Origin: Curtobacterium sp. MCLR17_032 | GTDB lineage: Bacteria > Actinomycetota > Actinomycetes > Actinomycetales > Microbacteriaceae | Length of the DNA stretch: 64,000 nucleotides | Assembly (NCBI RefSeq): GCF_003234795.2 | Contig: NZ_CP126268.1 | Coordinates: 3,286,001-3,350,000, forward strand | Direction: 5' to 3' | In this document: piece by piece, positions 1 to 64,000 of the stretch | How the letters are laid out: each line of letters begins with the position of its first letter | Numbering within the stretch: the first letter of the stretch is position 1 | Translations under genes and position numbers: made by a program | Notes under the pieces: model-generated | What the model was told of the DNA's origin: nothing | Databases searched by the model: none | The model's input: the letters and a program-made list of their open reading frames with translations, nothing else

Positions 1-1
1 G

Positions 2-1072
2 CGGCTCGGCATGCGCGACCCGCTCGTCGTGGCCACCGGGTTCGACCGGCCGAACCTGCGTTTCGAGGTGCAGCGCCACACCGACGAGGTGGCGAAGCGC
101 GAGGCGGTCGTCGAGCAGGTCGTGGGGCTCGAGGGCGCGGGCATCGTCTACGTCGCCACCCGGGCCGAGACCCTCGTCTACGCGGACGAACTCGTCGAGA
201 GCGGCCGTCGTGCGAAGGCGTACCACGCGGGTCTCCGGGTGCGGGACCGGGAGCACGTGCACCACGAGTTCCTGGACGGCGAACTGGACGTCGTCGTCGC
301 CACGAGTGCGTTCGGCATGGGCATCGACAAGCCCGACGTCCGCTTCGTCGTGCACGCCGACGTGCCCGAGTCCGTCGACGCCTACTACCAGGAGGTCGGC
401 CGGGCCGGTCGGGACGGCGACGTCGGACTCGCCACGCTGCACTACCGGTCCGAGGACCTCGGGCTCCGCCGGTTCTTCGCGTCCGGGTCGCCCCGTCCGG
501 CGTCGCTCCGCGCGGTGTTCGACGCGGTGCCCGCCGCCGGCACGCTCGCCCGCTCCGAGGTCGCCGAGCGGGCCGGGCTCGCCGCCCGCACCGCCGGCCG
601 CGTGGTGAACACGCTGGTGGACGCCGGCGCGTTGATCGACGATCGTGACGGCCTGCGTCGCGCCCCGGACGGCCCCGCCGACGCCGTCGCCGCGGCCGAG
701 CTCGCCAAGCGGCACGCGAAGGAACGGGAGTGCGTCGAGGAGTCCCGCATCGAGATGATGCGGCGCTTCGCCGAGACGACCGGCTGTCGTCGGCAGTTCC
801 TGCTCGGCTACTTCGGCGACGAACTGCCCGAGCCGTGCGGCAACTGCGACACCTGCTCCGCCGGCACCGCCACCGACGCGGACGCCCACGGCGCCGACGG
901 GTCGCACGACACCGAGTGGCCGCCGGACGCGCCGGTCGAGCACGCCGAGTGGGGTCGCGGCACCGTGATGAGCACCGAGGACGACCGGCTGACGGTGTTC
1001 TTCGAGTCCGCCGGCTACCGCACGCTCGCCCTGCAGGACGTCACCGAACGGCACCTGCTCGAGCGGGTCTGA
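2..1072 (+). CDS. recQ: RecQ-family ATP-dependent DNA helicase, 3' part
   Basis: Carboxy-terminal part of a RecQ-family 3'-5' DNA helicase, which unwinds recombination and fork intermediates; the start and the Walker A motif lie off the left edge. In order one sees the second RecA-like domain (motif V in SAFGMGIDKPDVRFVVH, motif VI QEVGRAGRDG), a winged-helix-like stretch (SEVAERAGLAARTAGRVVN), then the zinc-binding region with GCRRQFLLGYFGD and CGNCDTC. The last 45 residues, from VEHAEWGRGTV, do not look like an HRDC domain; they resemble the end of PcrA in this same window. The reading frame is open to the first base and enters as RLG before the first ATG at 11, so that ATG is internal. Confidence 0.95.
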   Translation, partial: RLGMRDPLVVATGFDRPNLRFEVQRHTDEVAKREAVVEQVVGLEGAGIVYVATRAETLVYADELVESGRRAKAYHAGLRVRDREHVHHEFLDGELDVVVATSAFGMGIDKPDVRFVVHADVPESVDAYYQEVGRAGRDGDVGLATLHYRSEDLGLRRFFASGSPRPASLRAVFDAVPAAGTLARSEVAERAGLAARTAGRVVNTLVDAGALIDDRDGLRRAPDGPADAVAAAELAKRHAKERECVEESRIEMMRRFAETTGCRRQFLLGYFGDELPEPCGNCDTCSAGTATDADAHGADGSHDTEWPPDAPVEHAEWGRGTVMSTEDDRLTVFFESAGYRTLALQDVTERHLLERV

Positions 1073-1117
1073 ACCGACTCCGCGAGCGCGTCCGGGCGCG
1101 ATTCCGGCGGGTCTGGT

Positions 1118-1170
1118 GGGGGAAGGCGCGGTCGCTCGACCACCCGTCGGCGACCGCGCTCCACTCCCCC
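1118..1170 (+). terminator. Probable recQ terminator hairpin
   Basis: Stem GCGCGGTCG (1126-1134) pairs with CGACCGCGC (1151-1159) and extends, after a small internal loop, through five G (1118-1122) against five C (1166-1170). It lies about 45 nt past the recQ stop. There is no T-run, as is usual at this GC content. Confidence 0.5.
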
Positions 1171-1419
1171 GAGCACGTGCAGTAGACACCGGGAGGGTGA
1201 CCCGTCGGTGACCACCGGGTGAACGGCGCGCGAACCGGCCACGATCGGCAGCGCCGGCGCTCGGCTGTGCGCTCCACGGCCCGCCGCCACCCGGCACGTC
1301 CCCCGGGCTCCGCGCGCACTCCCACCGGCACCCGGGTACCAAGGAGCGGTGGGAAGGTCCACGCCGCACATCGCGGGACCGCCCACCACGCACCACCACG
1401 ACGACCGACAGGAGCGACC
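1171..1419. other. Non-coding gap before the small acidic gene
   Basis: No credible gene is visible here. Frames through this stretch lack actinobacterial codon bias and a usable start. It presumably holds the promoter of the small acidic protein, but I see no clear -10/-35 pair. Confidence 0.5.
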
Positions 1420-1725
1420 ATGTCCGACCCCGGAACCACCCCAGGCGACGCGTTCAGCGACGGCGTCAGCGACTCCGACGACGAGGGCCGCGCCGACGAC
1501 GTCGACCGCGAGTACGTCGGCGGCTTCGAGGCCGACGACGCCGAAGAGGCACTCGAGACCGTGACGAACGACGCCGTCGCCGGCGAGACCGTCGAGCCGC
1601 AGCTCGGCGACGGCACCGACGACGGCCCCACCGGTGGCGCACCGAACGAGGGGTCGCCGGACATGTGGGAGCACGGCGACGACCGTCCCGACCTCGGTGG
1701 CGACCTGGGCACGAAGCCGCTCTGA
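1420..1725 (+). CDS. Small acidic hypothetical protein (101 aa)
   Basis: I do not recognise a named family. The protein is strongly acidic, rich in Asp, Glu and Gly, with no transmembrane segment or signal peptide, and probably largely disordered. The tail MWEHGDDRPDLGGDLGTKPL reads like a conserved short motif. ATG at 1420 is preceded by AGGAGC at a good distance, so the start is well supported; frames extending further upstream have no ribosome-binding site. It lies 56 nt before an MpaB-like gene read the same way. Function is unknown. Confidence 0.75.
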   Translation: MSDPGTTPGDAFSDGVSDSDDEGRADDVDREYVGGFEADDAEEALETVTNDAVAGETVEPQLGDGTDDGPTGGAPNEGSPDMWEHGDDRPDLGGDLGTKPL

Positions 1726-1781
1726 GCGGATCGGACGAAGCAGAGCCGATCCGACGACACCGGCCGATCGGAGCACCGACC

Positions 1782-2627
1782 GTGACCGACCGACGGACGG
1801 GAGGCTCGGCGCGCGACGTGCGCCGGGCCTCCCGTCCGTCCCCGGGTCACCCCCATGGCGACCGCGACCCGGCGCTCCGCCGGTTCCTCGCCGACAGCAC
1901 GCCCGTCGCGGCCGGCGGCCGGGCGATCCTGCTGCAGATCGCGGACCCGGTGGTGGCCGCCGGGGTGCGGCGCCACTCGGACTTCGCGCGCCGACCGCAG
2001 CAGCGCCTGGCGCACACCCTGATGTACGTCTACGCCGTCGTGGTCGGGACGCCCGAGGACGCTGCCGTCGCGGCGTCGTTCGTGACGCACGCGCACCGAC
2101 CGGTGACCGGCGCCGACGACCCGGACCGGCAGCTCTGGGTCGCGGCCACGCTCGTCGACTCCGCGCTCCGGACGCACCGCCTGCTCGGCAGCCCGGTCGA
2201 CGACGAGCGGGCCGAGGACGTCCTCCGGGCGTACGCGCCGATCGCGACCGCGCTGCGGGTGCCGGCGGAGCGGTGGCCGGACTCGATGGCGGCCTTCGAG
2301 CGGTACTGGGTGTCGACGCTGGCGCAGCTCCGGGTCACCGACGACGCCCGCGGTGTGGTGCGCGACCTGCTGCACCCGCGGCACGCACCGGTCTGGGTCC
2401 GCGCCGTGATGCCGGTCGTCCGGGTCGTCACGGTGGGGATGCTGCCGGCGCCGGTCCGGACGCAGTACGGCTTCCCGTGGGGCCCGCGGGAGGTCCGGCG
2501 CTTCCGCCGGACCGTGACGGGGCTCCGGCTGCTCCGTGCCGTCCTGCCCGGGGCGTTGCTTCGTCTGCCGGGGCCGCTGCTCCTCCGTGCCATGCACCGG
2601 ACCGCCCGGCGGTACGCCGCGGCCTGA
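1782..2627 (+). CDS. Oxygenase MpaB-like / DUF2236 family protein
   Basis: A 281-residue member of the DUF2236 family, which includes the catalytic domain of rubber oxygenase (Lcp) and MpaB. Family hallmarks are DPALRRFLADS near the start, the stretch LLQIADPVVAAGVRRHSDF, and the helix YVYAVVVGTPEDA. Characterised relatives are heme oxygenases; the substrate here cannot be told. I chose GTG at 1782, with GGAG 8 nt upstream, because the conserved region begins about 28 residues later. The consequence is that a repeat-type hairpin (1792-1840) lies inside the coding start and gives the N-terminal peptide RRASRPSPGHP. The gene has no obvious partner. Confidence 0.8.
   Translation: MTDRRTGGSARDVRRASRPSPGHPHGDRDPALRRFLADSTPVAAGGRAILLQIADPVVAAGVRRHSDFARRPQQRLAHTLMYVYAVVVGTPEDAAVAASFVTHAHRPVTGADDPDRQLWVAATLVDSALRTHRLLGSPVDDERAEDVLRAYAPIATALRVPAERWPDSMAAFERYWVSTLAQLRVTDDARGVVRDLLHPRHAPVWVRAVMPVVRVVTVGMLPAPVRTQYGFPWGPREVRRFRRTVTGLRLLRAVLPGALLRLPGPLLLRAMHRTARRYAAA
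1792..1840. repeat. Dispersed GGACGGGAGGC hairpin inside a 5' coding end
   Basis: Inverted arms GACGGACGGGAGGC (from 1792) and GCCTCCCGTCCGTC (to 1840) continue through a GC-rich stem with a single mismatch around a 3-nt loop. Intergenic copies of this hairpin elsewhere in the window look like terminators; here it overlaps the first codons of the MpaB-like gene. Confidence 0.7.
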
Positions 2628-2643
2628 ACCCGATCCGACCAGT

Positions 2644-2664
2644 TTCTTGTCACAGCGACAAGAA
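2644..2664 (+). promoter_or_regulatory. Palindromic operator, probably for NrtR
   Basis: A perfect inverted repeat TTCTTGTC-N5-GACAAGAA. It overlaps the -35 element of the prs promoter, and the third gene of the operon encodes an NrtR-type regulator, so autoregulated repression is the natural reading. The binding protein is inferred. Confidence 0.7.
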
Positions 2665-2676
2665 CAGTGCTACGGT
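2647..2676 (+). promoter_or_regulatory. Leaderless promoter of the prs-nadV-nrtR operon
   Basis: The -35 TTGTCA (2647-2652) and -10 TACGGT (2671-2676) are separated by 18 nt. The -10 ends 6 nt before the ATG at 2683, so the transcript should begin at or next to the start codon. Confidence 0.7.
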
Positions 2677-2682
2677 CGGGTC

Positions 2683-3558
2683 ATGGCAGTCGAACTCAGC
2701 ACCCGGACCCGCTCCGGCCAGCCGACCACCCCGACGTTCACCACCATGCGGTTCCCCGCGGGTGAGGCACACGTCAAGGTCGCGGCCGGTCCCGACGAGT
2801 CGGCGGACGCCGCCGCCACCCAGATCCCGGCGACGGACCTCGTCGAGGTCGCGACCCTCCGCGGCACGAGCGGCGACGACCTCGTCATGCTCGGCATGTG
2901 GGCCGACGCCGTCCGACAGCGTGGCTCCCGCTCCGTCGCCCTCGTGCCGTACCTGCCCGGCGCCCGCCAGGACCGCGGCCTGCCGTTCGGTGCGAAGGTC
3001 TACGCGGACATCGTGAACGGCTTCCACATCGACCAGGTGATCGCGTTCGACCCGCACTCGCCGGTCATCGTCGGTCTGATCGAGGACCTGACCGTCGTGG
3101 CGAGTGCCCGCATCGTCCGCGACGAGGTGGTCGGCGCACCCGGCACCGAGCAGGCCTACCAGGGCATCATCGCCCCGGACGCCGGCGCGGTCGCCCGGGC
3201 CACCGCGGCCGCCGACGCCTGCGGGCTGCCGGTGTACCGCGCCGAGAAGCACCGCAACCCGGACACCGGCAAGCTCGACGGCTTCACCTGCGAGCCGCTG
3301 CCCGACACCGGTCGGTTCCTCGTCGTCGACGACATCTGCGACGGCGGCGGCACCTTCATGGGCCTCGCGGGCAGCACCGGACTGCCGAAGGAGCGCCTGG
3401 GCCTCTGGGTCTCGCACGGCGTGTTCTCCGGCCGGGCCGCTCAGCTCGCCGACCACTTCGGCGAGATCGTCACCACCGACTCGTACCCCGCGCAGAACGC
3501 CATCGAGGGCCTGCGCACCGTCCCCCTGACCCCGTACCTCACCGAGGAGATCCGATGA
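2683..3558 (+). CDS. prs: PRPP-synthetase-like phosphoribosyl pyrophosphokinase
   Basis: Homologue of ribose-phosphate pyrophosphokinase, which makes PRPP from ribose 5-phosphate and ATP. Seen: YLPGARQDRG (ATP-binding flexible-loop region), AFDPHSP in place of the usual metal-binding DLH motif, and the PRPP loop LVVDDICDGGGT. At 291 aa it is shorter than housekeeping Prs (about 315), and the normal N-terminal region is replaced. Its stop overlaps the nadV start (ATGA). Such divergent copies beside nadV presumably feed PRPP to nicotinamide salvage; a use of ADP-ribose instead, as in a phage NAD pathway, is an alternative. It is probably not the housekeeping enzyme. Confidence 0.88.
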   Translation: MAVELSTRTRSGQPTTPTFTTMRFPAGEAHVKVAAGPDESADAAATQIPATDLVEVATLRGTSGDDLVMLGMWADAVRQRGSRSVALVPYLPGARQDRGLPFGAKVYADIVNGFHIDQVIAFDPHSPVIVGLIEDLTVVASARIVRDEVVGAPGTEQAYQGIIAPDAGAVARATAAADACGLPVYRAEKHRNPDTGKLDGFTCEPLPDTGRFLVVDDICDGGGTFMGLAGSTGLPKERLGLWVSHGVFSGRAAQLADHFGEIVTTDSYPAQNAIEGLRTVPLTPYLTEEIR

Positions 3559-5156
3559 CGAACACGACCCCGACCACCACCGGCCTCGAGCCGCGGATCA
3601 CCACCGCCAGCCCGATCGCCCCGCTCCTGGCCGTCGACGGCTACAAGCACTCGCACCGGCAGCTCTACCCCGAGGGCACCACGCGGATCCTCATCAACTG
3701 GACGAACCGGTCGAACGCACACATGCCGGAGTCGACGCACGCGGTCGTCTTCGGGCTGCAGGCCTTCATCCAGCGGTACCTGGTCGAGGCGTGGGCGCCG
3801 TTCTTCGCCGCCGACGAGGACCTGGTCTGCGACCTGTTCGAGCAGGCACTCGAGGGCTACTTCGGCCCGAACACCATCGGCAGCGACCACGTCCGCGCCC
3901 TGCACCGCCTCGGCTACCTTCCCCTCGAGATCCGCGCCTTGCCGGAGGGCACCCTCGCCCCGATCGGCGTCGCGACCCTGACCGTCGAGAACACCGTCGA
4001 CGCGTTCTCCTGGCTGCCGAACTACATCGAGACCGCCCTGTCGGCGTCGATCTGGCACCCGTCCACCGTCGCCACGAAGGCGCTCGAGTACCGCGACCTG
4101 ATGGAGGAGTGGGCCGAACGCACCGGGGCGGACCCGGCGAGCATCGACTTCGCCGCCCACGACTTCTCGTTCCGCGGGCAGACCAGCATCGAGTCCGCTG
4201 CCGCGTCCGGCGCCGGACACCTGCTCTCGTTCCTCGGCACCGACTCGATGCCGTCGCTCGACCACATCGCCCGCTACTACCCCGGCGACAACGGTTGGGT
4301 GGCGGCGAGCGTCCCGGCGACCGAGCACAGCGTGATGTGCGTCCGCGGTGCCGACGGCGAGCTCGAGACCTTCCGGCAGATCCTCGACGTGTACCCGACC
4401 GGGGTCGTGTCGGCGGTCAGCGACGGCTTCGACCTGTTCAAGGTGCTCACCGAGGTGCTGCCGCAGCTCAAGGACCGCATCATGGCCCGCGACGGCAAGC
4501 TCGTCATCCGCCCCGACTCCGGCGACCCGGTCGACATCGTCACCGGCACCGTGCACGGCGTCGACGAGGCCGAGCTCTCCGCCGCCGACCGCAGCGACGA
4601 GCAGAAGGGCGTCGTGGAACTGCTCGACGAGCTGTTCGGCCACACCGTCAACGAGCGCGGCTACAAGGTCCTCGACCAGCACATCGGCGTCATCTACGGC
4701 GACAGCATCACCCTCGACCGAGCCCGCCGCATCTACGAGCGCCTCGCCGCGAAGGGCTACGCCAGCGACAACGTGGTGCTCGGCATCGGGTCGTACACGT
4801 ACCAGTTCATGACCCGCGACAACCTCGGCAGCGCGGTCAAGGCGACGTGGGCCCTGGTGGACGGCGAGCCGGTCGACATCCAGAAGGACCCGAAGACCGG
4901 CAGCGGCAAGAAGAGCGCGAAGGGCCGCATCGCCCTGCACCGCGACGCGACCGGCGAGATCCGGCAGACCGACCAGGCCACGCCGGAGGACGAGGCGACC
5001 AGCCTGCTCCAGCCGGTGTGGGTCGACGGGCGGTTCACGGTCCTCCAGTCCTTCGCGGACGTCCGCGAGACCCTCCGTCGTGAACGGGCCGACCGTGCCG
5101 CCCGCCGCGCGGCTGCCGCCGGCACCGACACCGACCCGGTGGCGGCGACCGCGTGA
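3555..5156 (+). CDS. nadV: Nicotinamide phosphoribosyltransferase
   Basis: Converts nicotinamide and PRPP to NMN for NAD salvage. The 533 residues match the NAMPT family end to end: VDGYKHSH at the front, SVPATEHSV carrying the catalytic His, VVSAVSDGFDLF, RPDSGDP with the Arg/Asp that bind substrate, YGDSITLDR, and a KKSAKGRIALH basic segment. The C-terminal 40 residues are Arg/Ala-rich and longer than in animal enzymes. It sits between a PRPP-synthetase-like gene and nrtR with 4-nt overlaps on both sides, so all three are translated together. From the sequence alone one cannot exclude transfer onto an ADP-ribosyl substrate. Confidence 0.95.
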   Translation: MTNTTPTTTGLEPRITTASPIAPLLAVDGYKHSHRQLYPEGTTRILINWTNRSNAHMPESTHAVVFGLQAFIQRYLVEAWAPFFAADEDLVCDLFEQALEGYFGPNTIGSDHVRALHRLGYLPLEIRALPEGTLAPIGVATLTVENTVDAFSWLPNYIETALSASIWHPSTVATKALEYRDLMEEWAERTGADPASIDFAAHDFSFRGQTSIESAAASGAGHLLSFLGTDSMPSLDHIARYYPGDNGWVAASVPATEHSVMCVRGADGELETFRQILDVYPTGVVSAVSDGFDLFKVLTEVLPQLKDRIMARDGKLVIRPDSGDPVDIVTGTVHGVDEAELSAADRSDEQKGVVELLDELFGHTVNERGYKVLDQHIGVIYGDSITLDRARRIYERLAAKGYASDNVVLGIGSYTYQFMTRDNLGSAVKATWALVDGEPVDIQKDPKTGSGKKSAKGRIALHRDATGEIRQTDQATPEDEATSLLQPVWVDGRFTVLQSFADVRETLRRERADRAARRAAAAGTDTDPVAATA

Positions 5157-5863
5157 CCGGGGCCGCCCCGGCGGCGGTCCGCGACCAGCCACTGATCGCC
5201 GTGGACGTCGTCCTGGTCGCGTTCGACGGCGCGGGTGCCGTTGCCGGCGCCGGTGACACAGCGGGGCCGGGCGGTCTCCGGGTCGCCACCGCCCGCCGGC
5301 TGCACGAACCGTTCGTCGGACGGGAGGCCCTGCCCGGCGTCCTGCTGGACGGTCCGGAACTCCTCGCCGACGGTGCGCGACGCGCCCTGCGGACCAAGAC
5401 CGGGGTGGACGCGGCGGCGGTCCGGCACCTCGCCCAGGTCGGGGCGTTCGACGGCCCCGAGCGCGACCCGCGGAGCGCCGCGATCAGCGTCGCGTTCCTG
5501 GCCGTGACCGCCGGGGCGACCCGGGTGGACGACGCCGTGCGGTGGCACGACGCGACGGACCTGCCGCTCGGGCTGCCGTTCGACCACGACCGGATCATCG
5601 CCGCGGCGCTCGACCACGCCCGGACCCGGCTCTGGTCGGACACACCGCTCACCCGGGCGCTGCTCGGCGAGCGGTTCACCACACCGGACGCCGCACGGCT
5701 CGTGGTCGCCCTGACCGGTGTGACGCCGGACGCGGGCAACCTCAACCGGGCGCTCCGCACGAACCCGGCACTGACCCGGCTCGACCCCTCGGCCGTGCCG
5801 GTGACGCGGACCGGCACCGGGCGGGCGGGTCGTCCCCCGGCAGCCTGGACGTGGACGGACTGA
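5153..5863 (+). CDS. nrtR: NrtR-type NAD-metabolism transcriptional regulator
   Basis: A two-part protein of 236 aa: a Nudix-like domain (about 15-150, with HEPFVGREALPGVL) followed by a winged-helix DNA-binding domain (about 160-225, with LLGERFTTPDAARLVVALTG). This is the architecture of NrtR repressors, which sense ADP-ribose or NAD-related ligands. The Nudix box is degenerate: the segment ARRALRTKTGV lacks the catalytic Glu pair, so it should bind rather than cleave ligand. GTG start overlaps the nadV stop. The palindrome at 2644-2664 is the likely target. A catalytic Nudix hydrolase is the less likely alternative. Confidence 0.85.
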   Translation: MTGAAPAAVRDQPLIAVDVVLVAFDGAGAVAGAGDTAGPGGLRVATARRLHEPFVGREALPGVLLDGPELLADGARRALRTKTGVDAAAVRHLAQVGAFDGPERDPRSAAISVAFLAVTAGATRVDDAVRWHDATDLPLGLPFDHDRIIAAALDHARTRLWSDTPLTRALLGERFTTPDAARLVVALTGVTPDAGNLNRALRTNPALTRLDPSAVPVTRTGTGRAGRPPAAWTWTD

Positions 5864-5881
5864 GCGCGGTTGAGTGGGGGC

Positions 5882-6517
5882 ATGTCTGCTTCGCTGTCCG
5901 GGGACGAGTCCCTGCACCTGCCCGAGTTCGACGCTCCTCCGGCCTCGCCGCTCGACCTCGCGCGGCTCTGGCTCGACCAGGCCGGTGACCACGAGGTGTC
6001 CGAGCCGATGTCGATGACCCTCGCGACCGCCGGCGCCGACGGCCGGGTCAGCGCCCGGACCGTCGACGTCAAGCGGATCGAGGACCGCGGCCTGGTGTTC
6101 GGCACCTCGGCCGAGAGCCCCAAGGGCCGCCAGCTCGCCGAGAACCCGCACGCCGCACTGCAGGTCTACTGGCGCGAGACGATGCAGCAGCTCCGGTTCG
6201 AGGGTCGGGTCGTGCGACTCTCCGACGAGGAGTCCGACGCCCTGTTCGCTGACCGCTCGCCGAAGTCCCGCGCCGCCACCGCGATCGCCGACCAGTCCGC
6301 CGTGCTCGAACCGCGGACGCTGCAGGACCTCATCGACGACGCCAACGAGCTGCTCGCGGAGTCCGACGACGACGTGCCCCGGCCGCCGCTGTGGGACGCC
6401 TGGCGCCTGGAGCCCGACACGGTCGAGTTCTGGCACGGCAGCCGCGACCGGATGCACCGCCGCCTGCAGTACGTGCACGCCGACGGCACCTGGACGTCGA
6501 CGCGGCTCCAGCCGTGA
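5882..6517 (+). CDS. pdxH: Pyridoxamine 5'-phosphate oxidase family protein (PdxH-like)
   Basis: FMN-dependent enzyme of the PNPOx fold. PdxH oxidises pyridoxine/pyridoxamine 5'-phosphate to PLP. Seen: MSMTLATAGADGRVSARTV (FMN-binding strand), SPKGRQLAENPHAALQVYW, and the diagnostic C-terminal block WRLEPDTVEFWHGSRDRMH ending RLQP. Length 211 aa is normal for PdxH. ATG at 5882 follows GTGGGGG; a TTG 12 nt upstream lacks a better ribosome site. It follows nrtR by 18 nt and may be co-transcribed with the NAD genes. A PhzG-like or other substrate cannot be excluded, but the C-terminal block favours true PdxH. Confidence 0.85.
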   Translation: MSASLSGDESLHLPEFDAPPASPLDLARLWLDQAGDHEVSEPMSMTLATAGADGRVSARTVDVKRIEDRGLVFGTSAESPKGRQLAENPHAALQVYWRETMQQLRFEGRVVRLSDEESDALFADRSPKSRAATAIADQSAVLEPRTLQDLIDDANELLAESDDDVPRPPLWDAWRLEPDTVEFWHGSRDRMHRRLQYVHADGTWTSTRLQP

Positions 6518-6525
6518 CGACCCGA

Positions 6526-6563
6526 GCCCGGTGACCCCGCCCGGCCGGGCGGGGTCACCGGGC
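6526..6563. terminator. Bidirectional terminator, 19-bp arms
   Basis: A perfect palindrome with no loop bases (centre at 6544/6545) lies between the convergent PNPOx and siderophore operons. Its outer sequence is GCCCGGTGACCCC and the inner part CGCCCGG/CCGGGCG. It probably ends both transcripts. Confidence 0.8.
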
Positions 6564-6577
6564 CCAGCCTGGCCGCG

Positions 6578-8902
6578 TCAGCCGCGCCCGATCGGGTTCG
6601 GCATCTCCCCCGCCCGGATCAACGACGACGACTGGTCCGCCAGGTCGACCATCGTCAGGGTGTTCCGTAGCTGCAGCCGGTTCAGGCACGAGTGCGCGAA
6701 CGACGGCGCGCGGAGGTCCAGCGGTCGCCGTCGGTCCGGGTGCTCCGCCGCGTGCCGGTCGATGCACGCACTGACGAGCTCCCAGAACGCCGACTCCGGC
6801 AGCACCCCGTCGTCGTCGAGCACCGCGGCGAGGAACCGCAGCACCCCGTCGAACACGTCGGTGTGGACGGCGAGCGCCGCCTCGTCGTCGTCCACCGGGT
6901 GCACGATCCGCCCGATCGACTCGGGCACCGGGCGGTCGTCGTGCACGCCGAGGACCGCGACCTCCTCCCCGATGTCCTTCATGAACGCGCCCGTCACCAC
7001 CGCGTCGCGGACGACGAGCACCAGGTTCTCGCCGTGCGGCATGAACGCCAGGTCGTGCACGGTCAGGCAGTGCACCACCGGCCGGAGGTACGCGTCGAGG
7101 TAGCGGCGGACCCACTCGGCGGGCTCGAGGCCGGAGGCACGGACGAGCTCCGACGCCACCGCGTGCCCGTCGGCGTCCCGGTGCAGCAGCGCCGCCATCG
7201 TGAGCAGGCGTTCCCCCGGCTCGGTCCGCGGTACCGGGCTCTCCCGCCAGAGCGCGGCGAGCATCTTCCGCTGCGGAGACGTCACGTCGACCCGGTGGTA
7301 CGCGTCGCCGGTGTACCCGATGGCCGCGTGCTCCCGGAGCACCCGGAAGCCGGCCGCGCGCAGGGTGGGGTCGTCGGCGACGAGCTCGGCGACCCAGTCG
7401 TTCACGGCCGGGGTCGAGCGCATGTACGCCGGCGACATCCCGCGGAGGAACCCCATGTTCTGCACCGCCAACGCCGTCTTGACGTACGAGCGCTCGGGCC
7501 GGGACCGGTTGAACGCCGTGCGGATGGACTGCTGCGGCTGGTACGTGTCCGGCCCCTCGCCGAGGTCGACCAGGTCCTGCCGTCCGAGGTCCGGCGCGAA
7601 CGTCACCGCGATCCGGTGCTGCCACTGCCACGGGTGCACGGGCAACCAGACGTACTCGTCCGGGTCGAGGGCGCGGCGGCGCAGCGTCTGCCGGAAGCGC
7701 TCGACGGTCGCCGGGTCGAGCTCGGCCGCCCAGTGCTCGGCCTCGGTGCGGTCCGCGGCGAGCGCCAGGTGCGTGTGCTCGCGACGGGCGGCGAGCCACC
7801 GGTAGCGGAAGCGTCCGCCGGACTCCGGGGCGTAGGCGCGGTACTCGTCGAGGCCGAACCCGATGCGGCCGTTCGCGGCGACGAACGCCGGGTGGCCCTC
7901 GGTCATCGCTGCCTCGACGCCCTGGAACCCGGCGACGACGTCCCCGTCGCGCCGTCCGCGGGCGAGCTGTGCGGCGGACGGACCCCCGCGGCGGTGCTTC
8001 GCGGCGGCACTGGCGAGGGTGGACGCGACCTCCTCCAGGTAGGTGCCGATCAGGGCGTCCGGGATCCCGAGGACGTCCCGGAGTTCCAGGACCAGGTCCT
8101 GCGCATCGAGCGGGACCGGCGGCCCGTCCGGTCCGGCCGTGCGGGTGAGCGATGCCTCGTCGATCGACCAGTGCTCGAGCGCGTGCCGTCGAGCGCGGAA
8201 CCGGTACTGCGAGGCACCGGTGTCGAGCAGCCAGCCGTCCCCGTCCGGCCGGGGCGTGACGAGCCGTTCGTGGGTGAACTCGGCGATGGCCTTGGCGACG
8301 AGGTGCCGTTCGGCGACCGCCAGGTGCTCGGGTCGCAGGTGCGCGGCGGGACCGTCGTCGTCCGGCTGCCCGATCCGCTCGGTGTCCAGGACCGAGAGCA
8401 GTGCCCGCTTGCCGTCGACGTCGACCTCCCGCAGCACCCGGAACCCCACCTCGGCGTTCTTCGCCTGCACGGCCGCGTTCCGGACGTCGGGTTCGACGAC
8501 CACCCGACGGGCACCGAGGGCGTCCCCGCAGTGCTCGACGACGGTCCGCATCACCGCGCTGGTCAGGCCGAGCACCCGGCCGTCCGCGGGCGGCGGTGCG
8601 ACGAGCAGGTGCATGCCGACGTCGCCGGACCGTGCCGGCCAGACGTCCGTGAGCAGCACGAGCGCCGGGTCGTACGTCTCGGCGTACGCGCACGGGTGTC
8701 CGTCGCGGACGACCAGCCAACCGTCCTGCGCCGGGTCCGCACGCACCGCCCGGAGGTACCGGCGCACCTCCGCCACGTCGGCCTGCTGCATGCCCCACCA
8801 CGACGACGCCGGGTGTGCCAGCCAGGACTGCACCAGGGCGGCGTCCCGGTCCGGGTCCACCGGTTCGACGGACAGGAGGCCCGGGGTCACGTCCGCGCTC
8901 AT
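6578..8902 (-). CDS. Fused hydroxamate acyltransferase / NIS siderophore synthetase
   Basis: Final enzyme of a desferrioxamine-type pathway. Residues about 8-185 form a GNAT acyltransferase of the IucB/DesC type (HPASSWWGM, GDVGMHLLVAPP, RRVVVEPDVRNAAV), which acylates the hydroxylamine. Residues about 200-774 form an IucA/IucC synthetase like DesD (AFQGVEAAM-like GHPAF region, PQQSIRTAFN, KTALAVQNMGFLRG, VHPWQWQH), which condenses and cyclises units with ATP. The same fusion is known in DfoC of Erwinia; Streptomyces uses two proteins. The ATG overlaps the preceding stop (ATGA). No frameshift or internal start is visible between the halves, so the fusion looks real. Confidence 0.9.
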   Translation of the reverse strand: MSADVTPGLLSVEPVDPDRDAALVQSWLAHPASSWWGMQQADVAEVRRYLRAVRADPAQDGWLVVRDGHPCAYAETYDPALVLLTDVWPARSGDVGMHLLVAPPPADGRVLGLTSAVMRTVVEHCGDALGARRVVVEPDVRNAAVQAKNAEVGFRVLREVDVDGKRALLSVLDTERIGQPDDDGPAAHLRPEHLAVAERHLVAKAIAEFTHERLVTPRPDGDGWLLDTGASQYRFRARRHALEHWSIDEASLTRTAGPDGPPVPLDAQDLVLELRDVLGIPDALIGTYLEEVASTLASAAAKHRRGGPSAAQLARGRRDGDVVAGFQGVEAAMTEGHPAFVAANGRIGFGLDEYRAYAPESGGRFRYRWLAARREHTHLALAADRTEAEHWAAELDPATVERFRQTLRRRALDPDEYVWLPVHPWQWQHRIAVTFAPDLGRQDLVDLGEGPDTYQPQQSIRTAFNRSRPERSYVKTALAVQNMGFLRGMSPAYMRSTPAVNDWVAELVADDPTLRAAGFRVLREHAAIGYTGDAYHRVDVTSPQRKMLAALWRESPVPRTEPGERLLTMAALLHRDADGHAVASELVRASGLEPAEWVRRYLDAYLRPVVHCLTVHDLAFMPHGENLVLVVRDAVVTGAFMKDIGEEVAVLGVHDDRPVPESIGRIVHPVDDDEAALAVHTDVFDGVLRFLAAVLDDDGVLPESAFWELVSACIDRHAAEHPDRRRPLDLRAPSFAHSCLNRLQLRNTLTMVDLADQSSSLIRAGEMPNPIGRG

Positions 8903-10233
8903 GCGGACGCCGCCTCGTGCCCGGCCCGCACCGAGGCGGGCAGGCCGAACTCCTGGAAGGCGATCCGGGCCTCCAGGCCGTAGACCTCGCGCCCCGTCAC
9001 GGACCGGATGATCGAGGCGTTCCGCCACGCGCCCATGCCGAGGTCCGGCGCGGTCAGGCCGTGCGTGTGCTCCTCGGCGTTCTGGACCCAGATGCGGCCG
9101 CCGAGGGTGTCGACGTGGTGGTCGCGGGCGACGGCGAGCCGGCCTCGCGAGTCACGCTGCACCAGGTGCTCGACCGGGTCGAGGAAGCGCGGCGGACGCG
9201 GGGTGTACCCGGTGGCCAGGACGACCCGGTCGACCTCGTGCTCGTACGTCTCGCCGAGCTGCTCGTGCCGGAGCGTCAGGCGGTACGTGCCACGATCGGC
9301 GTCCCAGACCGCGTCGGTCACGCTCGTCTCGGTGCGGAGGGTCGTCGGCACCGGGCCCCGGGCGCTGATCCGGTAGAGGGTGTCGTAGACCTCGCTGACC
9401 AGGTCCGTGCTGATCCCCTTGTACAGGCTCCGCTGCTCGCGACCCAGGCGGTCACGGACGGACTCGGGCAGGGCGTGGAAGTGGTCCGTGTACTCCGGAC
9501 TCGTCATCTCGAGCGTGAGCTTGGTGTCCTCCATCGTGAAGAACCGCGGCGACCGGGTGACCCAGTCGAGCCGGTACCCGCCGTCGCGCAGCCCCTCGAG
9601 CAGGTCCAGGTACACCTCGGCCGCCGACTGCCCGCTGCCGATCACGGCGACCGACCCGGCGCTCCGGAGCGCGTCGCGGTTCGGCAGGTAGTCGGCGGAG
9701 TGCACCACCGGTCCGGCCAGGTCGCGGAGGGCCGGGGGCACGGACGGCTCGGTGCCGACGCCGACGACGACGTGGCGCGCCCGACGGACTTCGGTGCCGG
9801 TGGCGGTCTCGGCGGACACCGTGAACAGGTCCGTCGCGGGGTCGTGCTCGACCGCGGTCACCCGGCGACCCCAGCGCAGGGTGTCGAGCCGGTCCGCGGC
9901 CCACCGGCAGTAGGCGTCGTACTCGGAGCGCAGGGGGTGGAAGTCCTCGCGGATGTAGAAGGGGTACAGGCGCCCGGTCTCCTTGAGCCACGCCAGGAAC
10001 GAGAACGGCGAGGTCGGGTCCGCCATCGTCACGAGGTCGGCGAGGAACGGCACCTGGATGGTCGCGCCGTCGAGCATCATGCCGTGGTGCCAGGCGAAGC
10101 CGTCGGCGACGTCGAGGAACACGGCGTCCACGTCGTCGAGCGGGTCGGTGAGGCACGCGAGGCCCAGGTTGAACGGGCCGATGCCGATCCCGATGACGTC
10201 GTGCACGTGGTCGGGGGCGGTCGGGGTGCTCAT
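8899..10233 (-). CDS. Cadaverine/lysine N-hydroxylase (DesB-like)
   Basis: FAD- and NADPH-dependent N-hydroxylating monooxygenase, 444 aa, which makes the N-hydroxy diamine for the siderophore. Seen: FAD loop GIGIGPFNLGLACL at residues about 14-27, the substrate-region segment WHHGMMLDGATIQVPFLADL, the NADPH loop VIGSGQSAAEVYLDLL, and ATGYTPRPP near the end, all typical of the IucD/PvdA/DesB family. Substrate preference for cadaverine rather than lysine or ornithine is inferred from the decarboxylase encoded just upstream. It is the second gene of the operon, with 4-nt overlaps on both sides. Confidence 0.9.
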   Translation of the reverse strand: MSTPTAPDHVHDVIGIGIGPFNLGLACLTDPLDDVDAVFLDVADGFAWHHGMMLDGATIQVPFLADLVTMADPTSPFSFLAWLKETGRLYPFYIREDFHPLRSEYDAYCRWAADRLDTLRWGRRVTAVEHDPATDLFTVSAETATGTEVRRARHVVVGVGTEPSVPPALRDLAGPVVHSADYLPNRDALRSAGSVAVIGSGQSAAEVYLDLLEGLRDGGYRLDWVTRSPRFFTMEDTKLTLEMTSPEYTDHFHALPESVRDRLGREQRSLYKGISTDLVSEVYDTLYRISARGPVPTTLRTETSVTDAVWDADRGTYRLTLRHEQLGETYEHEVDRVVLATGYTPRPPRFLDPVEHLVQRDSRGRLAVARDHHVDTLGGRIWVQNAEEHTHGLTAPDLGMGAWRNASIIRSVTGREVYGLEARIAFQEFGLPASVRAGHEAASA

Positions 10234-11705
10234 CGGTTCGCTCCGATCGTCGTGGTGGGGGTCGTCGCTCGGCGGAGGCCCTCGGCGGTCGCGACGACGT
10301 GGTCGAGCGACGCCTGCACCTGCTCGAGGGTCGTCGCCGGGTTGAGCAGCGTGAGCTTGTTGCACGGCCGTCCCGCGATCACGGTCTTGGCGATGAGCAC
10401 CCGTCCCTCCGCCAGCAGCGCGGCCCGGAGCGGCGCCACCATCGCATCGGCCTCGTCGTCGGTCACGCCGGCCGGCTGCCACCGGAACAGCACGGTGCTC
10501 AGCTGCGTCGGCGCGACGAGCTCCAGGTCCGGGTGCGCCTGTACCAGCGCGTGGGTCGCCTCGGCCAGGTCGATGACGGCGTCGAACGCGGTGCCGATCG
10601 CGTCCGCACCCGAGGCCCGGAGCGTCGCCCAGAGCTTCAGGGCGTCGAACCGACGCGTGGTCTGCAGCGACTTGTCGACCTGGTTCGGTTCGGCCGCGTC
10701 CTCCGGGTTCAGGTAGTCGGCATGCCAGGAGGCGCGGCGCAGGTCCGCCGGGTCCCGCACGACGAGCACGCTCGACGACACCGGCTGGAAGAAGGACTTG
10801 TGCAGGTCCGCCGTGACGCTCCGGGCACGCTCGATGCCGTCGAGCAGGTGCCGCCGGGTCGGCGAGACGAGCAGGCCGCACCCGTAGGCGGCGTCGACGT
10901 GCAGCCAGACGCCCTCGAGGTCGCAGACGTCGGCGATCGGGGCGAGCGGGTCGATGACGCCGCGGTCGGTCGTGCCGGCGGTCGCGACGACGGCCATCGG
11001 GGTGCGGCCGGCGGCACGGGCGTCGGCGATCGCCTGCGCCAGTGCTGCGGGGAGCATCCGACCGGCGGGGTCGGTGCGGACGTCGACCACGGCGGCGTCG
11101 GGCAGGCCGAGCAGCCGGGCGGACTTCTTGACGCTGAAGTGGGTCTCGGCGGTGGCGAAGAGGGCGAGGGTGTCGAGGGTGGCCGAGGTGCCGGTCGCCG
11201 CGGTGCCCGTCGGGTCCGTCGCTGCTTCGCGGGCCAGCAGCAGTGCCTGCAGGTTCGACTGGGACCCGCCCGAGGTGAAGACGCCGTCCCCGGCCGCGAA
11301 GCCGATCCGCCCGGCGAGCCAGTCGACCACGTGCCGCTCGATGTCGGTGCCGATGCGGGACTGGTCCCAGGTGTCGACCGACGGGTTGACGGCGGCCAGG
11401 ACGGCCTCGGCGGCGACCGCGGGCAGGGCGACCGGGCAGTTCAGGTGCGCGAGGTAGCCGGGGGTGTGGAACCACACCGCTTCCTGCACGAAGAGCTCGT
11501 CGAGTTCGGCGAGTGCCCGGTCGGTGCCGATCGCCGGGGCGTCGAGGTCGATGGCCCGCACGCGGCGGTGCAGCTCGGCGGCCGGGGTGCTCGTGGTCGG
11601 CAGGTCGGCGGCGGCGATACGGGCAGCGAGCCGGTCGACCGTCGCACCGACGGCCTCCCGGTAGTGCTGGGCAGAGTCGGGACTGATCATGTCGAGAGGT
11701 GTCAC
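10230..11705 (-). CDS. PLP-dependent diamino-acid decarboxylase (DesA-like)
   Basis: Group II pyridoxal-phosphate decarboxylase, 491 aa. It probably converts lysine to cadaverine as the first siderophore step. Seen: SGGSQSNLQALLLAR (phosphate-binding region), HVDAAYGCG, and the PLP lysine in ADLHKSFFQPVSSS. The frame opens with GTG at 11705 directly beside the iron box; an ATG at 11690 is possible and would leave a short leader. Neither has a Shine-Dalgarno sequence. As first gene of the operon it should be repressed by iron. Related family members act on DOPA, glutamate or diaminobutyrate, but the operon context argues for lysine. Confidence 0.88.
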   Translation of the reverse strand: MTPLDMISPDSAQHYREAVGATVDRLAARIAAADLPTTSTPAAELHRRVRAIDLDAPAIGTDRALAELDELFVQEAVWFHTPGYLAHLNCPVALPAVAAEAVLAAVNPSVDTWDQSRIGTDIERHVVDWLAGRIGFAAGDGVFTSGGSQSNLQALLLAREAATDPTGTAATGTSATLDTLALFATAETHFSVKKSARLLGLPDAAVVDVRTDPAGRMLPAALAQAIADARAAGRTPMAVVATAGTTDRGVIDPLAPIADVCDLEGVWLHVDAAYGCGLLVSPTRRHLLDGIERARSVTADLHKSFFQPVSSSVLVVRDPADLRRASWHADYLNPEDAAEPNQVDKSLQTTRRFDALKLWATLRASGADAIGTAFDAVIDLAEATHALVQAHPDLELVAPTQLSTVLFRWQPAGVTDDEADAMVAPLRAALLAEGRVLIAKTVIAGRPCNKLTLLNPATTLEQVQASLDHVVATAEGLRRATTPTTTIGANR

Positions 11706-11706
11706 G

Positions 11707-11725
11707 TTAGGTGAGGCTAACCTTA
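11707..11725 (-). promoter_or_regulatory. Iron box (IdeR/DmdR1-type operator)
   Basis: TTAGGTGAGGCTAACCTTA closely matches the 19-bp actinobacterial iron box TTAGGTTAGGCTCACCTAA. It covers the promoter region immediately upstream of the siderophore decarboxylase, so iron-loaded repressor would block the whole operon. Confidence 0.88.
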
Positions 11726-11774
11726 CCTCTGCTCCTTGTCACCCGTCCGAGGGGGTCGGGCGTGGCGGACGCGA

Positions 11775-11797
11775 GGAGCGCTCGACAGCAGCGCTCC
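11775..11797. repeat. Small hairpin in the divergent gap
   Basis: Inverted repeat GGAGCGCT-N7-AGCGCTCC between the siderophore operon and the GNAT gene. Its role is unknown; it is too far from either end of a gene to act as a terminator. Confidence 0.4.
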
Positions 11798-11830
11798 ACA
11801 GCAGCGTGCGACGGTGGTGGTGCGCGGCGG

Positions 11831-11836
11831 TAGCGT
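11831..11836 (+). promoter_or_regulatory. -10 element TAGCGT of the GNAT gene
   Basis: The hexamer ends 6 nt before the ATG, leaving no room for a leader. No -35 match is clear. Confidence 0.6.
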
Positions 11837-11842
11837 CGGACC

Positions 11843-12337
11843 ATGCCGGCCGCACCACGCACCACCGTCCGCACCGCCGTCGACCAGGACGCCCCGGGGA
11901 TCGCCGACGTGCATGTGCAGGCGTGGCGTGAGGCCTACGCCCACCTGCTGCCCGCCGCGTTCCTCGCCTCGCTCGACCCCGTCGCACGGACCACCCGGTG
12001 GCGGCGCGTCCTGGCCGACCCCGACGTCACGGTCGCGGTCGCGGAGCAGGACGGCACCGTCGTGGGGTGGGCGACCGCGGGTCCCGGTCGCGACGAGCAC
12101 CACGTCCGCAGCCGTGAGCTCGAGGGCATCTACGTCCTGGCCGCCGCCTACGGGTCCGGAGCCGGTCAGATGCTCCTCGACGCGGTGCTCGGCGACGTGC
12201 CGGCGTACCTCTGGGTCGCGGACGACAACCCCCGCGCCCAGGCGTTCTACGCGCGCAACGGGTTCCGGCGCGACGGAGCGACGAAGACCGAGCACCTCGG
12301 CGACAACGCCCTCGTCGCGGTCCGCATGGTCCGCTGA
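11843..12337 (+). CDS. GNAT-family N-acetyltransferase
   Basis: A 164-residue single-domain acetyltransferase of the Gcn5 fold. Seen: an N-terminal TAVDQDAPGIADVHVQAWREAY typical of the RimI-like/ElaA-like branch (AWREAY is a frequent signature), the acetyl-CoA loop region LAAAYGSGAGQMLLD with the usual second Gly replaced, and VADDNPRAQAFYARNGF. The target cannot be told. It stands alone between the siderophore operon and a convergent phosphoesterase gene, with a leaderless promoter of its own. Confidence 0.88.
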   Translation: MPAAPRTTVRTAVDQDAPGIADVHVQAWREAYAHLLPAAFLASLDPVARTTRWRRVLADPDVTVAVAEQDGTVVGWATAGPGRDEHHVRSRELEGIYVLAAAYGSGAGQMLLDAVLGDVPAYLWVADDNPRAQAFYARNGFRRDGATKTEHLGDNALVAVRMVR

Positions 12338-12372
12338 CGCCGGCGCCAGGCGCTGCCGCTGCCGCTGCCGTC

Positions 12373-14319
12373 TCAGGCGATCATGAACTCCCGCGGCTCC
12401 AGCGCCCGACCGACGATCCGGACGTCCCCGATCGAGCCGACGAACACCTGGTCGAGCACGCCGCCGTAGCGGTACCCGCCGAGCAGCCAGGGCTTGCCGA
12501 TGGTGCTCAGCCCCCGGTTCCGCGTCGACGGGTTCCGCACCACGGGGCACCCGTCGACGTACAGCACGGTGTGGGTCCGGTCGTTCACCACGGCGACGTG
12601 CCACCACTGTCCGAGGGGCAGCTCGTGGCCCCAGTTCGTGAGCGCCCCGTCCTGGCTCGCCGGGTAGACGCACCACTGCAGCTCGCGATCGCCGGACAGG
12701 CTGAGCGTCACCGCGGGTTCGTCCGGGTCGCCGTCGCCGGACCGGGCCTTGCCGACCTGTCCCGCACTCGAGTACTGGGACAGCAGCGCGCTGAACCCGT
12801 TCGCGCTCGGGTCGAACGTGGTCGGCAGTGAGAAGAACGCCTCCACCGTGTACCCGTGGGCGAAGTGTTCGGCGTTGAGCGGTGCGGCGTCGACGGTCTG
12901 CAGGTGCTGACCGCCGGGCTTGCCGCCCTGCAGCACCAGGCTGCCGGCGCCCGGTTGGTCAGGGTGGTGTGCCGTCGACCAGCGCAGCGCGCCGGCGACC
13001 GCGCCGGGCCGCGCGGCGACCACCAGGTCGTTCCCGTGGCCGCTCTGGTCGCGCACCCGGCTGGACGACGCCAGCGTCGTGCCGTCGGCGTTGCCGTCGA
13101 ACCGCCAGTACGCGAGCGTCCCCGGCACGAGCATGCGTGCCGCCGGACGGGAGGCCCGTGGTGCGACCGGCGCGAACCCCGCGAACCGTGCGTCGAAGTC
13201 GATGGCCATCGTGAACCGGTCGACGTCGCCGCTGAGTCGGAGCTCCTGCGCGGCCAGCTCGTTCGTGTCGTCGAGTCCGCCGCCGAGCAGGAACGGCGAC
13301 AGCGTCTCGACGTCGATGACGTTCCGCTCCAGGTCGACGTGGTACAGCCGGATCATGGCCGCGCCGCCGTAGTAGCGGTTCTGGTAGTTCGTCAGGTGCA
13401 GTGCGACGTCGTGCCCGGCGGCGTTCTGCTTCGTGGTGCGCCCCGGGCCCCAGTAGTGCCCGTTGAGGGTGAGGAACACCTGGTCGTGCTGCGCGATGAA
13501 GGCGTCCCAGAGCTGCTGCCCGTAGGCGTCGAACGCGGCACCTCCGGTCGGGTCCGAGTCGACGAGCGTGTGGGTCGTGAGGATCACCGGCGCGTGCGGT
13601 CGGGCGGCGAGCACCGAGCTGGCCCAGGCGAGGCCGCCGGCGCTGGTGTGCCAGTCCAGCGCCAGCACGACCCACTCGCGGCCGCCCGCCGTGAACCGGT
13701 GCGCGCTGTTGTACCCGTCCGGGCTCGACCCGATCCAGCTGGACGAGCGTCGGAACCGCTGCGGGCCGAACACGTCCAGGTACGCCGTCCGACCACGCTG
13801 GTCGTCCGTCGACGAGTCGATGTCGTGGTTGCCGGCGAGCACGCTGTACGGCGCCCCCGCCCGGTCGAGCACGTCGAAGACCGAGCCGGCCGCCTGCACC
13901 TCGGACGCCGCACCGTTCTGCGTCAGGTCGCCGAGGTGCACGAGGAACACCGTGTTGTGCCGGGACTGCTCGCGGACCACGTACTCGAGCGACGCACGCA
14001 TCGGCGCCTCGTCCACCGCGGCGCCGTCGAACATGTACTGCGTGTCCGGCATCACCGCGACGGTGAAGCGGGGCGACGTGGTGTCCGGCTTCCAGCGCCC
14101 GGTGTGCCCGGTGTGCGCCGCGGATGCGACCGACTGCGCCGCGTGCGCTGCCGCACCGGGTACCGCCAGCGAAGTACCGGTCAGGGGCTCTGCGACGGCC
14201 GGCGCACTGCCGAGTCCGTTGACGGCGGCGAGGCCGGCGGCACCGGCCAGGCCCGAGCCGACGAGGAAGCCGCGGCGCGAGACGGGGGTGCGATCGGGGT
14301 CACGAGGAGTGTTCTGCAC
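12373..14319 (-). CDS. Tat-exported metallophosphoesterase with LamG-like domain
   Basis: A secreted phosphoesterase of 648 aa. It begins with a twin-arginine signal (SRRGFLVGSGLAGAAGLAA, residues 14-32). The calcineurin-type metal centre follows: VMPDTQYMF, VHLGDLTQNG, LAGNHDID, and HTLVDSD / NGHYWGPGR. From about residue 400 to the end is a concanavalin/LamG-like sandwich (YWRFDGNADG, YTVEAFFSLP, WWHVAVVNDRTHTVLYVDG). The linker between the two holds APRASRPAARM, encoded by one copy of the dispersed repeat. GTG start with TACCGT 8 nt upstream suggests leaderless expression. Substrate is unknown; a role on extracellular phosphate esters or glycans is only plausible. Confidence 0.87.
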   Translation of the reverse strand: MQNTPRDPDRTPVSRRGFLVGSGLAGAAGLAAVNGLGSAPAVAEPLTGTSLAVPGAAAHAAQSVASAAHTGHTGRWKPDTTSPRFTVAVMPDTQYMFDGAAVDEAPMRASLEYVVREQSRHNTVFLVHLGDLTQNGAASEVQAAGSVFDVLDRAGAPYSVLAGNHDIDSSTDDQRGRTAYLDVFGPQRFRRSSSWIGSSPDGYNSAHRFTAGGREWVVLALDWHTSAGGLAWASSVLAARPHAPVILTTHTLVDSDPTGGAAFDAYGQQLWDAFIAQHDQVFLTLNGHYWGPGRTTKQNAAGHDVALHLTNYQNRYYGGAAMIRLYHVDLERNVIDVETLSPFLLGGGLDDTNELAAQELRLSGDVDRFTMAIDFDARFAGFAPVAPRASRPAARMLVPGTLAYWRFDGNADGTTLASSSRVRDQSGHGNDLVVAARPGAVAGALRWSTAHHPDQPGAGSLVLQGGKPGGQHLQTVDAAPLNAEHFAHGYTVEAFFSLPTTFDPSANGFSALLSQYSSAGQVGKARSGDGDPDEPAVTLSLSGDRELQWCVYPASQDGALTNWGHELPLGQWWHVAVVNDRTHTVLYVDGCPVVRNPSTRNRGLSTIGKPWLLGGYRYGGVLDQVFVGSIGDVRIVGRALEPREFMIA

Positions 14320-14327
14320 AGTCCCGG

Positions 14328-14333
14328 ACGGTA
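14328..14333 (-). promoter_or_regulatory. -10 element TACCGT of the phosphoesterase gene
   Basis: Eight nt separate the hexamer from the GTG start; no ribosome-binding site lies between them. Confidence 0.5.
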
Positions 14334-14418
14334 GCCACCGGCGGGGAACACCTCGGGGCCGTCCGGTGAACGCCAGGCGAGCCGGACCCGCCAGTCCGGT
14401 GGAGACCGGTGAGGACCC

Positions 14419-16896
14419 CTACAGCTTCTCGATCGGGGCGATCTTGATGAGGAGCTTCTTCCGCCCGGCGGTGTCGAACGCGATCTCGGCGATCCGCTTC
14501 GCGCCCTGGCCGGTCACCGCCGAGACGGTCCCCTGCCCGAAGTCGACGTGTGAGATCCGGTCGCCGGCGACGAGTTCCATGTCCCCGTTGTCGCGGACCT
14601 GCCCCGAGACGCGGTTCGCCCACTCGGTCTTCGGACGGGTCTTCGCCGCCGCAGCAGCGCGGTCGTAGGACCCGCCGCCCCAGCCGCCACCGCCGCGGTA
14701 GCCGCCACCACCGCCACCGCCTGCGCCGCCGAACCCGCCGGCGCTGCCGCCGTCACGTCGGGCGTTGATCGCGCGGGGCTGCGTGCCACCGCGGCTGTTC
14801 GCCATGCCGGGCGACTGCTTCCACTCGATGAGGCCCTCGGGGATCTCCTGCAGGAAGCGCGACGGCATCGCCACGTTGACGTCACCGAACTGCGCCCGGG
14901 TCATCGCGAGCGACAGGAACAGGACCTTCTTGGCGCGGGTGATGCCGACGTAGAACAGGCGACGCTCTTCCGAGGGGCCGCCCGGCTCGTTCGCCGACAT
15001 CCGGTGCGGCAGCAGGTCCTCTTCGACACCGGTCAGGAACACGGCGTCGTACTCCAGGCCCTTCGCGGTGTGCAGGGTCATCAGGGACACCGTGCCGGAC
15101 GAGTCGTCGAGCTCGTCGGCCGCAGCCACCAGCGAGACCTCGGTCAGGAAGTCGGACAGCGTGCCCTCGGGGTTGTTCTTCTGGAACTCCCGCGTCACGG
15201 CCACGAGTTCGTCGATGTTGTCCGCACGGGCGGCGTCCTGCGCGTCCGGCGACTTCCGGAGCTGTTCGAGCAGCCCCGACCCGTCGAGCAGCTGGGTCAG
15301 CGTGTCGACCACGGGCTGGTCGGCGGCCTTGGCGGAGACGTCGTCGAGCAGCGCGGCGAACGAGGTGATCGCCGTCCGGACCTTGGGCCCGAAGCCGAGC
15401 TCGTCCGCGTGCCGCAGGGCTTCCCGCAGCGAGACCTCGTGGTCGTCGGCGTAGCGCTGCAGGCTGGTCTCGGTCACGGCGCCGATGCCGCGCTTCGGCA
15501 CGTTCAGGATGCGCCGGAGCGACAGCGGGTCGGCCGGGTTCGCGACGGTGATCAGGTACGCCATGGCGTCCTTGATCTCGGCACGCTCGTAGAACTTCGT
15601 GCCGCCGAGCACCCGGTACGGGATCGCGGCGCGGATGAAGATCTCCTCCAGCGCACGGGTCTGGGAGTTCGTCCGGTAGAACACCGCCATGTCGCGGTAG
15701 TCCATGCCGTCCTCGTGCAGACGCTGGATCTCGTCCGCGACGAACTGGGCTTCGTCGTGGCCGGTGTAACCGGTGAAGCCGACGATCTTCTCGCCCGCGC
15801 CGACGTCGGTGAACAGGCTCTTCGCCTGCCGGTCGAAGTTGTTCGCGATGACGGCGTTCGCTGCGTCGAGGATGTTCTGCGTCGAGCGGTAGTTCTGCTC
15901 GAGCAGGATGACCTTCGAGTTCGGGAAGTCCCGCTCGAACTCGACGATGTTGCGGATGTCCGCGCCACGGAAGGCGTAGATCGACTGGTCGGAGTCGCCG
16001 ACCACGGTCAGGGATGCCGGGGCGATCGTGCCGTCGGTCTCGCGCATCCGGGCGACGTGCTGGCCGGAGTCCTCGAGCTTGTCGACCTGCTCCACCGGCA
16101 CCGGGCGAGTGAGCTCGCGGATCAGGGAGTACTGCGCGTGGTTCGTGTCCTGGTACTCGTCGACCAGGATGTACCGGAACCGCCGCTGGTAGAGCGCCGC
16201 GACGTCCGGGAAGGCGCGGAACAGGAAGACCGTCTGCCCGATGAGGTCGTCGAAGTCGAACGCGTTCGCCCGGCGCAGGTCGTTCGTGTACCGACGGAAC
16301 ACCTCGGTGAACATGACCTCTTGCGGGTCGCTCGCGTTGATGTTGCGTGCGTAGGTGTCGATGTCCTGCAGCTCGTTCTTGAGCTTCGAGATCTTCGACG
16401 CCGCCGCCCCGACGGTCAGCCCCAGGGTGTCCGCCTCAAGGTCCTTGATGATCCGCTTCAGCAGCGCCCGCGAGTCCGCCGAGTCGTAGATGGTGAACGA
16501 CTGCGGGAACCCGAACCGTTCGGCTTCGCGCCGGAGGATCCGCACGCACGCCGAGTGGAACGTCGAGATCCACATGCCCTCGGCCGCCTGCCCGACGAGT
16601 GCCTGGACCCGCTCGCGCATCTCGGCCGCGGCCTTGTTCGTGAACGTGATCGCCAGGATCTGCGACGGCCAGGCTTCGCGGTTCGCCAGGAGCAGCGCGA
16701 TGCGGCGGGTGAGCACGCTCGTCTTGCCCGAGCCGGCACCGGCGACGATGAGCAGGGACTCGCCGCGGTACTCGACGGCTTCCTTCTGCTGGGGGTTCAG
16801 GCCCGCGGTGAACGGGTCCTGGTAGGCGCGGTCACCGGCACCCGTGCCGTCGGTGCGGCCGGGCGTGGGGTCGGAGGGGTCGAGCACGATCGTCAT
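14419..16896 (-). CDS. pcrA: ATP-dependent DNA helicase PcrA/UvrD
   Basis: Superfamily 1A 3'-5' helicase, 825 aa, acting in repair and in clearing RNA polymerase or recombinase from DNA. All motifs are present: Walker A GAGSGKTSVLTRR, VDEYQDTNHAQY, GDSDQSIYAFRGAD, QNYRSTQNIL, LMTLHTAKGLEYDAVF, and YVGITRAKK. A glycine-rich linker of about 30 residues (about 720-750) leads to a basic C-terminal module, SHVDFGQGTVSAV, matching the Tudor-like RNA-polymerase-binding end of PcrA. It is a little longer than Bacillus PcrA because of the linker. TAGACT lies 9 nt before the ATG. Confidence 0.97.
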   Translation of the reverse strand: MTIVLDPSDPTPGRTDGTGAGDRAYQDPFTAGLNPQQKEAVEYRGESLLIVAGAGSGKTSVLTRRIALLLANREAWPSQILAITFTNKAAAEMRERVQALVGQAAEGMWISTFHSACVRILRREAERFGFPQSFTIYDSADSRALLKRIIKDLEADTLGLTVGAAASKISKLKNELQDIDTYARNINASDPQEVMFTEVFRRYTNDLRRANAFDFDDLIGQTVFLFRAFPDVAALYQRRFRYILVDEYQDTNHAQYSLIRELTRPVPVEQVDKLEDSGQHVARMRETDGTIAPASLTVVGDSDQSIYAFRGADIRNIVEFERDFPNSKVILLEQNYRSTQNILDAANAVIANNFDRQAKSLFTDVGAGEKIVGFTGYTGHDEAQFVADEIQRLHEDGMDYRDMAVFYRTNSQTRALEEIFIRAAIPYRVLGGTKFYERAEIKDAMAYLITVANPADPLSLRRILNVPKRGIGAVTETSLQRYADDHEVSLREALRHADELGFGPKVRTAITSFAALLDDVSAKAADQPVVDTLTQLLDGSGLLEQLRKSPDAQDAARADNIDELVAVTREFQKNNPEGTLSDFLTEVSLVAAADELDDSSGTVSLMTLHTAKGLEYDAVFLTGVEEDLLPHRMSANEPGGPSEERRLFYVGITRAKKVLFLSLAMTRAQFGDVNVAMPSRFLQEIPEGLIEWKQSPGMANSRGGTQPRAINARRDGGSAGGFGGAGGGGGGGYRGGGGWGGGSYDRAAAAAKTRPKTEWANRVSGQVRDNGDMELVAGDRISHVDFGQGTVSAVTGQGAKRIAEIAFDTAGRKKLLIKIAPIEKL

Positions 16897-16905
16897 GTCC
16901 GAGAC

Positions 16906-16911
16906 AGTCTA
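16906..16911 (-). promoter_or_regulatory. -10 element TAGACT of pcrA
   Basis: Nine nt before the ATG, slightly farther than at other leaderless genes here, so a very short leader is possible. Confidence 0.45.
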
Positions 16912-16932
16912 GGCGCGACCCCCGACGTCCGA

Positions 16933-17955
16933 TCAGGCCCGGTCGGACCGTTCCGCGGCGAGCGATCGGGCCCGCACCGCGAGGTCCGCGTGGTCCGCGA
17001 ACACCCCGTCGACGCCCGTGCGGAGGACCGAGGTGAACCACCGTTCCCAGTCACCGAGCGCCGCCAGCTCGCCGCCACGACGGAGCGCCGCGGGCAGGAA
17101 CCGGTTCTCCGGCCGCAGCGTCCACGTGTAGACCGCCAGGCCGACCGCGTGCGCCCGGTCGACCACGTCACTCCGCACCGGACCGGGGTCGTCGACGGCG
17201 CGGGTGTCGACGCCGGCCATCAGGGTCGGCAGGTCGACGCTGATGCCGTGGAACTCGGTCGCGAGCCGCGCGAGCGCGGCGTCCGTCCGCTCGGCGGCGT
17301 AGGTCGTGGCGGCGGAACCGTCGGCGGTGACCTCGTCCGCGGCCGCACCACGGGCCTCCTGGAGGTACACCAGCCGACCACCGGTCCCGTGTTCGGCGAC
17401 CTGGCGGAGGACGCCCTTCTCGAACGACTCGACGGTCAGCCGGTCGTCGCCGCGCCACCCGGCCGTGCCGAGCACGTCGTCGAGCAGCGATGCCATCGGG
17501 AACCCCGCCGCCGCGAACGCACTGGCGTGCTTCACCTCGGCGACCAGGCCCACCGGTCGCGGGGCGGCGTCCAGGATCGCGAGCAGGTCCTCCAGGCGCA
17601 GGACCGTGTCCTCGCCGTCGTGCTGCCGGGAGGCGCGGCGCAGCTCCGGCAGGCGCTCACGGGTCCGCAGCGTGCGCACCTCGTCCCACGTGAAGTCCTC
17701 GGTGAACCAGCCGGTGAGCCGGTGCCCGTCGATCGTCTTCGTGGTGCGGCGGTCGCGGAACTCCGGTCGGTCGGCGACGTCGGTCGTGCCGGAGACCTCG
17801 TTCTCGTGCCGGAGGACCAGGACCCCGTCCTTCGTCGGCACCAGGTCCGGCTCGATGGCGTCGGCGCCGAGCTCGATCGCGAGTTCGTAGGCACTGCGGG
17901 AGTGCTCGGGGCGGTACCCGGAGGCTCCACGGTGGGCGATGACGAGCGGCTGCAT
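16933..17955 (-). CDS. glpQ: Glycerophosphodiester phosphodiesterase
   Basis: Hydrolyses glycerophosphodiesters to glycerol 3-phosphate and an alcohol. The 340-aa protein begins with the GDPD block IAHRGASGYRPEHS, then ADAIEPDLVPTKDGVLVLRHE (metal ligands and catalytic His), and later AEVKHASAF and YTWTLRPEN. No signal peptide is visible, so it appears cytoplasmic, unlike Gram-negative GlpQ. I chose ATG at 17955 because the family always starts close to the HRG motif and TATCGT lies 7 nt upstream. Product glycerol 3-phosphate could feed GlpD, encoded 8 kb away. Confidence 0.92.
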   Translation of the reverse strand: MQPLVIAHRGASGYRPEHSRSAYELAIELGADAIEPDLVPTKDGVLVLRHENEVSGTTDVADRPEFRDRRTTKTIDGHRLTGWFTEDFTWDEVRTLRTRERLPELRRASRQHDGEDTVLRLEDLLAILDAAPRPVGLVAEVKHASAFAAAGFPMASLLDDVLGTAGWRGDDRLTVESFEKGVLRQVAEHGTGGRLVYLQEARGAAADEVTADGSAATTYAAERTDAALARLATEFHGISVDLPTLMAGVDTRAVDDPGPVRSDVVDRAHAVGLAVYTWTLRPENRFLPAALRRGGELAALGDWERWFTSVLRTGVDGVFADHADLAVRARSLAAERSDRA

Positions 17956-17962
17956 GTCGGCG

Positions 17963-17968
17963 ACGATA
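17963..17968 (-). promoter_or_regulatory. -10 element TATCGT of glpQ
   Basis: Seven nt before the ATG; a leaderless arrangement. Confidence 0.6.
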
Positions 17969-18140
17969 CGGAGCGCGGGTGAACACGGTGTCCACCCGCC
18001 CCGGCGTCGTCGCGGACGTTCAGCGAGCGTGCGGAGTTCCCACGGTGGACCGACAGCGACCGTCAATAGGCTCGCGCGCAGGAGCACGGACGCCGGTTCC
18101 GCTTCCCGCGGATCCCCAGCCATCGGACCCTGACGGCCCG

Positions 18141-18146
18141 TAGGCT
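18141..18146 (+). promoter_or_regulatory. Candidate -10 TAGGCT for the Bax-inhibitor-like gene
   Basis: This hexamer and a second TAGGCT at 18067-18072 lie in the 299-bp divergent gap. Use of the nearer one gives a leader of about 100 nt ending in a good ribosome-binding site. No strong -35 is seen, and no gene fits in the gap. Confidence 0.35.
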
Positions 18147-18254
18147 GTGAGGACACGAAGGAACGGCACCGCCGCACTCCGTCACGAGCCCACGATCCGA
18201 TGCCACCCGGGTACCGGATCCACGACTCCACACCAGAGGAAATCAGAGGACACC

Positions 18255-19169
18255 ATGGCCTTCAAGCCCGGTTTCGACCAGTCCCCCGCCTTCAACGACG
18301 CGGGCCGGAACGCATGGGGCGCCGGCTCGAACGCACCGCAGGGCGCCTACCCGCAGCAGGGCTACCCGCAGCAGGGGTACCCGCAGGCCCCGTCCGGCCA
18401 GACCGGCTGGGGTCAGGCGCCGCAGCAGCCCGGCATGTCGCCGGACCAGCTCCGTGACATGTACGACCGCCCCTCGGCCGACAAGGTCGACACCGGCCGT
18501 ATGTCGTACGAGGACACGATCGTCAAGACGCTCCTGGCGTTCGGCGTGCTCATCGTCGGTTCGGTCGCCGGCTGGAACCTGCCGCCGGTCGTCTGGATCG
18601 TCGGCGCGATCGTCGGTTTCGTCCTCGCCCTGGTGAACACCTTCAAGAAGAAGCCGTCGCCGGCACTCGTGCTGGCGTACGCCTTCTTCGAGGGCCTGTT
18701 CGTCGGTGGCATCTCGGCCATGTACAACACGATGTGGGACGGCATCGTCACGCAGGCGGTGTTCGGCACCCTCGGTGTCTTCGCCGTCACGCTGCTGCTG
18801 TTCTCGTCCGGCAAGGTCCGTGCGACGCCGAAGCTGACCCGGTTCTTCCTGGTCGCGATGGTCGGCTACATGGCGTTCTCGCTCGTCAACATCGTGCTGA
18901 TGCTCACCGGTGTGACCCAGAGCGCGTTCGGTCTGCTCGGCGTCACGCTGTTCGGCATCCCGCTGGGCGTCCTGATCGGCATCTTCGTGGTGCTGATGGC
19001 GGCGTACTCGCTGATCCTCGACTTCGACCAGATCAAGACTGGTGTCGAGCGTGGCGCCCCCCGCGTCTACGCGTGGACGGCGGCCTTCGGGCTCATCGTC
19101 ACGCTGGTCTGGCTCTACCTCGAGATCCTGCGCATCCTGGCGATCCTCGCGAGCAGCTCCCGCAACTAG
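18255..19169 (+). CDS. Bax inhibitor-1/YccA family membrane protein
   Basis: A 304-aa integral membrane protein. Residues 1-75 are soluble and rich in Gln, Pro, Gly and Tyr, with repeated YPQQG units; about seven hydrophobic helices follow from residue 92. The family core KKPSPALVLAYAFFEGLFVGGIS and the late LILDFDQIKTGVERGAP, with its paired acidic residues, identify the Bax inhibitor-1-like group, whose founding members are calcium-leak channels. Function in actinobacteria is unproven. ATG at 18255 is preceded by AGAGGA. It stands alone and ends at a strong hairpin. Confidence 0.9.
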   Translation: MAFKPGFDQSPAFNDAGRNAWGAGSNAPQGAYPQQGYPQQGYPQAPSGQTGWGQAPQQPGMSPDQLRDMYDRPSADKVDTGRMSYEDTIVKTLLAFGVLIVGSVAGWNLPPVVWIVGAIVGFVLALVNTFKKKPSPALVLAYAFFEGLFVGGISAMYNTMWDGIVTQAVFGTLGVFAVTLLLFSSGKVRATPKLTRFFLVAMVGYMAFSLVNIVLMLTGVTQSAFGLLGVTLFGIPLGVLIGIFVVLMAAYSLILDFDQIKTGVERGAPRVYAWTAAFGLIVTLVWLYLEILRILAILASSSRN

Positions 19170-19180
19170 CGTTCCCACCT

Positions 19181-19210
19181 GAAGGGCCCCGGCTTCCGCC
19201 GGGGCCCTTC
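19181..19210 (+). terminator. Strong intrinsic terminator
   Basis: GAAGGGCCCCGGC-ttcc-GCCGGGGCCCTTC begins 11 nt after the stop codon: 13 perfect base pairs with a UUCC tetraloop. Confidence 0.9.
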
Positions 19211-19270
19211 ATCGTGCGCGCCCGCCGGGTGCTGCGCGCCCCGAGCGGTGCGGCCCGGCCGGTGCGGCCC

Positions 19271-19532
19271 GAACGGTCACGACACCCCGCTCACCTCCGC
19301 CGAGCGGTCACCAACTGTCGCTCAACACCGGCGAGAACGACGATTCGTGACCAGTCGGCGGAACGGGGCCGGGCGCGGCAGCCAGCCCCGCGCCAGCTCC
19401 ACGCGGCCGTCCCGCGGGCCCGAGCGGTCACGACACCCCGCTCACCTCCGCCGGGCGGTCACGAACGGTCGCTCAGCACCGGCGAGAACGACGACGTGTG
19501 ACCAGTCGGCGGAACGGGGCCGGGCGCGGCAG
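19271..19532. repeat. Two direct copies of a ~112-bp repeat, 151-bp period
   Basis: Copy one starts at 19271 and copy two at 19422; each ends in GGGCGCGGCAG. They are nearly identical through ACACCCCGCTCACCTCCGCC and ACCAGTCGGCGGAACGGGGC. Each carries GGTCACGA-like and TCGTGACC-like ends in inverse orientation about 70 bp apart. No coding frame is plausible. Confidence 0.85.
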
Positions 19533-19573
19533 ACGGGCTCGACCCGCGCCTCCCGTCCGGCACGCCCACCCGC

Positions 19574-19793
19574 CGAGGTCGCACGACCTGCCGCAGCCCC
19601 TTCGCCGGGGTCGCGCAACCGGCCGCCGGCCGGACGCCCGAGCGGCAGAACGTGCGACCTCGAGCGCACCAGTCGCGTCTCCCGCACGCCGGCCCCCTCC
19701 GCCGCCAGGTCGCACGACCTGCCGCAGCCGTTTCGCCGGGGTCGCACGAACTGCCGTCAGCGAGCCGGCCCGGCGGCAGAACGCGCGACCTCG
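19574..19793. repeat. Two copies of an ~88-bp inverted-repeat unit
   Basis: Unit one is bounded by CGAGGTCGCACG (19574-19585) and its exact complement CGTGCGACCTCG (19651-19662). Unit two begins near 19706 and ends near 19793 with slightly decayed arms. Both contain the palindrome AGGTCG-CA-CGACCT, then CTGCCGCAGCC and TTCGCCGGGGTCGC. Confidence 0.8.
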
Positions 19794-19900
19794 GCGCGCC
19801 GAACCCGGCAAGACGCGACCTCGGCGCGCCGAACCCGGGAGGACGCGCGACCCCGGCGCGCGGGACCCGGCAGAACGCGCGACCCCGGCGCGCGGGCGGG
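19785..19900. repeat. Four tandem ~31-bp units
   Basis: Units start at 19785, 19815, 19847 and 19879, each opening GCGACC(T/C)CGGCGCGC and the first three ending in ACCCGG. The period is 30-32 bp with no unique spacers, so this is a tandem repeat, not a CRISPR array. Confidence 0.8.
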
Positions 19901-19938
19901 CGACGGGCGGGAGGCCCGGGCCGGCCCCGCAGGACGAG

Positions 19939-19974
19939 CGAGGGCCCGGCACGCAGTCGCGTACCGGGCCCTCG
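19939..19974 (-). terminator. guaA terminator hairpin
   Basis: CGAGGGCCCGG (19939-19949) pairs perfectly with CCGGGCCCTCG (19964-19974) 16 nt past the guaA stop. Confidence 0.85.
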
Positions 19975-19989
19975 GGCGTCAGGAGTGTG

Positions 19990-21570
19990 TCACTCCCACT
20001 CGATCGTCCCCGGCGGCTTCGACGTGACGTCGAGCACGACCCGGTTGACGTCGCGCACCTCGTTCGTGATGCGGTTCGAGATCTTCGCGAGCACGTCGTA
20101 CGGCAGGCGCGTCCAGTCCGCGGTCATGGCGTCCTCGGAGGACACCGGACGGAGCACGATCGGGTGCCCGTAGGTGCGGCCGTCGCCCTGGACCCCGACC
20201 GAGCGGACGTCGGCGAGCAGGACGACCGGGCATTGCCAGATCTCGTCGTCGAGGCCGGCTGCGGTGAGCTCGGCGCGGGCGATGGCGTCGGCGGCACGCA
20301 GGATCTCGAGACGCTCGGCGGTGACTTCACCGACGATGCGGATGCCGAGGCCCGGGCCGGGGAACGGCTGGCGTCCGACGATGACCTCGGGCAGCCCGAG
20401 CTCGCGACCGACCGCACGGACCTCGTCCTTGAACAGGGTGCGCAGCGGCTCGACCAGCTCGAACGTCATGTCGTCGGGCAGTCCGCCGACGTTGTGGTGC
20501 GACTTGATGTTCGCGGTGCCCGACCCGCCGCCGGACTCGACGACGTCCGGGTACAGGGTGCCCTGCACGAGGAACTTCACCTCGGCGTCACCGTCCGAGG
20601 CGCGGGCTTCGAGGACGAGCGCTTCCGCCGCGGCCTCGAAGGTGCGGATGAACTCGCGGCCGATGATCTTGCGCTTCTGCTCGGGGTCGCTGACACCGGC
20701 GAGGGCGTCCAGGAACTGCTCCCGGGCGTCGACCGTGACCAGGCGCACACCGGTCGAGGCGACGTAGTCCTCTTCGACCTGCTTGCGCTCGTCGGCGCGG
20801 AGGAGCCCGTGGTCGACGAAGACGCAGGTGAGCTGGTCCCCGACGGCCTTGTGCACGAGGGCTGCGGCGACGGCGGAGTCGACTCCACCGGAGAGCCCGG
20901 CGATCACGCGCGACGACCCGATCTGTGCACGGATGCGCTCGACCTGCTCCTCGATCACGTTCGCCGAGTTCCAGTCACCCGGCAGTCCGGCGGCGCGGTG
21001 CAGGAAGTTCTCGAGCACGGCCTGGCCGAACGCGGAGTGCTTGACCTCGGGGTGCCACTGCACGCCGTACAGCTTGCGCTCGTCGGAGGCGAAGGCGGCG
21101 ACCGGGGTCGACTCGCTCGACGCCAGGACCTCGAAGCCCTCGGGAGCCTTCGACACCGCGTCGCCGTGCGACATCCACGTGGTCTGCGCTGCGGGCTGGC
21201 CGCCGAGCAGGACACTGTCGGTGCCGCTGACGGTGACCGCGGTGGCGCCGTACTCGCGGAGGCCGGTGTTCGCGACCTCGCCACCGAGCGACTTCGCCAT
21301 GGCCTGGAAGCCGTAGCAGATGCCGAGCACCGGGACACCGAGGTCCAGGATCTCGCCATCCAGGGACGGTGCGCCGTCCTCGTAGACGGAGGACGGGCCT
21401 CCCGACAGGACGATCGCCGCCGGGTTCTTCTCACGGATCTCCGCTGCGGTGACCGAGTGGGGGACGATCTCGCTGTAGACGTTGGCCTCGCGGACACGTC
21501 GTGCGATCAACTGCGCGTACTGCGCGCCGAAGTCGACGACGAGGACGGGACGCTGTTCGGTCTCGCTCAC
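19990..21570 (-). CDS. guaA: GMP synthase (glutamine-hydrolysing)
   Basis: Last step of GMP synthesis, amination of XMP. The 526-aa protein has an N-terminal class I glutamine amidotransferase ([18 protein letters not shown], catalytic Cys in GICYGFQ, His/Glu in WHPEV), then the ATP-pyrophosphatase loop SGGVDS and the GMP-synthase C-terminal dimerisation domain ending [12 protein letters not shown] at 21570 is used, with GGAG 8 nt away, because the protein family starts right before VLVVDFG; it overlaps the upstream stop as GTGA. Co-transcribed with the DUF3817 gene. guaB and guaB3 are also in the window but in other operons. Confidence 0.98.
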
Positions 21571-22013
21571 CGAGCGCTCTCCTTCTCCCGCGACTGCTGC
21601 GCGGTCAGCTCGTGGTAGGTGGTCAGTGCGGTCTGCTGCATGCGGTGCTCGACCACGAAGGACATGAACGGGATCACGCCGCCAAGGGCGATGAGCAGGA
21701 AGCGCGACGGCCGCCAGCGCATGATGCTCCAGAGGCGGAAGTCCGCGAACAGGTAGACGACGTACAGCCACCCGTGCGCGATGAGGATCGCGATCGACAG
21801 GTTGAACGTGCCGGGTGCTTCGCCCGCGGTGCCGTTCGGGACGAAGAACGCGCCACCGCCGAGCTGCATCTCACGCTGGATCGGGGTGTACTTGATGACG
21901 ACCTCGACGACCAGGGCGAGCAGGAGCACGCCGGTGACGTACGCGGAGATGCGGTAGAACCGCACGGCCCCCGGGATCTTGGGGATGTCGCGGGTCCGGA
22001 CGGTCAGAGCCAT
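21567..22013 (-). CDS. DUF3817 membrane protein
   Basis: A 148-aa protein with three to four hydrophobic helices ([57 protein letters not shown]). The pattern HGWLYVVYL with WRPSRF is characteristic of DUF3817, often found beside guaA or guaB in actinobacteria; function unknown. Its promoter hexamer TAGGAT lies 7 nt before the ATG and overlaps the stop codon of the SURF1 gene, so it starts a separate unit with guaA. Confidence 0.85.
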
Positions 22014-22020
22014 GTGGTCG

Positions 22021-22026
22021 ATCCTA
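22021..22026 (-). promoter_or_regulatory. -10 element TAGGAT of the DUF3817-guaA operon
   Basis: The TAG of this hexamer is also the stop codon of the SURF1-family gene upstream. Leaderless spacing of 7 nt. Confidence 0.6.
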
Positions 22027-22866
22027 CCGGCGACCCGGCTCGGCCCGGGCGTCGTCCGTCGGGACCACGGGCTCGTCCACAGGCTCGGCGTCGTCGTCCA
22101 CAGGATCGGCGCCAGCTGCCTCGGCGGCCTCGCGCGCCTCGTCCTGTTCGCGCTCCCACGCGTCCTTGACGAAGCGGTACCAGAGGAAGACGGCGAACCC
22201 GGCGAACACGACCCACTCGACCGCGTAAAACAGGTTCAGCCAGTCGAACTGGACCTCCCGCGTTGGGGCCCGGTCGGCGATGGTGCCGAGGTCGGCGGCG
22301 TCCGCGGTGGTCCGGTCGGCGACGACGTACCCGCCGTACATCCGGTCGTCGAACGCCTTCCACGTGTTCACGAACCGGGCCGGGGCGACGGCCGAGTACT
22401 CGTGCTGCTCGAACGTGTCCTGGTCCGGCGACTCCGCCGGGTAGTACCGACCGCGGATGGTCATCGACGCGTCGTCGACCAGGCGGTCACCACCGGCGAC
22501 CGCGGCGGAACGCTGGTCGGACCAGCCGATCACGACCGGGAGGCTCGCCCCCGTCGCGTCGTCGACCAGATGCCCGACGGTCTGGTACTTCCCACCCCCG
22601 CTGCGGCCGGTGAGGACCGTCGTGTCACCGGCGACGAAGCGCCCCGAGACCGTGATCTTCTGCCCGGCGAGCGTGGACCCGACCGGCTTCTCCGGCGTGG
22701 TGACGTCGTCGAGGGTCTTCCGCGTCTCGGTCGAGGCCGGGAGCGGCTTGCCGTTCTCGATGCTGCGCTCGAGCTGCCACTTGCCGAGTGCGGCGAACAC
22801 GCCTGCCAGCAGGATCGCCAGCAGCAGCAGGGCGATCCACTTCGGTCGTCGGGCAACGGCCCACAT
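22024..22866 (-). CDS. SURF1-family cytochrome oxidase assembly protein
   Basis: A 280-aa membrane protein with one helix at each end: RPKWIALLLLAILLAGVFAAL and YAVEWVVFAGFAVFLWYRF. The central extracytoplasmic part carries SURF1-family marks (LGKWQLER after the first helix, VSGRF, and a penultimate NLFYAVEW segment). SURF1 proteins assist heme A insertion into the aa3 oxidase. The tail of about 45 residues is acidic and probably disordered. It follows the antiporter gene by 5 nt, although the functional link is not obvious. Confidence 0.85.
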   Translation of the reverse strand: MWAVARRPKWIALLLLAILLAGVFAALGKWQLERSIENGKPLPASTETRKTLDDVTTPEKPVGSTLAGQKITVSGRFVAGDTTVLTGRSGGGKYQTVGHLVDDATGASLPVVIGWSDQRSAAVAGGDRLVDDASMTIRGRYYPAESPDQDTFEQHEYSAVAPARFVNTWKAFDDRMYGGYVVADRTTADAADLGTIADRAPTREVQFDWLNLFYAVEWVVFAGFAVFLWYRFVKDAWEREQDEAREAAEAAGADPVDDDAEPVDEPVVPTDDARAEPGRR

Positions 22867-22871
22867 CTGAA

Positions 22872-24299
22872 TCAGTACTCCGGATCACGTACGCGGGCCG
22901 GGCGCTCGGGACGCTCGGCGGGGACCTCGATCGACGACGTGCTCGCGCTCACGGGTTCCGGGATGGCCGGGTCCTCGCGCGACGGCGTCGTCTCCGGTGC
23001 ACCATTGTCGCGCTCTTCCCTGCCCGCAGCCTCCACGAGGGCGATCTCCTCGGCGAACTTCGCGTCCCGCTCGGCCTTGCGCGCCGCGGCGGCCTGCGCG
23101 GCGGCGAGTTCCCGGCCGCGGAGCTTCCGCACCCGACCCGGACGGAGCACGAGCTTGCCGATGCGGTCGGAGTTCACGGCGAGCAGCGGACCCAACACGG
23201 CCATCACCAGGACGTAGAGGCCCGCGAACGCGGTGATCCGTGCCTCCAGTCCGGCGGCCGCCGACAGGGTCGCGAGGATCAGCGCGAACTCGCCACGGTT
23301 CACCAGGATCACGGCGGTGTTGATGCCCTGCTGGACGCTCAACCCGTTCATCCGGGCCACGAGCTGTCCGGCGACGGCGTTGAGCACGACGGTCATGCCG
23401 ATCGCGCCGGCGACCGGCCAGAGCACCTCGCCGAAGGTCGAGACGTCGAGGCCGAGCCCGAAGTTGACGAAGAAGAACGCCGCGAAGACGTCACGCATCG
23501 GCAGGGCCAGCTGCTCGATGCGGTCCCGGTAGCGGGTGGCACCGCAGAGCAGACCGATGACGAACGCACCGATGGCGTCGGTCACGCCGAGCAGGTCGCC
23601 GATGCCGCCGAACATCACCGCGAGGCCGAAGAACAGGATCGTGAAGAGCTCGTCGTCGCGGGTCGCGAAGATCTTCGAGACCTGCTTGCCGCCCCAGCGC
23701 GCCAGGCTGAACATGACGATGAGGAACCCGAACGCCAGCCCGAGTTTGCCGATCACGGCCCACAGGTTCGTGTCGCCGGAGAGCACGACGGAGACGATCG
23801 CCAGGTACACGGCGATGAAGACGTCCTCGATCACGGTGACGCCGAGGATCATCGGGGTCTCGTCGTTGGCCAGGCGCCGGAGCTCGATGAGCAGCTTCGT
23901 CACGATCGCGCTCGACGACGTCGCCGTCATGCCCGCGATGATCAGGGCTTCGCGCGTTCCCCAGCCGAGCGAGAACCCGAAGGCGAACCCGACGCCCATG
24001 TTGATCGCGACGTAGGTGCCACCGGAGACCAGGAGCTTGCCGGCGTTGCCGTAGAACTCCTCCTGGTCGAACTCCAACCCGAGGTTGAACAGCAGCAGGA
24101 TGAGACCGAACGTCGCGATCAGCTCGATCGTGTGCGACTCGACGCTCAGGCCGATCCACGGGGTGTGCGGGCTCGCGATGAGCCCGACCACCATGTAGAC
24201 CGGGATCGCCGGCAGACCGATGGTCTTGCCGAGCCGCCCGAGGACGTAGGCGATGAGGAACAGGCCGCCGATGGTCAGCAGCTCACCACCCAGGTGCAT
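22872..24299 (-). CDS. CPA2-type K+(cation)/H+ antiporter, KhtU/KefB-like
   Basis: A 475-aa Na+/H+-exchanger-domain protein with about 12 membrane helices, from GLFLIAYVLGRLGKTIGLP onward. Family marks include the ion-path LLFNLGLEFD, MTATSSSAIVTKLL, and VNFGLGLDV. The C-terminal ~85 residues are a charged Ala/Arg/Glu-rich tail instead of a TrkA-N domain. The regulatory domain is instead encoded by the preceding gene, 3 nt upstream, as in KhtTU of Bacillus. This supports a potassium/proton antiporter, though Na+ is possible. Confidence 0.88.
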   Translation of the reverse strand: MHLGGELLTIGGLFLIAYVLGRLGKTIGLPAIPVYMVVGLIASPHTPWIGLSVESHTIELIATFGLILLLFNLGLEFDQEEFYGNAGKLLVSGGTYVAINMGVGFAFGFSLGWGTREALIIAGMTATSSSAIVTKLLIELRRLANDETPMILGVTVIEDVFIAVYLAIVSVVLSGDTNLWAVIGKLGLAFGFLIVMFSLARWGGKQVSKIFATRDDELFTILFFGLAVMFGGIGDLLGVTDAIGAFVIGLLCGATRYRDRIEQLALPMRDVFAAFFFVNFGLGLDVSTFGEVLWPVAGAIGMTVVLNAVAGQLVARMNGLSVQQGINTAVILVNRGEFALILATLSAAAGLEARITAFAGLYVLVMAVLGPLLAVNSDRIGKLVLRPGRVRKLRGRELAAAQAAAARKAERDAKFAEEIALVEAAGREERDNGAPETTPSREDPAIPEPVSASTSSIEVPAERPERPARVRDPEY

Positions 24300-24302
24300 G
24301 CC

Positions 24303-24833
24303 CTAGCTCCGGGGCGGCGCCTCGGCAGCGGCCGCTGCCAACTGACCGCTGCGGTAGAAGGAGAACGCCTTCGCGACCTTCTCCGGCGCACCCGCGACGA
24401 CGATCGTGTCCCCGGGGAACACGACGAAGTCCGACGAGGGAGCCGGGTTGGCGCTGTCGCCACGGACCACCGCGACGACGGTCAGGCCGATGAAGCCGGA
24501 GTCGTGCAGGTCGCCGAGGGGCTTGCCCGCGATGGCGTCGTCGTAGTCGACGCTGAACCAGTCGATGGAGAGCCCGGGGATCTCGTCGAGCTTGTCGAGG
24601 CCCTCGGTGATCCGGGTGCCGCCGAGGAGTTCGGCGAGGGTGTGCGCTTCGTCTTCACTGAGGCGGAGCGAGACCTTCTCGGACTTGTCCGCGCCGTCGG
24701 CGACGTCCGCGAACGAGATGAGGTCGGAGTGACCCGACCGGTGCGTGATGACACCACACTTGCCACCGTCGTCGGTGTAGAAGCTGTGCAGCACGCCGAC
24801 GCCGGGGAGTTTGACGCGATGGACGTCGACCAT
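24303..24833 (-). CDS. KhtT-like TrkA-C (RCK_C) regulatory subunit
   Basis: A soluble 176-aa protein. The N-terminal half (VDVHRVKLPGVGVLHSFYT ... VITHRSGHSDLISF) matches KhtT, and the second half (LSIDWFSVDYDDAIAGKPLGDL, FVVFPGDTIVVAGAPEKV) is a TrkA-C domain that binds a small ligand. Such subunits gate the antiporter encoded next. AAGGGAG precedes the ATG at 24833; an ATG 9 codons earlier is less well placed. First gene of a likely khtT-khtU-SURF1 operon. Confidence 0.85.
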   Translation of the reverse strand: MVDVHRVKLPGVGVLHSFYTDDGGKCGVITHRSGHSDLISFADVADGADKSEKVSLRLSEDEAHTLAELLGGTRITEGLDKLDEIPGLSIDWFSVDYDDAIAGKPLGDLHDSGFIGLTVVAVVRGDSANPAPSSDFVVFPGDTIVVAGAPEKVAKAFSFYRSGQLAAAAAEAPPRS

Positions 24834-24951
24834 GATGGCTCCCTTTCCCAGGACTCCCATGCTAACCACCGGGAGGGCCGCGCCATTCCGTTCTCCACAG
24901 GTCATCCCGCCGGTGGACGCGCCGTTCCACCGGCGCCTGGAGGATGGCGGC

Positions 24952-25476
24952 ATGAGCGCCCCGACCGCCAGCACCACCCGCACCGTCGTGGCCGTCACCG
25001 GAGCGATCGTGGTGGCGGCCTACGCGGCACTCCTCGCGCTCGACCAACTCGTCCTCGACCCGCTCACCCTGGTACCGGGGACGTCGCTGACACGGATCTC
25101 CGGGGAGGTCGCGGCACACGGCAACGCGGTGGTCCCGGACGTCGTCGGCGTGCTCGTCATCGCCGGCATCGGCATCGCGCTCGGCATCGGAGTGGCAGCG
25201 GCCGGACTCCGAAGGGTCCTGCCGACGCACGTCATCGCCGTCCTGCACCTCGGCGTGCTCGTCCTCGGGGCGCTCGCGACGTTCCCGACGTCGTTCCTGT
25301 TCGTCATGGACGTCCTCGATTCGTTCCCGACGACGCACGACCACTCGCCGTGGATGCGCGTGCTGTGGCTGACGAGCCTCCTGTCGCTCGTCGCCATCCC
25401 GGCGGTCCTGTTCGGCGAGATGGTGCGGACACTCCACGGGAGCAGGAGGCCGCAGGACGCAACCCCGGCGGCGTGA
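24952..25476 (+). CDS. Hypothetical membrane protein, four helices
   Basis: Not recognised. The 174-aa product has four hydrophobic segments (about 12-35, 60-88, 98-118, 140-160), no signal peptide cleavage site and few conserved-looking polar residues. The segment PTTHDHSPW lies in the loop before the last helix. ATG at 24952 is preceded by GGAGG. Its stop codon lies inside a large inverted repeat (25452-25521). Confidence 0.7.
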   Translation: MSAPTASTTRTVVAVTGAIVVAAYAALLALDQLVLDPLTLVPGTSLTRISGEVAAHGNAVVPDVVGVLVIAGIGIALGIGVAAAGLRRVLPTHVIAVLHLGVLVLGALATFPTSFLFVMDVLDSFPTTHDHSPWMRVLWLTSLLSLVAIPAVLFGEMVRTLHGSRRPQDATPAA

Positions 25477-25521
25477 CGCAACGCGATCGCCTTGCGTCGT
25501 GCCGCCGGCGTTGCGTTCTGC
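25452..25521. repeat. Palindromic repeat overlapping a stop codon
   Basis: Two 30-nt arms, GCAGGACGCAACCCCGGCGG... and ...CCGCCGGCGTTGCGTTCTGC, pair with a few mismatches around a short loop. The outer AACGCAAC/GTTGCGTT part is shared with the elements at 35359 and 36377. Confidence 0.65.
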
Positions 25522-25529
25522 GGGAGGGG

Positions 25530-25577
25530 GACGGACGGGAGGCGCGTGGCGGGGGTGCGACGGGCCTCCCGTCCGTC
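25530..25577. terminator. Bidirectional terminator built from the dispersed repeat
   Basis: GACGGACGGGAGGC (25530-25543) and GCCTCCCGTCCGTC (25564-25577) pair perfectly over 14 bp with a 20-nt loop, between the convergent membrane-protein gene and glpD. Confidence 0.8.
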
Positions 25578-25583
25578 AGTGGG

Positions 25584-27455
25584 TCAGCTGGGCTCGGTGG
25601 TCTTCTCGCCGACGACCTGCTCGTCGTCCGCCGTGGCGCCCTCGGCGCCGCTCGAGCGGCCACCGCCGACGACCACGTCGTCCTCCTCGAAGCCGAACGC
25701 GATGTCGGGCGCCTCGAGCCGGACGCGGTCCGCGGACTCGTCGTCGGGCTGCATCTGCGACTCCCGCTCGGCCGCGACGCGCTTCAGGTAGTTCGCGACC
25801 TCGTTCTCGGTCGTCTCCTGGTCCCAGCCGAGCACGCCCGCCATCAGCCGGGCGGCGACGGGCGCTGCCGACTCGCCGCGGTCCCACGCCTCGATCGAGA
25901 TGCGGGTGCGGCGGGCCAGGACGTCCTCCAGGTGCAGGGCGCCCTCGTGCGAAGCCGCGTACACGACCTCGGCGCCGATGTAGTCGTCGGCCCCGGGCAG
26001 TGCGTCGGCCAGCGAGGGGTCGTCCTCGACGAGCTGCAGGACCTCGGTGGCGAGGGTGCCGTAGCGGTTGAGCAGGTGCTCGATGCGGACCTTGTGCACG
26101 CCCGACGACTTCGCCGTCCGGCCGCGCTTGTTCCACGCGGCGGGGTAGCCCTCGGCGCCGAGCAGCGGGATGTCCTGCGTCGTCGACTCCGGGATCTTGC
26201 CGTCCATCGCTGCGACCGCCTCGTCGATGGCGTCCTTGCCCATCACACGGTAGGTGGTCCACTTGCCGCCGGCGACGACGACGAGTCCGGGTGCGGTGTG
26301 TGCGACGACGTGCTCGCGGCTGAGCTTCGAGGTCGCCTCGGACTCCCCCGCCAGCAGCGGCCGGAGTCCGGCGTAGACACCCTCGACGTCCTCGCGGGTC
26401 AGCGGCACTGCGAGCACCTTGTTGACGTGCTCGAGGATGTAGTCGATGTCCGCCGCGGTCGCCGCCGGGTGCGCCTTGTCGAGGTACCAGTCGGTGTCGG
26501 TCGTGCCGATCAGCCAGTGCCGGCCCCAAGGGATCACGAACAGGACGCTCTTCTCGGTGCGGAGGATCATGCCCGAGTTCGACTGGAAGCGGTCGCGCGG
26601 GACGACGAGGTGCACGCCCTTCGACGCGCGGACCTTGAACTGCCCACGCGTGCCGACCATCGCCTGGGTGTCGTCCGTCCAGACCCCCGTCGCGTTGACG
26701 ACCTGCTTCGCCTTGATGTCGAAGTGCTCGCCCGTCTGGATGTCGTGCGCGTGCGCCCCGACGACCCGCTCCCCGACCTTGATGAAGCCCTCGATCCGGA
26801 CCCGGGAGGACGCGTGCGCGCCGTACGAGGCGGCGGTGCGGACGAGCGAGGCGACGTAGCGCGCGTCGTCGACCTGGGCGTCGTAGTAGGTCATCCCGCC
26901 GACGAACGCGTCCTTCTTCAGGGACGGCATCGAGCGGAGCACCTGGGTGCGGGTGAGGTGACGGTGGTGCGGCACACCGGGCGGGCGACCACCGGACCAG
27001 CTGAACACGTCGTACATCGCCATGCCGATGCCGATGTAGAACCGCTCCCACACGCGGTGGTTGAGCGGGTAGAGGAAGCGCACGGGCTTCACCAGGTGCG
27101 GGGCGATGCGCTGGAGCAGCAGACCGCGTTCGATGAGGGCCTCGCGGACGAGGGTGAAGTTGAGCTGCTCGAGGTAGCGGATGCCGCCGTGGACGAGCTT
27201 CGACGACCGGCTGGACGTGCCCGATCCCCAGTCGCGGGCCTCCACGATGCCGACCGACAGGCCACGCGTGACGGCGTCGAGTGCGGCACCACCACCGACG
27301 ATGCCGCCGCCGACCACCAGGACGTCGAGCTCGGTGGACTTCAGGGTCTCGATCGCCGCGGCGCGTTCATCGGGACCGAGCTTCGTGGCGGGGTCGAACC
27401 CCGCCGTGGTCGATGCTCCGCGGGGTGCCTTCTGGCCTGTGACCGTGGTTGTCAT
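25584..27455 (-). CDS. glpD: Aerobic glycerol-3-phosphate dehydrogenase
   Basis: FAD-dependent oxidation of glycerol 3-phosphate to dihydroxyacetone phosphate at the membrane. The 623-aa protein shows the FAD fold DVLVVGGGIVGGGAALDA, the signature SSRSSKLVHGGIRYLEQ, the substrate region GVHLVVPRDRF and GTTDTDWY, and VVVAGGKWTTYRVM. The C-terminal ~50 residues are acidic and longer than in E. coli GlpD. ATG at 27455 has GGAGG 8 nt away; codons upstream of it lack family similarity. Its substrate can come from GlpQ in this window; no glpK or glpF is nearby. Confidence 0.96.
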   Translation of the reverse strand: MTTTVTGQKAPRGASTTAGFDPATKLGPDERAAAIETLKSTELDVLVVGGGIVGGGAALDAVTRGLSVGIVEARDWGSGTSSRSSKLVHGGIRYLEQLNFTLVREALIERGLLLQRIAPHLVKPVRFLYPLNHRVWERFYIGIGMAMYDVFSWSGGRPPGVPHHRHLTRTQVLRSMPSLKKDAFVGGMTYYDAQVDDARYVASLVRTAASYGAHASSRVRIEGFIKVGERVVGAHAHDIQTGEHFDIKAKQVVNATGVWTDDTQAMVGTRGQFKVRASKGVHLVVPRDRFQSNSGMILRTEKSVLFVIPWGRHWLIGTTDTDWYLDKAHPAATAADIDYILEHVNKVLAVPLTREDVEGVYAGLRPLLAGESEATSKLSREHVVAHTAPGLVVVAGGKWTTYRVMGKDAIDEAVAAMDGKIPESTTQDIPLLGAEGYPAAWNKRGRTAKSSGVHKVRIEHLLNRYGTLATEVLQLVEDDPSLADALPGADDYIGAEVVYAASHEGALHLEDVLARRTRISIEAWDRGESAAPVAARLMAGVLGWDQETTENEVANYLKRVAAERESQMQPDDESADRVRLEAPDIAFGFEEDDVVVGGGRSSGAEGATADDEQVVGEKTTEPS

Positions 27456-27519
27456 GCTCGCCTCCGTCGCCGATCGGCACCGGAGCGACACCCGCAGGAC
27501 CTCCGCGGGCGCACCGCCG

Positions 27520-28638
27520 TCAGCGGTGGTACGGCGCCACGACCACTTCTACTCGCTGGAACTCCTTGACGTCGGAGTATCCGGTGGTCGCCATCGAGCG
27601 ACGGAGGGCACCGACGAGGTTGGCGCGGCCGTCCCACGACGGGGTCGGGCCGAACAGGATGCTCTCGAGCGAGCCGATGGTGCCGACCTCGACCCGACGG
27701 CCGCGGGGCAGCTCCGGGTGGTGCGCCTCGGCACCCCAGTGGAAGCCGCCGCCGGGCGCTTCCTGCGCACGGGCCAGGGCGGTGCCGAGCATGACCGCGT
27801 CGGCACCCATCGCGATCGCCTTGACGACGTCGCCGGCGGTGTCGAGACCGCCGTCCGCGATGACGTGCACGTACCGGCCGCCGGACTCGTCCATGTAGTC
27901 GCGGCGGGCACCGGCGACGTCCGCGACGGCGGTCGCCATCGGGGCGTGGATGCCGAGCGCCGCACGGGTCGTGGAGGCCGCGCCGCCGCCGAAGCCGACG
28001 AGCACGCCCGCGGCGCCGGTGCGCATGAGGTGCAGCGCCGCCGTGTAGGTGGAGGCACCGCCGACGATCACGGGGACGTCGAGCTCGTAGATGAACTTCT
28101 TGAGGTTGAGGGGCGCCTGGTTCTGCGACACGTGCTCGGCGCTGACCGTGGTGCCGCGGATGACGAACAGGTCGACCCCGGCGTCGACGACGGTCTGCGA
28201 GAACTCGGCGGTGCGCTGCGGGCTGAGCGAGCCGGCGACCGGCACACCGGCGGCGCGGATCTCGGCCAGGCGACGGGTGATCAGCTCGGCCTTGACCGGC
28301 TCGGCGTAGATCTCCTGCATGCGCTTCGTGACGTTGCCGTCGGTCAGCGTGCGGATCTCGGCCAGGTACGGCTCCGGGTCCTCGTAGCGGGTCCAGAGGC
28401 CCTCGAGGTCCAGGACCCCGAGGACGCCGAGACGGCCCATCTCGATGACGGTCGCGGGCGAGGCGACGGAGTCCATCGGTGCCGACAGGATCGGCGACTC
28501 GAAGGTGAACGCGTCGATCGACCACTGGACGCTGACGTCGCGCGGGTCACGCGTCCGCCTGGAGGGGACCACCGCGATGTCGTCGAACGCGTACGCCCGA
28601 CGTCCGCGCTTGCCTGCACCGATCTCGACTTCGCTCAC
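27520..28638 (-). CDS. guaB3: GuaB3 family IMP dehydrogenase-related protein
   Basis: A 372-aa TIM-barrel enzyme related to IMPDH and GMP reductase but lacking the CBS pair. Seen: RAYAFDDIAVVPSRRTRDP, LSAPMDSVASP, VPVIVGGASTYTAALHLM, IADGGLDTAGDVVKAIAMGADAVMLG. The active-site loop reads GGAASTTRA where IMPDH has a catalytic Cys in CTTR, so ordinary IMPDH activity is unlikely. A cyanobacterial GuaB3 has been reported to act as a GMP reductase. GTG start with TAGGGT 6 nt upstream. The neighbour glpD is 64 nt downstream. Confidence 0.92.
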   Translation of the reverse strand: MSEVEIGAGKRGRRAYAFDDIAVVPSRRTRDPRDVSVQWSIDAFTFESPILSAPMDSVASPATVIEMGRLGVLGVLDLEGLWTRYEDPEPYLAEIRTLTDGNVTKRMQEIYAEPVKAELITRRLAEIRAAGVPVAGSLSPQRTAEFSQTVVDAGVDLFVIRGTTVSAEHVSQNQAPLNLKKFIYELDVPVIVGGASTYTAALHLMRTGAAGVLVGFGGGAASTTRAALGIHAPMATAVADVAGARRDYMDESGGRYVHVIADGGLDTAGDVVKAIAMGADAVMLGTALARAQEAPGGGFHWGAEAHHPELPRGRRVEVGTIGSLESILFGPTPSWDGRANLVGALRRSMATTGYSDVKEFQRVEVVVAPYHR

Positions 28639-28644
28639 CCGGCA

Positions 28645-28650
28645 ACCCTA
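28645..28650 (-). promoter_or_regulatory. -10 element TAGGGT of guaB3
   Basis: Six nt before the GTG start, leaderless. Confidence 0.6.
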
Positions 28651-28734
28651 CCGGGCGGGCTGTGCGGGTGGCACGGCTGGACGGTCCGCGCGTGCAGCGG
28701 GGCGGACCAGCGCGGGTCGCAGCAGTGGAGCGGA

Positions 28735-28983
28735 TCAGCGCGGGCCGCGACCCCCGGGCGTCCGCGGGCCACGGGGCGTCCGCGGGCCACGGGGCGACCG
28801 CGGGCCACGGGTCGACCGCGTCCGGCGCAGCACCCGGAGCGTCAGCCCCAGCAGCAGTGCCAGCACCACGAGCACGACGAGCAGCGCGGCCGCGACCTTC
28901 ACGAGCAGGGCCGCACCGATGAAGAGGACGACGAACACCACCCACACCAGGGCGTCCATCGCGCGGTCCGCGAAGCGTTGCAC
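28735..28983 (-). CDS. Small membrane protein with Arg-Gly-Pro tail
   Basis: Not recognised. The 82 residues comprise a short polar head, about 35 hydrophobic residues (two helices: LVWVVFVVLFIGAALLV and AAALLVVLVVLALLLGLTL) and a basic tail made of TPRGPR-like repeats. The repeats come from three near-identical 18-bp direct repeats in the DNA (CGTCCGCGGGCCACGGGG and variants, about 28758-28812). GTG at 28983 is favoured because TACCGT lies exactly 6 nt upstream; ATG at 28959 would leave no N-terminal head. Confidence 0.65.
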   Translation of the reverse strand: MQRFADRAMDALVWVVFVVLFIGAALLVKVAAALLVVLVVLALLLGLTLRVLRRTRSTRGPRSPRGPRTPRGPRTPGGRGPR

Positions 28984-28989
28984 GCTGGA

Positions 28990-28995
28990 ACGGTA
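28990..28995 (-). promoter_or_regulatory. -10 element TACCGT of the small membrane protein
   Basis: Leaderless spacing of 6 nt; the main reason for choosing the GTG start. Confidence 0.5.
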
Positions 28996-29016
28996 CCCGA
29001 CCGGCAGGGGTGGGGC

Positions 29017-29060
29017 GGGCCTCCCGGCCGGACGGCGGGGACGCGACGTACAGGAGGCCC
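29017..29060. repeat. Inverted pair of the dispersed repeat, reversed order
   Basis: GGGCCTCC (29017-29024) and GGAGGCCC (29053-29060) flank a 28-nt loop. Most hairpins of this family have the GGAGG arm first; here the order is opposite. Confidence 0.6.
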
Positions 29061-29111
29061 GGCGCGCGTCCCCAACGACGCCCCCGTCTGCGCGCGGCAC
29101 CGCCGAGTGCG

Positions 29112-29206
29112 CGAGACGCCGCCGGATCCTGCGGCGTCTCGACGCGACCGCGGCGTCTCGGCACGACGGCGGCGTCTCGGCGCGACGGCGGCGTCTCATC
29201 TCGGCG
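29112..29206. repeat. Hairpin followed by four 19-bp tandem units
   Basis: CGAGACGCCGC (29112-29122) and GCGGCGTCTCG (29131-29141) form a stem with an 8-nt loop. The right arm is also the first of four units GCGGCGTCTC starting at 29131, 29150, 29169 and 29188. There is no coding frame of quality through this gap. Confidence 0.75.
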
Positions 29207-29229
29207 ACGGCGGCGGCGGGAACGAGAGC

Positions 29230-29303
29230 GGGGCCGTGCGGCGCGCATGCGCAGCCTGCACGGCCCCACCGGTCGCGGGTGCTGCCCCCACAGCGGCACC
29301 CGC
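29230..29303 (-). terminator. Tandem terminator hairpins after livF
   Basis: GCGGGTGC (29275-29282) pairs with GCACCCGC (29296-29303), and GGGGCCGTGC (29230-29239) pairs with GCACGGCCCC (29258-29267). Both lie directly downstream of the livF stop. Confidence 0.7.
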
Positions 29304-29315
29304 GGTGTCGACGCC

Positions 29316-30194
29316 CTACTTGGTGGCGTCGACGTCCTTGGCGAGCGTCCCGAGGTAGAGCTCGATGACCTTGGGGTCGTCGGCCAGCTCCTTCCCGGTG
29401 CCCGAGTACGCGTTCCGCCCCTGGTCGAGGACGTAGCCGCGGTCGCAGATCTGCAGGCAGCGGCGGGCGTTCTGCTCGACCATGATCACGGAGACGCCGG
29501 CCTTGTTGATGCGGCGGGTGCGGATGAACGTCTCGTCCTGCCGCACCGGCGACAGTCCGGCGCTCGGCTCGTCGAGCAGCAGCACCTTCGGGTCCATCAT
29601 CAGCGCACGGGCCATCGCGACCGACTGTCGCTCACCACCGGAGAGCGACCCGGCACGCTGGCCCTTGCGCTGTCCGAGGACGGGGAACAGGTCGTAGATG
29701 ACCTCGAGCCGCTCGCTGAACTTCTTCGGCCGCAGGTACAGCCCCATCTGCAGGTTCTCCTCGATGGAGAGTGAGGGGAAGACGTTGTTCGTCTGCGGGA
29801 CGAAGCCGACGCCGGCCTGCACGAGCTTGTTCGCCTTGAGGTTCGTGATGTCCTCACCCTGCAGCGTCACGGCGCCCTCGCGGACGTTGACGAGACCGAA
29901 CAGCGCCTTGAGGAGCGTCGACTTGCCGGCACCGTTCGGGCCGATGATGCCGATGAGCTCGCCCGGGTAGCAGACCAGGTCGCAGCCGTTGAGGATGTTG
30001 ACGCCCGGCAGGTACCCGGCGACCACGTTGTCGGCCCGCATCACCGGCTCGCGGTCCTGCACGGCGGTCGCGCCACCGGGCGCGGCACGCGGGGTCGGGC
30101 TGCCGGGCGTCGTGTCGGCCGAGGTGGCGGCCACGGCCGCCGGCTCCGGACTGGAGGCCCGGTCCGCGCCGGTGCCGTTCGTCGCGTCCGTCAT
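29316..30194 (-). CDS. livF: Branched-chain amino-acid ABC transporter ATPase LivF
   Basis: Second ATP-binding subunit of a LIV-type importer, 292 aa. Seen: Walker A GIIGPNGAGKST, Q-loop PQTNNVF, signature LSGGERQSVAMARAL, Walker B VLLLDEPSAGLSP and VIMVEQNARRCL, the last typical of LivF. The first ~50 residues are a low-complexity Ala/Pro/Thr extension absent from E. coli LivF; it contains RASSPEP, encoded by a copy of the dispersed repeat. Overlaps livG by 4 nt. Substrate could be branched-chain amino acids, amides or urea; the family marks do not separate these. Confidence 0.93.
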   Translation of the reverse strand: MTDATNGTGADRASSPEPAAVAATSADTTPGSPTPRAAPGGATAVQDREPVMRADNVVAGYLPGVNILNGCDLVCYPGELIGIIGPNGAGKSTLLKALFGLVNVREGAVTLQGEDITNLKANKLVQAGVGFVPQTNNVFPSLSIEENLQMGLYLRPKKFSERLEVIYDLFPVLGQRKGQRAGSLSGGERQSVAMARALMMDPKVLLLDEPSAGLSPVRQDETFIRTRRINKAGVSVIMVEQNARRCLQICDRGYVLDQGRNAYSGTGKELADDPKVIELYLGTLAKDVDATK

Positions 30195-31150
30195 CGGGTC
30201 GCCTTCCCTTCGTCGGCGGTGTCCGCCGCGTCCTCTTCTGCGACCTCGTCGGCGAGTTCCTCGTAGGTCTCCTCGTTGAGGAGCGAGTCGTCACCCAGGT
30301 CGGTGTCGTGGTGCGCGCCCAGGTAGGCGTCGATGACGGCCTGGTCGTCCATCACCGTGGCGGCCGGGCCCTCGGCGACGACCTTGCCCTCGGCCATCAC
30401 GACCACCCAGTCCGAGATGTGCCGGACCATGTGCATGTCGTGCTCGACGAACAGCACGGTCATGCCGTCGTCGCGGAGGGACTGGATGTGCCCGAGCAGC
30501 GACTGGGTCAGCGCCGGGTTCACGCCGGCCATCGGCTCGTCGAGCATGATCATCGTCGGGTCGGACATCAGTGCGCGGGCCATCTCGAGGAGCTTCCGCT
30601 GCCCGCCGGAGAGCGATCCGGCGTAGTCGTCCTTCTTCTCGAGCAGCTTGAAGCGGTCGAGCAGGTCCTCGGCCTTCGCCGTGATCTCCTGCTCGCGCTT
30701 CCTCCACACCGGGCTGATCAGCGCGGCGAAGAAGTTCTCCCCCGGCTGGTCCTTCGCGCCGAGCAGCATGTTCTGCATCACGGTCAGGCGGGACAGCGCC
30801 TTGGTCAGCTGGAAGGTGCGGACCATGCCGGCCCGGGCGACCTTCGCCGCCCCGGTGTTGCCGAGCGTCTTCCCGTTGAACTGCCACCGCGCCTCCTTGC
30901 CGCTCGACGGCTTGTCGAAGCCGGTGAGCAGGTTGAAGAACGTGGTCTTGCCGGCACCGTTCGGACCGATGAGGGCCGTGATGGCGCCGCGCTGCACCTC
31001 GAGGTGGCCGACGTCGACGGCGGTCATGCCGCCGAAGCGCCGGGTGATGTTGTCGACCGTCAGGATCGCGTCGGGCTTCGGGGAGCCCGGAGCGTGCTGC
31101 ACCGCGGTGAGGGCGGTGGGGACGCCGGGGGTGGTGGTCGGTTCAGACAC
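30191..31150 (-). CDS. livG: Branched-chain amino-acid ABC transporter ATPase LivG
   Basis: First ATP-binding subunit, 319 aa. Seen: FGGMTAVD, Walker A LIGPNGAGKTTFFN, the LivG-type MVRTFQLTKALSRLTVMQN, signature LSGGQRKLLEMARAL, Walker B MIMLDEPMAGVNP and FVEHDMHMV. The C-terminal ~40 residues are very acidic (EELADEVAEEDAADTADE), an extension beyond the usual ~255 aa. GTG start overlaps the livM stop by 8 nt, so translation is coupled. Confidence 0.95.
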   Translation of the reverse strand: MSEPTTTPGVPTALTAVQHAPGSPKPDAILTVDNITRRFGGMTAVDVGHLEVQRGAITALIGPNGAGKTTFFNLLTGFDKPSSGKEARWQFNGKTLGNTGAAKVARAGMVRTFQLTKALSRLTVMQNMLLGAKDQPGENFFAALISPVWRKREQEITAKAEDLLDRFKLLEKKDDYAGSLSGGQRKLLEMARALMSDPTMIMLDEPMAGVNPALTQSLLGHIQSLRDDGMTVLFVEHDMHMVRHISDWVVVMAEGKVVAEGPAATVMDDQAVIDAYLGAHHDTDLGDDSLLNEETYEELADEVAEEDAADTADEGKATR

Positions 31151-32129
31151 TGAACGTCAGCTCCTTCTTGTTCCCGAGGAGTCCCTGCGGGCGGAAGACG
31201 ATGAGGAGCATGAGCGCGACGCCGACGAGCACGTAGGAGAACTGCTCGGCCTGCTGGGCGTTCATGATCGAGTTCGGGATGAAGTCACCCGCGATGGTGC
31301 GGATGAACAGCCGGAGGACGAAGAACAGGATCGACCCGAGCACCGGGCCGAACACGGTCGCGGCACCACCGAGGATGAGCGCCGTCCAGATGAAGAACGT
31401 CATCGAGCGGCCCATGGCGTCCGGTTGTACCGAACTCGGCAGGACGTAGATGATGCCGCCCAGAGCACCGAGCGCGCCACCGAAGACGAGCGCCTGCATC
31501 TTGTACGAGTAGACGTTCTTGCCGAGGGAGCGGACGGCGTCCTCGTCCTCGCGGATCGCCTTCACGACACGACCCCAGGGGCTGCGCATGAGCAGGAACA
31601 GCACGAGGGTGAACAGGGCGACGAGGCCCCAACCGACGATGCGGATCCACCAGCCGTTGACGCCGTTGTTCGAGTAGCTGAACCAGAGGATCGTCGTGGT
31701 GCCGTCGGGCAGGAAGCTCAGGGCGTTGAACGGGTCGCGGTAGCTGGAGCCGGTGATGCCGTTCGAGCCACCGGTGGTGTCCGTCAGCAGACTCGACCGG
31801 CCGACCATGCGGATGATCTCGGCGCCGGAGATCGTGACGATCGCCAGGTAGTCCCCGCGCAACCGCAGGGTCGGGATGCCGAGGATCACCGCGAACACGA
31901 TCGAGATGGCCAAGGCCACGAGCACGGCCATGCCGAAGGGCAGCCCGTTCGTGATCGAGATCGCGAAGCCGTAGGCGCCGAGCAGCAGGAACGCAGCCTG
32001 GCCCATGTTGACCAGGCCGGTGAGGCCGAAGTGGACGTTGAGGCCGATCGCGGCGAGGGCGAACGCCGCGGTCGTCGGGGCGAGTGCTTCCTGCGTCAGG
32101 GAGCTGAGGAGTTGGAGGATGTAGTCCAT
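31143..32129 (-). CDS. livM: Branched-chain amino-acid ABC transporter permease LivM
   Basis: Membrane subunit, 328 aa, about nine helices. Seen: FGLTGLVNMGQAAFLLLGAYGFA, LRLRGDYLAIVTISGAEIIR (LivM hallmark), and the coupling segment SPWGRVVKAIREDEDAVRSLGKN. Ends in FRPQGLLGNKKELTF, typical of LivM. It lies 12 nt after livH in the operon livH-livM-livG-livF. Confidence 0.95.
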   Translation of the reverse strand: MDYILQLLSSLTQEALAPTTAAFALAAIGLNVHFGLTGLVNMGQAAFLLLGAYGFAISITNGLPFGMAVLVALAISIVFAVILGIPTLRLRGDYLAIVTISGAEIIRMVGRSSLLTDTTGGSNGITGSSYRDPFNALSFLPDGTTTILWFSYSNNGVNGWWIRIVGWGLVALFTLVLFLLMRSPWGRVVKAIREDEDAVRSLGKNVYSYKMQALVFGGALGALGGIIYVLPSSVQPDAMGRSMTFFIWTALILGGAATVFGPVLGSILFFVLRLFIRTIAGDFIPNSIMNAQQAEQFSYVLVGVALMLLIVFRPQGLLGNKKELTFSV

Positions 32130-32141
32130 GCGGGTGCTCCC

Positions 32142-33557
32142 TTAACCGATCCGCTCGGCACGGCCGAAGATGCCCTGCGGACGGAACAGCAGGATGAGGA
32201 TGAGGATGACGAGTGCGGTGGCGTACTTGAAGTCGCCAGGCAGCACCAGGTTGGTCAATTCCACGACGATGCCGATGATCATCGAGCCGACGAGGGCGCC
32301 GTAGGCCGTCCCGAGCCCGCCGAGCGTGACCGAGGCGAACATCAGGAGCAGGAGCTGCAGACCGGTCTGCCAGTTCACGCCGTTGAGCACGAGGCCGAGC
32401 ATCACACCGGAGAGCCCGGCGAGGCCCGCGGCGAGCGTCCACACGAAGCGGATCACGCGGTCGACGTCGATGCCCGAGGCCGCGGCGAGCGCCGGGTTGT
32501 CGGACACGGCTCGGGTGGCACGGCCGAAGCGGGTCTTCGCCAGGAAGAGCCCGGTGCCGATGAGGACCACGAGCGCGATGCCCATCGCGACGTAGGACTG
32601 CACCGTGAGGGTGATGCCGGCGAAGGTCACCGTCTCGGGGTTGCCCTGCTGGATGCGGACGGTCGCGGCGCCGAAGAAGTACTGGAAGGCGTACTGGGCG
32701 GCGATCGAGAGGCCGATCGTCACGATCATCAGCTGCGTGAGGCTGATCCGACGCTTCCGGAGCGGCTTCCAGATGCCGGCGTCCTGCAGGTACCCGGAGG
32801 CGGCGCAGAGCAGCACGGTCACGATCCCGGCGAGCCAGATGTTCCATCCGAGCTGGTTCGCGAAGACGTAGGCCAGGAGCCCGCCGAGGGTGACCTGCTC
32901 GCCGTGCGAGAAGCTCGACAGCCCGGTCGTGCCGTAGATCAGCGAGAGGCCGATCGAGGCGAGGGCGATGAGCAGGCCCAGGCGGATGCCGGAGGCGAAC
33001 TGCTGCCAGAACCGGGCGGCCGTGACGCTCGTGGCGGCGGTGGAGGTCGTCGCACCCTCCTGGTCGGAGAGCTGGAAGATCGTGCCGGCGTTGGCGTTGA
33101 CGTTGCCCTGGACCGTGCGGGCGGCGTCCTTCGCGTCGGTCAGGTACTGCCCCTTCGGCAGCGAGTCCTGGTCGACCTTGACCGTGTAGGCGCCGGCGGC
33201 GGGGATGCTGACGGACCAGCGTCCGTCGGCGTTCGTGGTCGAGGAGCCGGTGAACGAGCCGGGTCCGGTGACCGCGACGGCGACGCCCTCGGTAGGCTTC
33301 CGGTCGGAGTCGAGGATGGTGCCCTGGATGCAGCCGTTCGAGGTGCTGACGACGCAGGGCCCGGTGCTCGCGGGTGCGCTGCTGGAGGTCGGGCTGCTGG
33401 TCGCTGCACCGGCGACGGGAGCGAGAGCCCAGTCGACCGCGAAGGTGGCGAGGAAGGCGAGGAAGAGCACGGCGGCGAGGACCAGGCGACGGCGGCCTGG
33501 TGCCCCGCGGCGGAATCGGTGCGCGAGCACTGACCCCGGCGGAGTGATGGAACCCAC
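32142..33557 (-). CDS. livH: LivH-type permease with an added N-terminal extracellular domain
   Basis: Membrane subunit with an unusual front end. Residues 22-50 form a hydrophobic leader (LVLAAVLFLAFLATFAVDW), then residues about 66-165 form a small beta-sandwich like carboxypeptidase regulatory domains (GCIQGTILDSDRKPTEGVAVAV, NADGRWSVSIPAAGAYTVKV), with Cys68 and Cys76. The LivH body runs from about 185 (IGLSLIYGTTGLSSFSHGEQVTLGGLLAYV) to 471. Usual LivH is ~290-310 aa. GTG at 33557 has GAGAGG 7 nt upstream and puts a normal signal sequence at the front. The extra domain should face outside, near where the binding protein docks. Confidence 0.92.
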   Translation of the reverse strand: MGSITPPGSVLAHRFRRGAPGRRRLVLAAVLFLAFLATFAVDWALAPVAGAATSSPTSSSAPASTGPCVVSTSNGCIQGTILDSDRKPTEGVAVAVTGPGSFTGSSTTNADGRWSVSIPAAGAYTVKVDQDSLPKGQYLTDAKDAARTVQGNVNANAGTIFQLSDQEGATTSTAATSVTAARFWQQFASGIRLGLLIALASIGLSLIYGTTGLSSFSHGEQVTLGGLLAYVFANQLGWNIWLAGIVTVLLCAASGYLQDAGIWKPLRKRRISLTQLMIVTIGLSIAAQYAFQYFFGAATVRIQQGNPETVTFAGITLTVQSYVAMGIALVVLIGTGLFLAKTRFGRATRAVSDNPALAAASGIDVDRVIRFVWTLAAGLAGLSGVMLGLVLNGVNWQTGLQLLLLMFASVTLGGLGTAYGALVGSMIIGIVVELTNLVLPGDFKYATALVILILILLFRPQGIFGRAERIG

Positions 33558-33593
33558 GGATGAGCCTCTCGTTCGGATAGTCGAGGACCATAG

Positions 33594-35345
<1,752 letters not shown>

Positions 35346-35358
35346 CCTTTCCGCAAAA

Positions 35359-35416
35359 CGCAACGTGGGCGGTGCTCCGCAGCGGTATTCCGCTGCGAGG
35401 TGCCGCCCACGTTGCG
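35359..35416. repeat. Palindromic element, left copy
   Basis: Stem one is CGCAACGTGGGCGG with CCGCCCACGTTGCG; stem two is CGCAGCGG-tatt-CCGCTGCG, nested with 5-nt internal loops. It starts 14 nt after the guaB stop and likely also ends its transcript. A related element stands at 36377-36452. Confidence 0.85.
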
Positions 35417-35488
35417 TTCCGCGGGTCCACTCTCCACAGATCTCGCCGACGGGCGTCGCGCCGTCCGGTCCGCTCGCACTGTAGGGGG

Positions 35489-36358
35489 ATGGACGAACAA
35501 CCACGCTTCCTGCTGCTCCGCTCCGACGACCGGCAGTCGCAACACCGCATCCGCCGGGGCGAACTCGCCCGCGTCACGCACGGTGTCGCCGTCGACGCCG
35601 CCGAGTGGGAGCGCATGTCCGTCCGGGAACGCCAGCGGCTCGTGCTGGAGGCTGTGGTCACCACCGTGGGCGAGTGGCGTGTGCTGTCCCACCGCTCCGC
35701 CGGCCTGCTCTGGGGTCTGCCGGACGTCGACCGGCCGGACCCACGGGTGCACGTGACCGATGCCCTGATCGGCACGACGCACTCCGGCCGCCGGGTCGTG
35801 CGGCACGCCGCTCCCCTCGAGTCCGCTGCCGTGTCGACCGTCGACGGACGCCGGGTCACCTCGCTCCTGCGCACCGTGGTCGACCTGGCGCGCAGCACGT
35901 CGTACGAGAACGCAGTCGCGGTGCTCGACCACGTCCTACACGCGGGCTTGCTCGACGTCGACACCCTGCGACGCGCCCTCGCGGACTGGCCCACGCCTCG
36001 GGGCATCACACGGGCACGTCGAGCACTGCGGTTCGCCGACCCGCGCGCCGAGTCCCCGGGCGAGTCGGTCAGTCGTGTCCGACTCGATGAGGACGGCTTC
36101 ACTCCGCCGGTACTGCAGCAGTCCTTCGGGCGGTTCCGAGCGGACTTCTGGTGGCCGCGGTACGGCGTCGTCGGGGAGTTCGACGGGATGGCGAAGTACG
36201 ACGAGCCCGGGACCGTCCGGGACGAGAAGGCCCGGCAGTCGGCGCTGCTCCTCCGGCACGATGTCCGCACGGTCGTCCGCTGGGGATGGGTGGAGGTCCG
36301 CACCCCGGGTCGGTTGCAGGCGTTGCTGCGGGGGGCGGGCCTCCCGACCGGCCCGTGA
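35489..36358 (+). CDS. AbiEi-antitoxin-like / DUF559 PD-(D/E)XK protein
   Basis: A 289-aa protein of a family common in actinobacteria. The N-terminal third (LLRSDDRQSQHRIRRGELARVTHGVAVD) resembles the AbiEi antitoxin wing, with an RRGELARVTHGV core. The C-terminal part (RFRADFWWPRYGVVGEFDGMAKY) shows a D-x(n)-E-x-D-G-xx-K pattern like DUF559/Vsr-type PD-(D/E)XK nucleases. No AbiEii toxin gene is adjacent, so it is an orphan. ATG at 35489 abuts AGGGGG. The gene is bracketed by two related palindromes, which could mean it moved as a unit. Function unknown; regulator and nuclease are both possible. Confidence 0.72.
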   Translation: MDEQPRFLLLRSDDRQSQHRIRRGELARVTHGVAVDAAEWERMSVRERQRLVLEAVVTTVGEWRVLSHRSAGLLWGLPDVDRPDPRVHVTDALIGTTHSGRRVVRHAAPLESAAVSTVDGRRVTSLLRTVVDLARSTSYENAVAVLDHVLHAGLLDVDTLRRALADWPTPRGITRARRALRFADPRAESPGESVSRVRLDEDGFTPPVLQQSFGRFRADFWWPRYGVVGEFDGMAKYDEPGTVRDEKARQSALLLRHDVRTVVRWGWVEVRTPGRLQALLRGAGLPTGP

Positions 36359-36376
36359 GCGCGGCGGGCTGGCCGG

Positions 36377-36452
36377 CTCGCAAAACACAACCCCGGCGAC
36401 GACGCGCAGCGGAATACCGGTGCGAGAAGGCGCCAACGTTGCGTTTTGCGAG
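36377..36452. repeat. Palindromic element, right copy
   Basis: Outer arms CTCGCAAAAC and GTTTTGCGAG close a stem that includes CAAC/GTTG and GGCG parts, with the core CGCAGCGG-aata-CCGGTGCG. Core and AACGCAAC parts match the element at 35359-35416. Confidence 0.8.
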
Positions 36453-36536
36453 GTGGAGACCGTCCGGACGGACTCCTGACCAGGGGTTCCGGTGAGGCCG
36501 TTCAGAAGTGTCACGGCTCTGTAACGAAACACCCAG

Positions 36537-36580
36537 GTGTGCACTTCCGTCACACGGGCGAAACACATCGACCCTAGTTT
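36537..36580 (+). promoter_or_regulatory. Candidate control region of the binding-protein gene
   Basis: GTGTG-N9-CACAC (36537-36555) is followed by TAGTTT (36575-36580) as a possible -10, leaving a 75-nt leader. The inverted repeat resembles a Crp/GlxR site but has one base too many between the half sites. Confidence 0.35.
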
Positions 36581-36655
36581 TCTCCACATCCCACGCGGAG
36601 ACGCCGCGCTCGACCCGATGCGGTGGGGCCTCCGCGCAGAGAAAGGGTTCCACGG

Positions 36656-37993
36656 ATGATCAGAACCACCCGCGCCACCACGGCGCTGGCACTGGCGGGA
36701 GCTGCAGCGGTGCTCCTCGCCGCCTGTTCCACCTCGAGCAACGCCGGTGGCGGCTCCTCCGAGTCGGCCTCGGCCGGCGGTGCCAAGAAGGACCCGGCCG
36801 CGAGCTGCCAGGCCCCCTCGTCGCCCGGCACCGACCCCCTGAAGATCGGCACGATCCTGCCGCTGACCGGGTCGCTCGCCTACCTGAACCCGCCCGCCGA
36901 GTCCGGCGTCGGCCTGGCGGTCGAGGACATCAACTCCGCTGGTGGCGTGCTCGACAAGGACGTCACGATCGACCCCGCCACCGACTCCGGCGACAGCAAC
37001 GACATGACCGTGTCGAGCTCGGCCGCGACGAAGCTCGTCAACGCCAAGGTCCCGGTCGTCATCGGCGCCGAGTCCTCGTCCGTCACGCTCAACGTGATCG
37101 ACCAGCTCACGAGCAACTGCATGGTGCAGATCTCGCCGGCCAACACGGCGACCGACCTGTCCGGCTACTCGTCGCACTACTACCGCACCGCTCCGCCGGA
37201 CTCCGTGCAGGGCTCGGCGCTCGGCCAGCTCATCACGGGTGACGGCAACGCCAAGGTCGCGTTCCTGGTCTTCAACGACACCTACGGCACCGGTCTCCGC
37301 AACTCCGTCCAGCAGGCAGTCGAGGCCGCCGGCGGCCAGGTCGTCTACGGCGCCAAGGGCAAGGGCCAGGAGTTCCCGCCCGGACAGACCACGTTCTCGT
37401 CCGAGGTGACCGCGGCACTCGCCACGAAGCCCGACGCGATCGTCGTCCTGGCCTTCGACGAGACGAAGTCGATCATCCCCGAGCTCGTCTCGCAGGGGAA
37501 CAAGGCGAAGATCTACATGTCCGACGGCAACACCGCGGACTACTCGAAGGACTTCGACAAGGGCACCCTCGACGGCGCCCAGGGCACCATCCCCGGTGCC
37601 AGCCCGAAGGACGAGCTGAAGCAGCGTCTGGTCGCGTTCTACAAGAAGTCCTCCGGCAAGGACCTCGCGGACTTCTCGTACGCGGCTGAGTCCTACGACG
37701 CCACGACCCTCGCCGCCCTCGCCGCGGTGAAGGGCAAGGGCACCGACTCCGGCACCATCCAGGCCAACATGGCTGCGGTGTCCGGCGCTGACGGTGGCAC
37801 CGAGTGCTCGACGTTCAAGGACTGCAAGGCCCTGCTGGACAGTGGGAAGGACATCCACTACACCGGCCCGTCCGGCATCGGCCCGTTCGACAAGAAGAAC
37901 GACCCGTCGAGCGCCTACATCGGCATCTACAAGTTCGACAAGGACAACAAGCCGGTCTACCAGAGCGCCATCCAGGGCTCGGTCTCGAAGTAA
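36656..37993 (+). CDS. LIV-type substrate-binding lipoprotein
   Basis: Extracellular binding protein for a branched-chain amino-acid-type ABC importer, 445 aa. It begins with a lipoprotein signal ending in the lipobox LLAAC (Cys about 24), then a Ser/Gly linker, then periplasmic-binding fold type I: KIGTILPLTGSLAYLNPPAESGV, GVGLAVEDINSAGGVL, FNDTYGTGLRN, DAIVVLAFDET. Cys62, Cys175-like and CSTFKDC suggest disulphides. Nearly certainly the partner of LivFGMH, which is encoded on the other strand beyond guaB, so the transporter locus is split. AAAGGG precedes the ATG. Confidence 0.92.
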   Translation: MIRTTRATTALALAGAAAVLLAACSTSSNAGGGSSESASAGGAKKDPAASCQAPSSPGTDPLKIGTILPLTGSLAYLNPPAESGVGLAVEDINSAGGVLDKDVTIDPATDSGDSNDMTVSSSAATKLVNAKVPVVIGAESSSVTLNVIDQLTSNCMVQISPANTATDLSGYSSHYYRTAPPDSVQGSALGQLITGDGNAKVAFLVFNDTYGTGLRNSVQQAVEAAGGQVVYGAKGKGQEFPPGQTTFSSEVTAALATKPDAIVVLAFDETKSIIPELVSQGNKAKIYMSDGNTADYSKDFDKGTLDGAQGTIPGASPKDELKQRLVAFYKKSSGKDLADFSYAAESYDATTLAALAAVKGKGTDSGTIQANMAAVSGADGGTECSTFKDCKALLDSGKDIHYTGPSGIGPFDKKNDPSSAYIGIYKFDKDNKPVYQSAIQGSVSK

Positions 37994-38009
37994 CCGCACC
38001 AGCACCACG

Positions 38010-38043
38010 ACGGCCCCCGGCAGCAGCAGCTGCCGGGGGCCGT
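38010..38043. terminator. Strong terminator after the binding-protein gene
   Basis: ACGGCCCCCGGCA-N8-TGCCGGGGGCCGT, 13 bp, 16 nt after the stop. It also lies downstream of rarD on the opposite strand. Confidence 0.88.
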
Positions 38044-38106
38044 TCGCGTGCACCCGGCACCGGCCGGACAGGGGACGGACGGGAGGCCCGCCCCGCCCCC
38101 GTCAGT

Positions 38107-39060
38107 TCAGGCCGGCTCCGGCACGGGGACACGTCGGGCACTCCGCCGCGCAGCGGTGAACGAGTCGATCGTGAGCAGCACCAGCGCGAACCACACCACG
38201 CCGAAGCCGACCCACCGCGAGGGCGACATCGCCTCGTGCTGCACGAGCACCCCGACGAGCAGCTGCATCACGGGGGCGAGGTACTGCGTCAACCCGAGCG
38301 TCGACAGGCTGACCCGACGGGCCGAGGACGCGAACAGCAGCAGCGGCACCGCGGTCGCCGGCCCGGTCAGCACCGTGATCAGGACGTGCACGCCGCCCGC
38401 ACTCGCGAACGTCACGCCACCGGCGAGCCCGGTCACCCCGAGCACCACGAGCGCCCCGACGGCGATCGGCAGCAGCCACACGGTCTCGATCGTCAGCCCG
38501 CTCAGGGCGTCGACAGTGCCGCCGACGCGCTTCTTCACCAGGCCGTAGAGCCCGAACGAGAACGCGAGCGCCAGGGAGATCCACGGCATCCGCCCGTAGC
38601 CGACCGCGATGACGACGACCGCGACGACGCTGATGCCGACCGCGATCCACTGCAGCGGACGCAGGCGCTCGCGGAGCACCACGATGCCCAGGGCGATGGT
38701 GACGAGCGGGTTGATGAAGTACCCGAGGGCCGCTTCGACGGTGTGGCCGGTGGTCGTCGCGGCGACGTACACGGTCCAGTTGACCAGGATGAGTCCGGCG
38801 GCGATGCCCATGATCCCCATCACCCGGGGCTGCACGAGCAGGGCACGGGTCCGCAGCCAGGAGCGGGTGGCGAGGATCGCGACGGCGCAGAACACCAGGC
38901 CGAAGACGATCCGCCACGACACGATCTCGAACGCGCCGGCGGGGGCCATCGCGGCGAAGAGCAGGGGCATCAGGCCCCAGAGTCCGTAGGCGACGAGCGC
39001 CTGCACGACGCCGACGGATGCCTCGCTGCGCGCCGGGCGCGTGGGACTCGGTTCACTCAC
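38107..39060 (-). CDS. rarD: RarD-family EamA transporter
   Basis: A 317-aa drug/metabolite-superfamily permease with ten predicted helices and two EamA halves. RarD marks include YGLWGLMPLLFA at the start, ILVNWTVYVAATTTGHTVEAALGYFINPL, and LGLTQYLAPVMQLLVGVLV late. Substrate is unknown. GTG start with TAGGAT 6 nt upstream shows a leaderless promoter. Single gene. One copy of the dispersed repeat lies on each side (about 38076-38090 and 39103-39115), in opposite orientation. Confidence 0.92.
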   Translation of the reverse strand: MSEPSPTRPARSEASVGVVQALVAYGLWGLMPLLFAAMAPAGAFEIVSWRIVFGLVFCAVAILATRSWLRTRALLVQPRVMGIMGIAAGLILVNWTVYVAATTTGHTVEAALGYFINPLVTIALGIVVLRERLRPLQWIAVGISVVAVVVIAVGYGRMPWISLALAFSFGLYGLVKKRVGGTVDALSGLTIETVWLLPIAVGALVVLGVTGLAGGVTFASAGGVHVLITVLTGPATAVPLLLFASSARRVSLSTLGLTQYLAPVMQLLVGVLVQHEAMSPSRWVGFGVVWFALVLLTIDSFTAARRSARRVPVPEPA

Positions 39061-39066
39061 GGAACC

Positions 39067-39072
39067 ATCCTA
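39067..39072 (-). promoter_or_regulatory. -10 element TAGGAT of rarD
   Basis: Six nt before the GTG start. Confidence 0.6.
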
Positions 39073-39120
39073 GGAAGGCGAGCCGACGTCGGGTGCTGGT
39101 GGCGGGCCTCCCGGCAGACG

Positions 39121-39157
39121 ACGAACGCCCCGCCGGCCAGGCCGACGGGGCGTTCGT
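39121..39157 (-). terminator. groES terminator
   Basis: ACGAACGCCCCG and CGGGGCGTTCGT pair perfectly around a 13-nt loop, 10 nt after the groES stop. Confidence 0.88.
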
Positions 39158-39167
39158 GGAGCAGGTG

Positions 39168-39464
39168 TCAGTGCTCGATGACCGCGAGGACGTCGCGGGC
39201 GGAGAGGACCAGCAGGTCCTCGCCCGAGTACTTGACCTCGGTGCCGCCGTACTTCGAGTAGATGACCTTGTCGCCGACAGCGACGTCGAGCGGCACGCGG
39301 TTGCCGTTGTCGTCGATGCGACCCGGGCCCACGGCGACGACCTCGCCCTCCTGGGGCTTCTCCTTCGCGGTGTCCGGGATGACCAGACCGGACGCGGTGG
39401 TCTGCTCCGCCTCCACCTGACGGATGACGATGCGATCTTCGAGCGGCTTGATGCTGACGGCCAC
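39168..39464 (-). CDS. groES: Co-chaperonin GroES
   Basis: The 98-aa lid of the GroEL chaperonin. Seen: [24 protein letters not shown] (start plus mobile loop), [30 protein letters not shown] at 39464 is chosen because the family starts just before IKPLEDR and AAGAGG precedes it. groEL does not follow: the next gene downstream is rarD after a terminator, so GroEL must be encoded elsewhere. Heat control by HrcA is indicated by two CIRCE operators around its promoter. Confidence 0.97.
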
Positions 39465-39512
39465 GGTGACCTCTTCTTTCTCGGTACGTGTTCGGTACTG
39501 ACGAAAACCGGG

Positions 39513-39539
39513 TTGGCACTTCCCTCGGGAGAGTGCCAA
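39513..39539 (-). promoter_or_regulatory. CIRCE element 1 (HrcA operator)
   Basis: TTGGCACTT-N9-GAGTGCCAA, one mismatch from perfect symmetry and close to the CIRCE consensus TTAGCACTC-N9-GAGTGCTAA. Lies between the -10 and the groES start. Confidence 0.88.
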
Positions 39540-39544
39540 CCCCA

Positions 39545-39573
39545 ACTGTAGGACGTCACTGGCACTCGGTCAA
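39545..39573 (-). promoter_or_regulatory. groES promoter
   Basis: On the minus strand, -35 TTGACC (39568-39573) and -10 TACAGT (39545-39550) with a 17-nt spacer. The -35 falls inside CIRCE element 2. Confidence 0.85.
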
Positions 39574-39587
39574 TCCGAGTGCCAGTG
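39557..39587 (-). promoter_or_regulatory. CIRCE element 2 (HrcA operator)
   Basis: CACTGGCACTCGG-N5-CCGAGTGCCAGTG, a perfect 13-bp inverted repeat containing TGGCACTC-N9-GAGTGCCA. It covers the groES -35. The divergent methyltransferase gene begins 38 nt away and could feel this repressor too. Confidence 0.88.
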
Positions 39588-39624
39588 CGCCACGGCCGTG
39601 TCCGCCGCCTGGGAGGATCAGGGC

Positions 39625-40827
39625 ATGGACGCCGCCGAACTCACCCAGCTGCTGACCCCGGCCGGGATGGACCTGCTCGACCGTACGCCCTCGGTCTCCG
39701 ACGGTGGCGAGATCGTCCGGGTGGTCTCCCGGTTGCGGGCCGAGGGCCACGACCCCGCCCTGGTGGCGGCGGTCCTGACCCAGGCGAAGCTGCGGCAGAA
39801 GGCCCGCGGCAAGTTCGGCGACTTCGCGGCGCGGATGCTCTTCACCGAGGCGGGCCTCGAGCAGGCCACCCGGCTGCAGGTCGCCGCGCAGCACGCCGGG
39901 CGCTTCGCCGCCGCCGGACTGCAGCGGGTCGCCGACCTCGGCTGCGGGATCGGCGGGGACGCGCTCGCGATGGCGGCGCTCGACCTCGACGTCACGGCGG
40001 TCGACCGCGACGAGGTGACGGCTGCCGTCGCGACGCACAACCTGGCGCCGTGGCCGAACGCCCGGGTCACCCTCGGGGACGCCGCCGCGTTCGACCTGTC
40101 CACCGTCGACGGCGTCTGGATGGACCCGGCCCGGCGGACCAGCGGTCACTCCGACACCCGACGCCTGGCCGACCCGGATGACTGGTCACCCTCGCTCGAC
40201 ACCGTGTTCGCGGCGGCCACGACCACCCCGACCGGCGTGAAGCTCGGCCCGGGCATCGACCGCGACCTGATCCCCGACACGGCCGAGGCGCAGTGGACCT
40301 CCGTCGACCGGGAGGTCGTCGAACTCGCCCTGTGGTTCGGCCCCCTCGCCCGCCCCGGGATCCGCCGGGCGGCGACCGTCGTCGGCCCGCACGGCATCGC
40401 CGAGCTGACCGGCGCCGCCGACGCCGAGGACGTCGAGGTCGGACCGCTCGGGGACTACCTCTACGAGCCTGACGGCGCCGTCATCCGCGCGCGTCTGATC
40501 GGGGACCTCGCCCGCTCGATCGACGGCCGGATGCTCTCCGAGGGCATCGCGTACGTCACCTCGGACCAGGCCGTCGTCACCCCGTTCGCGCAGGGCTTCC
40601 GCGTGCTCGACACGATGCCGCTCGACGTCAAGCGCCTGGCCGCACGGCTGGCCGCGGACGACATCGGGACCGTGGAGATCAAGAAGCGCGGGGTCGACGT
40701 CGACCCCGCCGAGTTCCGCAAGCGGTTGCGTCTGCGGGGCCGTGGTCGCGTGACGCTGGTACTCACCCGACTGGAGGGACGACACACCGCCGTCCTGTGC
40801 GAGCGGCTCACCGACGTGGCCGGCTGA
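39625..40827 (+). CDS. Class I SAM-dependent methyltransferase with THUMP-like domain
   Basis: A 400-aa protein. Residues about 95-190 hold the SAM-binding Rossmann fold: VADLGCGIGGDALAMAAL, DVTAVDRDEV, ARVTLGDAAAF and WMDPARRT, the last taking the place of the catalytic NPPY-like motif. The C-terminal ~120 residues (VEIKKRGVDVDPAEFRKRLRL) are the THUMP-like domain of an actinobacterial family; the substrate, perhaps RNA, is unproven. GGAGG precedes ATG at 39625; a GTG at 39598 is less likely. Divergent from groES. Confidence 0.85.
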   Translation: MDAAELTQLLTPAGMDLLDRTPSVSDGGEIVRVVSRLRAEGHDPALVAAVLTQAKLRQKARGKFGDFAARMLFTEAGLEQATRLQVAAQHAGRFAAAGLQRVADLGCGIGGDALAMAALDLDVTAVDRDEVTAAVATHNLAPWPNARVTLGDAAAFDLSTVDGVWMDPARRTSGHSDTRRLADPDDWSPSLDTVFAAATTTPTGVKLGPGIDRDLIPDTAEAQWTSVDREVVELALWFGPLARPGIRRAATVVGPHGIAELTGAADAEDVEVGPLGDYLYEPDGAVIRARLIGDLARSIDGRMLSEGIAYVTSDQAVVTPFAQGFRVLDTMPLDVKRLAARLAADDIGTVEIKKRGVDVDPAEFRKRLRLRGRGRVTLVLTRLEGRHTAVLCERLTDVAG

Positions 40828-40858
40828 GCAGAGCGCCGGGCGGTGTCCCGCGCTCGTC

Positions 40859-40909
40859 GCGCGCCGGGCGGTGTCGCGCGCCGGGCGGTGTCGCGCGCCG
40901 GGCGCTGTC
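40859..40909. repeat. Three tandem 17-bp units
   Basis: GCGCGCCGGGCGGTGTC starts at 40859, 40876 and (one mismatch) 40893. A partial unit lies at 40832. The repeats fill the convergent gap after the methyltransferase gene. Confidence 0.8.
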
Positions 40910-40951
40910 CCGCGGCGCGTTCGTCGCGCGTCGCGGCGGGATCGGTCCGGG

Positions 40952-41575
40952 TCAGCCGATGAGCGCCCCGACACCACCGCCGGAGCTGTCCCACTCAGAC
41001 CCGACCGAGCCGGGCGAGGCGGCGATGATCGCGATGAGCGCGATGACGAGCAGGATGAAGAGGCCGGTCAACACCCATCCGCCGATGATGCCGGCGAGCG
41101 CCAGACCCCGCCCCTGCTCGCCCGTCTGCTTGATGCGACCGAGGGCGACGTGGCCCATGATCGCGCCGGCCGGGCTCGTCAGGATCAGGAGCGGCCCGAG
41201 GACGATGCCGCCGAAGGCGAAGACGATCGACAGGATCGCGAGCGTGCTGGTCGGCCGCGGGGCGTACGGGTTGTGGGTACTGGCCCGGTAGGGATCACCG
41301 GCGCCGTACTGCGGCGCCGCGTACGGGTTCTGCTTCGCGTACGGGTCGTGCGCGCCGTACGGGTTCTGCTGAGCGGCACCGTACTGGCCGTACTGCTGCG
41401 CCTGGCCGGGCTGCTGCGGCTGGCCGTGCTGCTGCGCCTGGCCGTACGGTGCCGGCTGCTGCGGCCGGCCGTACTGCCCCGGCTGCTGCCAGCCCTGACT
41501 CTGCTGCCCGTACGGGTCCTGCCGCGCCTGTCCGGACGTCTCGTCCGGCTTCGATCGGTCGTTCAGATCGGACAC
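40952..41575 (-). CDS. DUF4190-type membrane protein with Gln/Pro/Tyr-rich head
   Basis: A 207-aa protein. Residues 1-110 are low complexity with many YGQ, QPGQ and DPYA units. Two helices follow, PTSTLAILSIVFAFGGIVLGPLLIL and GRGLALAGIIGGWVLTGLFILLVIALIAII, joined by GAIMGHVALGRIKQTGEQGRG. This helix-loop-helix is typical of DUF4190, whose role is unknown. GTG at 41575 has AGGAGG upstream. The composition of its head resembles that of the Bax-inhibitor-like protein at 18 kb. Confidence 0.82.
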   Translation of the reverse strand: MSDLNDRSKPDETSGQARQDPYGQQSQGWQQPGQYGRPQQPAPYGQAQQHGQPQQPGQAQQYGQYGAAQQNPYGAHDPYAKQNPYAAPQYGAGDPYRASTHNPYAPRPTSTLAILSIVFAFGGIVLGPLLILTSPAGAIMGHVALGRIKQTGEQGRGLALAGIIGGWVLTGLFILLVIALIAIIAASPGSVGSEWDSSGGGVGALIG

Positions 41576-41653
41576 GTCGCACCCTCCTGGCAGCCACTCG
41601 ACCGCCGTACAAGATCTTCCCACAGGCGTCCCTGAGCGGTTCAGGAGACGAGG

Positions 41654-42695
<1,042 letters not shown>

Positions 42696-42709
<14 letters not shown>

Positions 42710-43259
42710 CGAGGGCCTCCTGTCCGATCGGGCCGGGACCGGAGCCCGGACCCGTGGGTACCGCAGGCGCCGCGGGCTCGAGTGCGGCACGCATCACCCA
42801 CGCGTCGACCCCGTCGGGCTGGTAGTACCGCGGCCGGGTGGCGATGTGGGTGAACCCGAAGCCGGCGTACATCGTCTGCGCGACCGGGTTGTCGGCGCGG
42901 ACCTCGAGGAAGACCTCGTGCACGCCACGGCGTCCGGCCTCGTCCAGGAGCTCGGTGAAGAGCAGCCGGCCGAGGCCCCGCCCACGCTGCTCGGCGGCGA
43001 CCGCGATGGTCTGCACGTCGGCGACCGGGTTGCCCGGCAGCGACGACAGGCCCGCGTACCCGACGACCGTGGGCGCGGAGTCGTCGCCGGTGGTCTCGAT
43101 GACGACGTAGTACCCGTGCGGGGAGTGCAGTTCCTCGGACATCTGCGACGACGACCACGCGTCGGTGGGGAACGAGACGCGCTCGAGCCACATGACGTCG
43201 TCGAGGTCCGCCGGGTGCGCCCGACGCAGGCGCAGGCCGTCCGGCAGGGCGAGCGTCAC
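42696..43259 (-). CDS. rimI: Ribosomal-protein-alanine N-acetyltransferase RimI
   Basis: GNAT enzyme of 187 aa that acetylates protein N-termini, classically ribosomal S18. Seen: [20 protein letters not shown] near the front, acetyl-CoA loop [53 protein letters not shown]. The C-terminal ~30 residues are a Pro/Gly-rich extension. GTG overlaps the tsaB stop (GTGA). Association with tsaB and tsaD is widespread. Confidence 0.93.
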
Positions 43260-43876
43260 CGGGCGACCCGCTTCGGTGTGCCGGGGACGGTGACGTCGGG
43301 CTCCCGCAGGTACACCGGGGTGTCCGCGGCCAGGGGCGTGCCGGAGGCGAGCCGGTCGGCGGCGAGCACCCCGAGCCTCCCGGCCGGGATCGTGACGGCG
43401 GTGTGCCGGGGCCAGTCGACGAGGTTGGGACGGGAGGCACGCAGCACGTCGTCCAGATCCGCCGGCCTGGCGAGACCCGGGCCGGCGACGCGGACGCCGT
43501 CGGCGTCGTAGGCGCTCCACGCGACCTCGCGGCGGCGGGCATCGGTGAGGACGACGAGGGGGCCGTGCTGACCGGCAGCCACGGCGTCGTGGCTGACGAG
43601 CGGGAGGAACGGGACTTCCCGGGCAGCGGCGAACGTGCGGGCGGCCGCGATGCCGACGCGCAGGCCGGTGAACGGTCCGGGGCCCATGCCGGCGACGACT
43701 GCCGTGACGTCGGCGGGCGTGATGCCGGCGGCGCGCAGGGCCTCGTCGAGGAACGGGCCGATCACCTCGGCGTGACGACGGGTGTCCTCGGTCTCGCGTT
43801 CGGCCAGGACCCGACGGGTCGACGGGTCGACGACGGCGACCGAGGTCCCGGCAGAGGTGTCGATCGCGAGCAGCAC
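43256..43876 (-). CDS. tsaB: t6A synthesis protein TsaB
   Basis: Partner of TsaD, 206 aa, ASKHA fold. Seen: LLAIDTSAGTSVAVVD, the diagnostic GMGPGPFTGLRVGIAAAR, and LVVLTDARRREVAWSAY. GTG at 43876 follows TACGAT by 6 nt, so it is leaderless and heads the operon. The segment RASRPNL is encoded by a single copy of the dispersed repeat core. It is divergent from the uridine-kinase-like gene with 45 bp between start codons. Confidence 0.96.
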   Translation of the reverse strand: MLLAIDTSAGTSVAVVDPSTRRVLAERETEDTRRHAEVIGPFLDEALRAAGITPADVTAVVAGMGPGPFTGLRVGIAAARTFAAAREVPFLPLVSHDAVAAGQHGPLVVLTDARRREVAWSAYDADGVRVAGPGLARPADLDDVLRASRPNLVDWPRHTAVTIPAGRLGVLAADRLASGTPLAADTPVYLREPDVTVPGTPKRVAR

Positions 43877-43882
43877 CCGTCC

Positions 43883-43915
43883 ATCGTAGGCGCGCACCGG
43901 CGCCCGCCCTACGCT
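43883..43915. promoter_or_regulatory. Back-to-back leaderless promoters of tsaB and the kinase gene
   Basis: TACGAT on the minus strand (43883-43888) serves tsaB and TACGCT on the plus strand (43910-43915) serves the kinase; each ends 6 nt before its start codon. The -35 regions of the two must overlap each other's transcription units. Confidence 0.6.
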
Positions 43916-43921
43916 GACGGG

Positions 43922-44530
43922 ATGGACCGCGATGCCTTGCTCGAGCACGTCCGGACACTCCGCGGATCGGCACGGTCGCCGCTCGTCGTCGGGGTGTCCG
44001 GCCACTGCGGGTCCGGCAAGTCGACCCTTGCCCGTGCGCTCGTCGACGCGCTGCCCGGGGCGGTCCGGATCCGGGGTGACGACTTCCTCGATCCGACCCG
44101 TTCTCACCGGCGGTCGACGGACTGGGACGGGGTCGAGCGCCTGCGGCTCGCTGCCGAGGTCCTCGAGCCGCACCGCGCCGGTCGGGCGAGCACGTTCCGC
44201 CGGTTCGACTGGTCCGCCCACACGCTCGGAGCACCGGAGCCGTTGCCGACCACCGACCTGCTCGTCGTCGACCTGATCGGGCTCTTCCACCCGGAGGTCC
44301 GGGGGCTCCTGGACCTGGCGGTCTGGTGCGACGTCGACCTCGACGAGGCAGCCCGGCGAGGGATCGCTCGGGACCGCGAACTCGGACGCTCGCATGACGA
44401 CCTGTGGCGCGACGTCTGGATCCCGAACGACCGCGACTTCGCCGAGCGTTTCGCCCCGCGGGAGTCCGCAGACATCCGGTACCGCTCGCGGGTTCGACGG
44501 TCGGACATCCGCATGCCCGGAGACGGGTGA
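43922..44530 (+). CDS. Uridine-kinase-like P-loop kinase
   Basis: A 202-aa nucleoside-kinase-like NTPase. Walker A is GVSGHCGSGKST (residues about 24-35); IRGDDFLDPTRSHRRSTDWDG corresponds to the substrate-binding strand of uridine kinases, and VVDLIGLFHPEVRGLLDLAVW to the second Asp-containing strand. RRGIARDREL is a lid-like Arg segment. No uracil phosphoribosyltransferase part. The exact nucleoside is uncertain. Confidence 0.8.
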   Translation: MDRDALLEHVRTLRGSARSPLVVGVSGHCGSGKSTLARALVDALPGAVRIRGDDFLDPTRSHRRSTDWDGVERLRLAAEVLEPHRAGRASTFRRFDWSAHTLGAPEPLPTTDLLVVDLIGLFHPEVRGLLDLAVWCDVDLDEAARRGIARDRELGRSHDDLWRDVWIPNDRDFAERFAPRESADIRYRSRVRRSDIRMPGDG

Positions 44531-44666
44531 ACCCGCCGTGACCCGAGGGACTACGACGGCTTCCAGAACCCGAGCAGCCGTTCGACTGCGGGACTGTGCA
44601 TCGACAGTAGCGTGCCTGGGTGATCCCGCCTCCGACGCTCTGACACGGTGGAGCGACCGCCAGCGT

Positions 44667-44728
44667 GGTTCGCGCTGAGCGACCGCACTCGGGCCGCCGG
44701 CCACGAGGACTGTCGCTCAGCGCGAACC
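44667..44728. repeat. Long inverted repeat between convergent genes
   Basis: GGTTCGCGCTGAGCGA and TCGCTCAGCGCGAACC pair perfectly (16 bp) with a 30-nt loop that contains GGCCGCCGGCC. It sits 16 nt past the pnkp stop on that strand and could end both transcripts. The rest of the gap (44531-44666) shows no gene. Confidence 0.75.
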
Positions 44729-44743
44729 TCAGCCCGCGACCGC

Positions 44744-47362
44744 TCACAACCGCGGGTCGACCGCCTCCGACTCCATCGCCAGCACCCCGAACACGGCCTG
44801 GTGCACGCGCCACAGCGGCTCCCCCTCTACGAAGCGCTCGAGCGACTCCAGCCCGAGGGCGTACTCGCGGAGCGCCATCGACCGCTTGTGCCCGAGGTCC
44901 CGGTCCTTCAGGCGCGCCAGGTTGCCCGGCTCGGTGTACTCCGGCCCGTAGATGATCCGCAGGTACTCCCGTCCGCGGACCTTCACTCCCGGCTGCACAA
45001 GCCCCTTCGGCCCGCGGGTCAGGTTCGACTCGGGCTTCACGACGGCACCCTCGCCCCCGGCGCCGGTGAGGTCCTGCCACCACTCGGCCCCGGCCGCACG
45101 GCTCGTCTCGTCCCGCACGTCCACGAGCAGCGACCGGGTCGCCCGCACCACGTCGGGCGCGGCGGCGGCCAGGCGGTCGGCGACCGCCATGTGCCAGCCG
45201 TGCGTCCGGTCCGCGAACGTCCGTCCCCGGGCGGCCAGGACCTGGAACGGCGCGAACCGCACGTCGTCGAGGCCGGTCGCGGGGTCGGCGTACCGGCGGT
45301 AGGACTCGGTGTAGGCGGTGGCGTCGACGGCGCGCTGCTGGGTCCGGGCCAGCAGGTCGGTGACGTCGATGCCGCGGTCACGTGCTGCGGCGAGCGCGGC
45401 CAGGGCGTCCGGGAACGCCCCGCCGGCAGCGGCACCGACCTCGGCGTACCAGTCGCGGATCATGCCCTCGGCCTTGACCGCCCACGGCAGCACCTCGCCG
45501 TCGAGCAGCAGCCAGTCGGTTTCCAGTTCGTCCCAGAGGCCGGCTGCCTCGACCGCTGCGTCGAGCCGTCCGAGGAAGGTCCGGGAGTCGGCGGCGTCGA
45601 AGAACGCCCGGCCGGTGCGGGTGGTCACGACGCCGTTCCAGTCCGCCGGCGCCCCGAAGCGGTCCGGGTCGCGTGCGAGCAGCACGGTGCCGCGGGAGCC
45701 CATGTGCTTCTCCTCCATCCGCACGTGGTCGACGCCCTGGCCCCGGTAGTACGCGAACGCCTCGTCCGGGTGCTCCAGGTGGTCGGGGTGCGCCGAGGTC
45801 GCGACCGGGCTCATCGTCGGCGGCAGGTACGGCAGCCAGCGCGGGTCGACGGCGAACCGGCTCATCACCTCGAGGGCGCCGGCCGCGTTCTCGGCACGGA
45901 TGCCGATCCGACCGTGATGACGGGTCTCGACGATCTGCTTGCCGGTGACGTCCTCGATCGGGAGCAGCCCGGGGACGCGGCGCGGTGCGGCGGGGCCGGC
46001 CACGGGCCTCCCGGCCGGACTGGAGGCACGCCCCACCTCCGCACCGTCGGCACCCGTCATCGACGTGCCCGGTCCGCGCAGCGGCTCGAGCGGCTTGGCG
46101 GCGGCGTAGTGGACCCGCTCGGCGTCGACCTGGACGACCTCGCGCTCGGGGTAGCGGAGCGCGGAGAGCTTGCCGCCGAACACGCACCCGGTGTCGAGGC
46201 ACATCGTGCCGTTGATCCACTCGGCGTCGACCGTCGGCGTGTGGCCGTAGAGGACCGTCGCCTTCCCGCGGTAGGCGTCCGCCCACGGCAGGCGGACGGG
46301 CAGGCCGTACTCGTCGCTCTCCCCGGTGGTGTCGCCGTAGAGCGCGAAGGACCGCACCCGGCCGGAGGCCCGGCCCTGGTACTGCTCCTTCAGCCCGGCG
46401 TGCGCGACGACGAGCCGGCCGTCGTCGAGCACCAGGTGGCCGACAAGCGCGCGGCAGAACTCGCGGACCTCGTCGCGGAAGGTGTCCGGTTCGGCGGCGA
46501 GCTGGGCGAGGGTCTCGGCGAGCCCGTGCGACGTCTGGACCTTGCGACCGTCGAGCGCACGGACGAGCTTGTCCTCGTGGTTGCCGGGGACGGCGAGGGC
46601 GTGGCCGTTCCGCACCATGCCCATCACGAGCCGCAGGACCCCCGGGGAGTCCGGGCCGCGGTCGACCAGGTCGCCGAGGAACAGCGCCTGACGGCCCTCC
46701 GGGTGCACGGCGTCGACGGGTCGGCCGAGGTCGTCGCGGACCAGGGTCCAGCCGAGCCGGCCGAGGAGCGTCTCGAGCTCGGAGCGACAGCCGTGCACGT
46801 CCCCGATCACGTCGAAGGGACCGTGCTCGCCGGTGCGGTCGTTGAGCAGGGGCTCGCGGACGATGGTGGCGGCGGCGATCTCGTCCTCGCCGTGCAGCAC
46901 GTGGACGCGGCGGAACCCCTCCTTGCCCAGGGCCTTGAGCCCGCGGCGGAGCTGCCCCTGCTGGCGTCGGATGACCTCGGGGCCGAAGTCCCGACCGGTG
47001 CGGGCGGCGTTCCGGGCGATGCAGACCGACTCGGGGGCGTCGAGGACGATCGCGACCGGCAGCACGTCGTGCTCGCGGGCGAGCTGCACGAAGTCGCGAC
47101 GGGCCTCGGCCTGCACGTTCGTCGCGTCGACGACGGTGAGCAGTCCGGCACGCAGTCGCTGGGCGGCGATGTGCTTCAGCGCCTCGAAGGCGGCGGGGGT
47201 CGCGGCCTGGTCGTCCTCGTCGTTCGAGACGAGGCCCCGGAAGAAGTCGCTGGACAGGGTCTCGAAGCGACCGAAGTGCTGCGCGGCGAACGTGGACTTG
47301 CCGGAACCACTCGTGCCGACGAGCAGCACCAGGGACATGGTGGGGACGGTCAGGGCGGTCAT
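44744..47362 (-). CDS. pnkp: Polynucleotide kinase-phosphatase of the bacterial RNA-repair system
   Basis: Three-domain RNA end-healing and sealing enzyme, 872 aa, close to the 870 aa of Clostridium Pnkp. Kinase: VGTSGSGKST at 15-24. Metallophosphatase: GDVHGC (187-192), GDLVDRGPDSP (230-240), GNHED (260-264), VAHAGL and YGHTP (372-376). Adenylyltransferase/ligase: nucleotide-binding Lys552 in MEEKHMGSRG, then LLDGEVLPW, GEGAVVKPES and PGVKVRGREYLRI. It heals 2',3'-cyclic phosphate and 5'-OH ends and, with Hen1, seals them. The ATG overlaps the hen1 stop. The 430-460 linker contains RASSPAGRP, encoded by two arms of the dispersed repeat. Confidence 0.96.
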   Translation of the reverse strand: MTALTVPTMSLVLLVGTSGSGKSTFAAQHFGRFETLSSDFFRGLVSNDEDDQAATPAAFEALKHIAAQRLRAGLLTVVDATNVQAEARRDFVQLAREHDVLPVAIVLDAPESVCIARNAARTGRDFGPEVIRRQQGQLRRGLKALGKEGFRRVHVLHGEDEIAAATIVREPLLNDRTGEHGPFDVIGDVHGCRSELETLLGRLGWTLVRDDLGRPVDAVHPEGRQALFLGDLVDRGPDSPGVLRLVMGMVRNGHALAVPGNHEDKLVRALDGRKVQTSHGLAETLAQLAAEPDTFRDEVREFCRALVGHLVLDDGRLVVAHAGLKEQYQGRASGRVRSFALYGDTTGESDEYGLPVRLPWADAYRGKATVLYGHTPTVDAEWINGTMCLDTGCVFGGKLSALRYPEREVVQVDAERVHYAAAKPLEPLRGPGTSMTGADGAEVGRASSPAGRPVAGPAAPRRVPGLLPIEDVTGKQIVETRHHGRIGIRAENAAGALEVMSRFAVDPRWLPYLPPTMSPVATSAHPDHLEHPDEAFAYYRGQGVDHVRMEEKHMGSRGTVLLARDPDRFGAPADWNGVVTTRTGRAFFDAADSRTFLGRLDAAVEAAGLWDELETDWLLLDGEVLPWAVKAEGMIRDWYAEVGAAAGGAFPDALAALAAARDRGIDVTDLLARTQQRAVDATAYTESYRRYADPATGLDDVRFAPFQVLAARGRTFADRTHGWHMAVADRLAAAAPDVVRATRSLLVDVRDETSRAAGAEWWQDLTGAGGEGAVVKPESNLTRGPKGLVQPGVKVRGREYLRIIYGPEYTEPGNLARLKDRDLGHKRSMALREYALGLESLERFVEGEPLWRVHQAVFGVLAMESEAVDPRL

Positions 47363-48855
47363 GCGGCGGTGCCTCCGGTCGTCGGGCTGGTGGTCGTCGA
47401 GCTGGTGGTCGTCTGGCCGCCGGTCGTGTGGCGGCGGAACAGGGCGAGCTGGGTGGGTGGGCCGACCTCGGGGTCGTCGTCGCCCACGGGTCGGTGCTCG
47501 ACGGTGTAGCCCTGCCGGTCCCCGACGGCCTGCGCCCACGTGCGGAACTCGTCGCGCGTCCACTCGAACCGGTGGTCCGGGTGCCGGAACCGACCGGCCG
47601 CCAGCGAGGCGAAGCGGACGTTGTGCTCGGCGTTCGGGGTGGTCACGACGACGGCGGCGGGCCGGGCGGCCTGGAACACCGAGGCCTCGAGTGCCGGCAG
47701 CCGCTCGGGGTCGACGTGCTCGACGACCTCCATCAGGACGACCGCGTCGAGGCCGGCGATCCGGTCGTCGGAGTACGTGACCGAGGACTGCAGCAGCCGC
47801 ACGCGGGCCCGCTGCTCGTCACTGACGTCGTCGAGGCGCAGGCGCCGCTCGGCCCGTGCGAGTTCGCGGGGTGCGACGTCGGTGCCGATGATCGTCGTGA
47901 AGGAACGGTCGGCGAACAGGTGTCGGAGCAGGGCGCCCTCGCCGCAGCCGACGTCGGCAACCGTGTGGGCCTGGACGTCGGCGAGCGCCATCAGGACGGC
48001 CTCGGCGCGGCGGCGGTACAGCGGTGTCTCGGGCCGATCCGTCGCCCCGTCGTCGTCCGCCGGCGCCTCGTCGACGGGCGCGTCCACCGAACCACCGTCC
48101 CCGGCCGTGCCGTCGAGCCCGAGCAGTCGTCCGGTCGCGTCGTCGACGAGGGACCGCTGGTGCGCGAGCGACCGGGTCGTGATGAGCTCGCGGAGCGGGT
48201 GCTCGGCCAGCCACCCCTCGCCGCGACGGAGCAGCATGCCGACCTCGTCGTCGCCGACCCAGTAGTGCTTGGCGTCGTCGAGCACCGGCAGCAGCACGGT
48301 GAGCTGGCGGAGCGCGTCGGCCAGCCGGACCCGGCCACGCAACCGCAGCCCGACGGTGGCGGCGTCGCCCCACTCCGGACGGGTGTCGTCGAGCGGCCGG
48401 CGGGTCTCTTCGACGTCCCAGCCGAGCGGTGCGAACAGCCGGGTGGCGAGGCCCATCCCGTGCTCGTCGACCTCGCTGGGCACGCTGGTCAGGCCGAGTT
48501 CGAGGTCCATCGGCTCGGCGGCGCGCTCCGGCCGCGAGGTGCTGCGTCCGCCCATCGCGCTGCGGAACACCTGCCCGATCGCCAACGCGAGCATCGAGGT
48601 CGACGCGTACGGACGGTCGTTGACGTAGCGGGACAGCGCCTGCGCGTCGGCGCCGTACCGCTTGCTGCGGGCGAGGGCGATGGCGTCCACCTCGAGCAGC
48701 AGGGCGGCGGTGCACTCGTCGGGGGTGTCCGCGGGGTAGAAGACGTGTGCCGTGCCGACGCTCAGGTCGAAGGACTGGGCCTTCCCGGGGTGCTTGTGCA
48801 GCAGGTGGGAGAGGTCCGGGGCCGCGTCGCCGCGGGTGGTGATGGTCACGAGCAT
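47359..48855 (-). CDS. hen1: RNA 3'-terminal 2'-O-methyltransferase Hen1
   Basis: Methylates the 2'-OH of the repaired RNA end so that the sealed site resists the same ribotoxin. The 498-aa protein has the bacterial N-terminal Pnkp-activating half (about 1-245; HLLHKHPGKAQSFDLSVGTAHVFYP is split across it as LLHKHPGK and GTAHVFYP) and a C-terminal methyltransferase half: SAM loop DVGCGEGALLRHL (301-313), manganese-site MEVVEH (Glu376, Glu379, His380) and RHPDHRFEWTRDEF with the further His. The last ~25 residues are Thr/Ser-rich. GGAGG precedes the ATG. First gene of the two-gene operon. Confidence 0.96.
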   Translation of the reverse strand: MLVTITTRGDAAPDLSHLLHKHPGKAQSFDLSVGTAHVFYPADTPDECTAALLLEVDAIALARSKRYGADAQALSRYVNDRPYASTSMLALAIGQVFRSAMGGRSTSRPERAAEPMDLELGLTSVPSEVDEHGMGLATRLFAPLGWDVEETRRPLDDTRPEWGDAATVGLRLRGRVRLADALRQLTVLLPVLDDAKHYWVGDDEVGMLLRRGEGWLAEHPLRELITTRSLAHQRSLVDDATGRLLGLDGTAGDGGSVDAPVDEAPADDDGATDRPETPLYRRRAEAVLMALADVQAHTVADVGCGEGALLRHLFADRSFTTIIGTDVAPRELARAERRLRLDDVSDEQRARVRLLQSSVTYSDDRIAGLDAVVLMEVVEHVDPERLPALEASVFQAARPAAVVVTTPNAEHNVRFASLAAGRFRHPDHRFEWTRDEFRTWAQAVGDRQGYTVEHRPVGDDDPEVGPPTQLALFRRHTTGGQTTTSSTTTSPTTGGTAA

Positions 48856-48921
48856 GCGCGTGGCCTCCGATCGTCGTGGTCCGGCGTCGCTGCCGCCCGG
48901 CGGTTCCGAGGCCGGAGAGCG

Positions 48922-48952
48922 AGCCTAGTACGACGGGACGGTGCACAGGCAA
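48922..48952 (-). promoter_or_regulatory. Candidate promoter of hen1-pnkp
   Basis: Minus-strand -35 TTGCCT (48947-48952), 19-nt spacer and -10 TAGGCT (48922-48927), giving a leader of about 60 nt. An inverted repeat CGGGACGGT (48934-48942) / ACCGTCCCG (48974-48982) flanks the -35 and may be a control site. Confidence 0.5.
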
Positions 48953-49019
48953 CGTCAGCAGACTGGGACGTCGACCGTCCCGCCGAACCCGGCGCCGGTC
49001 CCCCGACAGGAGGCCCGTG

Positions 49020-49628
49020 ATGGTCGTGTACGACAGCCGCCCGATCCGACGTGCCCGGCAACTCGTCGGGGACGTCCTGGTGCTGGTCGGCATCGTCCTG
49101 GCGGTGGTCGTCGGCCGCGACGTCGCCGGTTCGATCGCCCGGCTCGCCACGATCGGCACCCGGGTGCAGTCCGAGGGGACCGCGTTCCAGCAGCAGCTCT
49201 CCGCCACCGCACGCGCACTGTCGCGGATCCCGCTCGCTGGGGACGCCGTCAGCAGTCCGCTCCGGAAGGCCAGCGAGCACGCGGGCGCCGTCGCCGCCGC
49301 CGGTGCCCAGCAGCACGACACGGCCCTGCACCTCGCGCACCTGGTCGGCGGCGGGCTGACCGTCGTCGTCATCGCCCTGCTGCTGCTGGTGTGGGTCCGG
49401 ACCCGTGGGCGCTTCGTCCGGGTGGCGAGTGCCACCAGCAGCGTCGACCGGTCGCCGGACGGAGCCGAACTCCTCGCGCTGCGGGCCCTCGTCGGTCGGG
49501 ACGCCGTCGTCGCCCTCGGGCCCGGTGTGGTGGACCGGTGGCGCGGGCGGGACCCGCAGACGGTCGCGGCGCTGGCGGACCTCGAGCGGCGGAGCTGCGG
49601 CCTGCGGACCCGGGCGGGCCGCGACTGA
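49020..49628 (+). CDS. Hypothetical protein with two membrane helices
   Basis: Not recognised. The 202-aa protein has a first helix (GDVLVLVGIVLAVVVGRDVAG) and a second near residue 113 (GGGLTVVVIALLLLVWVRT), separated by a helical Ala-rich region that may sit outside the membrane; the C-terminal third is cytoplasmic and ends in RRSCGLRTRAGRD. ATG at 49020 has AGGAGG at 7 nt; that ribosome site is itself part of an ACAGGAGGCCCG repeat copy. Divergent from hen1, but no functional link is visible. Confidence 0.75.
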   Translation: MVVYDSRPIRRARQLVGDVLVLVGIVLAVVVGRDVAGSIARLATIGTRVQSEGTAFQQQLSATARALSRIPLAGDAVSSPLRKASEHAGAVAAAGAQQHDTALHLAHLVGGGLTVVVIALLLLVWVRTRGRFVRVASATSSVDRSPDGAELLALRALVGRDAVVALGPGVVDRWRGRDPQTVAALADLERRSCGLRTRAGRD

Positions 49629-49697
49629 CCGGCACCGGTCACCGTTCGTGGCCGGATCGTCACCGCCGGGTCCTGGTCCGCGCCGCTCGCTTGGCGG

Positions 49698-49703
49698 TAC
49701 CGT
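49698..49703 (+). promoter_or_regulatory. -10 element TACCGT of the 54-aa gene
   Basis: Six nt before the ATG at 49710. Confidence 0.5.
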
Positions 49704-49709
49704 CACCGC

Positions 49710-49874
49710 ATGGACGCCGTGTGGGCCGCAGCATCGTGTGCGCTGGAGAACGTGCCGTGCAACGACGGCGGCGGCGGTGCCCTGGACGCGACCGGCGTGT
49801 TCGTCACCGTCGTGGTCGTCGTGGCCGTCATCGTGCTGTTCGGTGTGCTCCTGCTCGGACGCTCCCGCCGCTGA
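49710..49874 (+). CDS. Small membrane protein (54 aa)
   Basis: Not recognised. A short exposed head with two Cys (AASCALENVPCNDGGGG) is followed by one strongly hydrophobic helix (VFVTVVVVVAVIVLFGVLLL) and GRSRR at the end, so the head should lie outside. The leaderless promoter at the standard 6-nt spacing, the clean codon usage and the positive-inside tail argue that it is a real gene. Confidence 0.6.
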   Translation: MDAVWAAASCALENVPCNDGGGGALDATGVFVTVVVVVAVIVLFGVLLLGRSRR

Positions 49875-50135
49875 CGTCCGCACCCCGCCGGTCCAGGGCG
49901 CTCCGGGCGCGCACGACGAGGTCGAGGACGCCTGCCTCGAGTTCGGGTCACGCGACAGGCGTCCTCGCGCTACGACGCCGTCGGGTACGACGTTGGCGCA
50001 CGACGATGTCCGACCCGGTAGTGGGGGGACGGGCGACCGCGGCCAGGGTCCGCGGTGTAGCGCGGGCGACGCTACGCTTCCCGGTCCCACCGGCCAAGCG
50101 TTCCGGATCGGGTTGTCCGATCTCCGCGGAGAGCG
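49875..50135. other. Non-coding gap with a hairpin
   Basis: No gene is supported. GAGGACGCCTG (49924-49934) and CAGGCGTCCTC (49956-49966) form an 11-bp stem with a 21-nt loop, the probable terminator of the 54-aa gene. TAGTGG and TAGCGC-like hexamers follow but lead to no start codon. Confidence 0.5.
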
Positions 50136-50193
50136 GGACGGGAGGCCCACCCGACGTCCGCCACACGGGCCCGGTGATCCGGGCCTCCCGTCC
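50136..50193. terminator. Terminator hairpin of the dispersed-repeat type
   Basis: GGACGGGAGGCCC (50136-50148) and GGGCCTCCCGTCC (50181-50193) pair perfectly, 37 nt beyond the tsaE stop and downstream of the 54-aa gene. Confidence 0.75.
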
Positions 50194-50229
50194 AGGACGA
50201 CGAGCGTCAGCCGACGGTCCGCGCCACGG

Positions 50230-50730
50230 TCAGAGCGTGGCGTCCTGCCACCGCGGCCCGGTCCCGGTCACGACGACCCGGCGCGGTTCGTCCGGCACCT
50301 CGTCCGGATCGACGTCGTCGTCATCGTCCGCGCCCCCGCCACCGGTCGGCCGGGTGATCTCGACGTCCAGGACACTGTCACCGACCCCGTCGACCATCCC
50401 GCGGCCCCACTCGACGACGACGATCGAGCCGTCCCAGTCGAGGTCCAGGTCGTCGAGCTCGACCGGGTCGGACAACCGGTACGCGTCCACGTGGACCAGG
50501 TCCGGACCAGCCGTCGTCGGGTGCGTCCGAGCGAGCACGAACGTCGGGCTGGACACCTGCCCGCGAGCGCCGAGCGCTGCACCGAGTCCCCGGGTCATCG
50601 TGGTCTTGCCGGCGCCCAGGGGCCCGGTGAGGACGACCAGGTCCCCCGCCCGGAGCACGGCGGCGATCCGGGCACCGAGCGCGCCCATCTCGTCCGTCGT
50701 GGCGACCGTGGTGTCGAGGAGGACGCTCAC
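50230..50730 (-). CDS. tsaE: t6A synthesis ATPase TsaE
   Basis: ATPase that supports the TsaBD complex, 166 aa. Seen: LTGPLGAGKTTMTRGLGAALG (Walker A), VSSPTFVLARTHP, HVDAYRL and VVVEWGRGM, all family blocks. After them comes an acidic stretch ADDDDDVDPDEVPDE not found in E. coli TsaE. GTG overlaps the stop of the first alanine racemase gene. It is in the cell-wall operon, not with tsaB and tsaD. Confidence 0.95.
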   Translation of the reverse strand: MSVLLDTTVATTDEMGALGARIAAVLRAGDLVVLTGPLGAGKTTMTRGLGAALGARGQVSSPTFVLARTHPTTAGPDLVHVDAYRLSDPVELDDLDLDWDGSIVVVEWGRGMVDGVGDSVLDVEITRPTGGGGADDDDDVDPDEVPDEPRRVVVTGTGPRWQDATL

Positions 50731-51890
50731 GACCGCTCGCCCCGCAGGTACTCCCCCACGCGGCCCTCGCCGGAGTGCCCCTCGTACACGCGCGGGACCC
50801 GGCTGCCGATCCGGCAGACGATCTCCTCGCCGATGGTGTCGAGCGCCCGGCCCCACTCGAGGACCGTGGCCTCGCCGTCCTCACCGGTGCCGAACAGCGT
50901 CACGGTGTCACCGACCCGGACGTCGTCGTCGCCGACGTCGACCAGGAACTGGTCCATCGCGACGCGGCCGGCGATCGGGTACCGGGTGTCGTCGATCGCG
51001 ACCTCGAGGCGCCCCTGGGCGGCACGGGGGACGCCGTCCGCGTAGCCGACCGGCACGAGCGCCAGGGTCGTCTCGGTGTCGGTGCGGTACGTGTAGTCGT
51101 AGGAGACGCCGGTGCCGACCGGGACGCGCTTCGTCTTCGCGACGGAGGCGGAGAGCGTCATCACGGGCGTCAGGCCGAGGTCGGCGGCGGAGACCCCGTC
51201 GGCACCGGGGATGCCGAACAGGTTGGCGCCCATCCGGACCATGTCCTTCCGGAACTCCTTGCGCTCCAGGCCGGCGAGCGAGGCGGCGACGTGTTCCCAC
51301 CGGATGTCGAGCCCCAGGTCCTCGGCCTGCTCGACCATGGCGTCGAAGTGCGCCACGGCGGCGGAGTCGTCGGCGTCCGAGGACTCCGCCAGGTGCGTGT
51401 ACGCGGCGACGACCTCGATGCGGCCGTCGCGCTGGGCGTCGCGCGCCAGTTCGACGAGTGCGGTCCAGTCCTCGGCGGTCGCGCCGTCACGGTGCAGGCC
51501 GCTGTCGACGCCCAGGTGCACGCGCGCCGGACGCTGGTCGACCGCGTCGACGATGCGACGCAGCTCCGCGATGTTGGAGACACCGAGGTCGACGGCCGAG
51601 TCGATGGCGTCGCGGAAGTCGAGCCCCGGGTCGTGCTGCCAGGTGAACAGGTGGACGTCCTCGCCGACGCCGATGGCGCGCAGCCGCAGCGCCGCGGGCA
51701 CCGTCAGCACACCGATCCACCGGATGCCCGCGTCGACCGCGGTCAGGGCGATGGGTTCGAGGCCGTGCCCGTAGGCGTCGGCCTTCATGATCGCCATCAC
51801 CTCGACCGGCTGCATCCACGACCGGACCAGGTCGAGGTTGGCGCGGTAGGCGTCCAGGTCGATGACCGCCCGGCGCAGTCCTGCGCTCAC
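50727..51890 (-). CDS. Alanine-racemase-family protein, divergent paralogue
   Basis: PLP fold-type III racemase, 387 aa. PLP lysine in IMKADAYGHG, catalytic Tyr region GVSYDYTYR, and VAMDQFLVDVG near the end are all present. Changes from standard Alr include VDSGLHRDG for VDTGLSRNG and RMGANLFGIPG for R-x-G-x-x-LYG. The enzyme therefore looks active but altered in its substrate pocket. It could make D-alanine or another D-amino acid such as D-ornithine for the wall bridge. GTG overlaps the stop of the other racemase gene. Confidence 0.88.
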   Translation of the reverse strand: MSAGLRRAVIDLDAYRANLDLVRSWMQPVEVMAIMKADAYGHGLEPIALTAVDAGIRWIGVLTVPAALRLRAIGVGEDVHLFTWQHDPGLDFRDAIDSAVDLGVSNIAELRRIVDAVDQRPARVHLGVDSGLHRDGATAEDWTALVELARDAQRDGRIEVVAAYTHLAESSDADDSAAVAHFDAMVEQAEDLGLDIRWEHVAASLAGLERKEFRKDMVRMGANLFGIPGADGVSAADLGLTPVMTLSASVAKTKRVPVGTGVSYDYTYRTDTETTLALVPVGYADGVPRAAQGRLEVAIDDTRYPIAGRVAMDQFLVDVGDDDVRVGDTVTLFGTGEDGEATVLEWGRALDTIGEEIVCRIGSRVPRVYEGHSGEGRVGEYLRGERS

Positions 51891-52990
51891 GTCGTCCTCC
51901 GTTCGACGCTGCGGCCGACCCGGGCGACCACCTCGTAGTTGATGGTGCCGATCGCGGCGGCCCAGTCCTCCACCGCGGGGTCGCCGTTCGCCGGATCGCC
52001 CCAGAGCACGACCTCGTCCCCGATCGCGACGTCCGCGTCCCCGATGTCGATGTGCATCGCGTTCATGGCCACCCGTCCGACGACCGGGAACCGCCGGTCC
52101 CCGATCCGCACCGAGACGTGGTTGCCGTACGCCCGGTCGAAGCCGTCGGCGTACCCGAGTCCGATCACCGCGAGCCGGGTGTCCTGCTCGGCACGCCAGG
52201 TGTACCCGTACGAGACACCGTCCCCCGCGGGCACCGCGACCGTCCGCAGCACCGCGGCGGTCACCCGCATCGCGGGCCGCAGGCCGAGGTCGGCCGAGGT
52301 CCGGTCCGGGAACGGGCTGAGTCCGTACAGCGCCAGACCCACCCGGGCCAGGTCGCGGCGGGTCTCCGGCAGCGCCAGGCTGCCCGCGCTGGCGGCGAGG
52401 TGCACGACGTCGGGGCGGATGCCGACCGCTGCCAGGCCGTCGATCGCCCGCTGCAGTGCGGCGTCCTGGTCGAGGTCGTCCGAGCGTGAGGCGTTCGACA
52501 GGTGGGACATCAGCCCCTCGATGCGGGTGCGGTCGCCGTTCCGGGTCAGGGCCGCGGCCGTCGCGAAGAGCTCGGGCCACTCGGACTCGACCGCTCCGTT
52601 GCGGCTGAGGCCGGTGTCCACGACCAGGTGCACCTCCGGCACGTCGGCGTCGGCCGCGGTGGAGAGCTGCTCGACGCTGGAGACCGCCGGGGTGATGCCG
52701 TACCGGGCCGCACGGCGGAAGTCCTCGTCGGGGGCGTGCAGCCACGCCAGGATCCGGACGCCCTCGTCGATGCCGGCCTCACGGAGCGCGACCGCCTCGT
52801 CGAGGTCCGCGACCCCGAGCCAGTCCGCGCCGGCGTCCACCAGGGCCCGGGCGACCTCGACGGCACCGTGCCCGTACGCGTCGGCCTTCACCACCGCGAC
52901 GACGCCGGACGGAGCCACCTGTTCCGCGACCGTGGCGTAGTTGGCGATCAACGCCTCCCGGTCGACGGTCACCCCCGTGAACGCGCTCAC
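51887..52990 (-). CDS. alr: Alanine racemase
   Basis: PLP enzyme interconverting L- and D-alanine for peptidoglycan, 367 aa. Seen: VVKADAYGHG with the PLP lysine, VVDTGLSRNG, ARVGLALYGLSPFP, catalytic Tyr in GVSYGYTW. One departure: the normally conserved AMDQ reads AMNAMHID, an Asp-to-Asn change next to the active site. By overall pattern this is the more standard of the two racemases, hence the symbol. GTG start overlaps the acpS stop. Confidence 0.92.
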   Translation of the reverse strand: MSAFTGVTVDREALIANYATVAEQVAPSGVVAVVKADAYGHGAVEVARALVDAGADWLGVADLDEAVALREAGIDEGVRILAWLHAPDEDFRRAARYGITPAVSSVEQLSTAADADVPEVHLVVDTGLSRNGAVESEWPELFATAAALTRNGDRTRIEGLMSHLSNASRSDDLDQDAALQRAIDGLAAVGIRPDVVHLAASAGSLALPETRRDLARVGLALYGLSPFPDRTSADLGLRPAMRVTAAVLRTVAVPAGDGVSYGYTWRAEQDTRLAVIGLGYADGFDRAYGNHVSVRIGDRRFPVVGRVAMNAMHIDIGDADVAIGDEVVLWGDPANGDPAVEDWAAAIGTINYEVVARVGRSVERRTT

Positions 52991-53385
52991 GCGATCGGTC
53001 CTTCCGTTGCGGGCCGCTCCCGGCCCTCGATGACGACGAACGCCGTCGCGATCCCGCCGTCGTGCGACAGCGAGAGGTGCACGTGCCCGACGCCGCGCTC
53101 GTCGGCGACCCGCTGCGCACCCTGGTGCAGGGTGAGCGACGGGTTCCGCTGGTCGTCCGCGACGACCTCGAGTTCCCGCCAGCTCAGGCCGGCGCTCGAC
53201 CCGAAGGCCTTGATCAGGGCCTCCTTCGCAGCGAACCGGGCGGCGAGTGACGCCACCGGGCGCGGCTCACCGTCCCGCAGCTGCTCGGCGTCGGTGAACA
53301 GCCGCGACCGCATCGCGGGGGTCCGTGTCAGGACCCGCTCGAACCGTTCCAGGTCGACCACGTCGACCCCGATGCCGATGATCAC
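52987..53385 (-). CDS. acpS: Holo-[acyl-carrier-protein] synthase
   Basis: Transfers 4'-phosphopantetheine from CoA to acyl carrier protein. The 132-aa protein has IIGIGVDVVDLERFERVL, RFAAKEALIKAFG and LSLSHDGGIATAFVV, all AcpS hallmarks. GTG start, 6 nt after the glmS stop; no strong ribosome site, so it probably depends on coupling. Followed at once by alr. Confidence 0.97.
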   Translation of the reverse strand: MIIGIGVDVVDLERFERVLTRTPAMRSRLFTDAEQLRDGEPRPVASLAARFAAKEALIKAFGSSAGLSWRELEVVADDQRNPSLTLHQGAQRVADERGVGHVHLSLSHDGGIATAFVVIEGRERPATEGPIA

Positions 53386-53391
53386 GTCCGC

Positions 53392-55239
53392 TTACTCGAC
53401 GGTGACCGACTTCGCGAGGTTGCGCGGCTGGTCCACGTCGAGGCCCTTGGCCGCGGCGAGCTCCATGCCGAACATGTGCAGCGGCGCCACGGCGAGCAGC
53501 GGCTCGAACAGCGGCGTCGCGAGCGGGATCCGCAGGACCTCGTCGGCGAAGGGCAGCACGGCGGCGTCGCCCTCTTCCGCGATCGCGATCACCCGGGCAC
53601 CGCGGGCGCGGATCTCCTGGATGTTCGAGACGACCTTCGGGTGCAGCGACCGGGCGTCACGCGGCGACGGGACGATGACGAAGACGATCTGGCCGGGCTC
53701 GATGAGCGCGATCGGACCGTGCTTCAGCTCACCGGCGGCGAAGCCCTCGGCGTGGATGTAGGCGAGCTCCTTGAGCTTCAGCGCGCCCTCGAGTGCGATC
53801 GGGTACCCGACGTGTCGGCCGAGGAACAGGACACTGCGGGTGTCCGCCATCCACTTGGCCAGCTCGGCGACCCCGGAGGCGTCCTCGATGGTCTGCTGCA
53901 GCTTCTCCGGCAGCCCCTCGAGCTCGGCGACCTGGGCGGCGATCTGCTCCGCCGTCAGCGTGCCGCGGAGCGTGGCGAGGTGCAGCCCGAGCAGGTAGAG
54001 CGCGACGCCCTGCGCCAGGAACGCCTTCGTCGACGCGACCGCGACCTCGGGGCCGGCGTGCGTGTAGATCACGGCGTCGGACTCGCGCGGGATCGTCGCG
54101 CCCTGGGTGTTGCAGATCGAGAGGACCTGGGCGCCCTGCTCGCGGGCGTACTTGACCGCCATCAGCGTGTCCATCGTCTCGCCGGACTGGCTGATCGAGA
54201 CGACGAGCGTGCGCTCGTTCAACACCGGGTCGCGGTAGCGGAACTCGTGGGCGAGCTCGACCTCGACGGGGACGCGGGCCCACTGCTCGATCGCGTACTT
54301 GCCGAGCATGCCGGCGTAGGCCGCGGTGCCACAGGCGATGACGATGACGCGGTCGACCTGCTGCAGGCGCTCGGCGATCGGCTCGAGGTCGGTCAGCGTG
54401 ACCGCCCCCTCGTGCACGCGGCCGAGGACGGTGTTGCGGACCGCTTCCGGCTCCTCGCTGATCTCCTTCGCCATGAACGAGGACCAGCCGCCCTTGTCGG
54501 CGGCCGAGGCGTCCCAGTTCACCTCGAACTCGTTGCGGTCGGCGGGGGTGCCGTCGAAGTGGATGACGTCGACGCCGTCGGGACGGATCGTGGCGATCTC
54601 GTCCTGGCCGATCGACAGGGCGCGCTGCGTGTACGCGACGAACGCGGCGACGTCGGAGCCCATGAAGTTCTCGCCGTCGCCGAGACCCACCACGAGCGGC
54701 GAGTTGCGACGGGCACCGACGACGACGCCGGGCTGGTCGGAGTGCACGACGAGGAGCGTGAAGGCGCCGTCGAGTCGGGCGACCGTGCGCCGCATCGCCT
54801 CGGTCAGGTCGTGGGTCTGGCGGAACTCGCGCGCGACCAGGTGCGCGGCGACCTCGGAGTCGGTCTCGCTGTGGAAGACGACGCCCTCGGCGAGCAGTTC
54901 GTCCTTCAGCGGGGCGAAGTTCTCGATGATGCCGTTGTGGATCAGCGCGAGCTTGCCGTCGTCCGCCAGGTGCGGGTGTGCGTTCTCGTCGGTCGGGCCG
55001 CCGTGCGTCGCCCAGCGGGTGTGGCCGATGCCGGTGCCGCCGTCCGCGATCGGGTTGGTGTCGAGCTCGTCGATGAGCATCTGGAGCTTGCCGGCCTTCT
55101 TCGCCGAGGTCAGGTCTCCGGCCGGATCGACGACGGCGATGCCGGCCGAGTCGTAGCCGCGGTACTCGAGGCGACGCAGGCCTCCGAGGAGGACGTCCGT
55201 GCTGCTGTTGCTGCCGACGTATCCGACGATTCCACACAT
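53392..55239 (-). CDS. glmS: Glutamine-fructose-6-phosphate aminotransferase
   Basis: First step of UDP-GlcNAc synthesis. The 615-aa protein begins MCGIVGYVG with the N-terminal nucleophile Cys, has HTRWATHG and HNGIIENF in the glutaminase half, and two SIS domains (VIACGTAAYAGML, SISQSGETMDTL, STKAFLAQ, GALKLKELAYIHAEGF) ending in KSVTVE. Leaderless: TAGGAT is 7 nt before the ATG, and there is no ribozyme-like leader. It heads the operon glmS-acpS-alr-alr-tsaE. Confidence 0.98.
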   Translation of the reverse strand: MCGIVGYVGSNSSTDVLLGGLRRLEYRGYDSAGIAVVDPAGDLTSAKKAGKLQMLIDELDTNPIADGGTGIGHTRWATHGGPTDENAHPHLADDGKLALIHNGIIENFAPLKDELLAEGVVFHSETDSEVAAHLVAREFRQTHDLTEAMRRTVARLDGAFTLLVVHSDQPGVVVGARRNSPLVVGLGDGENFMGSDVAAFVAYTQRALSIGQDEIATIRPDGVDVIHFDGTPADRNEFEVNWDASAADKGGWSSFMAKEISEEPEAVRNTVLGRVHEGAVTLTDLEPIAERLQQVDRVIVIACGTAAYAGMLGKYAIEQWARVPVEVELAHEFRYRDPVLNERTLVVSISQSGETMDTLMAVKYAREQGAQVLSICNTQGATIPRESDAVIYTHAGPEVAVASTKAFLAQGVALYLLGLHLATLRGTLTAEQIAAQVAELEGLPEKLQQTIEDASGVAELAKWMADTRSVLFLGRHVGYPIALEGALKLKELAYIHAEGFAAGELKHGPIALIEPGQIVFVIVPSPRDARSLHPKVVSNIQEIRARGARVIAIAEEGDAAVLPFADEVLRIPLATPLFEPLLAVAPLHMFGMELAAAKGLDVDQPRNLAKSVTVE

Positions 55240-55246
55240 GGGATCG

Positions 55247-55252
55247 ATCCTA
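55247..55252 (-). promoter_or_regulatory. -10 element TAGGAT of the glmS operon
   Basis: Seven nt before the ATG; drives five overlapping genes. Confidence 0.65.
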
Positions 55253-55297
55253 CGGGCAGCGCGGGGAGCACCCTGCGAACCGCACGGCGGGTGGGGA

Positions 55298-55303
55298 TAG
55301 CCT
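55298..55303 (+). promoter_or_regulatory. -10 element TAGCCT of the peroxidase gene
   Basis: Six nt before the ATG at 55310; divergent from the glmS promoter. Confidence 0.6.
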
Positions 55304-55309
55304 CCGGGC

Positions 55310-55795
55310 ATGGGACGCTTCGACGACATCGAGATCACCACCATCAAGGGCGAGACCACCACGTTCGGCAGCTTCGGTGACAAGGCGGTGCTCGTGGTGA
55401 ACGTCGCCTCGCGCTGCGGCCTCGCCCCGCAGTACGAACAGCTCGAGGAACTGCAGCGCACGTACGGCCCGCGGGGCTTCACCGTGCTCGGCTTCCCGAG
55501 CAACCAGTTCCTGCAGGAGCTCGGCTCGTCCGAGGCCATCGAGGAGTACTGCTCCACCACGTGGGGCGTCAGCTTCCCGATGTCCGAGAAGGTCAAGGTG
55601 AACGGCCGCTCGGCGCACCCGCTCTACCGCGAGCTCACACAGGCCCCGGACGCCTCGGGCAAGGCCGGACGCGTCATCTGGAACTTCGAGAAGTTCCTGG
55701 TCGCCCCCGACGGCACCGTCACGCGCTTCCGCCCGACGGTCAAGCCGGACGCCCCCGAGGTCGTCGCCGCCATCGAGGCGGCGCTCCCCGCCTGA
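55310..55795 (+). CDS. Glutathione peroxidase family thiol peroxidase
   Basis: A 161-aa thioredoxin-fold peroxidase. Seen: VVNVASRCGLAPQYEQLEEL with the peroxidatic Cys (not selenocysteine), GFPSNQFLQELGSS, and VIWNFEKFLV. The usual second Cys region reads IEEYCSTTWGVSFPM, so a resolving Cys is possible. Actinobacteria lack glutathione, so thioredoxin is the likely reductant. Monocistronic. Confidence 0.94.
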   Translation: MGRFDDIEITTIKGETTTFGSFGDKAVLVVNVASRCGLAPQYEQLEELQRTYGPRGFTVLGFPSNQFLQELGSSEAIEEYCSTTWGVSFPMSEKVKVNGRSAHPLYRELTQAPDASGKAGRVIWNFEKFLVAPDGTVTRFRPTVKPDAPEVVAAIEAALPA

Positions 55796-55821
55796 TCGGC
55801 GGGTGCACCCGCTGACGGACA

Positions 55822-55869
55822 GGAGGCCCGTCCACCGCAGCCGACGTCGCTGACCGGTGGCGGGCCTCC
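55822..55869. terminator. Terminator hairpin of the dispersed-repeat type
   Basis: GGAGGCCCG (55822-55830) pairs with CGGGCCTCC (55861-55869), continued by CCACCG/CGGTGG after a 1-nt mismatch. It closes the peroxidase gene just upstream of the coaA promoter. Confidence 0.75.
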
Positions 55870-55877
55870 CGGCTGGG

Positions 55878-55883
55878 TACGCT
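55878..55883 (+). promoter_or_regulatory. -10 element TACGCT of coaA
   Basis: Seven nt before the ATG at 55891. Confidence 0.6.
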
Positions 55884-55890
55884 CGATGCC

Positions 55891-56835
55891 ATGCCGATCC
55901 CGGAGACGACCGTCGCGCACCCCACCCCCTTCGTGGAGATCCCGCGGGACGAGTGGTCGCAGCTCGCGCCGAAGGAACACCTCTCGCTCACCGAGACCGA
56001 GATCGTGCAGCTGCGGGGGCTCGGTGACCGGCTCGACCTGACCGAGGTGCAGGACGTGTACCTGCCGCTCTCCCGGCTGCTGACGCTGTACGCGGCCGGC
56101 GCGCGGGACCTGCACGCGGAGACCAGCCGCTTCCTCGGCGAACGCGCCCGACGGACGCCGTTCGTGATCGGTGTCGCCGGGTCGGTCGCCGTCGGCAAGA
56201 GCACCGTCGCGCGCCTGCTGCGCGAACTGACGAAGCGGTGGCCGGACACCCCGCGGGTCGAACTCGTGACCACCGACGGGTTCCTGTACCCGAACGCCGA
56301 GCTCGAGCGCCGCGGGATCATGGACCGCAAGGGCTTCCCGGAGTCGTACGACCGCCGCTCCCTGCTGCGCTTCGTCAGCCAGGTGAAGAGCGGCGCGACC
56401 GAGGTCCGGGCGCCGTACTACTCGCACCTGGTCTACGACATCGTGCCGGACGCCGAGATCGTGGTGCGGCAGCCGGACATCCTCATCGTCGAGGGGCTCA
56501 ACGTGCTGGCGCCGCCGGTGCACGGTCGCCTCGCACTGTCCGACCTGTTCGACTTCACGATCTACGTCGACGCGAAGACCAAGGACATCGAGTCCTGGTA
56601 CGTCGACCGGTTCCTGGCGCTGCAGGAGCAGGCGTTCTCGAGCCCGGACTCGTTCTTCCACCGCTTCGCCGCGCTGTCACGCGAGGACGCGGTGGCGACG
56701 GCGACCGGGGTGTGGCGCGCGATCAACGAACCGAACCTGCTCGAGAACGTGCTGCCGACGCGCTCCCGGGCGACGCTCGTGCTCAAGAAGGCCGCCGACC
56801 ACAAGGTGACGAGCGTCCTGCTCCGCAAGATCTGA
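55891..56835 (+). CDS. coaA: Type I pantothenate kinase
   Basis: First step of CoA synthesis, phosphorylation of pantothenate. The 314-aa protein has Walker [60 protein letters not shown], and LIVEGLNVL: the complete prokaryotic type I set. Starts with a leaderless ATG. CoA made here also supplies the AcpS substrate. Confidence 0.98.
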
Positions 56836-56873
56836 CCGGCGGGGTCCTCCCCCGGATCGGTTCCGAGTGGCGC

Positions 56874-56935
56874 CGCACAACAGGAACCCGCTCGAACCGC
56901 GGACGTCCGTGGTTCGAGCGGGTTCCTGTTGTGCG
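56874..56935. terminator. 62-nt near-perfect palindrome between coaA and glmM
   Basis: Left arm CGCACAACAGGAACCC... (56874-56898) and right arm ...GGGTTCCTGTTGTGCG (56911-56935) match over 25 bp without error; the 12-nt centre contains CGGACGTCCG, itself a palindrome. It lies between two convergent genes, so bidirectional termination is likely, but the stem is far longer than needed. Confidence 0.8.
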
Positions 56936-56990
56936 TGGCCGGAGCGCGCCAGCGGGCGCGGCCGGGCTCCGCGGACGGGGCTCCGGCGGG

Positions 56991-58364
56991 CTACGCGGCC
57001 TCGGGGGTCAGACGCTCGCGGACGACCTCGGCGAGCTCCTCGGCGACGCGCTGGGCGTCCTCCTGCGACGCGGCCTCGACCATGACACGGACGACCGGCT
57101 CGGTACCGGAGGGACGCAGCAGCACCCGGCCGGTGTCACCGAGCGCCTCGGTCGCCGCAGCGATCGCGTCCTGCACGCCCTGGTCCTGCAGGCCGTGCCG
57201 GTCGACGCCCTTGACGGCGAGCAGCACCTGCGGGAACACGGTCATGCACGCGGCGAGCTCGCCGAGCGACTTGCCGGTGCGCGCCATCTCGGCGACCAGG
57301 TGGAGGCCCGTCAAGACCCCGTCACCCGTCGTCGCGAAGTCGTTGAAGATGATGTGACCGGACTGCTCACCACCGAGCGAGTAGCCGCCCTCGTTCATCT
57401 TCTCGAGCACGTAGCGGTCGCCGACACCGGCCTCGATCACGGTGATGCCCGCGTCCGCCATCGCCCGCTTCAGCCCGAGGTTCGACATCACCGTCGCGAC
57501 GAGGGTGTCGTCGACCAGTCGGCCGCGTTCCTTGAGGGACAGCGCGAGGATCGCCATGATCTGGTCGCCGTCCACCGCGTTGCCCTCGGCGTCCACCGCC
57601 AGGCACCGGTCCGCGTCGCCGTCGTGGGCGATGCCGACGTCGGCTCCGGCCTCGAGGACGGCGCGTGCCAGGTTGTCGATGTGGGTCGAGCCGACCCCGT
57701 CGTTGATGTTGATGCCGTTCGGGTCGGCACCGATCAGCGTGACCTTCGCACCCGAGTTCACGAAGACCTCGGGCGAGACCCCGGACGCCGCCCCGTTGGC
57801 GCAGTCGAGCACGACGTGGATGCCGTCGAGCCGGTGGGGCAACGTGCCGAGCAGGTGCACGACGTAGCGGTCCTCGGCGTCGGCGAACCGCGTGATGCGA
57901 CCCACCTCGGCGCCCGTGGGGGTCGGTGCGGACTGGTCGTGCATGGCCGCTTCGATGCGGTCCTCGACCTCGTCCGGCAGCTTGCGCCCACCAGCGGCGA
58001 AGAACTTGATCCCGTTGTCCGGCGCGGGGTTGTGCGACGCGGAGATCATCACGCCGAAGTCGGCGTCGATGTCCGCGACGAGGTACGCCGCTGCGGGGGT
58101 GGGGATGACCCCGGCGTCGAGGACGTCGACGCCGGCGGAGGCGAGCCCGGCTGCCACTGCGGCACCCAGGAACTCGCCGGAGACGCGCGGGTCGCGCGCC
58201 AGCACGGCCTTGGGGCGCGTGCGACCGGACGCTCGTCGAGCGTCCGCATGGTGTCCGTGCGTGAGCACGGCCGCGCTCGCCTGGGCAAGACCCAGTGCGA
58301 GCGCGGCCGTCAACTCGCCGTTGGCGAGGCCACGAACGCCGTCGGTACCGAACAGACGCGGCAT
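56991..58364 (-). CDS. glmM: Phosphoglucosamine mutase
   Basis: Converts glucosamine 6-phosphate to glucosamine 1-phosphate. The 457-aa protein has [10 protein letters not shown], the phospho-serine loop ISASHNP (Ser110), the Mg site [20 protein letters not shown] and the phosphate-binding RPSGTEP. It follows rpsI by 22 nt and is probably co-transcribed with the ribosomal genes, a common actinobacterial order. Acts next after GlmS. Confidence 0.98.
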
Positions 58365-58386
58365 GCGATCTCCCGCCGTCAGGCGA

Positions 58387-58872
58387 TCAGCGCTTCGAGA
58401 ACTGCGACGCCTTGCGGGCCTTCTTGAGACCGGCCTTCTTGCGCTCGATGACGCGGGCGTCACGGGTGAGGAAGCCGGCCTTCTTGAGGGTCGCGCGGTT
58501 GTTCTCGCGGTCGATCTCGTTCAGGGTGCGGGCGATGGCGAGACGCAGCGCGCCGGCCTGACCCGAGGGGCCGCCACCCGTGATGCGGGCGGTGACGTCG
58601 TACGAGCCGAGGAGCTCGAGCACCTTGAACGGGTCGTTGATGAGCTGCTGGTGCAGCTTGTTCGGGAAGTAGTCCTCGAGGGTGCGGCCGTTCACGACGA
58701 ACGTGCCGGAGCCCGGGACGAGACGCACGCGGGCGATGGCCTCCTTGCGGCGACCGACGGCACCGCCCGAGACGTTGAGGATCTGACGGGGAGCCGCCTC
58801 CGACGCGACGGGTGCGCTCTCGGTGGTGAAGGTCTCCGGGGTCTGGTCGATGGAGTCAGCGATCTGAGCCAT
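58387..58872 (-). CDS. rpsI: 30S ribosomal protein S9
   Basis: A 161-aa S9 with a ~35-residue acidic/Thr-rich N-terminal extension before the conserved [19 protein letters not shown]. Ends in the invariant [12 protein letters not shown], whose basic tail reaches the P-site tRNA. Second gene of rplM-rpsI-glmM. Confidence 0.98.
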
Positions 58873-58910
58873 GAGTGTTTTCTCGTTCCTGGAAGTCGTC
58901 GTGGCCGCTG

Positions 58911-59357
58911 TTACTGCGAGACCTGGTCGAAGGTGTACGGCTTGGGCTGCTGCGCCGCGTGGGGGTGCTCAGCGCCTGCGTAGACCTTGAGCTTCTTGAG
59001 CTGCTCGCGACCGAGGGTGTTCTTCGGCAGCATGCCGCGGATCGCCTTCTCGACGGCGCGGGTCGGGTGCTTCTCCAGCATCTCCGGGTAGCTGGTGGCC
59101 GTGAGGCCGCCCGGGTAACCGGAGTGACGGTAGTAGACCTTCTTGGCGAGCTTCGACCCGGTCAGGGCGACCTTGTCGGCGTTCACGATGATGACGTAGT
59201 CACCCATGTCCATGTGCTGGGCGAAGGTGGCCTTGTGCTTGCCGCGGAGGAGGGCGGCGACGTGCGAAGCGAGGCGGCCGAGCACGACGTCGGTCGCGTC
59301 GATGACGATCCAGTCGTGCTGGACGTCTGCCGGCTTCGGGGAGAACGTACGAGTCAC
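58911..59357 (-). CDS. rplM: 50S ribosomal protein L13
   Basis: A 148-aa L13 with [46 protein letters not shown] and [17 protein letters not shown] at 59357 is preferred because the conserved [11 protein letters not shown] starts there; the ribosome-binding site is weak (CACTCCT). Translation may therefore depend on the long leader. Confidence 0.97.
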
Positions 59358-59498
59358 AGGAGTGCTGCTTTCGTGTCGAGGTGAGGAGTCCGTGAATCCC
59401 ACTCCGGTGGGCGTTCCCGCGGGCAGATGCCCGCTGAACGACCCGGTGGAGGGCCCATCTGACTGTCTGGCGCAACAGAGCGCGCAGACCAAGAGATG
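59358..59498 (-). other. Leader of the rplM-rpsI-glmM transcript
   Basis: About 135 nt separate the -10 from the GTG. The leader can form GCGGGCA-ga-TGCCCGC (59419-59434) and a CACCGG/CCGGTG-type pairing around it. Ribosomal-protein leaders often bind the protein they encode; no known motif is recognised here. Confidence 0.4.
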
Positions 59499-59528
59499 AG
59501 CCTAGCCGACGCCGATCGTCCCGGTCAA
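59499..59528 (-). promoter_or_regulatory. rplM promoter
   Basis: Minus-strand -35 TTGACC (59523-59528), 18-nt spacer, -10 TAGGCT (59499-59504). Immediately downstream of the nuclease terminator. Confidence 0.78.
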
Positions 59529-59554
59529 CCGGCGTCGCTCCCAGCGACACCACG

Positions 59555-59599
59555 GACGGGAGGCGCGGCACGGGTCGGACCCGTGTCGCGCCTCCCGTC
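59555..59599 (-). terminator. Terminator of the nuclease gene
   Basis: GACGGGAGGCGCG and CGCGCCTCCCGTC with an inner CACGGG/CCCGTG stem and a 5-nt loop. The outer part is a copy pair of the dispersed repeat. Confidence 0.85.
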
Positions 59600-59621
59600 G
59601 GTGGTCGCGTTCAGCGCGAGG

Positions 59622-62438
59622 TCACTCGGCGCTGCCACCCGTCGTCCGGCGGCGACGGAGGGCGAGGAGCCCGCCGCCGGCGAGGAGCGCGAGGGCCGCC
59701 GCGAGGCCGCTGCCGATCTCCGCGCCGGTGAAGGCCAGGCTGCCGCCACCCGTGGTCGGCGTCACGCTGGCGCCCGGGGTCGTCCCCGCACCACCGGCGA
59801 TCGGCGCCGGGGTCGGGTCAGCGGTGGGGTCGCCTGCCGGGTCGTCCGTGCCGGGCTCCGGCGTGGGCTCCGGCGTCGGGCCGCCCGGCACCTCGGCCGC
59901 GGTCAGGTCGAAGCCGACCAGGATCGGGTCGTGGTCGCTCGCGCGGTACACGTCGTCCGTGTACAGGTCCGAGACGTTCACGTTGTACCGGCTGTACTCC
60001 AGGCCCACCGACTCGGTCGAGTTGATGTTCCAGATGTCCACGCCCGTCACGCTCGCCAACGCCGCCGGTGACGCCAGCACGTGGTCGAGCGACCCGCTGA
60101 GCCCACTGAAGACGTACGAGTACTCGGTCCGGTCACGGGCCGGGGCCAGGTCGGTGTAGCCGGCGTCGCGGAGGACGACCATCGGGTCCTCCTCGCTGTA
60201 CGCGTTGAAGTCACCGATCAGGAAGGTCTTGTCGGTGCCGTACTGCGCCTGCATCGCGGTGGAGAAGGTCGTGAGGGCTCGGGCCTGTCGCACCCGGTCG
60301 GCGTTCGAGGCGCCCTGGCCGTCACCCTGGTCGGCGTTCTCGCCGGTGCCGGAGCCCTTCGACTTGAAGTGGTTCGCGATCACCAGGAAGTCGTCGTCCG
60401 CGGTCCCACCGACCGGGCGGAACGCGTCCGCGACCGGCTGCCGCTGGAAGACGTCCGAGTCGGTGAGGATCGTCGACTCGGCGGTCGGCGCGACCCGGGC
60501 CTTCTTGTAGATGAGGGCCAGGCGGATGACGTCCTCGTCGGCAGCGAGCTTCGTCGGCGACGGGACGTACGCCCACGTGTCGGAGCCGGTGGTGGCGTTG
60601 AGCGCGTCGACGAGGGTGGCGACCGCGGCGTCCCGGTCCTGCCCGAAGGCCGCCGAGTTCTCGATCTCCTCGAGCGAGACCACGTCGGCACCCAGGCTGT
60701 TGATGGCCTTGACGATCTTCACCTGCTGGCGTGCCAGGTCCTCCGCCTCGGCAGCACCGCGGGCGGCACAGCCGGAGTTCACGGTGAGCGGGTCACCGGC
60801 GCGGTCGCGGTAGTAGGTGCAGCCGGTCAGCTGGTCGCCCGTGGTCGGGAAGTAGTTCAGGACGTTGAACCCGGCGAGCTTCAGGTCACCGCCGACCGCG
60901 GCGGGCGCCGTGGTGCGGACGTCCGAGAACGTCGCGGGCAGGTCGGCCTTCGCGGTCGCACCGGTGATCGGCGTCGTCGGCTGGAACGTCCAGACGCCGT
61001 TCCGGTAGTCGAGGACCACGGGCTCGGTGAACGTCGTGGCGGCGCCGACCGTGACCGGGCCCGCGTTCGTCAGCCACGGCACCGGGATCGACCGGGCCGA
61101 CTGGTCCTGGTCGTCGCGCGGCAGGAAGTTCGTGCTCGCGCCGTCGTCGAGCGTGACCGTGCGGGCGGCGTTGTCGGCGACCACCGCGGCGGCCTCTGCG
61201 CTGCCCGGGCGGGCGACCTCGGTCGGCTGCAGCAGCCGGCCCGGACCCGTGGCGAGCGTGACCACGCCGTACTGGTTCGTCGTGTAGTTGTCGGCGACCG
61301 TGTAGTCACCCTGCGGTGCGACGAGCATGCTCTCGAGCGCCTCGCGCTCGGCGTCCGTCCGGGGGAAGGCCACGGCGGCCGGGACCGGGGCGGCGGCCGG
61401 GGTGGTGAGCTCCGTCAGCCCGGCGGTGTCCGCGACGGTGAGCTCGGTGAGCCCCTTGAACTCGGACACGGCGCCGGTGACCTGGACGTGGTCGCCGATC
61501 GCGACCAGTCCGGCCGTGGCGGCGGAGTAGACGTACAGTCCGTCGGAGGCGGTCCGCGCGGCCAGGGTGGTCGCGCCTCCCGTCCCCGGGGTCTGGATCG
61601 TGTAGCCGTTCAGCCCGCCGGTGGCGTAGACCGCGGTCACGATGCCGCTGGTGGTGACGTTCGAGCCGGCGAGCGGTGAGGTGCCCGTCGTGCCCTGGAT
61701 CTCCGGGATGGTCGCAGCCACTGGGGGCGTGGTCGGCGGGGTGGTGCCGCCGCCGCCCGGCGTCGGCGTCGTGCCGCCCGCTGCCGTCTCGCCGGCGGCG
61801 TTCCGCGGGGTGATCGTCCGCGTCAGGGTGAAGTCCGCGGCGTTCGCGTCGGTGTCGGTCGTCCCCTGCCGGACGAGGGCGTCCGGGGTGCCGTTCGCGC
61901 CCGAGGGGTTCGTGGCGGGAGCAGTCTCCGACGTGTTCGAGGCGCCGTACCCGAGCAGGTCCACCACGCCGGGCGTCGCCGTCGTGACCGCACCCGCGGG
62001 CAGCGCCAGCGCCGTCGACTGGTCGGAGAGGACGAGTGTCCCGCTCGCACCGGAGGCGTTCAACGTCGAGACGACGTCGGGCGTGGGCAGTGCAGCGCCG
62101 ACCGTCCCGTTCGACGCTCCCTGCACGAGGTACGTGCCGTTCGCCGGGACGGACCCGGTGAGCGGCACGACGGTGCTCGACGCCCCCGTGCTCGTCGCCG
62201 AGCGGTACTGCAGCGACCATCCGTCGACGGACACCGCGGCGCCGGTCGGGTTGCCGATCTCGACGAACCGGTTGGTGAACGGCTGGTTCGCGCTGCCGCC
62301 CTTGAGGTACGCCTCGGAGATGACGAGTCCGGTGCCCGTCGGGTTCGCGGAGGCGGTGGTGACGGTGACGAGCGGTGCGGCGATCAGGGTCGCGGCAGCC
62401 GTGGCGCACAGCAGGGTGCGTCCGACGGTTCGTGGCAT
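59622..62438 (-). CDS. Cell-wall-anchored ExeM/NucH-like extracellular nuclease
   Basis: A 938-aa secreted enzyme. After a Sec signal (RTLLCATAAATLIAAPLV) come a lamin-tail domain (about 35-175; LVISEAYLKGGSANQPFTNRFVEI split as ISEAYLKGG and RFVEIGNP), an OB-fold-like part (about 255-360), and an endonuclease/exonuclease/phosphatase domain from about 520: LAGFNVLNYFPT, VSLEEIEN, LVIANHFKSKGSG, LIGDFNAYSEEDP and RASDHDPILVGFD. The end is a Pro/Thr linker, LAFTG, a helix and RRRR, a sortase class-E-type anchor. It probably degrades extracellular DNA. AAGG precedes ATG at 62438. Confidence 0.9.
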   Translation of the reverse strand: MPRTVGRTLLCATAAATLIAAPLVTVTTASANPTGTGLVISEAYLKGGSANQPFTNRFVEIGNPTGAAVSVDGWSLQYRSATSTGASSTVVPLTGSVPANGTYLVQGASNGTVGAALPTPDVVSTLNASGASGTLVLSDQSTALALPAGAVTTATPGVVDLLGYGASNTSETAPATNPSGANGTPDALVRQGTTDTDANAADFTLTRTITPRNAAGETAAGGTTPTPGGGGTTPPTTPPVAATIPEIQGTTGTSPLAGSNVTTSGIVTAVYATGGLNGYTIQTPGTGGATTLAARTASDGLYVYSAATAGLVAIGDHVQVTGAVSEFKGLTELTVADTAGLTELTTPAAAPVPAAVAFPRTDAEREALESMLVAPQGDYTVADNYTTNQYGVVTLATGPGRLLQPTEVARPGSAEAAAVVADNAARTVTLDDGASTNFLPRDDQDQSARSIPVPWLTNAGPVTVGAATTFTEPVVLDYRNGVWTFQPTTPITGATAKADLPATFSDVRTTAPAAVGGDLKLAGFNVLNYFPTTGDQLTGCTYYRDRAGDPLTVNSGCAARGAAEAEDLARQQVKIVKAINSLGADVVSLEEIENSAAFGQDRDAAVATLVDALNATTGSDTWAYVPSPTKLAADEDVIRLALIYKKARVAPTAESTILTDSDVFQRQPVADAFRPVGGTADDDFLVIANHFKSKGSGTGENADQGDGQGASNADRVRQARALTTFSTAMQAQYGTDKTFLIGDFNAYSEEDPMVVLRDAGYTDLAPARDRTEYSYVFSGLSGSLDHVLASPAALASVTGVDIWNINSTESVGLEYSRYNVNVSDLYTDDVYRASDHDPILVGFDLTAAEVPGGPTPEPTPEPGTDDPAGDPTADPTPAPIAGGAGTTPGASVTPTTGGGSLAFTGAEIGSGLAAALALLAGGGLLALRRRRTTGGSAE

Positions 62439-62524
62439 GGGGACCTTCGGTTCGTGGTCGGGAGTGATCCCGTGAACCGTACGGGCCTGCGGAGACGCAC
62501 AGGTTACGACGAGGTGAAACCTCT
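62439..62524 (-). other. Upstream region of the nuclease gene
   Basis: TACGGT and TAACCT hexamers on the minus strand are possible -10 elements, but neither has a convincing -35. No gene is seen. Confidence 0.35.
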
Positions 62525-62549
62525 CCCCCGGACGAGGGTCGACCGGGGG
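62525..62549 (-). terminator. Terminator of the MBL-fold gene
   Basis: CCCCCGG (62525-62531) and CCGGGGG (62543-62549) pair 43 nt past the stop. Confidence 0.55.
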
Positions 62550-62592
62550 TTCCATCCGTCCTGTGCGGTCGGTGCGGACCGCCGAGCCGGGC

Positions 62593-63339
62593 TCACCCCT
62601 GGATCGGCACCCACTCCGCCCCCACCCGGTGCACCGCCGGCCCGTGCCCCGGCAGCACGATCGCCGGGTACGGCAGCGCCCGGGCGGACTCCACGGCGAG
62701 CGCCGGGTCGGCCGTGAAGAACGGCGTGATCATCCGTGGCCGCGGTGCCCACGACCCGGGCTGCGTGTCGTGGTGCGTGACGACGGCGTCGCCGGTGACG
62801 ATCGCGTCGGCCGCGGGCAGCAGGTACGCGGTCGAGCCGTCGGTGTGCCCCGGGACGGGCAGCGGCGTCATCGCCCGGCCCTCGAAGTCGCGGGCGGTGA
62901 AGGCGCGGGCGCTCGGCACGGTCGTCGGGCGGAGGGCGTCCGAGGCGATCGCGCGGCCGAGCCAGCGGAGCACACGGGGTGCGGCGAGTCGGCTGCCGAT
63001 CTCGGCCGGCGTCACCTGCTGGCGCGCCGGTCCGCGGACGTTGTCGAGTTCGTCGGCGTGCGCCAGGACCTCGACGTGCGGGAAGCGCTCGAGGATCCCG
63101 GGCAGCCCGCCGACGTGGTCGACGTGGCCGTGCGTGACGTAGACGCGGCGGAGCTCGTCGAGGTCGTGGCCGGCGAGCAGCACGCTGTCGAGCACCAGGT
63201 CGGTGTCGGCCGGGTAGCCCGCGTCGATGAGGGCGACGCCGTCCTCTTCCGCCAGGACGACCCAGTTCGACACCGGCCCCTCGACGAAGACCACACCGGG
63301 TGCGACGGAGACGACGGAGCGCGGAGCACGAGGAGCCAT
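62593..63339 (-). CDS. MBL-fold metallohydrolase
   Basis: A 248-aa metallo-beta-lactamase-fold hydrolase. Seen: VVFVEGPVSNWVVLAEEDG, ALIDAGYPAD, the zinc motif VTHGHVDHVGGLPG, PVPGHTDGSTAYLLP and TGDAVVTHHD. It lacks signal peptide and class-specific marks of glyoxalase or lactonase, so substrate is open. Leaderless: TAGCGT lies 6 nt before the ATG and shares its TAG with the truA stop. Confidence 0.9.
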   Translation of the reverse strand: MAPRAPRSVVSVAPGVVFVEGPVSNWVVLAEEDGVALIDAGYPADTDLVLDSVLLAGHDLDELRRVYVTHGHVDHVGGLPGILERFPHVEVLAHADELDNVRGPARQQVTPAEIGSRLAAPRVLRWLGRAIASDALRPTTVPSARAFTARDFEGRAMTPLPVPGHTDGSTAYLLPAADAIVTGDAVVTHHDTQPGSWAPRPRMITPFFTADPALAVESARALPYPAIVLPGHGPAVHRVGAEWVPIQG

Positions 63340-63345
63340 CCCCCG

Positions 63346-63351
63346 ACGCTA
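63346..63351 (-). promoter_or_regulatory. -10 element TAGCGT of the MBL-fold gene
   Basis: Overlaps the truA stop codon; 6 nt before the ATG. Confidence 0.6.
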
Positions 63352-63999
63352 CCGCCCGTCCTCGTCCGGCACGTCGCCGGGCCGGTGTCCCTCCGCGTCG
63401 CGACGGGCGCGTGTCTGGGCGGCCCGCGCCTCCAGGGCGTCGTCGTCCGGGTACCCCACCTCGGTGAGGGTGAGTCCGCGTGCCGGGGCGGTCGTGAAGG
63501 CGCTGGTCCGTTCCGCCGCGACCCGCAGCTCGTCGAGCTCGTCCGGCGTCATCCGGCCCTCGCCGACGGCGAGGGTGCCGCCGACCATCGCCCGCACCAT
63601 CGAGTGGCAGAACGCGTCGGCCTGGAGGCTCGCCACCAGTACGCCGTCCGGCTCACGTTCCCAGCGGAACTCCTGCAGGGTCCGGATCGTGGTCGCGCCG
63701 ACGCGCGGCTTGCAGAAGGCCGCGAAGTCGTGCAACCCGAGCAGCCGCAGCGCGCCCCGCTCCATCGCTGCCGGGTCGAGGCGCCCCGGGTACCAGGTCG
63801 TGTGCCCACGGCGGAGTGGGTCGCGGAGGGCGTCGACGTCGGCGACCCGGTACCGGTAGCGCCGCCAGAGCGGGGAGAACCGCGCGTCGAACCCGGCCGG
63901 GGCGACGCGCACGCTGCGGACGACGATGTCCCCGTCGGCGCCCGCGAGCCCGTTGAGCCGCCGGAGGAGTCCGCTGAAGGCATCACGGACGGTGCCGTC
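63349..63999 (-). CDS. truA: tRNA pseudouridine synthase A, 3' part
   Basis: C-terminal 216 residues of TruA, which makes pseudouridines at positions 38-40 of tRNA anticodon arms. The beginning with the catalytic Asp lies off the right edge. Seen: VAPAGFDARFSPLWRRYRYRV, LLGLHDFAAFCKPRVGATTIRTL, LQADAFCHSMVRAMVGGTL and GLTLTEVGYPDD. The frame is open to the last base, entering as DGTVRDAFSGLL; a GTG at 63912 is internal. Confidence 0.96.
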   Translation of the reverse strand, partial: DGTVRDAFSGLLRRLNGLAGADGDIVVRSVRVAPAGFDARFSPLWRRYRYRVADVDALRDPLRRGHTTWYPGRLDPAAMERGALRLLGLHDFAAFCKPRVGATTIRTLQEFRWEREPDGVLVASLQADAFCHSMVRAMVGGTLAVGEGRMTPDELDELRVAAERTSAFTTAPARGLTLTEVGYPDDDALEARAAQTRARRDAEGHRPGDVPDEDGR

Positions 64000-64000
64000 G

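What the first reader, a model, noticed from the sequence alone, without database searches (positions are those of the whole stretch)
44744..48952. Complete Pnkp/Hen1 RNA-repair operon in an actinobacterium
hen1 and pnkp overlap by 4 nt and share a promoter candidate at 48922-48952. All three Pnkp active sites (Walker A at 15-24, phosphatase GDVHGC/GNHED, ligase Lys552) and the Hen1 EVVEH metal site are intact. Established work on Clostridium and Anabaena homologues shows that the pair repairs and then methylates ribotoxin-cut tRNA. Inference: this strain faces anticodon nucleases or colicin-like toxins from competitors. No ribotoxin gene is nearby, which favours defence against outside toxins. 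The flanking inverted repeat CGGGACGGT/ACCGTCCCG around the -35 is a candidate control site.
Basis: partly seen in the sequence, partly recalled or inferred. Interest (0 to 1): 0.72.

Follow-up and report, generated by a model that had tools for sequence, protein, structure and literature searches.

The report
Ordinary Pnkp–Hen1 RNA-repair operon
This is an intact copy of a well-described two-gene bacterial system that heals, methylates and reseals broken RNA; in this genus it was seen at one fixed place between transfer-RNA modification genes and seems to have been lost several times.

Summary
The operon is really there: hen1 (47359-48855) and pnkp (44744-47362), both on the minus strand, overlap by 4 nt. 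They encode full-length proteins far above the curated family cut-offs, with the catalytic residues that I checked intact. It is a member of the known Pnkp–Hen1 RNA-repair family in a Curtobacterium chromosome.

The proposed control site is not supported. The inverted repeat is whole in 1 of 13 Curtobacterium-type operons, and 24.5% of window tiles hold one like it. The −10-like TACTAGGCT is kept in 8 of 13, the −35-like TTGCCT in 2 of 13.

New context: the operon is in 12 of 66 Curtobacterium genomes and lies between tsaE and tsaB in 12 of 12. The pnkp genes form one clade, while presence is patchy on an rpoB tree (six changes). One ancestral gain with repeated loss is the simplest history.

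What cuts the RNA is unknown. The 'outside toxins' inference is untested: no link with AAA_13 (PrrC/RloC-type) genes, and the genome also carries RtcB. In the published model methylation precedes sealing.

The parts
47359..48855 (-). hen1: 498 aa, N-terminal Hen1_L (ligase-activating) domain plus C-terminal 2'-O-methyltransferase
   Evidence: TIGR04074 611.5 bits against cut-off 340; Hen1_L PF12623 E 3.7e-94; PDB relatives 4dqz, 3jwh
44744..47362 (-). pnkp: 872 aa, kinase, metallophosphatase and ligase modules
   Evidence: TIGR04075 1312.4 bits against cut-off 750; PNKP_ligase PF16542 E 7.9e-165; PDB 4drf, 3ty8, 4j6o, 4gp6
47359..47362 (-). 4-nt ATGA overlap of the hen1 stop and the pnkp start
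   Evidence: a 4-nt overlap in 13 of 13 Curtobacterium-type operons (12 ATGA, 1 GTGA) and 79 of 96 distinct other loci
48922..48930 (-). TACTAGGCT, candidate -10 region of the operon (inference)
   Evidence: kept in 8 of 13 upstream regions; no consensus promoter called
48856..48921 (-). hen1 leader with GGAGG Shine-Dalgarno at 48868-48864; conserved in sequence among 8 loci of one type; no fold stability beyond shuffles
   Evidence: 39 invariant of 68 columns in the 8-sequence alignment; z 0.00 for the window, -1.28 to +1.07 over 13 leaders
50230..50856 (-). tsaE (t6A synthesis; name recalled from sequence), upstream edge of the variable interval that holds the operon; the true start may be nearer 50730
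   Evidence: matched in 66 of 66 genus genomes
43256..43879 (-). tsaB (t6A synthesis; name recalled from sequence), downstream edge of the interval, followed by rimI and tsaD

Best explanation
A standard bacterial Pnkp-Hen1 RNA-repair operon. RNA broken by a metal-independent endonuclease, leaving 2',3'-cyclic phosphate and 5'-OH ends, is healed by the Pnkp phosphatase and kinase; Hen1 then 2'-O-methylates the 3' end; the Pnkp ligase, which needs the Hen1 N-terminal domain to become active, seals the break, so that the repaired RNA resists a second cut at that place. Shown here: gene structure, family membership, intact catalytic residues, coupled overlap. Inferred from homologues: the chemistry and the Hen1 dependence. 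Unknown: the RNA repaired in vivo and what cuts it. In Curtobacterium the operon most likely entered once, between tsaE and tsaB, was inherited vertically and was lost repeatedly. The confidence given is for the identity and the mechanism by homology; for the history I would say about 0.75.
For: Family models far over cut-off for both proteins; solved homologues cover every domain; active-site residues invariant in the proteins aligned; coupled overlap in 13 of 13 Curtobacterium-type and 79 of 96 other distinct loci. Hen1 and Pnkp over cut-off in the same 12 of 66 genus genomes. Same tsaE-tsaB site in 12 of 12; 13 Curtobacterium-type Pnkp proteins form one clade (SH-aLRT 100); the rpoB tree needs six changes of presence; no remnants at E up to 0.1 in the 20 negative loci read. 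Mechanism: PMC4411300, introduction and sections 5, 9, 10.
Against: No expression or activity data. G018 sits differently in the rpoB and hen1-pnkp trees. Only 20 of the 54 operon-free genomes were read at the locus. Re-entry by homologous recombination in the flanks could mimic vertical descent at one site. Upstream regions are of at least two types: 5 of 13 lack the window's TACTAGGCT.
Confidence: 0.93

Rival explanations
1. The operon is specifically a defence against tRNA anticodon nucleases delivered by competitors or used in phage defence.
For: Patchy presence (12 of 66) fits a conditionally useful trait; the paper's authors propose ribotoxins as the source of damage.
Against: In vivo substrates unknown and broad substrate specificity in vitro. 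No association with AAA_13 (PrrC/RloC-type) genes: 1 of 12 against 7 of 54; other anticodon-nuclease families were not searched. No partner gene recurs across distant genera in the 14 flank clusters printed.
Confidence: 0.45
2. The operon is a general RNA-damage housekeeping system, partly redundant with RtcB.
For: The window's genome also holds RtcB. RtcB is absent in 5 of 12 operon-bearing against 7 of 54 operon-free genomes (Fisher p = 0.034; 4 of 11 against 6 of 51 when genomes under 90% complete are dropped, p = 0.067).
Against: The association is weak and not corrected for kinship; 7 of 12 operon-bearing genomes keep RtcB. 54 of 66 genomes lack the operon.
Confidence: 0.35
3. The operon is functionally tied to t6A synthesis because of its place between tsaE and tsaB.
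For: 12 of 12 Curtobacterium operons lie there; t6A37 lies in the anticodon loop (recalled).
Against: None of the 70 other loci shows a TsaE, TsaB, TsaD or Alr match at E 1e-8 in its fetched flanks, some of which are short. In 20 negatives the same interval (39 to 4515 bp) holds unrelated cargo or nothing. In the window a divergent gene lies between hen1 and tsaE.
Confidence: 0.05

Closest known systems
[quoted passage not shown] Clostridium thermocellum and Anabaena proteins, source names recalled)
   Same: Both genes in one operon, all domains, the catalytic residues checked, 4-nt overlap
   Different: Nothing found beyond the chromosomal site; by eye, a 22-residue Thr-rich low-complexity tail on this Hen1 and an Ala/Gly/Pro-rich linker before the ligase module
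Pnkp1-Rnl-Hen1 complex (Capnocytophaga gingivalis, PMC4411300)
   Same: Same four activities; distant Hen1 and ligase similarity (4xrp/4xru hits)
   Different: Three separate proteins with a phosphatase of another superfamily; here kinase, phosphatase and ligase are one chain
T4 Pnkp-Rnl1
   Same: Heal-and-seal logic (PMC4411300 introduction)
   Different: No Hen1 methylation; separate ligase

Membership tests
Bacterial Pnkp-Hen1 RNA-repair system | Pnkp with kinase, metallophosphatase and ligase modules in one chain | tested here: met
   AAA_33 11-136, Metallophos 182-376, PNKP_ligase 496-866; TIGR04075 1312 bits
Bacterial Pnkp-Hen1 RNA-repair system | Hen1 with N-terminal ligase-activating domain and C-terminal methyltransferase | tested here: met
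   Hen1_L 1-244 and methyltransferase domain; TIGR04074 611 bits
Bacterial Pnkp-Hen1 RNA-repair system | Both genes in one operon | tested here: met
   Same strand, ATGA overlap; transcript not tested
Bacterial Pnkp-Hen1 RNA-repair system | Catalytic residues of all four active sites | tested here: met
   Motif positions; residues invariant among 11 Pnkp and 10 Hen1; residue roles recalled
Bacterial Pnkp-Hen1 RNA-repair system | Hen1-dependent sealing and 2'-O-methylation of cleaved RNA | not testable with these tools
   Needs purified proteins
Catalogued anti-phage defence system (PADLOC) | Strong match to a catalogued defence protein | tested here: not met
   Only partial matches, to the methyltransferase part (mad2, 40.2 bits) and a 25-residue P-loop stretch (mad8, 17.3 bits)
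   1 of 13 loci; 19.6% of shuffles and 24.5% of 212 tiles

The most novel reading that the evidence does not exclude
In Curtobacterium the tsaE-tsaB gap of the t6A locus is a standing slot for optional genes, and the RNA-repair operon is an old occupant: gained once in the ancestor, kept in place, and cleanly lost or replaced many times, possibly traded against RtcB. This would give sister species with and without the operon in which to find the natural RNA damage that it answers.
Probability: 0.4. Interest if true: 0.35.

Novelty: new member of a known kind. Interest (0 to 1): 0.18.

Why it matters
The enzymes are well understood, but by the 2015 paper their natural RNA target was not. Close pairs of species that differ by presence or absence at one locus (G035 against G048, G056 against G052) are a practical setting in which to look for it. 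The system itself is ordinary.

Tried and rejected
The inverted repeat as an operator: rejected. A structured, Shine-Dalgarno-masking hen1 leader: predicted folds looked alike in several loci, but fold energies equal those of shuffles (z 0.00 for the window; range −1.28 to +1.07 over 13 leaders). Against my dropping it: the Shine-Dalgarno is mostly paired in the hen1 leaders (mean unpaired probability about 0.24 over the 13 values), lower than the mean of six of seven control gene sets (0.28 to 0.59) and equal to the seventh (RimI, 0.23). No covariation count was made. I leave it open as unsupported, not excluded. A conserved third partner gene: in the flanks of the 79 loci, the 14 clusters printed span at most four actinobacterial genera; one cluster more than 1.2 kb away also holds a Planctomycetota locus. 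A link with AAA_13 genes: none. Toxin genes near the operon in the window: I scanned 12 non-operon ORFs with Pfam and PADLOC, 11 of them among the 52 ORFs called (count checked), and found no ribotoxin; the rest were judged by eye from the first 45 residues only. Cargo of the tsaE–tsaB slot: Pfam was run on representatives of 9 of the 22 clusters that are neither hen1 nor pnkp. An Abi-like reading of a cargo gene beside pnkp in G035 (L107): no Pfam match and one weak PADLOC match (PD-T4-5, 17.9 bits), so not claimed. Literature: five answered searches. Of PMC4411300 I read the outline with its abstract, the introduction and sections 5, 9 and 10; other papers were seen as listings only. In one search (14 papers, all listed) none held Curtobacterium together with Pnkp; one held Curtobacterium with a single 'hen1' (PMC8073158, a review on nematode control). 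No structure prediction was run, because solved homologues cover the domains.

Full report
What is there. On the minus strand, hen1 (47359-48855, 498 aa) is followed by pnkp (44744-47362, 872 aa); the ATG of pnkp overlaps the TGA of hen1 by 4 nt. Hen1 scores 611.5 bits against the equivalog model TIGR04074 (cut-off 340), and Pnkp 1312.4 bits against TIGR04075 (cut-off 750). The expected domains are present, and solved homologues cover them: 4dqz and 3jwh for Hen1; 4drf, 3ty8, 4j6o and 4gp6 for Pnkp.

Active sites. In an alignment of 11 Pnkp proteins (identity to the window's copy 53 to 88%) K22, D188, H190, D234, N261, H262, K552, E623, K776 and K794 are invariant. In 10 Hen1 proteins (48 to 90%) E376, E379, H380 and H428 are invariant. 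The catalytic roles of these residues are recalled from work on the Clostridium and Anabaena proteins, not taken from a call.

Mechanism. From PMC4411300 (introduction and sections 5, 9, 10): cleavage leaves cyclic-phosphate and 5'-OH ends; Pnkp heals them; the Hen1 N-terminal domain activates the otherwise blocked ligase; in the model for the related three-protein complex, which the authors expect to hold for Pnkp–Hen1, the 3' end is methylated after dephosphorylation and before ligation. The paper states that in vivo substrates are unknown and that the complexes may be generic.

Distribution. The genus is Curtobacterium: the nearest named relatives are C. salicis WW7 and Curtobacterium sp. 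MCPF17_052, 96% identical in Pnkp. Counting the window's own genome, Pnkp scores over the cut-off in 21 of 119 relatives and in 40 of 398 genomes drawn from the family. Hen1 scores over the cut-off in 12 of 66 genus genomes, the same 12 that hold Pnkp. The 4-nt overlap is found in 13 of 13 Curtobacterium-type operons (12 genomes plus locus L165) and in 79 of 96 distinct other loci; of the rest, 11 are arranged otherwise, 3 have a distant Hen1 match and 3 lack one.

Chromosomal site. In 12 of 12 operon-bearing Curtobacterium genomes the operon lies between tsaE and tsaB. I read 20 of the 54 operon-free genomes at this place: the interval runs from 39 to 4515 bp and holds varied cargo, such as GH16-like secreted proteins, a sigma factor, a CAAX-protease-like protein or an Arr-like gene, or nothing (only part of the cargo was scanned). 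No pnkp or hen1 remnant was found there at E up to 0.1. None of the 70 other loci shows t6A genes in its fetched flanks at E 1e-8; several of these flanks are short.

History. On a 32-genome rpoB tree the presence label needs six changes, against 9.9 on average in shuffles (2 of 500 as low). The 13 Curtobacterium-type Pnkp proteins form one clade (SH-aLRT 100), and their branching largely follows rpoB; G018 moves between places that are weakly supported on the rpoB tree. One gain in the ancestor with repeated loss fits best. G048, sister of operon-bearing G035 on the rpoB tree, matches it at 89 to 94% in the flanks and has other sequence in place of the operon. G052 against G056 shows the same, with flanks at 92 to 97% in the stretches next to the gap and beyond tsaE.

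Regulation. Of 13 upstream regions, 8 share the window's type: there TACTAGGCT and much of the leader are conserved. The other five lack TACTAGGCT. Such repeats occur in 19.6% of shuffles of the region and in 24.5% of 212 window tiles. Leader fold energy is at shuffle level; the Shine-Dalgarno is predicted to be mostly paired, more than in six of seven control gene sets, so masking is unsupported but not excluded.

Co-occurrence. RtcB is present in 7 of 12 operon-bearing and 47 of 54 operon-free genomes (p = 0.034; 7 of 11 and 45 of 51 when genomes under 90% complete are left out, p = 0.067). AAA_13 is present in 1 of 12 and 7 of 54 (p = 1). These tests are not corrected for kinship.

Verdict. 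An ordinary, intact member of a known system. The additions are its fixed slot in the t6A locus of one genus and its likely repeated loss there.

Noticed in passing
window 43880-50229 (tsaB to tsaE) and L099-L129: The tsaE-tsaB gap of Curtobacterium is a variable slot (39 bp to 10.8 kb over 32 genomes read) holding different cargo in different species.
   Followed up: partly
window 35489-36358 (+): A 289-aa protein with weak PADLOC matches to AbiEi-type antitoxins (best 34.8 bits) and no Pfam match; no partner toxin was looked for.
   Followed up: no
L107, bases 728-1492 counted from tsaB within the tsaB-tsaE interval (G035): An unclassified 254-aa ORF beside pnkp with a weak PD-T4-5 match (17.9 bits) and an RNRINH stretch that recalls HEPN RNases (recalled motif); a cluster of one.
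   Followed up: partly
window 43922-44530 (+): A uridine-kinase-like P-loop gene (PRK family 35.1 bits) between pnkp and tsaB on the opposite strand, in 5 of the 12 operon-bearing genomes.
   Followed up: partly
L111, bases 1786-2202 counted from tsaB within the interval (G023): An Arr-like rifampin ADP-ribosyltransferase ORF (PF12120, 160 bits) in the same slot in an operon-free species.
   Followed up: no
window 50727-52990 (-): Two consecutive alanine-racemase-like genes next to tsaE (names recalled). Matches lie next to tsaE in 32 of 32 Curtobacterium loci, cut by the end of the stretch in L103 and L105.
   Followed up: no
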